This document shows, one piece after another, positions 1 to 26,931 of a stretch of DNA of 26,931 nucleotides. Below the pieces are notes generated by a model. It was not told the origin of the DNA. It saw only the letters and a program-made list of their open reading frames with translations, and searched no databases. This DNA is from a virus: positions 1 to 26,931 of IMG/VR virus record IMGVR_UViG_3300009164_000301; one strand, 5' to 3'. Each line of letters starts with the position of its first letter. The stretch's first letter is position 1. Made by a program: the position numbers and the translations under genes.

Positions 1-80
1 CGGAATCAGGCGACCCTGCAATGTTAGCTTTCACTGTTAGCGCACCTGGGATTGACTACAGCGAAATCACCGTAGCGTAA
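1..80 (+). CDS. 3' end of second tail-tube paralogue (circular-overlap copy)
   Basis: These bases repeat the last 27 codons of the gene at 26415-26888, ending with TAA at 78-80. It is not a second gene. The sequence was linearised inside this gene, and the assembled ends overlap. It should be merged with 26415-26888 in the circular molecule. Confidence 0.9.
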   Translation, partial: ESGDPAMLAFTVSAPGIDYSEITVA

Positions 81-85
81 AATCT

Positions 86-104
86 TTGACATGGATGGTA
101 TAAT
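86..104 (+). promoter_or_regulatory. Late promoter-like element L1 (TTGACA-N7-TATAAT)
   Basis: TTGACA at 86-91 is followed 7 bases later by TATAAT at 99-104, between the tail-tube gene and the tail chaperone gene. The bases 17 upstream of the TATAAT do not resemble a -35 box. The same arrangement recurs at 15666-15684 and 23071-23089. The right-hand overlap holds the same copy at 26894-26912. I infer a phage late promoter with an activator-type box near -24; only the sequence pattern is seen. Confidence 0.6.
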
Positions 105-106
105 AA

Positions 107-131
107 GTGGGTGGGAATATTTCTCACCCAC
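107..131 (+). promoter_or_regulatory. Stem-loop just after L1
   Basis: GTGGGTGGGAA (107-117) pairs with TTCTCACCCAC (121-131) around a TAT loop, with one G-T pair. It lies between the TATAAT box and the AGGAGG site of the tail chaperone gene. It may be a 5' mRNA-protecting hairpin or a weak terminator; no T-run follows. Confidence 0.6.
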
Positions 132-150
132 ACCCTAATAGGAGGACGAT

Positions 151-393
151 GTGACTACTAAAGTTGTGAAGAAGCAGACCGAAATTGATATTGATATTGA
201 CAAGTTCACTGTGATGGATTTGGAAATCATTGATAAAGCAAGCCGTGGCGAAGCTACGTTAACAGACGAAATCAACGTGTTCGACAAGGTTGTTATTGGC
301 GGTGTTCGAGGAATGAAGGCAAGCGACATTCGCAAGATTCGTAATGCAGTTCTTGAAGCCCTCGTAAAGGACGCTAACGACCCAAACTCATAA
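151..393 (+). CDS. Tail assembly chaperone, short form (gpG-like)
   Basis: This 80-aa acidic protein starts at GTG 151, 5 nt after AGGAGG (140-145). An ATG at 149 reads straight into TGA and cannot be used. It lies immediately before the tape-measure gene, where siphoviruses encode the lambda gpG/gpGT pair of chaperones that hold the tape measure during tail assembly. A slippery heptamer CCCAAAC at 381-387 sits one codon before the TAA stop, so part of translation should continue in the -1 frame. The function rests on position, size and the frameshift signal rather than on a recognised sequence motif. Confidence 0.8.
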   Translation: MTTKVVKKQTEIDIDIDKFTVMDLEIIDKASRGEATLTDEINVFDKVVIGGVRGMKASDIRKIRNAVLEALVKDANDPNS

Positions 394-569
394 AGCGGTT
401 GTACGCATTCCTCTACACCAATGCACAACAACCGCCTGAATACCGAACTTATTGGTGGTGCATGAAGTTACAGTGTCGCCCCGACCAATTACCACCTGCA
501 CGAACACTTTTGCTATGGGAGAAAATTATGAGTGTAGAAGCAAAAGTCCGTGCGAAGAAACAAGGATAG
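151..569 (+). CDS. Tail assembly chaperone, -1 frameshift form (gpGT-like), joined 151..387 and 387..566
   Basis: Zero-frame reading to AAC at 385-387, then a -1 slip on C CCA AAC, gives a fusion of 79 + 60 = 139 aa ending at TAG 567-569. The -1 frame has a stop at 375-377, just before the heptamer, and is open from there to 566, so it can only be entered at or after this point. Its product has Trp, Tyr and Pro-rich segments (YRTYWWCMKL, RPDQLPPART) and a basic end, looks like real protein, and has no start or ribosome site of its own at the front. The tape-measure ribosome site AGGAGG begins at the stop codon. The double product is the known arrangement of gpG/gpGT. Confidence 0.82.
381..435 (+). 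promoter_or_regulatory. Programmed -1 ribosomal frameshift signal
   Basis: The heptamer C CCA AAC (381-387) fits X XXY YYZ in the reading frame. After a 7-nt spacer, GCGGTTGT (395-402) pairs perfectly with ACAACCGC (428-435). An inner helix GCATT (405-409) with AATGC (420-424) extends it across a small internal loop. The order and spacing are those of known -1 frameshift sites. Confidence 0.85.
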
Positions 570-578
570 GAGGTATCA

Positions 579-3014
579 ATGGCAGATGATATTGTAATAC
601 GTTTTATGTCTACAGACAATGTGACCCCGACCGCCCAAAAGGTATCGGGGTCTATTGGTAATGTAGCAAAATCTACCGACAAAGCCGACTCATCAATGGC
701 ATCGTTTGGTTCTACAATGGGCAAGATTGGTGCGGCAGTTGGCATTGCCACACTTGGCAAACAGATTATTGATTTGGGCGTAAACTCCGCTCTTGTTTAT
801 GACAAGTTTGAGAATGTACGTAAATCACTTGGACTTATGACGGGGTCAACACAGGCTGGGAACGAGTTGTATGGCGTAATGCAAGACCTTGCAGCTCGCA
901 CTCCATTTACTTTTGATGATATTGCACAAGGAACGCAAAAACTCCTTGCCATGGGCTTCACCGCTAAAGAAATCCCTGCCACAATGACTGCCATTGGAGA
1001 TGCGTCTTCAGCAGTTGGTGGTGGGGCAGAAGGCGTGAATCGCATAACCCTAGCCCTTGGCCAGATGCAAGCAAAAGGGAAAATTACTACTGAAGAAATG
1101 ATGCAACTTCAGGAAATGGGTGTACCTGCATTTCGCATCCTTGCCGATGCAACGGGTGTATCTCAACAAGCATTGATGGATATGGTATCAAAGGGGCTTA
1201 TTCCTGCCGATCAAAACTTGCAAACACTCATTACAGGTATGGAAAAAAACTACGGCGGCATGATGTCCCAACAAATGAATACCGCTACACAAGCTCAGTC
1301 AAACTTTCAAGATGCTACCGACCGTGCCACACAAGCATTGGGCGAGATTTCCGCACCATCCGTCAAGATTGCATTCAATTGGTTGACCATGGCATTGGAC
1401 GGCGCAACAACGGGTATGAAAGACTTTGGTAATTGGCTTAATTGGGCCGATCAATCACTTATTACGTGGCAAATGCACTTGCGTGGGGCTACTGAAGCAG
1501 AAATAGCAGGTACATTAGCAACTCGTGACTCGTCAAATGTTACGAAAGAACATGCACAGGACACTTATGCATTGCAACGAGTATATGGCACTATGACAGG
1601 TGCTACTCAGCAAGCAACTTCAACACTTAATATCAATACGAATGCTATGAAGTCCGCATCTGGTGGCTCAAACAAGTTAGCGCAAGATGAAAAATCGCTT
1701 AAATCGGCGGTTGATAGCTTGCGTACCTCTTTCTTGAATATTGCCTCGGCGCAACGTGATGTAAAGCGAACTCGTGAGGCATTGGAAGATGCGACGAACC
1801 CCGAAACACTGCAAACGTATGAGATTGCATCAGACCGTGCGTTCTATTCCAACGAGTTGTTAACCAACGAAATCACTCGCATGAATGCACGACAAAAGCA
1901 GATTCGTGAAACGCTTGAACGAGGAAATATCACTCAACAAGAACGCAATGAATTGCAGATAGAAGATGCACAAATTACCGAAGAATTGATTGGCAAAAAT
2001 CTTGATGCCAAAGATTCAATAATTAATTTGCACAAGGCGCAAAAAGACCTCGACCGTGCTCGTGACCCTGCACGAATTCAAGCATATACTGATGCTCATA
2101 CAAACGCGATTTTGCGGTTGAATGAGTTGAATGCAAAGCAACTAGAGAATATCAAGACCGTAGGCGATTTAAGCATTGCATTAAAGGTAAATACTGATGT
2201 TACTGCGTTGCTTGGCCAAGCTGCCGCCCTAACTGCAACACCACTTGACGGAATTGATAATATAGGCAAGGACATTATCACTACATATACAGGAAAAGGT
2301 GGTGTTAATACAGCATTAAACGGAATGTCTAAGAGTCTTTCCGATGTTGGAGCAAACAGCGGTTCAGCTATTGAGGGTATTGGTAATGTTAATACTGCTC
2401 TTGGTCAACTTTCTGTTGATCCTTTAAAATCCGCTGGAATAATAGCAATGTCAAGTGCATTATCAGGACTTTCAGTAGCAGGTAATGCATTAAAATCAAT
2501 TGATTTTAAGGGTATTCTGAGTGGAGTTGTTGGGGCAGTTGCGGGACTTACCATGCAAATGGTTGCACCTTGGACACAACTGAACGGGCAACTTAATGAC
2601 ACACTTGCAATATTAAAGAAATTACAAGATCAAAGTAATAGCGGTGGAACACCTACGCCTGAACAAGTTGTTCGTAGTAAAATCACAGGGGCATTTTCTG
2701 ACAAGTTCTTATCAAATAGTGAGTACAACGACATTCAAGCAATCGCAGCCTCAAAGGGAGTGAAATATGGAGATGTAGATAAATACATTAAAGAGTTCTT
2801 AGCTTCAGCTGGTAGTGCGTATACTACATTCAATCAACCCGTATTTGGTCAAATGTTGCCAATCACAGGCGATGTTGGCGGTGGGAAAGACTCAATGTTT
2901 AGCGGCAAGAGTGTCACGATTATTCTCAACTATGCTACACCTCCTGATAGTAGCAATCCTATGAAGGATGTTGAGGATTACATCACTGCACAAGGAGGGC
3001 TTATTCGGATATGA
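579..3014 (+). CDS. Tape measure protein
   Basis: This 811-aa protein sets tail length and is threaded through the tail tube during assembly. It starts at ATG 579, 7 nt after AGGAGG (568-573). Residues about 50-260 form the tape-measure domain seen in TP901-1-type phages, with Gly/Ala-rich helices such as TPFTFDDIAQGTQKLLAMG and KGKITTEEMMQLQEMGVPA. Residues about 370-520 are highly charged and probably coiled coil, with two loosely repeated blocks of the form DVKRTREA...LQTYEIASDRA and DLDRARDPARIQAYTDAHTNA. A hydrophobic stretch at about 645-665 (GVVGAVAGLTMQMV) may insert in the host membrane. It is preceded by the frameshifted chaperone and overlaps Dit by ATGA. At about 1.5 angstrom per residue the tail would be about 120 nm, an estimate from the family rule. 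Confidence 0.92.
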   Translation: MADDIVIRFMSTDNVTPTAQKVSGSIGNVAKSTDKADSSMASFGSTMGKIGAAVGIATLGKQIIDLGVNSALVYDKFENVRKSLGLMTGSTQAGNELYGVMQDLAARTPFTFDDIAQGTQKLLAMGFTAKEIPATMTAIGDASSAVGGGAEGVNRITLALGQMQAKGKITTEEMMQLQEMGVPAFRILADATGVSQQALMDMVSKGLIPADQNLQTLITGMEKNYGGMMSQQMNTATQAQSNFQDATDRATQALGEISAPSVKIAFNWLTMALDGATTGMKDFGNWLNWADQSLITWQMHLRGATEAEIAGTLATRDSSNVTKEHAQDTYALQRVYGTMTGATQQATSTLNINTNAMKSASGGSNKLAQDEKSLKSAVDSLRTSFLNIASAQRDVKRTREALEDATNPETLQTYEIASDRAFYSNELLTNEITRMNARQKQIRETLERGNITQQERNELQIEDAQITEELIGKNLDAKDSIINLHKAQKDLDRARDPARIQAYTDAHTNAILRLNELNAKQLENIKTVGDLSIALKVNTDVTALLGQAAALTATPLDGIDNIGKDIITTYTGKGGVNTALNGMSKSLSDVGANSGSAIEGIGNVNTALGQLSVDPLKSAGIIAMSSALSGLSVAGNALKSIDFKGILSGVVGAVAGLTMQMVAPWTQLNGQLNDTLAILKKLQDQSNSGGTPTPEQVVRSKITGAFSDKFLSNSEYNDIQAIAASKGVKYGDVDKYIKEFLASAGSAYTTFNQPVFGQMLPITGDVGGGKDSMFSGKSVTIILNYATPPDSSNPMKDVEDYITAQGGLIRI

Positions 3015-3946
3015 TCTATGAATCAACAACTTTTTCATTGACGTATACAGTTAATGGAACAACGTATAACTTAAGTGGACTTGACACTAATACAGGAATT
3101 ACATTTAACTATACAGGACGAAGTGGCTTTGGATTGCCTCCAATATCTCGTATAGTTAAACAGGGTTTACAGCAAAACGGTGATACAAATGTAGACTATC
3201 GAATTGACGCTCGTACACTGTCTGTATCACTTTTTGTAGAGTGCGATAACTATGTAGACTACCTTCGCACTTGTGAAAAGATGGGATTAATATTTCGAGT
3301 TGGGAATAGCGTAGGAGTATTAAATGTACTATACACTTCAACAACAGGTGGCGTTACCACAAGCTACTCTCGTTCAATTAAATGCTACGTATCAGCAGGG
3401 CTTGATTTAAGCGAGGTAGAATATGAAAATTTCAATATTGATACGTCAATTACGCTTCGTGCGTCAGACCCTATGTGGTATGATACAACTCCTGTTGTAG
3501 TTTCCATCTCACAGTCGATTACAGGCACTGCAACACCGATACCATTCCTAGTTCCAATGACAATGGGCGGTGCAAGTCTAAATAAGTCAACTGACATTAC
3601 TTATGTTGGGAGTGCAATTGAATATCCTATCATAACTATCGTTGCAGGGTCGAGTAATTTAACAGGACTCAACATAACAAACCTGTCAACGGGGAAAACG
3701 CTTCAATTTTCGACCCTTACCGCAAACCGAACGTATACCGTCGATTTGTCGTATGGGATGAAAACAATCACTGACGATTTAGGTTTTAACTGCATAGGAT
3801 TGATGTCTGCATCGTCGAATCTCAATACGTGGGGAATTGACCCAAACACTTCAGGCGGTATTAATACCATTTCCGTTAGTAGTTCAACAGCAAATATTGC
3901 TAGTGTACTAACGTTAACCTTTTATAATCGCTATACATCAATTTAA
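3011..3946 (+). CDS. Distal tail protein (Dit-like)
   Basis: A 311-aa beta-rich protein whose ATG shares ATGA with the tape-measure stop, so the two are translationally coupled. The first half shows features of Dit/phage-tail family proteins: an N-terminal beta segment, a GFGLPP...IVKQG...GD...YRID stretch, and alternating strands with ...TLSVSLFVECDNYVDYL at about 68-88. The segment ASDPMWYDTT at about 151-160 is typical of the junction to the second Dit domain. The order tape measure, Dit, baseplate, Tal is standard. It would form the hub joining tail tube to the tip. The family call is by pattern and position. Confidence 0.75.
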   Translation: MIYESTTFSLTYTVNGTTYNLSGLDTNTGITFNYTGRSGFGLPPISRIVKQGLQQNGDTNVDYRIDARTLSVSLFVECDNYVDYLRTCEKMGLIFRVGNSVGVLNVLYTSTTGGVTTSYSRSIKCYVSAGLDLSEVEYENFNIDTSITLRASDPMWYDTTPVVVSISQSITGTATPIPFLVPMTMGGASLNKSTDITYVGSAIEYPIITIVAGSSNLTGLNITNLSTGKTLQFSTLTANRTYTVDLSYGMKTITDDLGFNCIGLMSASSNLNTWGIDPNTSGGINTISVSSSTANIASVLTLTFYNRYTSI

Positions 3947-3957
3947 GGAGTAATCAA

Positions 3958-4893
3958 ATGGCAGAACGTTCTATTGGTATGACAACTGGTGATGGTGATG
4001 GCACGGCTGGTGGATATGACTCAGACCGTATGATAAATTTTTGGCAGAAATCTCTTGGGAATGGGATTTTGTTATCAGGTAACAAGTTTAATGTATCAGG
4101 GACAGCAACAGCAAATCTGGTTGTCGCAACGGGAGCGTGTGTTAACAATGGATTCTTTTATGAGAATACCGCACCGTTAACCCTCGTGTTGACAGGCGTA
4201 GCAAACGGTACGTATTTCCTTGTTGTACGGCTAAACAATACTGCTTCAGCGGTTACGGTGATTCGCACCGAGGGAACGGGTGCGACGACAACTACTATTG
4301 CCGCTCGTACTTGTCGATTGGCATTAGTGACAACCGCAAGTTATGACACCACCACCGATATTCGTATTGCTAATATTTTTGTAACGGGTGGAGTTTTAAC
4401 GTCTTCTTTCTACGTATATCGACAAGTGTTAGCTCAAACCGCTCAGCTTCCCGTGCAAGTGTATAGTTACATTTCGGCAGCTTCCACTACTGTCCCCACC
4501 GCAACAGCTACGCAGTTCGTTGCAAACAGCTCATATAATACTGACACTCGTGTACTTAACTTGGGTTCTACCGCAGGGAATCCTTCAATCTCGATTACAG
4601 AACCTGGGACTTATTTATGGGATATTATTGTAGACTGGGCTGCAAATACCACGGGTTCTCGTACTGTGCAGCTAACTACAGCTGTTGCCGCCGTACCTAT
4701 AGAAACCTTTCAACAATCTTATAACGCACTTGCCTCGTTGAATCCTCAACTCGGAGGCGTGCGAACTAGGCACGTGTTTACAACGCACTTTTTATCGCCG
4801 TACACCGTTGAAAACACATGTCAGGTGTTTCTCTATCAAAACTCTGGTGCGAGCCTTAGTTGCACTGGCCACATCAAGATTACCCGAATTTAA
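3958..4893 (+). CDS. Baseplate/tail-tip protein with C-terminal C1q-like jelly roll
   Basis: This 311-aa protein lies between Dit and Tal, with AAGGAG ahead of ATG 3958. Residues 1-150 are Thr/Gly/Asn-rich with a conserved-looking start (GYDSDRMINFWQ) followed by beta strands, as in baseplate wedge or 'upper' proteins. Residues about 165-311 look like a C1q/TNF-type jelly roll: LNLGS, an EPGTYLWDI strand, then QVFLYQNSG and a final strand HIKITRI. Such domains commonly bind receptors at phage tips. No catalytic motif is seen. Its place suggests a structural adaptor that may also contact the host surface. Confidence 0.65.
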   Translation: MAERSIGMTTGDGDGTAGGYDSDRMINFWQKSLGNGILLSGNKFNVSGTATANLVVATGACVNNGFFYENTAPLTLVLTGVANGTYFLVVRLNNTASAVTVIRTEGTGATTTTIAARTCRLALVTTASYDTTTDIRIANIFVTGGVLTSSFYVYRQVLAQTAQLPVQVYSYISAASTTVPTATATQFVANSSYNTDTRVLNLGSTAGNPSISITEPGTYLWDIIVDWAANTTGSRTVQLTTAVAAVPIETFQQSYNALASLNPQLGGVRTRHVFTTHFLSPYTVENTCQVFLYQNSGASLSCTGHIKITRI

Positions 4894-4902
4894 GGAGGAA
4901 TC

Positions 4903-6003
4903 ATGGCAGTAGAATACACAATCTTTGTCTATGATTCAGGCGGAGTACTTCAATCTACGTGTAGTGATGCGGAATTAATTGCCATAGGGCGTGTCGTAAA
5001 TGGGTACGACACGCTGGACATGATTATCCCGTATGATTCACTTGCATTCTCATCAATGCAGCAAGGCGCACGTATTGAGATATATCGACAAGATACCGCA
5101 TTAGGAATTCCTGCAAACAAAGAGTTTAACGGTTTTATTCAAAAGACTACATTTTCATACACACAAAGGGCTACGTGGCGAATTGTTGCATTTGGGTGGG
5201 AGTACTTATTGTCGTATCGTATCATTGCATACAATGAAGATTCCAACACTCGCACTCAATGGACTGCCACAGCTGCAAGTACAATCATCAATGACATTCT
5301 TGTAAAAAACCTTGGCAGTGGTTCAGTTGCGGTCACTTATCTTAATCGTGCGGTTAGTGGACTCATCACAGGGGTCAGCCCAACGACCACGGGGCTAGGG
5401 AATGTATTAACGGTAACGGACTTTTCATACAAAAACGTGTTGACGGCTATTAAGGAAATCGCGTTGCAGGGCAATGTAGACTTCGAGTTCTTGTGGAATA
5501 GCAACACTAATGACTATACTTTTAATGTTGCAAGCCCAACACTGGCCACTGATCGAACAGCGATTGTACGCTTCTCAATGGACAACGGCACGATTGGTAG
5601 TTTAGAAGTAACTGATGATTATACGCAGTACTACACACAAGCCATTGTACGAGGACAAGGTACGGCAAATGCGACAATTCGCACTTTCCGTCCTGACCCT
5701 GCATTAACTGAATTAGCAAGCCGTGAAGCATTCTTTGATTTATCTGTTGCTGGTAATGATTCTCAATTTCTTGCATCATATGGTGACTTAAAGTTGCAAG
5801 AAGCGGTCAAGAAGCGCAAGACGGTTATGGTTGATATTCAACAAACACCGTCTAACTTGTATGGATTTGATTACTTCATTGGTGACCTTGTTACAGTAGA
5901 CCTAGTTACCGAAGTAATAACAATGCAGATTAATAATGTTATCCTTAATTACGATAATACTGGCAACGAGTCAGTGAAGGTGCAGTTAGAAATTGACAAC
6001 TAA
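4903..6003 (+). CDS. Tail-associated protein (Tal/Gp37-like)
   Basis: A 366-aa protein with AAGGAGG just before ATG 4903. It resembles siphovirus tail proteins of the ReqiPepy6 Gp37-like group that replace or form the Tal N-terminal hub. It opens with short strands (YTIFVYDSGG), then LIAIGRVVNGYDTLDMIIPYD and GFIQKTTFSY, as in gp27/gp44-like hub domains. Helical residues near 165-185 (TDFSYKNVLTAIKEIALQG) and a C-terminal strand set (FIGDLVTVDLV) also match hub proteins. There is no C-terminal peptidase or lysozyme domain, so it is a short Tal. It overlaps the next gene by 11 bases. Confidence 0.7.
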   Translation: MAVEYTIFVYDSGGVLQSTCSDAELIAIGRVVNGYDTLDMIIPYDSLAFSSMQQGARIEIYRQDTALGIPANKEFNGFIQKTTFSYTQRATWRIVAFGWEYLLSYRIIAYNEDSNTRTQWTATAASTIINDILVKNLGSGSVAVTYLNRAVSGLITGVSPTTTGLGNVLTVTDFSYKNVLTAIKEIALQGNVDFEFLWNSNTNDYTFNVASPTLATDRTAIVRFSMDNGTIGSLEVTDDYTQYYTQAIVRGQGTANATIRTFRPDPALTELASREAFFDLSVAGNDSQFLASYGDLKLQEAVKKRKTVMVDIQQTPSNLYGFDYFIGDLVTVDLVTEVITMQINNVILNYDNTGNESVKVQLEIDN

Positions 6004-6493
6004 CAAGATAATTGGGGCATTGGTCAACACCCAAAATCAAGTTGATCAACTAAGTCGTGCTGGATTGCACGCCTGTGGAGGCACGTTTAGACATAGTACA
6101 GCTCAGTCAATTCTTACTACTGGTACTGCACTTACATTTGATACCGAAATCCGTAACAGCGGACTCACGGTTGACGCAACGAATAAGCAGTTTACTGTAA
6201 ATACAGGTGGCATGTTCGTTATTAGTCTTTCATTTCTGATAAACTTGAATGTAAATTTTATTATCAGAATGGAAGTTAACGGAATAAATACTAATATCAT
6301 GGATGCGACGCCAACGGGACTATCTTTGGCTCGTACCGCCATGATAATGAAGTACTTGCAAAAAAATCACGTACTAAGTTTTACCGCATTTACTGCAACT
6401 AATTGCAGTATACTTCCTGTGACTGAAGATGCAACAAATGAATCCCCAATACTACAAATTTGTCAGGTATCGCCTAAGTTCAAGGGAAGTTAA
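5993..6493 (+). CDS. Tail-tip protein with C1q/TNF-like jelly roll
   Basis: This 166-aa protein ends the late operon. The only upstream in-frame start is TTG 5993, inside the end of Tal; a weak GAAGG lies about 13 nt before it, so translation is probably coupled to Tal. A short helical N-terminus (ALVNTQNQVDQLSRAG) may anchor it to the tip. From about residue 29 it is a beta sandwich with pattern ALTFDTEIRNSGLTV...FTVNTGGMFVISLSF, a typical C1q-like signature in phage receptor-binding proteins. A role in adsorption is inference. The late terminator follows 14 bases after the stop. Confidence 0.65.
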   Translation: MTTNKIIGALVNTQNQVDQLSRAGLHACGGTFRHSTAQSILTTGTALTFDTEIRNSGLTVDATNKQFTVNTGGMFVISLSFLINLNVNFIIRMEVNGINTNIMDATPTGLSLARTAMIMKYLQKNHVLSFTAFTATNCSILPVTEDATNESPILQICQVSPKFKGS

Positions 6494-6506
6494 TAGACAC
6501 AGAGAA

Positions 6507-6537
6507 GCCCCTAGGTAAGCCTAGGGGCGTTCTTTTT
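6507..6537 (+). terminator. Late operon terminator (probably bidirectional)
   Basis: GCCCCTAGG (6507-6515), loop TAAG, CCTAGGGGC (6520-6528), then GTTCTTTTT. This is a textbook intrinsic terminator for the + strand. On the - strand the same stem is followed by TTCTCTGTG, a weaker U-rich tail, so it may also end the early transcript after thyX. Confidence 0.93.
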
Positions 6538-6548
6538 ATGCTATTCGA

Positions 6549-7250
6549 CTATTCTCCCACCTCGCCTACTAAAGCCTCCCACAACACGCCGTAGTGGCTG
6601 TAACAAATCGCATTGACCGCACTTGCATACTTCTGCATTAGACCCTGTGCATCTTTAGCGGTGCGGAGTAATACAAAGTGGTGAAGTGCTTGAGGCGACG
6701 CCGTCCAATAGAACTCTGTATACAGACCCATTGGCAGGATTGCACGAGCTTCTTCATTGGCCACCCCCGAATCAATCATCTTGTTGTAGAACCGCATAAG
6801 TTGCTCTTTTAGCATTGCCCACTCAAGGACGTACTCTGTATTATGCTTATGCACTTCCTCACTTGCCCCTTGCTTCTTGTTAGCAGCTTGACTATGCAAC
6901 TCAGTCGGAACGTAAATATCGGAGTAGCGAATGTAACGACCTGATACCTCGTTCCACCCTGTGTCCTTAAACGTGTAATCGCTTCCTACGATATGCTTGT
7001 ACCACTGACGGGCAATCATTTCAGGGCAACGAACGTGCAAGGTAATTGGCGAGTGGCGGAACGGGCTAGTATGGTTTTCCTTGCTGAGCCACCGCAAAAG
7101 CTTCTCATCACTTGCGTCAAACTTGTCCTTCTTCTTTGCAAACGATCCACGAGCAACATTAGTCGCTTTTAGGTGCGGTGGTTTGTGCATGTAATCATCC
7201 AACGTGACGTGTCCTGCGTCAATATCAATCTTAGTAATTGATTTACTCAT
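6549..7250 (-). CDS. thyX: Flavin-dependent thymidylate synthase ThyX
   Basis: Makes dTMP from dUMP using methylene-tetrahydrofolate, FAD and NADPH. The 233-aa protein has SPFRH at 62-66, RQWYKHIVGS at 81-90, NEVSGRY at 100-106 and EARAILP at 167-173, in the family's order. In the usual RHRxxSxNExSxRY motif the arginines are altered here (KHI) and about nine residues (DYTFKDTGW) are inserted before NEVSGRY, a variant form. ATG 7250 follows a GGAG site and lies 2 bases after dcd, so they form one unit. Together with dcd it converts dCTP via dUMP to dTMP for phage DNA synthesis. It is the last gene of the early operon. Confidence 0.93.
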   Translation of the reverse strand: MSKSITKIDIDAGHVTLDDYMHKPPHLKATNVARGSFAKKKDKFDASDEKLLRWLSKENHTSPFRHSPITLHVRCPEMIARQWYKHIVGSDYTFKDTGWNEVSGRYIRYSDIYVPTELHSQAANKKQGASEEVHKHNTEYVLEWAMLKEQLMRFYNKMIDSGVANEEARAILPMGLYTEFYWTASPQALHHFVLLRTAKDAQGLMQKYASAVNAICYSHYGVLWEALVGEVGE

Positions 7251-7252
7251 TG

Positions 7253-7831
7253 TTATTCTCCAATAGTTCGTACTTTAGCGGTTACAGGTTCATATGCTTG
7301 TGATTGATACTTGCCCTTGCGGTCTGCATACGTGACTGCGGCAGGTTCGCCCTTGAAGAACACCGCCTGACAAATACCCTCAAACGTGTATAGTCGAATA
7401 GGCGTATCAAGGGTATTAAACAGCTCAATTGTCAGATACCCCTCCCACCCTGCCTCCATTGGAGTGCAATTAACCATCAATCCGCACCGTGCATACGTTG
7501 ATTTACCAATAACCAAGGCTGATACGTCACGTGGCAGCTTGAAATGTTCTACACTATGCCCAAGTGCATATGAAAACGGAGGTAAATCGTAATAATCCGT
7601 TACCTCAATCTCATCAAACACTATTGCTTCAGCCTGCTTGGGATCAATGACTCCAAACTGCCCACGACCATTGTGGAAAATCTTGAACTTCTTACCAAGG
7701 CGCATGTCATATCCGAACGACGATAATCCATACGAAATAACCCCATTCCCCACTTGTTTGTAAACAAATGGGGAAATCATTTTGCTATTGCTCGCTAAAT
7801 CGCGAATCTGTACATCATTTAGTATTGACAC
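7253..7831 (-). CDS. dcd: dCTP deaminase
   Basis: Converts dCTP to dUTP, and in bifunctional relatives onward to dUMP. I chose GTG 7831 because AGGAGG lies 9 nt ahead; an in-frame TTG at 7861 would start before that site. The resulting 192-aa protein carries the Dcd/dUTPase signatures: SFGYDMRLG near 38-46, GKSTYARCGL at 109-118, and AGWEGYLTIELFN at 127-139, whose second Glu (about 136) matches the catalytic Glu. Near the end EGICQAVFF fits the trimer strand. Its start overlaps the end of the preceding small gene. No separate dUTPase is seen in the genome, so it may perform both steps. Confidence 0.9.
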   Translation of the reverse strand: MSILNDVQIRDLASNSKMISPFVYKQVGNGVISYGLSSFGYDMRLGKKFKIFHNGRGQFGVIDPKQAEAIVFDEIEVTDYYDLPPFSYALGHSVEHFKLPRDVSALVIGKSTYARCGLMVNCTPMEAGWEGYLTIELFNTLDTPIRLYTFEGICQAVFFKGEPAAVTYADRKGKYQSQAYEPVTAKVRTIGE

Positions 7832-8063
7832 TGTCAAATTCCTCCTGTAATTGTTCTGCAAGACCCTTCATATCGTCGATAATGTATTGTAACTTGTCTT
7901 GCTTTGTTTCGCACTTGTAAAAGTTGCCCAATAATACTGTATCATACTCGCCGTCTTCTCCATATCGAACAACCTCGTACTGATTATCCTTGGCATATGC
8001 CTGATACTCGTACTTGCCATAAACGACCAACTTCTTGAATAACTTTTCCCATGTTTTAATCAT
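7815..8063 (-). CDS. Small protein of unknown function (82 aa)
   Basis: I start this at ATG 8063 because AGGAGG stands 9 nt upstream; the open frame extends further up to 8168 but that part lies over the nuclease gene. The product (MIKTWEKLFKKL at the front) has short beta-type segments with many Tyr, Asp and Glu, such as YEVVRYGEDGEYDTVLLGNFY, then a helical tail. It is acidic and has no motif I recognise. It overlaps the nuclease gene by 8 bases and dcd by 17 bases in the early operon. Its role is unknown. Confidence 0.75.
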   Translation of the reverse strand: MIKTWEKLFKKLVVYGKYEYQAYAKDNQYEVVRYGEDGEYDTVLLGNFYKCETKQDKLQYIIDDMKGLAEQLQEEFDSVNTK

Positions 8064-8352
8064 TATCAGATACCTCCTGTTTTTCATTCTTTTCGGAAAT
8101 GATGCCAATTGCTTCTCCAATGTTTCGGACGACATACACAGTCCCCTTCCATTCAGCGTGCCACACAACCTGTGGAGCGGTCAACGTCCCATTCTCACCC
8201 TTGACTTCCAACAACCAATTCTTACCGTTGTACCCGACTAGTAAATCGGGTACTCCTTTGCCAACAGTGGCGAGTGATTGAACACTCGCCCCGAACTTGC
8301 GAAGACCTGCCACGATTACTGCCTGATTCTTATCTACTCGTGCGTTTTGCAT
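8056..8352 (-). CDS. VRR-NUC-like PD-(D/E)XK nuclease
   Basis: A compact 98-aa single-domain protein with the order typical of VRR-NUC nucleases: basic helix at the front, GKGVPDLLVGYNG at 31-43, WLLEVKG at 46-52 and a Gln in LTAPQ at 57-61. D36, E49 and K51 would form the metal-binding active site. Families of this size act on branched or flapped DNA, so a role in resolving replication intermediates is likely but inferred. ATG 8352 lies inside the end of the preceding gene (23-base overlap) and has no clear ribosome site, so coupled translation is expected. Confidence 0.85.
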   Translation of the reverse strand: MQNARVDKNQAVIVAGLRKFGASVQSLATVGKGVPDLLVGYNGKNWLLEVKGENGTLTAPQVVWHAEWKGTVYVVRNIGEAIGIISEKNEKQEVSDND

Positions 8353-8782
8353 ATGCTGATACCCACTTATCTAATTCATCATTTTGGCGAATATTGATCG
8401 ACAAGAAGATAACGTCCTGAAATATTTGTACTAACTCCTTGTGACGAACCCACATTGCGAGGGCTTCACCCAATTCGCCACCTCGCATGATGGTGCGACC
8501 CGTGCGAGCGTCTAGACTGTCTAGAACTCCCTTACGCTGTACAGGGAATGCGATTGAGTTCGCATCCTGATAAGCCTTGAGGATTTTGTCAAGAATAGTA
8601 TCATCGGCCTCGCTCAAATCCGAAAACATATCAATGTACGCTGCCCCCGTGTCATTGACTTTCCTATCAAGTTCATTGAGTACACTCACAATGTTCTTAC
8701 AGCAGTCTAAACAGATTTTGACGGTGTGGTTGAAGTCGATTGACTTCTTAATTCGGTCACATGTTCTACAAGTGTATTCCAT
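8330..8782 (-). CDS. Zinc-ribbon protein of unknown function
   Basis: A 150-aa protein starting at ATG 8782 with GAGGAG 8 nt ahead. The front shows CRTC at about 5-8 and CLDC at about 24-27, a four-cysteine set likely to bind zinc. The rest is mainly helical, with an acidic patch (DMFSDLSEADDTILDKIL) and a helix pair near the end. I do not recognise the family. It follows the primase-helicase with a hairpin in between. DNA binding, replication or regulatory accessory roles are all possible. Confidence 0.8.
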   Translation of the reverse strand: MEYTCRTCDRIKKSIDFNHTVKICLDCCKNIVSVLNELDRKVNDTGAAYIDMFSDLSEADDTILDKILKAYQDANSIAFPVQRKGVLDSLDARTGRTIMRGGELGEALAMWVRHKELVQIFQDVIFLSINIRQNDELDKWVSAYAKRTSR

Positions 8783-8805
8783 TTTAATTCTCCTCTTTTC
8801 AGCGT

Positions 8806-8830
8806 GGGGGTGATGTACTTCACCACCCCC
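8806..8830 (-). promoter_or_regulatory. Intercistronic hairpin after the primase gene
   Basis: GGGGGTGATG (8806-8815) faces CACCACCCCC (8821-8830) with one A-C mismatch and a 5-nt loop. It lies between the primase stop and the ribosome site of the zinc-ribbon gene. No T-run follows in the - direction, so a processing or mRNA-stability element is as likely as an attenuator. Confidence 0.6.
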
Positions 8831-8845
8831 AAAATTGATTTATTA

Positions 8846-11788
8846 CTACTTCTTAAGTAACCAAAGGTGATTGGCATATTCAACAATGCCCTTGTCCATT
8901 AACCCGAAAAGGTCGTCCATGATTCGTTCCGTCTTACCGCTATACCCAACCAAATCTGCTATATCACTTGAATACATGCCCTGAGGGTTTACTTGTATAA
9001 GTGCCAACATCTTTCCTTGTAGCGAGCTAGCGTCAATTATGGTGCTAGGATTGATGGAGAGCGACGATTGTACCACTTCAGGTGCAATCACCTTAGCTGG
9101 CTGTTTTAGTGGCTTAAAACCGCTTGTAGGAGGTGTGGGTTCGGTGTCGTTATTATCTGATTCCATTTTGTCCACTTCCTTTTGCATAACGGCTTCCTTG
9201 ACTGCGACAACCTTTGTCCAATGATTACTTGTTACGAGTGCGTTGATTTTGCTGGTATGTGACCAAACGGTATTCTTTAACACGGTCTGATTATACTCAG
9301 TTTCCAACTCCAACAACTTAATTGACTTTATTTGCAATCGTAAGTAATACGTATCACCACTTTTGCCCCGAATAAAACCCTTCTCTTTGATAAGGCGACT
9401 AAGTTTGTTTGAGTTAAAGTTACTAGCACCCTTTTCGTTATTGTTTGCACAATACAAATTCCATAATGCAAACAAGAAGTCCTTTTGGATATAGTACCCG
9501 TTTTCGCCCTCACCTGATTTGCCATTAGTTAGGTCAACATCAAGGTATTCAGATATAAACAGGGCTACATTATCCTGCGACTTACGAAGCGTCAGTGTTG
9601 ATAATTCAACATCTTGACAATAGGGTAACTTCATTCCGTTAGCCTGAACCTTCAGAAATCCTTCAATTGCCCAATTCAACAACCCAGATAACTCACCCGC
9701 AAAGTTGTCTTTGAATTGCTGTGTTTCAATCTTCTCAGGACTATTCTTAAGGTCTTGATTAAACTCAATAACTTTAAGTCGGCCCAAAAATGCTTCATCC
9801 ATTGACTTGATATTTGGCAGTGAGTTGCCGTCAAAGAATATCTTGGCAACTGGATTGAATTCAATCGCTTCCTTGTGAAGCGTTCGTCCGCCTTGGCGGT
9901 CGCCTGATGATAGTTCTTTCAATGTAGAACCGTTAAATTGAGCATCTTCCTTGAATTCATTGGAAAATGATACTCGCTTGTATCGTAACCGCTGAATTGC
10001 TGGTTGTAAATCGCTTACGTCGTTCCGTTGAGCGGTTAAGGTTGCTGTCGGAGTCGAAACATAATATTCATCTCCAAGCAAGGCGAAAAGCACCAACTCC
10101 TTGAATATTGACTTACCATTACCACCACTACCAACTAGATAAAATATTTCTCGTTGTGAAGTTATATATGCTGAAAGCGATAATCCTACTACACATTGCA
10201 TATATTCTTGTTTTGCTGGTTGCCCTTTAAACGTTGTAGCCAAATATCGGTCAAGGTGTGGATGTTTGGCATTTGGGTCAAACGTCAAGTCACGTTTAAG
10301 GGTCAAGCGGTACTTCTTGTCGTGGGGCAAAAGGGTCTTTGTTGGCAAGTGTACAATGCCATTCAACACGGGAAATAAATCAGGGTGCTTGTTGAATTCA
10401 TCTGGACTCATGCTCTTACATTCACTCTTAATCATGCCAACAACATTATGCGAGAAGTTGGCATCGTGAAGTTTAAGTATCAACTTCAATACCTTCTCAT
10501 CGCCTGAATATTTGTATTGCAGTGCATCGCCGAGGTTAGAAACGAGTGAAGTCAATACAATTGGGTGTTCACCTTTTCGAGCTTGATATTCATACCAATG
10601 ATTGTCTGTCCACACGTACCAAATGTTTGCCTTTTCAAAGTAGTAAACGTTTTCGTCGTATACACGATTAAATAATCGAGCGACACCCGTGTGTGTCATT
10701 TGAGTAGCAAAATCAAAGTCGCCAATCTTTTCCACTAGTTCCATAATAATTGGACTAGCAGGTTCTTGATCAACTTCCACTTCTTCGGTAACTTCAGGTG
10801 CGGTAACATATTCAACTTCTTTTCGTGGGGTTGGACGCGATTTTGTAGTAGTCAATGGCTTTTCCTTTTCCTTCATTTGTGGGAGGTCGATTGGTGATTT
10901 AAGTCCGCACTCAAATCCCCACTCAATGGTTCGGTATTCCTTTACGGCGTTTGCACGAATTGGTACATTTGCATCGTATAAGCGATCAATAATTGTTTGC
11001 TCGCTCATACTACTGTATCCATGGCTTACACAGGACTGATAATAGCCACCAACCGCACGGGCTTCCGCACGACGAGTGTCGTGACGATTGCCATCTACTG
11101 CATTGCTAATCTTGTTTACTGCTGAAGCAACCTTATTCTCCATAAACCGTTCTAACCATGTTGGGTGATATTCAGTTGTGATTAGGGCAACATCACGATT
11201 TACTGCCTGAACCATCGAACGGGCTTTGTCGGTATTGCGGTATTTTTCGATAACGTCTGCTAATTCTGAGTGGGCTTCATGGATTTTGTCTGGTGTACCG
11301 CTTACGTGGTTGCCCGTGACCGTAAAGTACCGCTTGCCGTCGTACACTTCCATCATTAAGCCGTTATTCAACTTGACCTTTGAGGTCGTGAAGTCTTTTG
11401 GCTTGCTACCGTAAATCAGCACGTGAATTCCGTTGCCACTTGGTGAAAACTCAGTGTAGGAGTCAAGGTGGGTAACGATTTTCATTACTTCAGGGTCAAT
11501 TACATTGTTGACAACACAGTTATCAAAGTCAATACCCATGATGCCTGTATCAGTGGTAAAGGCAAATCCTAAGCCACGAAGGTTGCGCTTTTCACGCCAC
11601 ACTACACAATCATCATAAGAAGCCCAGAGGTCGGGGTTGGTTGGGTCTGTGGTTTGTGTGCAACCGTATGGAAAAGGTTGCTTGTTCATCTTGCCTGCGC
11701 TGTCAACTGTGTTGTTGCCCCAACAAATCCATTGATTGTACTCCTTGAGTTGTTCGATTGCGTAACTTTCGGTAACTATTTTAGTCAT
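8846..11788 (-). CDS. Primase-polymerase / SF3 (D5-type) replicative helicase
   Basis: This 980-aa protein is the central replication enzyme. I start it at ATG 11788, 8 nt after AGGAG; a TTG at 11794 is nearer to the site and less likely. Residues 1-180 are a primase-polymerase domain: IDFD at 86-89 (metal-binding Asp pair), SGNGIH at 117-122 and EVYDGKRYFTVTG near 147-159. Residues 300-345 are a charged, Pro-rich linker. The helicase core has Walker A GSGGNGKS at 553-560, Walker B-like KRVSFSNEF at 604-612, and the sensor segment FFDGNSLPNI at 651-660. The last about 60 residues look like a winged helix. It likely recognises the repeats at 15169-15474, by analogy with plasmid and phage relatives. 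No phage polymerase is present to pair with it. Confidence 0.92.
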   Translation of the reverse strand: MTKIVTESYAIEQLKEYNQWICWGNNTVDSAGKMNKQPFPYGCTQTTDPTNPDLWASYDDCVVWREKRNLRGLGFAFTTDTGIMGIDFDNCVVNNVIDPEVMKIVTHLDSYTEFSPSGNGIHVLIYGSKPKDFTTSKVKLNNGLMMEVYDGKRYFTVTGNHVSGTPDKIHEAHSELADVIEKYRNTDKARSMVQAVNRDVALITTEYHPTWLERFMENKVASAVNKISNAVDGNRHDTRRAEARAVGGYYQSCVSHGYSSMSEQTIIDRLYDANVPIRANAVKEYRTIEWGFECGLKSPIDLPQMKEKEKPLTTTKSRPTPRKEVEYVTAPEVTEEVEVDQEPASPIIMELVEKIGDFDFATQMTHTGVARLFNRVYDENVYYFEKANIWYVWTDNHWYEYQARKGEHPIVLTSLVSNLGDALQYKYSGDEKVLKLILKLHDANFSHNVVGMIKSECKSMSPDEFNKHPDLFPVLNGIVHLPTKTLLPHDKKYRLTLKRDLTFDPNAKHPHLDRYLATTFKGQPAKQEYMQCVVGLSLSAYITSQREIFYLVGSGGNGKSIFKELVLFALLGDEYYVSTPTATLTAQRNDVSDLQPAIQRLRYKRVSFSNEFKEDAQFNGSTLKELSSGDRQGGRTLHKEAIEFNPVAKIFFDGNSLPNIKSMDEAFLGRLKVIEFNQDLKNSPEKIETQQFKDNFAGELSGLLNWAIEGFLKVQANGMKLPYCQDVELSTLTLRKSQDNVALFISEYLDVDLTNGKSGEGENGYYIQKDFLFALWNLYCANNNEKGASNFNSNKLSRLIKEKGFIRGKSGDTYYLRLQIKSIKLLELETEYNQTVLKNTVWSHTSKINALVTSNHWTKVVAVKEAVMQKEVDKMESDNNDTEPTPPTSGFKPLKQPAKVIAPEVVQSSLSINPSTIIDASSLQGKMLALIQVNPQGMYSSDIADLVGYSGKTERIMDDLFGLMDKGIVEYANHLWLLKK

Positions 11789-11804
11789 TTTCAAATCTCC
11801 TTTT

Positions 11805-11819
11805 GGTCGTATATCGACC
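11805..11819 (-). promoter_or_regulatory. Palindrome at the expected +1 of promoter E2
   Basis: GGTCG and CGACC flank 5 bases, 8 nt downstream of the -10 box of E2. A sister palindrome, GGTCAATCTTGACC, occupies the same place at promoter E1. It could be a repressor operator or an RNA hairpin at the 5' end. Confidence 0.6.
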
Positions 11820-11827
11820 TTACAACA

Positions 11828-11855
11828 ATTGTACCATTGTTTTTTGAATTGTCAA
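11828..11855 (-). promoter_or_regulatory. Early promoter E2 (sigma70-like) for the primase operon
   Basis: On the - strand, TTGACA (11850-11855), a 16-bp spacer and TACAAT (11828-11833). The boxes are near consensus and share CTATTGACA and TACAATTGTTG with E1. It would drive the primase, zinc-ribbon, nuclease, dcd and thyX genes. Confidence 0.85.
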
Positions 11856-11890
11856 TAGGGAAAATAGGGGAGTTTTTCAATTATAAACTA

Positions 11891-11931
11891 TTCACCCCAA
11901 CTTACAAGCAACTCTTGTAGGTTGGGGTGAA
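11891..11931 (-). terminator. Long stem-loop after the acidic-tailed protein gene
   Basis: TTCACCCCAACTTACAAG and CTTGTAGGTTGGGGTGAA form an 18-bp stem with a single G-T pair and a 5-nt loop. It sits 23 bases after the stop of the 11955-12797 gene and ahead of E2. Only a mixed T/A tail follows, so termination may be partial; it separates two early transcription units. Confidence 0.75.
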
Positions 11932-11954
11932 TTGCTATTCACTTTACCGAACGA

Positions 11955-12797
11955 CTACTTCCAGATTTCGTCATCGTCTGCTTCAATTGGCTTCGGTGCG
12001 TTCTTTGCAGGTACAATCGGGAGAGCTGCCGACCCTTGTAATGGCAACTCGTTTGTCCGATACGTTGTCCGCCACTCGTTGTGTTCTGCGTACCAATCAG
12101 CGAGTGTCTTCAACATATCCCCTCCAACATACAACCCCTTGGCTACGGCACGAGTAACTTCGCCCTTAATATCAAGTGACGGCAGTGTTACTGTTGATCC
12201 ATGACCCGTGTCCGTGTAGTTGATACGATTCTTGTTATCCCGTTCCGTGGTAATCGGAATCCAAAATGCGAACGGGGGCAACTTCGTACCCTTTTTAAGT
12301 GTTTCTTTGGCAGTGGCTACGACGGTGTCTTTGAACTGAGTGAAGATACCCGTGGTCTTGTTGGTCAAGGCTTTACCCGTCATGCCCTTTACCGCTAAAA
12401 TAACCAATCCATCGTATCCTTGCATATAGCAGAGGATTTCAGTGTAAATTCGCGCCCCTGTTTCATACGTTCCTGCGGGCAACCACGTCTTGACTTTACG
12501 AGTCCCCTCAGTGGTTTCGAAATACGCCTGATACCGCTTGCGAATTGGTACGATAGACAAATTGTCGGCAGTGTATCCATCACCGTCCTTGAACCACTGT
12601 ACAGGCGTCCACGGTTGGCCAAGACCCTGTGGGAACTCCTTTTCGGACGTGTAGAACTTGCCACCCGTCTGTGCCTGCTTGACCCCGTTGAACCAATAGA
12701 TGCGAGGGTAGCCTTGGGTATAGGATTCTTCTTCGTACTGAATTTCATCCAAACCGTCAAAGTCGTTGTTGTTGATGTTGTTCGTCATGTTACTCAC
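11955..12797 (-). CDS. Acidic-tailed protein, putative ssDNA-binding protein
   Basis: A 280-aa protein that I do not recognise by family. The front 25 residues are Asn/Glu-rich and probably disordered. The core has aromatic-rich strands (YPRIYWFNGVKQ, GGKFYTSEKEFP, WFKDGDGY) and a conserved-looking YMQGYDGLVILAVKGM. The end is Pro/Ala-rich and closes with DDDEIWK, much like the acidic tip of bacterial and phage single-strand-binding proteins that recruits partners. It lies directly upstream of the primase-helicase. A ssDNA-binding or annealing role is inference from tail and position. The start is GTG 12797 or ATG 12788; neither has a strong ribosome site. Confidence 0.8.
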   Translation of the reverse strand: MSNMTNNINNNDFDGLDEIQYEEESYTQGYPRIYWFNGVKQAQTGGKFYTSEKEFPQGLGQPWTPVQWFKDGDGYTADNLSIVPIRKRYQAYFETTEGTRKVKTWLPAGTYETGARIYTEILCYMQGYDGLVILAVKGMTGKALTNKTTGIFTQFKDTVVATAKETLKKGTKLPPFAFWIPITTERDNKNRINYTDTGHGSTVTLPSLDIKGEVTRAVAKGLYVGGDMLKTLADWYAEHNEWRTTYRTNELPLQGSAALPIVPAKNAPKPIEADDDEIWK

Positions 12798-12808
12798 TTG
12801 TCTTTCTG

Positions 12809-12994
12809 TTAATTAGATTCTGATGCTGATTGCTTACGAGCTTCGATTGCTTCGGCTAATAGTTCGTTGATTGCCTGATTGATTGAACACCGTATGCGAT
12901 TCGTGCGACCTGCATTGTATGTATATTCACGTATCCAATCATACAATTCAATCTCAATCCGCATAGTAGTGGTCATGTGTGTCTTTTCTTCCAT
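12809..12994 (-). CDS. Ribbon-helix-helix-like small DNA-binding protein
   Basis: This 61-aa protein starts at ATG 12994, 3 bases after the previous stop, with GGGG as a weak ribosome site. The pattern MRIEIELYDWIREYTYNAG, then a helix with INQAINELLAEAIEAR, fits the strand-helix-helix layout of Arc/MetJ-type regulators, which act as dimers on short palindromes. If so it is the only regulator-like gene seen, and the GGTC...GACC palindromes at E1 and E2 would be natural candidate sites. The assignment is by pattern only. Confidence 0.65.
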   Translation of the reverse strand: MEEKTHMTTTMRIEIELYDWIREYTYNAGRTNRIRCSINQAINELLAEAIEARKQSASESN

Positions 12995-12997
12995 TGC

Positions 12998-13321
12998 TTA
13001 CCCCTTTTGCTTTCGGAACATCAAGTGCGATGCCCGTAATGATTCTTTTCGACAATCCGCAATTGCTTGGGCTGTCCGTATCTCGCCGTTCTGTAAGAGT
13101 TGAGCGGTCAATGCGTCAAGCTGCTTAGACTCGTATGACGCAGTTGAGGAAGGCTTCGTCATAAGTACCGTACCCATACCTGCGATTTCGCACCGTTGGT
13201 CTGGCAGACCCTCAACAATCTTCTGAATATTGCTCTTGACAATCTTCTTGTTGAACTCCAACGCCTCAATCTCGTTCTCAATCTCCAACAGCGTGCCTAA
13301 CCAATCCTGTAATTCTTCCAT
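12998..13321 (-). CDS. Coiled-coil early protein of unknown function
   Basis: I chose ATG 13321 because GGAGG lies 8 nt upstream; longer in-frame starts lie over the previous gene. The 107-aa product opens with a coiled coil (LLEIENEIEALEFNKKIVKSNIQ), then a short strand pair around IAGMGTVLMTKPSS, and ends with a helix rich in Arg and Lys (CRKESLRASHLMFRKQKG). The layout recalls Gp157-like phage proteins of unclear function, but this is weak. It sits in a tight early operon with 3- to 4-base spacing. Confidence 0.75.
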   Translation of the reverse strand: MEELQDWLGTLLEIENEIEALEFNKKIVKSNIQKIVEGLPDQRCEIAGMGTVLMTKPSSTASYESKQLDALTAQLLQNGEIRTAQAIADCRKESLRASHLMFRKQKG

Positions 13322-13322
13322 G

Positions 13323-13679
13323 TTACTTTCCTCCATCAAATAAATCAGCAAATCCATTGAATGCGTTGCCACGATCAACAACCTTTGTATCTACCATGTT
13401 AGCCCCCTTTAAGTGATACCCCACGCACTCTAATGCAGTTATCGGGATATTGCGAACGTTGCGAGAAATGAAGCAATACGATTGCCTTCCTTTGACCCCC
13501 TTGCCCTCGAATGAAGCATCGCACCATACGTACTCTAGGTCGGGCGAGGGAATCATTCGTATCGTTCCCTTGCCCTCGTGGTAAACCTGCTCGCCCTGAA
13601 CTCCAACCTCTAGTATCCACGAAAACTCAACCCATGCAGGATTCGCTCGACGATGCGAGTCTATCGTAATTCGGTTCAT
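13323..13679 (-). CDS. Early protein of unknown function (118 aa)
   Basis: Starts at ATG 13679, sharing ATGA with the preceding stop. The product looks largely beta, with strands such as WVEFSWILEVGVQGEQVYH and GTIRMIPSPDLEYVWCDASFEG, and a Lys/Gly-rich turn GKGVKGRQ. I recognise no domain. It stops one base before the next gene's start, and its place in the operon suggests a role in early host takeover or replication, which the sequence does not define. Confidence 0.75.
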   Translation of the reverse strand: MNRITIDSHRRANPAWVEFSWILEVGVQGEQVYHEGKGTIRMIPSPDLEYVWCDASFEGKGVKGRQSYCFISRNVRNIPITALECVGYHLKGANMVDTKVVDRGNAFNGFADLFDGGK

Positions 13680-14095
13680 TCAAACACCACCTGATTCGGG
13701 TGATCAAGACCCATCATCACTGCTAAAGTAACCTTGGCGTCGTTGAACCCCTCAGCCCACGTTGCCTTGTAGTCAATCTCTTCATCGTCCTTGTTGGTTA
13801 CGGTGTACTCGATTACGAGGTACTTGGTACTGAAGTCAATCATGTGGATGTTGATACTCGTTGTACGGTGGTCTGGTTCAATGTTCTCGTATGTCCAACC
13901 AAGCAACTCTTTCATGTTGTCTGCCGACCAGACCGTGCGAGTCAAGTTGATACGAGGGTCAGGGACGTTGGCGTAAGAGTCGTTCATTTTGGCGGTAAGG
14001 GTCTTGCGTCGTGTCATGTCAACTACTCCTGAGATAGCGTTCACCATCGACTCAATGCGATTCAGTGATTTCATTCCGTCTTTGTGGTCTGTCAT
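13676..14095 (-). CDS. Early protein of unknown function (139 aa)
   Basis: Starts at ATG 14095 with CAGGAG 7 nt upstream, just after promoter E3. The front is helical (MKSLNRIESMVNAISGVVDM), then a basic patch MTRRKTLTAKM, followed by alternating strands (TTSINIHMIDFSTKYLVIEYTV split by a turn) and an acidic segment NKDDEEIDY. No known motif is visible. It is the first gene of the E3 transcript, so it is likely made early and in quantity. Confidence 0.78.
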   Translation of the reverse strand: MTDHKDGMKSLNRIESMVNAISGVVDMTRRKTLTAKMNDSYANVPDPRINLTRTVWSADNMKELLGWTYENIEPDHRTTSINIHMIDFSTKYLVIEYTVTNKDDEEIDYKATWAEGFNDAKVTLAVMMGLDHPNQVVFE

Positions 14096-14121
14096 GTGTT
14101 TTCTCCTGTTTTGTTTTGTGC

Positions 14122-14151
14122 AAGTGAGGCAACCGATTTGCTACCCCACTT
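14122..14151 (-). promoter_or_regulatory. Leader hairpin after promoter E3
   Basis: Read on the - strand, AAGTGGG and GCAA pair with TTGC and CTCACTT, leaving a 3-nt bulge and a 5-nt loop. It begins 5 nt after the -10 box of E3, so it would sit at the 5' end of the transcript. Confidence 0.45.
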
Positions 14152-14485
14152 ATACAATTATATCATAATATTGGATTGTGTCAATAGGTAAACCGATATT
14201 TCGCATAAACCGCTTGAATTGCTCATTCCTGTGTTTGTGTTCCTCCTTCTTCGCTTCGTAATTGATAATTATCAAGTCCGCAAGCTGTTTAGCTTCCTCG
14301 TAACTCATAACATCTAGCGTAATGTGACTTAACGGCTTTGTTGGCATAGTTACCTGTAATATAAAGACCATATCTCCTGAAACGTAGTTAATTGTAGCTG
14401 TATAGCCCTTGTAAGTACCTATTGATTGGCTGCCATCACCATACCAGTCAAATAATGTTGGTGATTTTACCTTGTCATGTTCCAT
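14150..14485 (-). CDS. Early protein of unknown function (111 aa)
   Basis: Starts at ATG 14485; a GAAAGGA lies about 13 nt upstream, farther than usual. The front half looks beta (TYKGYTATINYVSGDMVFILQV), and residues about 60-95 form a charged helix (YEEAKQLADLIIINYEAKKEE) ending in RNEQFKRFMRN. No family recognised. Promoter E3 lies inside its last codons, so the coding end doubles as control DNA for the next gene. Confidence 0.75.
   Translation of the reverse strand: MEHDKVKSPTLFDWYGDGSQSIGTYKGYTATINYVSGDMVFILQVTMPTKPLSHITLDVMSYEEAKQLADLIIINYEAKKEEHKHRNEQFKRFMRNIGLPIDTIQYYDIIV
14157..14184 (-). promoter_or_regulatory. Early promoter E3 (sigma70-like)
   Basis: On the - strand, TTGACA (14179-14184), a 16-bp spacer and TATAAT (14157-14162), both perfect. 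It shares CTATTGACA and the TAYAATTGT end with E1 and E2. It drives the genes from 14095 down to 11955. Confidence 0.85.
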
Positions 14486-14488
14486 AAT

Positions 14489-14665
14489 TTAAATTAATCC
14501 TTTCAAAATCTCGCTTGCCATCATTTGACCGTCAAATAAATCGTCGTCAGAACGGAACTCGAAGTCGCCACCTTCTGGTTCGCCGTGGATTTTGTTCCAA
14601 ACCTTTTGCTCCAAATTCTCCTCGCCCTTTAGTCGTTCAAGTAACTCTGCTATTATCTTGATCAT
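14489..14665 (-). CDS. Small acidic early protein (58 aa)
   Basis: ATG 14665 shares ATGA with the stop of the preceding gene, and the frame is open to TAA 14489-14491. The product begins MIKIIAELLERLKGEEN, then FEFRSDDDLFDGQMMA, ending SEILKGLI. It fills what would otherwise be a 176-base gap in a tightly packed operon, which supports it as real. The short acidic, helical form is typical of phage host-interfering proteins, but no function can be read from it. Confidence 0.75.
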   Translation of the reverse strand: MIKIIAELLERLKGEENLEQKVWNKIHGEPEGGDFEFRSDDDLFDGQMMASEILKGLI

Positions 14666-15015
14666 TGTTTGCCTTCATTCACAAATGCCTTATAAAACAT
14701 ATTCATTAGAAATCCAGTGTCTGCCATTGACAAGTCTAATGTTTTTGACGCACCTTTTCCAAACCAGAAAAACATTCGTTGGATGTATGCAAAAGCTTTT
14801 GCTTCTGATTTGAATTTTTGAATTTGAATTCCGTACTCGGCGGTTACTCCATCCATATCAATGGGGTTGTTGATATTTAATTTAACAACATGACAGGAAA
14901 CCTTACTACCCTCCTTTTTTATGGCAACAATAAAAGAAGTATCTTCTTTCTTTGATGCAAAACCAAAAATCTCTCCACTGTTGATGTGATTCACAATTCG
15001 CAGACAATTACCCAT
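14662..15015 (-). CDS. First early protein, unknown function (117 aa)
   Basis: ATG 15015 follows AGGAG with about 10 nt between and is the first gene after promoter E1. The protein is mixed: strands at the front (EIFGFASKKEDTSFIVAIKK), a middle segment with Asn/Asp, and a helix FKSEAKAFAYIQRMFFWFG, then a second helix with several Met and Phe. It has no membrane segment long enough to be clear and no recognised domain. Being first to be transcribed suggests a host-takeover or regulatory role, by inference. Confidence 0.78.
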   Translation of the reverse strand: MGNCLRIVNHINSGEIFGFASKKEDTSFIVAIKKEGSKVSCHVVKLNINNPIDMDGVTAEYGIQIQKFKSEAKAFAYIQRMFFWFGKGASKTLDLSMADTGFLMNMFYKAFVNEGKQ

Positions 15016-15032
15016 ACAATTAATCTCCTATT

Positions 15033-15046
15033 GGTCAATCTTGACC
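15033..15046 (-). promoter_or_regulatory. Palindrome at the expected +1 of promoter E1
   Basis: GGTCAATCTTGACC has 6-bp arms (GGTCAA, TTGACC) and a 2-base centre, 7 nt downstream of the -10 box. It matches in place and outer bases the palindrome at 11805-11819. Operator or 5' RNA hairpin are both possible. Confidence 0.6.
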
Positions 15047-15053
15047 TGCAACA

Positions 15054-15082
15054 ATTGTACCATGGTTGTCAAACCCTGTCAA
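15054..15082 (-). promoter_or_regulatory. Early promoter E1 (sigma70-like)
   Basis: On the - strand, TTGACA (15077-15082), a 17-bp spacer and TACAAT (15054-15059). A second TTGACA at 15067-15072 stands 7 bp from the -10, the spacing of the late elements. It drives the genes from 15015 to 14150. Confidence 0.85.
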
Positions 15083-15168
15083 TAGTGACAATATTAATTT
15101 GTCACCTTAGGGTGACGATGTTCAGCAGGGGGTTGGGTTCAGCGGTAAAGGGATGGCGATTTACTGAT

Positions 15169-15474
15169 AATGGAAATAATGGAAATAATGGAAATCAAAA
15201 CTAATTTCCATTCACTTTCCATTTTGTGATTTGGCTTTCTAATCACTTAAATCAACTCTATAATGGATAATGGAAATTATTAGTCAAAATAATATATTAT
15301 AAATTCAATTGTACTAATTATTATGTAAAGTTATATTAGGTTTACATAATACATAATTCTTGTACTATTTTCTATACCCTAACCTAGAAGGTATTTCCAT
15401 TATTCATCAAGCCATCGATTCACCGCACTACAATGCATCAAATCAATAATGGAAATTGTTTTTTAATTTCCATT
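15169..15474. repeat. AATGGAAAT iteron cluster (candidate replication origin)
   Basis: Eight exact copies of the 9-mer occur. Three are in tandem without spacers at 15169-15195; others on the + strand are at 15269-15277 and 15448-15456. Inverted copies (ATTTCCATT) are at 15204-15212, 15393-15401 and 15466-15474, with a near copy at 15215-15223. An AT-rich stretch at 15285-15337 between them could be an unwinding element. Repeated short sites next to AT-rich DNA are typical of initiator-bound origins; the primase-helicase is the likely partner. Confidence 0.75.
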
Positions 15475-15648
15475 ATCAGCCCATCGCTTTACATAATACG
15501 ACTTAATAGTGTACCCATCTTGACATAACACAGCTAAACTCTGCCTGACAAATAAATATTGTCACTAGTAGAAGGGTAAATCGTCCCTACTAGCTTGACA
15601 TAAGTAGACATAATTTTGGAGAGAATATCTGACAGGTTTACATAACAC
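15321..15648. repeat. TT[TG]ACATAA repeat family
   Basis: Direct copies of TTKACATAAYAC or its 9-base core lie at 15341-15352, 15488-15499, 15520-15531, 15595-15603 and 15637-15648. An inverted core TTATGTAAA is at 15321-15329 and a near copy TAGACATAA at 15605-15613. They lead up to late element L2. They may be binding sites of an activator or repressor, or a second iteron set. Confidence 0.65.
15446..15476. repeat. Perfect 12-bp inverted repeat built from two iterons
   Basis: ATAATGGAAATT (15446-15457) and AATTTCCATTAT (15465-15476) flank GTTTTTT. Two opposing iterons form a potential hairpin or a paired binding site. Confidence 0.75.
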
Positions 15649-15665
15649 GAGATATTCATCAATGC

Positions 15666-15684
15666 TTGACGAGTGTAGTATAAT
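15666..15684 (+). promoter_or_regulatory. Late promoter-like element L2 (TTGACG-N7-TATAAT)
   Basis: TTGACG (15666-15671), 7 bases, TATAAT (15679-15684), about 90 bases before the lysis gene that opens the late block. There is no -35 at the usual distance. A hairpin AAGAGG-ATGTA-CCTCTT (15691-15707) begins 6 nt after the TATAAT, near the expected RNA start. Same layout as L1 and L3. Confidence 0.65.
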
Positions 15685-15775
15685 TAAGGTAAGAGGATGT
15701 ACCTCTTTAGTTTGCCCGTGCTATCTACGTGCAACCGAAGACGGCATCACTTAATAACGTGCGAGGAGATGGAGA

Positions 15776-16327
15776 GTGTTGAACGTGGGTTTTGAATACG
15801 CAATCGAGCATTGGCGAAATACTGATGAATTCAGTAAGCACCTTTTCAACCACTCTCCTCAAGTCGCTTCTTGGGCGCAAGGTGTGGTGATTCACCATAC
15901 GTGGAAGCCCGAACCAAGTGGATGGATTGGACGTCAAACACTTGATGGAATACGGCGTTACTATGAGAAAAAAGAGTGGAATGCTGGGCCACATTTGTTC
16001 ATTGTTGTAGGCTCTCCTAATCCAATGAATGATGGCATCTGGCAGCTTACCCCACTTAACCTAAAAGGAATCCACTCAGGGGCGTGGAACAGTACGCATT
16101 GGGGCATTGAAGTAGTAGGTAATTACGACAGCCTGCCTTGGTCTGATGAATTGCGTTCCCTTGTATATGGCACGGTGTTAACACTATTCGCTTGGCATGG
16201 CATCACGGCAAACCGCAAAAGTATTGTGGGTCATCGGGAAACAGGATCAAAGAAAACCTGCCCTGGGAAATCCATTGATATGAATAGAGTTCGATTGGAA
16301 ATACAACAAAAACAGGGAGGTGGTTAA
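15776..16327 (+). CDS. Endolysin, N-acetylmuramoyl-L-alanine amidase (Amidase_2)
   Basis: A 183-aa zinc amidase that cuts the bond between MurNAc and L-Ala in peptidoglycan. GTG 15776 follows GAGGAG at 7 nt. The T7 lysozyme-like set is visible: VVIHHTW with a zinc His at 40/41, GPHLFIV at 71-77, WGIEVVGNY at 109-117, then SIVGHRE with zinc His 153 and K160-T-C162 near the end. There is no cell-wall-binding domain, so the enzyme is a bare catalytic domain, which suits small or Gram-negative-type lysins as well as some from other hosts. It opens the late block and is followed at once by membrane proteins. Host lysis is the likely role. Confidence 0.92.
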   Translation: MLNVGFEYAIEHWRNTDEFSKHLFNHSPQVASWAQGVVIHHTWKPEPSGWIGRQTLDGIRRYYEKKEWNAGPHLFIVVGSPNPMNDGIWQLTPLNLKGIHSGAWNSTHWGIEVVGNYDSLPWSDELRSLVYGTVLTLFAWHGITANRKSIVGHRETGSKKTCPGKSIDMNRVRLEIQQKQGGG

Positions 16328-16552
16328 GTGACCCCTACAGAATTAGGCGACTTGGCATTACAACTAGGAAGATTGGAAGCAGGACTCCTGCAACGGCTTG
16401 ACGATATTGTCCGTCGTATTGATGGGTTCGAACGCAGGCTGGATAAACACCAAGATATGATTGGTGAGTTAAAGAACGAGGTGACATTGTGGAAAGGTGG
16501 TCTTCTTTTGTTGGGAATCATTTTCCCACTAGTACTGAAGTTTTGGAACTGA
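16328..16552 (+). CDS. XhlA-like membrane-associated lysis protein
   Basis: A 74-aa protein from GTG 16328, immediately after the amidase stop, with GGGAGG upstream. Residues 10-50 form an amphipathic coiled coil (LLQRLDDIVRRIDGFERRLDKH), followed by one membrane segment (GGLLLLGIIFPLVLKFW) at the C-terminus. This is the layout of haemolysin XhlA and similar proteins that assist holins. Its stop overlaps an in-frame ATG of the next gene. Confidence 0.8.
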   Translation: MTPTELGDLALQLGRLEAGLLQRLDDIVRRIDGFERRLDKHQDMIGELKNEVTLWKGGLLLLGIIFPLVLKFWN

Positions 16553-16563
16553 TGGGAGGACTA

Positions 16564-16677
16564 ATGGAAGATTTTGAATACGCTTGGTATCTCGCAATGA
16601 TTATCTCCTTTGGTGCGATATTCGCAGTACTAGTATTACTCAATATTTTATTTGGCATATTAACAGGAGGATTATAA
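16564..16677 (+). CDS. Very small membrane protein (37 aa), possible holin component
   Basis: ATG 16564 is preceded by GGGAGG (16554-16559) and is preferred to upstream in-frame ATGs, which lie before or over that site. The product is almost entirely one membrane segment (AMIISFGAIFAVLVLL plus NILFGIL) with an acidic front (MEDFEY). Its TAA shares an A with the next ATG (TAATG). It is part of a three-gene membrane cassette after the endolysin; a holin or antiholin role is inferred from the context. Confidence 0.7.
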   Translation: MEDFEYAWYLAMIISFGAIFAVLVLLNILFGILTGGL

Positions 16678-16871
16678 TGAACGAGAATGTTTTAGTTAAG
16701 CCTTGGTACGAGTCCAAGACCGTTTGGGTCAACATCGTTTCGCTTGTCGTGGTCGTGATTGGTACGATGGCAGGATGGCAAGAGATGAAAGACTACGCAC
16801 CCACCCTTATCGCCGCAGTCAATGTATTGAATCTCTTGTTGCGCTTAGTAACATACGAAGCGATTAAATAA
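16677..16871 (+). CDS. Putative holin
   Basis: This 64-aa protein starts at ATG 16677 with CAGGAGG 6-7 nt upstream. It has KPWYESKTVWVN before a membrane segment (IVSLVVVVIGTMAGW) and a second weaker hydrophobic part near APTLIAAVNVLNLLLRLVT, the plan of many small phage holins. Endolysin release by membrane holes is the presumed job. It ends in TAATG with the phosphoesterase gene. Confidence 0.75.
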   Translation: MNENVLVKPWYESKTVWVNIVSLVVVVIGTMAGWQEMKDYAPTLIAAVNVLNLLLRLVTYEAIK

Positions 16872-17869
16872 TGCCACCACAAAACGCTGGGAAGAAGTGG
16901 AGGTTCATGATCAGAGAAAACGGTAGCAGGCGTTGGGTAAGCTTCTCCCATTACGAAGCCTGCTACCAAGCATGGATTGCCTACCGCAATATGAAAAGAG
17001 ATGAACCTACAGAACCCGTTGAGGTTCAGTTCATTGAAGAAGTAAACGACGTTCAATCACTATGGGACATGGCAAAGGCGCAACAACCAACAGAACGACG
17101 GGACGTACCTGCTATCACAATGGCCAATGCCCCGTTCGCTATTGCCTTCTTGAGTGACTTGCATATTGGTTCAACTGCTACAGACTACAGGTCAATACAA
17201 GAAGACGCAGAAACAGTCCGTGACACTGATGGAATGTATGCAGTCTTTCACGGCGACGGTATAGACAATTGGATTATCGGTAAGCTGCAAGCGCAACAAC
17301 GAAATCAGGCTATGCCATTTGACTCTGAACTTGCATTGTTCAAAGCTTGGATGAGTACGTTAGAGTCAAAGTTGATTACGGTGGTTGCAGGCAATCACGA
17401 CAATTGGACGAAAAAGATGGCAGGCGTTGATTGGTTAAAATCCATCACACCGCCAACCGCTATTTACAATAACAATGAAGCCCTGTTTGAATTGTATTGG
17501 TCGGGCAACAAAACTACAATCTGTGTTCGACATAAGTGGCGTGGCACGTCTATTCTAAATCCTACGCACGGCATTGAACGAGCGAGTAGGGATATTGATG
17601 CAGACATTTATGTAGGAGGACACACACACATTGGCACACTTTTCCGCTCTTTTACCGTTCGCAATAAAGATAGACTTGCGGTTCTTACAGGCACTTACAA
17701 GATCCATGACGATTATGGAAGTGAACTTGGGCTACCTCGTTCCCAACACCGTGGTTGTGGTGCAGTGGTATTCGATGTAGATGGGTCCTCTACGTGGATT
17801 CGCAACCTACAAGAAGCTGCAAGATACCTCAAGTTCAAACAGGCGGAACACCGTCAAACGGAGGAATAA
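16871..17869 (+). CDS. Calcineurin-like metallophosphoesterase
   Basis: A 332-aa protein with all metal-binding motifs of the family: SDLHIG at 95-100, FHGDGIDN at 126-133, VAGNHDNW at 172-179, and GGHTH at 249-253. About 90 residues precede the domain and contain several Trp and Tyr plus a charged helix. The start ATG 16871 overlaps the holin stop and has no ribosome site, so it depends on coupling. Substrates of phage members include DNA ends, RNA and nucleotides; none is indicated here. Lying between the lysis and terminase genes, a part in packaging or end processing is possible, but this is inference. Confidence 0.9.
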   Translation: MPPQNAGKKWRFMIRENGSRRWVSFSHYEACYQAWIAYRNMKRDEPTEPVEVQFIEEVNDVQSLWDMAKAQQPTERRDVPAITMANAPFAIAFLSDLHIGSTATDYRSIQEDAETVRDTDGMYAVFHGDGIDNWIIGKLQAQQRNQAMPFDSELALFKAWMSTLESKLITVVAGNHDNWTKKMAGVDWLKSITPPTAIYNNNEALFELYWSGNKTTICVRHKWRGTSILNPTHGIERASRDIDADIYVGGHTHIGTLFRSFTVRNKDRLAVLTGTYKIHDDYGSELGLPRSQHRGCGAVVFDVDGSSTWIRNLQEAARYLKFKQAEHRQTEE

Positions 17870-18459
17870 TGGCATATGTAAAAAAGGGGAAGGTATCAGA
17901 CGAATACCCGAAGCATGAACTGCCTAAGATAACTACACCACAAGTACGAGGTGCAGGGCAGGCAGGGAAAAGCAACACCCTTGACAAGGACGGCAAACGT
18001 CGCAACCTTGAGATGGTTAACGGGCATAAACCCGTGGAACAGTTAGAGTCGTACAAGCAGTGGTCAAAGGTACAAGGATTAAAGCGTACCTTCATTGCCT
18101 TCTACTCTGATTGCGGTTCACTCATCATTGCATGTAACTACGCAAACATTCACCCATCCTCAGTAAAGCAGTGGTTGGCCAATGATGATGATTTTCGTAA
18201 CGACTATGATGTAGCAACGGATATGGCAGTTGCCATACTTGAGCATGAAGCTAGGCGACGGGCATTGGCAGGTTCTGACAGGTTGTTAGAGTTCTTGCTG
18301 AAATCTCTTAAGCCCGATGTGTACAGGGAGAGGTATGAAGTCAAACAGGAAATTGCAGGGGACTACATTATCGACATCTCCAACCCAAATCAAACGCTTA
18401 TCACACCTGCAATCAACGACACCGCAGAAGATGTTTTGGACGAACCCTCAGCCTTATAG
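17869..18459 (+). CDS. terS: Terminase small subunit
   Basis: I use ATG 17869, with GGAGG upstream and one base shared with the previous stop, giving 196 aa; longer starts lie in the phosphoesterase. The front 70 residues are basic and flexible. From about residue 75 helices resemble a helix-turn-helix (AFYSDCGSLIIACNYANI, HPSSVKQWLANDDDFRN), the usual DNA-recognition part of TerS. Next comes an AxLEHEARRRALAGS-type helix and a C-terminal strand with YEVKQEIAGDYIIDISN. It would recognise the packaging site and hand DNA to TerL. Its end overlaps the TerL gene in another frame. Confidence 0.85.
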   Translation: MAYVKKGKVSDEYPKHELPKITTPQVRGAGQAGKSNTLDKDGKRRNLEMVNGHKPVEQLESYKQWSKVQGLKRTFIAFYSDCGSLIIACNYANIHPSSVKQWLANDDDFRNDYDVATDMAVAILEHEARRRALAGSDRLLEFLLKSLKPDVYRERYEVKQEIAGDYIIDISNPNQTLITPAINDTAEDVLDEPSAL

Positions 18460-19555
18460 GTTGTTTGTTGGAGGTCGTGGTAGTGGCAAGACTCGTGGTG
18501 GTGCGGTAGAGGTATTGCGAATACCGCCAAACACAAATGCGTTGGTAATCGCGCCTACCTATCAAATGCTACGTGACGGGGCAATCCGTACTTTACTTGA
18601 GTTGTCTAAGGCTGGTGGTATCTATATAGACTACAACATAGGCAATAAAGAACTGAAGTTGTTAGGCAATCGAACAATCCTATTCAGGTCAGCAGAACAC
18701 CCTGACCGTATTCGTGGTAACAACATAGGGTTCATATGGTTTGACGAATTGTGTTACTGCCGTCCTGAAGTTTGGTCTACTGCTGTACCTACACTGCGTG
18801 AACAACCTCGCAAGGTAATTGCAACCACAACGCCAAACGGCAAAGACTTTGTCTATGATATATTTCATAGGGACACGGGCAAATACGCAATCGTAAATAG
18901 TACAACAATGGATAATACATTTCTTGATCCTGAGTACGTTGTAGACTTGCGAGAGAATATGACGGAAGAACAATTCAGGCAGGAAGGGTTAGGACAATTC
19001 ATTGACCCAACAGGGAGTATGTTTAATCGTGGTTGGTTTAAGTATGTTGACGAACCACCGCCGAACCTGCAATGGTATCGGTATTGGGACTTGGCTATGA
19101 CAACCAAACAATCTAGCGACTACACAGCAAGCGCAAAGGTGGCACTAGACAGTAACGGTATAATGTATGTAGATGGAGTTATTCGCACGAAGTCTGAATA
19201 CCCCGAAATCAAGCGAATGATTATCGACACAATGCACAGCGAGAAGGACGTGATAGTAGGTATCGAAGAAGCGGTTAGCGGTTATGCTGCCATGCAGGAA
19301 TTAAAGCGATTACCCGAACTATCCAACATCACCTTTCGTGGCGTGCGAGTAGATAAGGACAAGAAGTCACGGGCAATGCCTTGGGCTTCACGGGCTGAAC
19401 GAGGCGATGTACGATTAGTCTACGGGCAATGGAATCGTATGCTCTTAGATGAAGTTGCTTCATTCCCTACAAGTCCACACGACGACATGGTAGACTCAAT
19501 AAGTGGGTGCGTACAGATGATGTCGCAACGCCAAATAGAATGGGAGATAATATAA
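18335..19555 (+). CDS. terL: Terminase large subunit
   Basis: The packaging motor and nuclease. Walker A GGRGSGKT, Walker B in IGFIWFDE, nuclease-domain WDLAMTT, GIEEAVSG and HDDMVDS are all visible in order. The start is unsure. ATG 18335 has GGGAG close by and keeps TPQKMFWTNPQPYRLFVGG, which resembles the conserved front of TerL, giving 406 aa; ATG 18431 would begin in the middle of that segment with no ribosome site, giving 374 aa. Either way it overlaps TerS, by 125 or 29 bases. Portal follows at once. Confidence 0.92.
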   Translation: MKSNRKLQGTTLSTSPTQIKRLSHLQSTTPQKMFWTNPQPYRLFVGGRGSGKTRGGAVEVLRIPPNTNALVIAPTYQMLRDGAIRTLLELSKAGGIYIDYNIGNKELKLLGNRTILFRSAEHPDRIRGNNIGFIWFDELCYCRPEVWSTAVPTLREQPRKVIATTTPNGKDFVYDIFHRDTGKYAIVNSTTMDNTFLDPEYVVDLRENMTEEQFRQEGLGQFIDPTGSMFNRGWFKYVDEPPPNLQWYRYWDLAMTTKQSSDYTASAKVALDSNGIMYVDGVIRTKSEYPEIKRMIIDTMHSEKDVIVGIEEAVSGYAAMQELKRLPELSNITFRGVRVDKDKKSRAMPWASRAERGDVRLVYGQWNRMLLDEVASFPTSPHDDMVDSISGCVQMMSQRQIEWEII

Positions 19556-21547
19556 ATGGGTGTAGTATCATTACCTAGTTGGGTAGACCAACTCAAATCA
19601 GGGGACAAGTTATCAGGCACTGTTGATGCCTATAGCAAATTCCCTCCATTGTATCGGGCGGTAAATATCCGTGCTGATACGTTATCTTCAGTGCCGTACA
19701 AGGTAGAACGCAATGGAGAGTTAAGCGATTGGTATTTCCGTACATCACTGCAAAGTTTGTTACGAGATACTGAACGAAGTCTGTTACTCACAGGTGCAGC
19801 GTTCTGGTTGAAGTTAATGAACGGGCGTATCCTTGTTGGGTTTCAGGTACTTAATCCGCTGACTGTAACTGTTGATATGGATATGTCGAAGTTTAACGGT
19901 CTTGACCCCAAGTCCGCCTACACCTTTACTCAAAACGTCAACAACAAAACATGGAAGTTTGACTCAAGTCAAATCATTTATTTTCGTGAACCATCCTTCA
20001 CAGATGAAGTTCGTCACGGTCTAGCACCTGCGGAAGTGGCAATGCAGGCAAGTCAGTTGGGGTATTACCTTGACCGATTTACGGCAGCCTTCTTTGAACA
20101 CGGGGCGCAACCAATCACCATTATGTCAATGCCTGTTGATGTAAGCAAGGACGAGTTGAACCGATTCAGTGCAGATTGGTTATCAAAGTTCAATGGAGTT
20201 GTCAATTCATTCCGCACTGCGTTCATTCGTGGTGGCGATATTAAAACAACGGTTATCACACCGCCTATCAAAGACTTGACCTTGACTGAACTCTACGACC
20301 GTGCAGTTGCACAGACGGCTATGGCCTTAGGCGTTCCATTAACAATGTTAGAGTCAAAGGCGGCTAACTACGCTACTGCTAGTTCAGACCGAACCTCGTT
20401 CTATAGCGAAACCGTCATTCCTCGTTTGGCATTGTACGAACAAGTGATCAATCAACAACTGCTTGAGCCAATTGACTACAAGTTAACGTTCCAACCAGAA
20501 GCGATGACAATCTTCCAAGTAGACGAAGCGCAACGGGCGCAATCACTTGTCTTGTTAACTCAGGCAGGTATCCCTGTTCGTGATGGTATGATTATGTTGG
20601 GTATGGATTATGAATTGACCTACGCACAGGATTTACCACCGTCAATTGACCCTACACCGATTCAACCCGCACCTGAAGTGCCAATTATTGAAGCAGACCT
20701 ACCGCAAAACGTTCGGGCGTACACGCTTTGGCGACGTAAGGCGGAAAAGAAGTTCGTTGGCGGTAAGTCACTTGATTTTCCGTTCACTAGCCCTGATATT
20801 AGCGAAGAAGACTCCGCTTGGATTGCATTTCACCTGCCTGATTGTAAATCAATGCACGAAATCAAGCATTTGTTTGATGAAGTGAAGGTAATGGGAGTAA
20901 ATGACAATGAAAAGCCGTTGTATAACGCGATTTATGCGATGTTACGGAAAAAGGGTGGCGAATTAGCCCTGATATTGTCAAACAACTTAGGATACGAGAT
21001 TCAGGACGACTTCTTTGCCGAACTCGCACTTGAAATGACTCCAATACTAAGTGATAAGATGCAGAACGACCTGATTAATCTCCAACAACGATATACGATT
21101 GATATTGACGATGCGTTAGAACAAACGCTTATCAATAAACAGATTGATGCCTATATGCCAAAGATGATTAAGGGATTGACGGACACGACTAGTAAGTTGG
21201 TCAAACAGATTGTGGACAATGCACGGGCAAACGGTGGTATCACAAACGAGGAACTCATTAAGCAGTTGACCCCTGCATTTGGCAAGCGTCGTGCGGAAAT
21301 GATTGCCGTCACTGAGTACACTCGGTCGGCCAGCAATGCGACTACGGTTTACGATGATTACCTCCACGAGTACGGACTCAAAACAGAAAGGGTATGGAAT
21401 ACAGAGAACGACGAAATCGTTCGCAAGTGCCCAATCTGTTACCCTCTCAATGGCAAGACCGCTGACGTGTGGGGCGAACGATACCCTGATGGTGCACCTG
21501 CCCACCCACGTTGTCGCTGTGATATTAGTATTCGGATTGTGAAATGA
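19556..21547 (+). CDS. Portal protein fused to MuF-like head morphogenesis domain
   Basis: A 663-aa protein whose ATG follows directly on the TerL stop. Residues about 1-370 are an HK97-type portal: PPLYRAVNIRADTLSSVPY near the front, then PLTMLESKAANYATAS and a helix pair typical of the stem and wing. A middle segment of about 190 residues follows. The last about 90 residues are the Mu gpF (MuF) minor head domain: GKRRAEMIAVTEYTRSASNA, CPICYPLNGK and AHPRCRCDI, with the Cys/His set of that family. Portal and MuF are usually two genes, and here they are one chain. It forms the dodecameric DNA entry ring; MuF parts are thought to sit inside the head. Confidence 0.9.
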   Translation: MGVVSLPSWVDQLKSGDKLSGTVDAYSKFPPLYRAVNIRADTLSSVPYKVERNGELSDWYFRTSLQSLLRDTERSLLLTGAAFWLKLMNGRILVGFQVLNPLTVTVDMDMSKFNGLDPKSAYTFTQNVNNKTWKFDSSQIIYFREPSFTDEVRHGLAPAEVAMQASQLGYYLDRFTAAFFEHGAQPITIMSMPVDVSKDELNRFSADWLSKFNGVVNSFRTAFIRGGDIKTTVITPPIKDLTLTELYDRAVAQTAMALGVPLTMLESKAANYATASSDRTSFYSETVIPRLALYEQVINQQLLEPIDYKLTFQPEAMTIFQVDEAQRAQSLVLLTQAGIPVRDGMIMLGMDYELTYAQDLPPSIDPTPIQPAPEVPIIEADLPQNVRAYTLWRRKAEKKFVGGKSLDFPFTSPDISEEDSAWIAFHLPDCKSMHEIKHLFDEVKVMGVNDNEKPLYNAIYAMLRKKGGELALILSNNLGYEIQDDFFAELALEMTPILSDKMQNDLINLQQRYTIDIDDALEQTLINKQIDAYMPKMIKGLTDTTSKLVKQIVDNARANGGITNEELIKQLTPAFGKRRAEMIAVTEYTRSASNATTVYDDYLHEYGLKTERVWNTENDEIVRKCPICYPLNGKTADVWGERYPDGAPAHPRCRCDISIRIVK

Positions 21548-22008
21548 TTAACATCAGTGTATCAATACCAAAAGACTTGTATGCACGCCTCAATGGAATT
21601 GGCAAGAATGTAATTGAACCTACAATGGTTGGGGTGGCAACGGCAGTTCAACACGAACTAACGTCGAACAAACCACCTCCCCCTCCCAAGGGGTCAATGA
21701 AGTTCAAGAGTGACAGGCAACGCAAGTTTGTTATGGCAGGTATTCGCAATGGGACAATAGACTCGCCGTACCGTCGAGGTATCAGCCCTAGTTCGGAACG
21801 GCTAAACCGTTCGTATAAAATCATACGTGCGCCGTCTACGATAACCCTGACCAACACTGCTTCTTATATGCAGTACGTGATCGGTAACAAGCAAGCGAAG
21901 ATACATCAAAACAGGTGGCTCACGGGGGACAAGGCAACGCAACGAGTGGTACAAAGTGGACTAGTCGCACGCATTGTTGCAAAGACGATACGAAAGTATT
22001 TCAAATAA
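21544..22008 (+). CDS. HK97 gp10-like head-tail/minor structural protein
   Basis: A 154-aa basic protein that shares ATGA with the portal stop. It begins with a strand (INISVSIPKDLYARLNGI), has a Pro-rich PPPPPKGSMKFKSDRQRKF stretch and a SYKIIRAPSTITLTNTASYMQYVIG segment, a pattern seen in gp10-like tail-completion proteins. These join head and tail. Its place before the capsid genes, rather than after them, is unusual for that family. Confidence in the family is moderate. Confidence 0.6.
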   Translation: MINISVSIPKDLYARLNGIGKNVIEPTMVGVATAVQHELTSNKPPPPPKGSMKFKSDRQRKFVMAGIRNGTIDSPYRRGISPSSERLNRSYKIIRAPSTITLTNTASYMQYVIGNKQAKIHQNRWLTGDKATQRVVQSGLVARIVAKTIRKYFK

Positions 22009-22011
22009 ACG

Positions 22012-22077
22012 CACAGGAAGCGTTTTAAGCAACGGGGTATACAATCTATCGTCTTTGGTATTTACATCGCTCCTGTG
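22012..22077 (+). other. Intergenic stem enclosing 45 bases in the head operon
   Basis: CACAGG and AGCG (22012-22022, bulged A at 22018) pair with CGCT and CCTGTG (22068-22077). This is the only sizeable gap (110 bases) within the head genes. It may be a structured leader or a degenerate remnant. No promoter or gene is evident. Confidence 0.4.
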
Positions 22078-22118
22078 GGCACTCAGTGGCGGTACTATTG
22101 ATTACAAGGAGAATGCTT

Positions 22119-23081
22119 ATGGCAGATACATTTATTCCACCTGAGAGTGTGGCTCGCAATGCGAGCATGGCACTTGAAGTACGGGACAGCAAGCCTGACA
22201 GCGAAAAAGGCATGACGGCAGTGGGACTTGCACGAGCGAATCAACTCGCCAATCGTGAGCCTATCAGCCTTGAAACCGTTCAACGAATGGCTTCATACTT
22301 TGCCCGTCACGAGGTAGACAAAGAAGGTTCTACATGGAACGAGAAGGGAAAAGGATGGCAGGCATGGCACGGCTGGGGCGGTGATGAAGGACGTGATTGG
22401 GCAATAGAAGTATTAAAGGAAAATAACATGAGTGAAGTAAAGAGTTTGGACTCGTTTAATCCACGTCAGCGTATGATTGCTTCTGCATTAGTGGAAGTAA
22501 CTCATGAGTCAGGTAAGTTTAATTGGGGTATTGGTGCGGATGGCGCACACTACGTACCTGCTTCTGGTAATCCATTTCTTGCAAACAACATCAAGTGTGG
22601 TGAATGTATTTTCTATCAACCCGAAGGTGCGTGTGCAATTGTTGAAGGCGTGATTGAACCAGAAGCAGTGTGTAAGTTTTGGACGATTCCTGAAAATGAA
22701 ATCATTCAAGAAATGGCAGTTGTAGAAGATGTTGCTCCAATGGATATGCCAATGGATGCACCTATGGAGGATATGTATATGGACGAGATGAAAGTAACCC
22801 TATCAACCGCTGAACGGGATGCATTGCCTGATGAAGACTTTGCAATTCCGTCAAGTCGCAACTTTCCAATTAACAGCCCTGTTGCTGTTAGCGATGCGGT
22901 GTCAAGTTGGGGTCGGTACGAGGGAGATGTAACATTTGAAACCTTTAAGCAGAATCTAATCAAGATTGCACTGCGAAAAGGTGACGACTACGTTGCAGCT
23001 TTGCCACGGTCTTGGCAGGATGAAATGAACCGAAAGATTTCGACTATCGCAGAGTATTATCTTCGATTGCTTGACAAGTAG
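22119..23081 (+). CDS. Multidomain head-associated protein with a four-cysteine (HiPIP-like) domain
   Basis: A 320-aa protein from ATG 22119, with AAGGAG 7 nt ahead. Residues 18-100 carry a short domain seen in assorted phage structural proteins (GLARANQLANREPISLETVQRM, split, then FARHE and WGGDEGRDWA). Residues about 155-190 contain C160, C163, C172 and C185 in the spacing of high-potential iron-sulphur-like proteins (CGEC, then ACAIVEGVIEPEAVCKFW). A Met- and Asp-rich linker at 199-224 leads to a C-terminal domain with DALPDEDFAIPSSRNFPI. An in-frame ATG at 22428, with AAAGGA 7 nt ahead, could start a shorter form at residue 104. Its place before the protease suggests an inner-head or scaffold role, but that is inference. 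Confidence 0.75.
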   Translation: MADTFIPPESVARNASMALEVRDSKPDSEKGMTAVGLARANQLANREPISLETVQRMASYFARHEVDKEGSTWNEKGKGWQAWHGWGGDEGRDWAIEVLKENNMSEVKSLDSFNPRQRMIASALVEVTHESGKFNWGIGADGAHYVPASGNPFLANNIKCGECIFYQPEGACAIVEGVIEPEAVCKFWTIPENEIIQEMAVVEDVAPMDMPMDAPMEDMYMDEMKVTLSTAERDALPDEDFAIPSSRNFPINSPVAVSDAVSSWGRYEGDVTFETFKQNLIKIALRKGDDYVAALPRSWQDEMNRKISTIAEYYLRLLDK

Positions 23082-23089
23082 CGTATAAT
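23071..23089 (+). promoter_or_regulatory. Late promoter-like element L3 (TTGACA-N7-TATAAT)
   Basis: TTGACA (23071-23076), 7 bases, TATAAT (23084-23089), partly within the end of the previous gene and just ahead of the protease-capsid gene. There is no -35 at normal distance. ATAGTA and TACTAT (23091-23096, 23102-23107) flank the ribosome site GGAGG in a possible hairpin. A separate promoter here would raise capsid output. Confidence 0.65.
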
Positions 23090-23105
23090 AATAGTAGGAG
23101 GTACT

Positions 23106-24686
23106 ATGAACGATAGTACAATTTTTGTTGGTAGTGAAGTAAAGATGGTTGATGGATACACGATCAAGGGAACAGCCATTGTGTTTGGCGGACGTGACCT
23201 TGCGGGAGATTACTTCACCAAGGACACGGACTTAGGCGAAAGCCGTCCGTTCATCGGCATGCCTGTGTATTACGACCACGCCCTTGGTAATGAACGTAAC
23301 CAAATCGGAGTTGTCAAGCAATGGGAATCAACAGACGGGGGTATTGATGTTGAGATTGAACTCAGCAAACGATACCGCTATGTTGAGCAAGTGCTTGAAC
23401 TCGTCAAAAAGGGCGCAATAGGTTTGTCCACAGGCGCAGTTGGCAATACAGTTGTCCGTGAGAAAGGACAGCTTAAGCGGTGGGTTGTTGGCGAGTTATC
23501 GCTAACTACTACACCCTGTGAACCACGTACCGTAACGAGTGCGAAGGCGGTTGGTGCGGAAGCCCAACTTGACAGTACCGTTGGTAAAATAGACTCTAAT
23601 ATGGAATCAAAATTAGGAGATACCAAAATGTCAGTAGACAAAAACGAATTGAAGCAAGCATTGAATGAACTTGCTGGTGAGCCTGTAAATGGTGGAGGAG
23701 TTGTTATGCCCGCTTTTCAAGCACCGATGGTAAATACCATTAAATCGAGTTCACAAGATGAACTCAAGTCCGCTCAATTGCACTGGCTTCGCACGGGTAA
23801 GATGAATGATGCTACGACCAAGGCAATTATTCAAGAAGACACTGGTACTTGGGGTGTAACTGTTGCACACGATCTCCAACAGACCATCATTGGCAAGCGT
23901 GACGAAATGTCTATTCTCAGTCAATTGCCTGTAAATCGTGTCACTACTTCAAAAGAGTACTACGACATCAACACGGAAAACGCTAAAGCCTCGTTTGGTT
24001 TTGTCGCTGAAGGTTCGTCTGCTAACGAAAGCGAACCCACTGCCGCACAAGTATCAATTCGATTGTACAAAGCGTCGTTGATGATGAAGATTTCGAATGA
24101 AATTCTTGAAGATACTAGCAACAACTTGGAAGCGTATTTGACTGATGCGATTGCTCGTGCATACGCAGTCAACATTAACACTTACTTGATGACTGGTACG
24201 GGTTCGAGTCAGCCCTTTGGTGTCGTACCTCGTATCACCAACTCGGTTGCCTTAACTTCAACCACTGGTGTAAGCACTGCGAACGTCAATGACATCTTCT
24301 ACGGTTTGCCTCAGGCTTATCACGGTAACGACACTGGTTGGGCAATGCGTATCGGCACTCTTGGTGCAATTCGCGCCTTGACGGTATCTGGTGCATTTGC
24401 CTTCCAAGAAACGCCTGTTGGTTCGACCAATGGCGAGGAACGGCTTAAGTACCGCCCTGTTGCCATGACTGCTGGTGTAGCTGCAATGGCCGCAAGTGCC
24501 AAGTCGATTATCTTTGGTAATTGGCGTTACTTGAACTTCGTGGAACACACGAGTGGTCTTAAGATTTCACGTAACCCATACTTGTACGAAGCCACTGGCG
24601 AAACCGCTATCTTCGTAACCGCACGTTGGGGTTCAGACGTTAGCCAAGCCGAAGCCTTTATCCGTGGTACGAATCCTGCTACCTAG
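23106..24686 (+). CDS. Head maturation protease fused to HK97-fold major capsid protein
   Basis: One 526-aa chain from ATG 23106, with TAGGAGG just ahead. Residues 1-150 are a prohead protease (S78-like): GTAIVFGGRD, YYDH with catalytic His 58, GLSTGA with Ser 108, and GELSLTTTPCEP at 129-140. Residues from about 175 are a HK97-fold capsid protein: coil, then GTWGVTVAHDLQQTIIGKRD, SFGFVAEGSSANESEP, KISNEILEDTSNNLEAYL and MTGTGSSQPFGV. The protease would cut the capsid part free during maturation. An internal start at 23628 can also make capsid alone. Separate genes are the rule in such phages. Confidence 0.92.
   Translation: MNDSTIFVGSEVKMVDGYTIKGTAIVFGGRDLAGDYFTKDTDLGESRPFIGMPVYYDHALGNERNQIGVVKQWESTDGGIDVEIELSKRYRYVEQVLELVKKGAIGLSTGAVGNTVVREKGQLKRWVVGELSLTTTPCEPRTVTSAKAVGAEAQLDSTVGKIDSNMESKLGDTKMSVDKNELKQALNELAGEPVNGGGVVMPAFQAPMVNTIKSSSQDELKSAQLHWLRTGKMNDATTKAIIQEDTGTWGVTVAHDLQQTIIGKRDEMSILSQLPVNRVTTSKEYYDINTENAKASFGFVAEGSSANESEPTAAQVSIRLYKASLMMKISNEILEDTSNNLEAYLTDAIARAYAVNINTYLMTGTGSSQPFGVVPRITNSVALTSTTGVSTANVNDIFYGLPQAYHGNDTGWAMRIGTLGAIRALTVSGAFAFQETPVGSTNGEERLKYRPVAMTAGVAAMAASAKSIIFGNWRYLNFVEHTSGLKISRNPYLYEATGETAIFVTARWGSDVSQAEAFIRGTNPAT
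23628..24686 (+). CDS. Major capsid protein from an internal start (352 aa)
   Basis: ATG 23628 lies in frame inside the fusion gene (residue 175), 8 nt after AGGAG at 23615-23619, and falls in the linker between the two domains, where an N-terminus would be expected (MSVDKNELKQALNELAG). The product would be the complete capsid part with its N-terminal helical delta-like segment. It would give many more capsid than protease copies, as needed for a shell. The use of this start is inference; the signal is clear in the sequence. Confidence 0.65.
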   Translation: MSVDKNELKQALNELAGEPVNGGGVVMPAFQAPMVNTIKSSSQDELKSAQLHWLRTGKMNDATTKAIIQEDTGTWGVTVAHDLQQTIIGKRDEMSILSQLPVNRVTTSKEYYDINTENAKASFGFVAEGSSANESEPTAAQVSIRLYKASLMMKISNEILEDTSNNLEAYLTDAIARAYAVNINTYLMTGTGSSQPFGVVPRITNSVALTSTTGVSTANVNDIFYGLPQAYHGNDTGWAMRIGTLGAIRALTVSGAFAFQETPVGSTNGEERLKYRPVAMTAGVAAMAASAKSIIFGNWRYLNFVEHTSGLKISRNPYLYEATGETAIFVTARWGSDVSQAEAFIRGTNPAT

Positions 24687-24694
24687 GAGTAATT

Positions 24695-24895
24695 ATGCAG
24701 ATACGATTGATTGATACGAGTATTGCATACTTTGTAGACAATTCACTTCGGACTGCTAGTGAAGGGGAGGTCGTAACTGACCTCCCTGACAGCGATGCAC
24801 AACGATTGATTGACGCAGGGAATGCTGAGTTAGTCGAAGAACAACCACAAGAAGTCCAAGCCACCGTTACCAAACGTGGCAAGCGAGGTGCGTAA
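24695..24895 (+). CDS. Small head protein (66 aa)
   Basis: A short protein after the capsid gene, with TAGGAGT 6-7 nt before ATG 24695. The pattern GEVVTDLPDSDAQRLIDAGNAELVEE is common to small proteins following HK97-type capsid genes, and the end is basic (TKRGKRGA). Such proteins may decorate or help close the capsid, but its role is not established. It is followed without a gap by the connector gene. Confidence 0.75.
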   Translation: MQIRLIDTSIAYFVDNSLRTASEGEVVTDLPDSDAQRLIDAGNAELVEEQPQEVQATVTKRGKRGA

Positions 24896-25492
24896 ATGGC
24901 ATATGTAACAGCCGCAGAAATGCGTACATTTTTGGACATCACGTCTACTGATGACGATGCTATTTTCACCTCGCTTATTTCAGCAGCTAGTCGAGCGGTA
25001 AACAGCTACACCAATCGGGTGTTTGAATACGGTGCGGCTTCTATACGGAAATTCACTCCATTGAATTGGCGTGACAAGGGTAACATTCTAGACGACGGTC
25101 GCACGCTAATGTTTGACGAAGACTTGTGTGCATTGACTACTATTGTAAACGGCGACGGTAACACAATTCCTAGCACTGAATACTTTTTGATTGCACCGAA
25201 CAGTACGGTTTTTTACGGGGTGACACTTAAGTCACAATCACAATATATCTGGACGTATTCTACCTCGCCTGAACTTTCAGTTGAAATCACGGGCAAATGG
25301 TCTTATACCGAAACTTGTCCTGCTGACATTGCTTTAGCGGTCAAGATGCTTGTGAAGCACTTCTATACAGGACGTGCAGTGGGTTCTGACAGCGATAGGG
25401 ACGTATTGAGTGCGGATGGTGTAGTAATCGCCGCTTCTAAGATCCCTAGCACTGTAAAAACACTACTTCGCCCGTATGTGAAATACTCATGA
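24896..25492 (+). CDS. Head-tail connector (gp6-like)
   Basis: A 198-aa protein starting right after the previous stop. The N-terminal helical unit (YVTAAEMRTFLDI, then DDDAIFTSLISAASRAVNSYTNR) is the hallmark of gp6/YqbG-type connectors that add to the portal ring, and here it is followed by an inserted beta domain of about 90 residues, with the last helix set at LAVKMLVKHFY. It shares ATGA with the next gene. It caps the portal and joins it to the tail. Confidence 0.85.
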   Translation: MAYVTAAEMRTFLDITSTDDDAIFTSLISAASRAVNSYTNRVFEYGAASIRKFTPLNWRDKGNILDDGRTLMFDEDLCALTTIVNGDGNTIPSTEYFLIAPNSTVFYGVTLKSQSQYIWTYSTSPELSVEITGKWSYTETCPADIALAVKMLVKHFYTGRAVGSDSDRDVLSADGVVIAASKIPSTVKTLLRPYVKYS

Positions 25493-25941
25493 GTAGCAAT
25501 TTAATAGCAATCGTCAATGCAATCAAAGCATTGAGTGTAACCTATGACAGCAAGACGATTAGTGTACGTGACGGGTCTTCACTCGTACAAACTCCCAACA
25601 TTGCAGACCTGCCAATGCGAGTTATTAGCGCACAGGGTACTACAGGTGGTCAAGTAATACGAAAAACGCTTGGTGCATCACCCGTTATTAACTTTCGTTG
25701 GCAAATAAATGATATTCTCTTGGGGCAACAGGTTGGGTTGGGTCGTGGCGTTAAAGACCAAAGCACTGCACTGCTTACGTATGCTCAATCGTATGCACAG
25801 GCTGTTCGAGCATTGGTTACGAGTCAATGGCAAATAGAAGACGTGACAATATCGGTGGGCAATATTGAGTACCCTGAATCGTCAGGAACTCGTTATCATA
25901 GTGTTACGTGCGAGTTTTTAATTAAGGAAATTATTCAATAG
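25489..25941 (+). CDS. Tail terminator / completion protein
   Basis: A 150-aa protein whose ATG overlaps the connector stop. Front helix (LIAIVNAIKAL), strands around LPMRVISAQG, a long middle helix with ALLTYAQSYAQAVRALV, and a closing strand set (YHSVTCEFLIKEI) match the plan of tail-terminator proteins. It lies in the standard place between connector and tail tube. The family is assigned by layout. Confidence 0.65.
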   Translation: MSSNLIAIVNAIKALSVTYDSKTISVRDGSSLVQTPNIADLPMRVISAQGTTGGQVIRKTLGASPVINFRWQINDILLGQQVGLGRGVKDQSTALLTYAQSYAQAVRALVTSQWQIEDVTISVGNIEYPESSGTRYHSVTCEFLIKEIIQ

Positions 25942-25950
25942 GAGGGTCTA

Positions 25951-26394
25951 ATGGCTCAAACTTCTACGGCTACTACTACATCTGCTTCAGTTGTTGAAGT
26001 AAAGATTGGTTCAGGTTCATATGCCTCAATCGCAGGTTCAACCAACTCAATTGACAGCGTTACTATCGAACGAGTATCAGGTGGCAAGGGTACACTTGAC
26101 GGTGGCGAACAACTAATCTTGGCAGGTCGTCAAGTGGCAACCACTGTTACAGTTAATTGTTTATACACCGAAACTACTTCTGAGGCATTGAAACTTACAC
26201 TTGCAAGCATTAAAGCTGGTAATGTTTGCCAAGTGTTGTGGAAACCAGTTGGTTCAAGCGGTAAATCGTTTAATACTTCAGCAAATGGATACATCACTAA
26301 AGTTTCGCTTCCTGTATCTGATGCAGAAAAAGGTGAACCGTTAATGTTCTCATTTGACGTGTTGTGTGGTGGTATCGAAACTTCATACGTCTAA
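25951..26394 (+). CDS. Major tail protein, first paralogue
   Basis: A 147-aa protein with AGGAGG ahead of ATG 25951. It is beta-rich with VNCLYTETTSEALKLTL and a C...LW segment (VCQVLW), followed by LPVSDAEKGEPLMFSFDV, a common tail-tube ending pattern. The next gene is clearly its relative (shared NCLYTET, IKA, C and W, then LP...G-P-M-F). It probably forms the tail tube, alone or mixed with its partner. Confidence 0.78.
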   Translation: MAQTSTATTTSASVVEVKIGSGSYASIAGSTNSIDSVTIERVSGGKGTLDGGEQLILAGRQVATTVTVNCLYTETTSEALKLTLASIKAGNVCQVLWKPVGSSGKSFNTSANGYITKVSLPVSDAEKGEPLMFSFDVLCGGIETSYV

Positions 26395-26414
26395 ATTACT
26401 TAGGAGGTAATTAA

Positions 26415-26888
26415 ATGGCTCAGACTACAGGTAGTATTACGGGCGCACTTGGCAAGCTTGAAATCTCATTTGATGACGGTGCGACATTTGTGGATATTTC
26501 AGGATCAACGTCAAGTCTTGACGCAATTGAATACGCTCGTGCAAACGGAACGAAGGCAACCTTCCTAGGCGACTTTTCTATCGTCACGATTGGTAAGCAA
26601 ATCCCCACAATGATTACGATCAATTGTTTGTACACGGAAACTGCTGGCGAGGCGACTGCATTAGCGGTGGCAAACATCAAGGCAAACACTCCTTGTGATT
26701 TACGGTGGCAATATGCAGACATAACGGCAGTTGTTGGGGCAAAGTACTTGCAGTACATTACTCTTGGCAAAAGCCGTATTGTGAAAGCATCTTTGCCTGA
26801 AATTAATGCGGAATCAGGCGACCCTGCAATGTTAGCTTTCACTGTTAGCGCACCTGGGATTGACTACAGCGAAATCACCGTAGCGTAA
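26415..26888 (+). CDS. Major tail protein, second paralogue
   Basis: A 157-aa protein with AGGAGG ahead of ATG 26415. It matches the preceding one in its core (ITINCLYTETAGEATALAV, NIKANTPCDLRW) and in its end (ASLPEINAESGDPAMLAFTV), but differs at the N-terminus and in a loop before LGKSRI. The pair look like a tandem duplication. The gene's last 80 bases recur at 1-80 because the genome is circular. Late element L1 follows its stop. Confidence 0.8.
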   Translation: MAQTTGSITGALGKLEISFDDGATFVDISGSTSSLDAIEYARANGTKATFLGDFSIVTIGKQIPTMITINCLYTETAGEATALAVANIKANTPCDLRWQYADITAVVGAKYLQYITLGKSRIVKASLPEINAESGDPAMLAFTVSAPGIDYSEITVA

Positions 26889-26931
26889 AATCTTTGACAT
26901 GGATGGTATAATAAGTGGGTGGGAATATTTC
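26809..26931. repeat. Terminal direct repeat, right copy
   Basis: Identical to 1-123. It spans the end of the second tail-tube gene and element L1 (TTGACA 26894-26899, TATAAT 26907-26912). In the circular map it should be counted once. Confidence 0.92.

Follow-up and report, generated by a model that had tools for sequence, protein, structure and literature searches.

A conserved G/GT-type frameshift signal predicted in the tail assembly chaperone gene of an uncultured phage lineage

Just upstream of its tape measure gene, the phage genome analysed here (the whole stretch of 26,931 nucleotides, referred to below as the window) carries a small gene with a slippery heptamer near its 3′ end, a stem-loop beyond its stop codon, and a second open frame displaced by −1. 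The features are as follows.

151–393, plus strand: 0-frame gene, 80 aa, predicted G-type tail assembly chaperone, conserved in relatives
375–377, plus strand: TAA closing the −1 frame 5′ of the heptamer, one codon ahead of CCCAAAC
381–387, plus strand: slippery heptamer C_CCA_AAC (P-site CCA to CCC, A-site AAC to AAA), invariant in relatives
388–394, plus strand: 7-nt spacer, including the 0-frame stop TAA at 391–393
395–435, plus strand: predicted stimulatory stem-loop; 8-bp stem 395–402/428–435, upper 5-bp helix 405–409/420–424
384–569, plus strand: −1-frame segment (T-like), 61 aa plus TAG, assigned from its reading frame, selection and relatives
151–569, plus strand: predicted GT-type fusion, 139 aa, with the junction ...NDPN-LIKRLY...
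579–3014, plus strand: tape measure protein, 811 aa (Pfam TMP_3, E 1.9e-30; PHROG tape measure families)
26415–26888, plus strand: probable major tail (tube) protein, assigned from position and from paralogy to the neighbouring gene 25951–26394

Positions 1–123 and 26809–26931 are an identical 123 bp, so the window is a closed circular or terminally redundant phage genome with a unique length of 26,808 bases. It comes from an uncultured environmental lineage and has recognisable head and tail genes, namely terminase, a portal with a Mu F domain, capsid, a gp6-like connector and the tape measure. On the circle, the tube-like gene 26415–26888 lies directly 5′ of the chaperone gene, and its 3′ end is repeated in the 123-nt overlap. 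The chaperone gene is therefore placed between a putative major tail protein and the tape measure; as 26415–26888 has no Pfam match, the name ‘tube protein’ derives from position and paralogy only.

Several other features of the genome may be recorded here. The genes 25951–26394 and 26415–26888 are neighbouring paralogues (36% identity over 154 columns), both lacking a Pfam match, and this pair occupies the place where one tube gene is expected; both may be tube proteins, or one may be a tube protein and the other a variant. At 107–131, in the interval that separates the tube-like gene from the chaperone gene, is an 11-bp hairpin. Hairpins of other sequence are found in the same place in relatives L005, L006 and L009, and none is clear in L003; the hairpin could regulate or separate transcripts. 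Adjacent genes for a ThyX thymidylate synthase and a dCTP deaminase-like protein are found at 6549–7861 on the minus strand, a D5-type primase/helicase protein at 8846–11794, and a calcineurin-like phosphoesterase gene at 16871–17869, with amidase and terminase genes on either side. Rfam and tRNA searches of the window gave zero matches.

The 0-frame gene begins with GTG and has a strong ribosome binding site, AGGAGG, upstream. It ends ..GAC CCA AAC TCA TAA, which places C_CCA_AAC in the register for tandem −1 slippage, with a single sense codon (TCA) between CCCAAAC and the stop at 391–393. To judge how often such a site arises by chance, in-register XXXYYYZ heptamers (Y = A/T, Z not G) were counted in the window genome. 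Their frequency is 0.0017 per codon, and therefore about 0.017 would be expected per gene within its final 10 codons, a figure that applies before a stem, a 62-codon opening or conservation is required. Alone, this figure is suggestive only, and it is the comparison with relatives that decides. The 13 other in-register sites in the genome are all inside genes and are followed by −1 openings of 2–20 codons, except one: an in-register AAAAAAC at 1244–1250, inside the tape measure gene, has a 62-codon −1 opening. As a candidate second frameshift site it was rejected; it is absent from relatives and thus probably due to chance.

After the TAA at 375–377, the −1 frame is open for 62 codons to the TAG at 567–569. 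Downstream of the heptamer, the 8-bp stem is perfect and starts after a 7-nt spacer. The 53-nt stretch containing it folds with a z-score of −4.3, and none of 200 shuffled sequences folds as well. A preliminary description had put CCCAAAC in the right frame one codon before the stop of the 80-aa gene, with a −1 stop just before it and an open frame after it, followed by the spacer, the stem and an inner 5-bp helix; position, register, coordinates and fold all agree with this account.

Close relatives were found by two routes. A query with the tape measure protein identified ten loci on viral contigs (57–91% identity); in all ten, CCCAAAC precedes the start of the tape measure gene by about 200 nt. 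For an unbiased search of viral contigs, only a 38-residue stretch of the −1-frame protein was used, with the heptamer excluded. This gave 18 loci, 17 of which span the site, the 18th ending at a contig edge; all 17 have CCCAAAC in register together with the stem. The arrangement is thus kept in relatives that were found without reference to the heptamer. A search with the 80-aa protein alone returned no relatives. The 0-frame protein is conserved in the relatives at 48–71% identity. Together with the window, the relatives comprise ten distinct sequences, and in nine of these the 0-frame stop (TAA, TAG or TGA) directly abuts the heptamer; in the window it lies 3 nt further on. The preliminary description had proposed comparing related phages, and had named loss of the heptamer alongside a non-conserved −1 frame as the outcome that would tell against a frameshift. 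The opposite is seen: heptamer, register, spacer and stem are all kept in the relatives that span the site.

The RNA structure is conserved as well, although its stimulatory role is putative. The relatives’ 53-nt stretches have z-scores of −3.2 to −6.0, each folding far better than its shuffles. In the outer stem, all 80 cells of the alignment (10 distinct sequences, window included) can pair. One pair has changed on both sides (U-A to C-G, compensatory) and one other has become a wobble, so that covariation in the stem amounts to one event; the upper helix varies among relatives and is not conserved. Downstream stimulatory RNA structures are common, not universal, in G/GT-type frameshifts.

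By comparison of the sequences, the −1 frame is under strong purifying selection: pS is mostly 0.5–0.95 versus a pN of 0.01–0.24. Selection is quoted as pS and pN, many omega values of 0.00 having been set aside as products of saturated synonymous distance. Across 45 pairs, the Arg CGG and Pro CCG codons of the stem arms never differ synonymously; four- and six-fold codons outside the stem do so in 38–84% of pairs. Taken together, the pS and pN values and the frozen synonymous sites point to protein selection in the −1 frame plus extra RNA-level selection at the stem. The −1 segment is modelled by AlphaFold as three helices (pLDDT 86). For the 0-frame protein, fold searches with a structural model gave weak matches, the best in BFVD being an unnamed phage protein of similar size (E 0.034); matches to the PDB were also weak (Z at most 3.3), and PDB sequence searches gave nothing useful.

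A second, much more diverse family of uncultured phages was first met in a heptamer-based pattern search of viral contigs. That broad search returned mostly chance matches and, since its query used the heptamer, it is left out of the evidence for heptamer conservation. In this family the 0-frame ends in ...PLxDPN, and the −1 frame continues with PKLSKRVYF...P.EYWRW...FGWTL..VDALS...QV.DG.AKA. With hhalign, the profile of the distant family aligns to that of the window family both before and after the junction (probability 96.6%, E 6e-10), and in several distant members the downstream gene encodes a tape measure protein. To avoid the bias of a pattern that included the heptamer, a new search for the family used its −1 segment only; it gave 21 loci. 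CCCAAAC is in register in 17 of them and another in-register slippery heptamer is present in the other 4, so some in-register heptamer is found at 21/21 loci. Three of these four (two distinct sequences) read CCCAAAAAAC, with an in-register AAAAAAC; in the remaining one CCCTTTA stands in register, and the KR codons follow 24 nt later. That one slippery heptamer has taken the place of another argues strongly that the property retained is slipperiness itself. Folds 3′ of the site are often no better than shuffles in this family.

These observations bear on three other ways in which the two frames might be related. The −1 segment could be a separate gene, expressed without any frameshift, either from an internal start or through translational coupling to the 0-frame stop. 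That stop does lie where the −1 segment begins, and −1 codon 28 is an invariant ATG. However, the 5′-most part of the −1 frame contains no conserved ATG or GTG, and its sole TTG is missing in one clade, so that this coding frame, open from the heptamer, has no start of its own there; initiation at codon 28 would lose the conserved KR-Y-QP-EYR part. A separate gene would explain neither why the heptamer is invariant and in register, nor why synonymous sites in the stem are frozen, nor why heptamers are swapped, and we regard it as very improbable. Less credible still is the view that both halves truly belong to one frame, split through decay of the gene or through an indel introduced in sequencing or assembly. 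The halves do form one homologous protein in the relatives, but ten distinct sequences, drawn from many metagenomes and using three different 0-frame stop codons, are all split identically at this heptamer, which refutes this reading. Transcriptional rather than ribosomal slippage could find some footing in the run of six A in the three distant loci (two distinct sequences), yet such sites normally require long homopolymer runs, the window site has only three C and three A, and slippage of this kind needs neither a conserved stem nor a reading register, which leaves it with next to no likelihood.

Programmed −1 ribosomal frameshifting of the G/GT type is a familiar arrangement in phage tail gene clusters. 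The slippery site of lambda is GGGAAAG. Lambda and the window phage are alike in having a small gene before the tape measure, a −1 heptamer near its 3′ end and a T-like −1 extension; they differ in that the window has CCCAAAC in place of GGGAAAG, other and shorter proteins, and a conserved stem that starts 7 nt beyond the heptamer. No sequence similarity of the window proteins to lambda gpG/gpGT was found. The likeness to gpG/gpGT drawn in the preliminary description holds for gene order, with the tape measure directly downstream. In lambda, the tape measure protein is covered by gpG and, as the less abundant species, a gpGT fusion, whose T part brings in the tube protein (Xu, Hendrix and Duda 2004; Levin 1993; as reviewed in PMC5009743).

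A further comparison is provided by Arthrobacter phage DrManhattan (NC_048093), which has the same gene order and an annotated two-piece frameshift chaperone; its likely site is G_GGA_AAC, with TAA directly after. Its tape measure is homologous to that of the window by tblastn, whereas the chaperones have no obvious similarity and the first triplet of the heptamer differs. Among named families, Pfam PF10109 Phage_TAC_7 (tail assembly chaperone proteins, E, or 41 or 14) is matched weakly by 3/9 members of the distant family (best E 2.5e-5). The window’s 80-aa protein, −1 segment and fusion have no match to PF10109 above the gathering score, and the window protein matches no named chaperone profile in Pfam or PHROGs.

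The locus very probably uses −1 programmed ribosomal frameshifting of the G/GT type to encode a tail assembly chaperone together with a C-terminally extended form of it. From the anatomy, its conservation and the analogy with lambda we infer the frameshift itself, its rate, both products and their binding partners. Most ribosomes would terminate at the TAA at 391–393 and release the G-like protein of 80 aa. A few, held up by the stem-loop 7 nt 3′ of the heptamer, would slip as tRNA-Pro (CCA to CCC) and tRNA-Asn (AAC to AAA) re-pair one base back on C_CCA_AAC, and would go on to the TAG at 567–569, which would yield the GT-like fusion of 139 aa. If lambda is a guide, the G part may coat the adjoining tape measure protein and the −1 part may recruit the tail tube protein. 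That slow termination at the heptamer-adjacent 0-frame stop sets the shift rate, in a stop-coupled frameshift tuning the chaperone ratio, seems unlikely.

Some indication of the rate comes from E. coli, where 61 of 64 heptamer motifs tested with an IS3 stimulator were frameshift-prone, the best being C_CCA_AAG at 54%, and where the top class of V_VVA_AAN heptamers ends in A or G, not C (PMC4066793). C_CCA_AAC is outside this most efficient class, V_VVA_AAR, and the rate in the host may therefore be low; a low to moderate rate is expected.

Neither the window fusion nor one distant-family fusion has a similar protein in 50,697 phage records, and an alignment search of about 85,000 bacterial and archaeal genomes gave no match. 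Five pattern matches in bacterial genomes were set aside as chance, since long coding frames to either side, or a related protein, are missing from them. With no relative in these phage records or genomes, the chaperone family looks uncharacterised in the collections searched. The fusion is apparently unannotated and sequence-divergent, of a kind that ordinary gene calling misses.

The mechanism itself is textbook, its signal type having been familiar since lambda, and its understanding is unchanged by the case described here. What the locus would add is a divergent family of uncultured phages to the known tail-chaperone frameshifts, where Pfam and PHROGs give the window phage’s chaperone no name. 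Its junction motif, DPN|L-x-KR, lets annotators recover the missed half of the gene. Related phages appear to keep the frameshift while the heptamer changes, from CCCAAAC to AAAAAAC or CCCTTTA.
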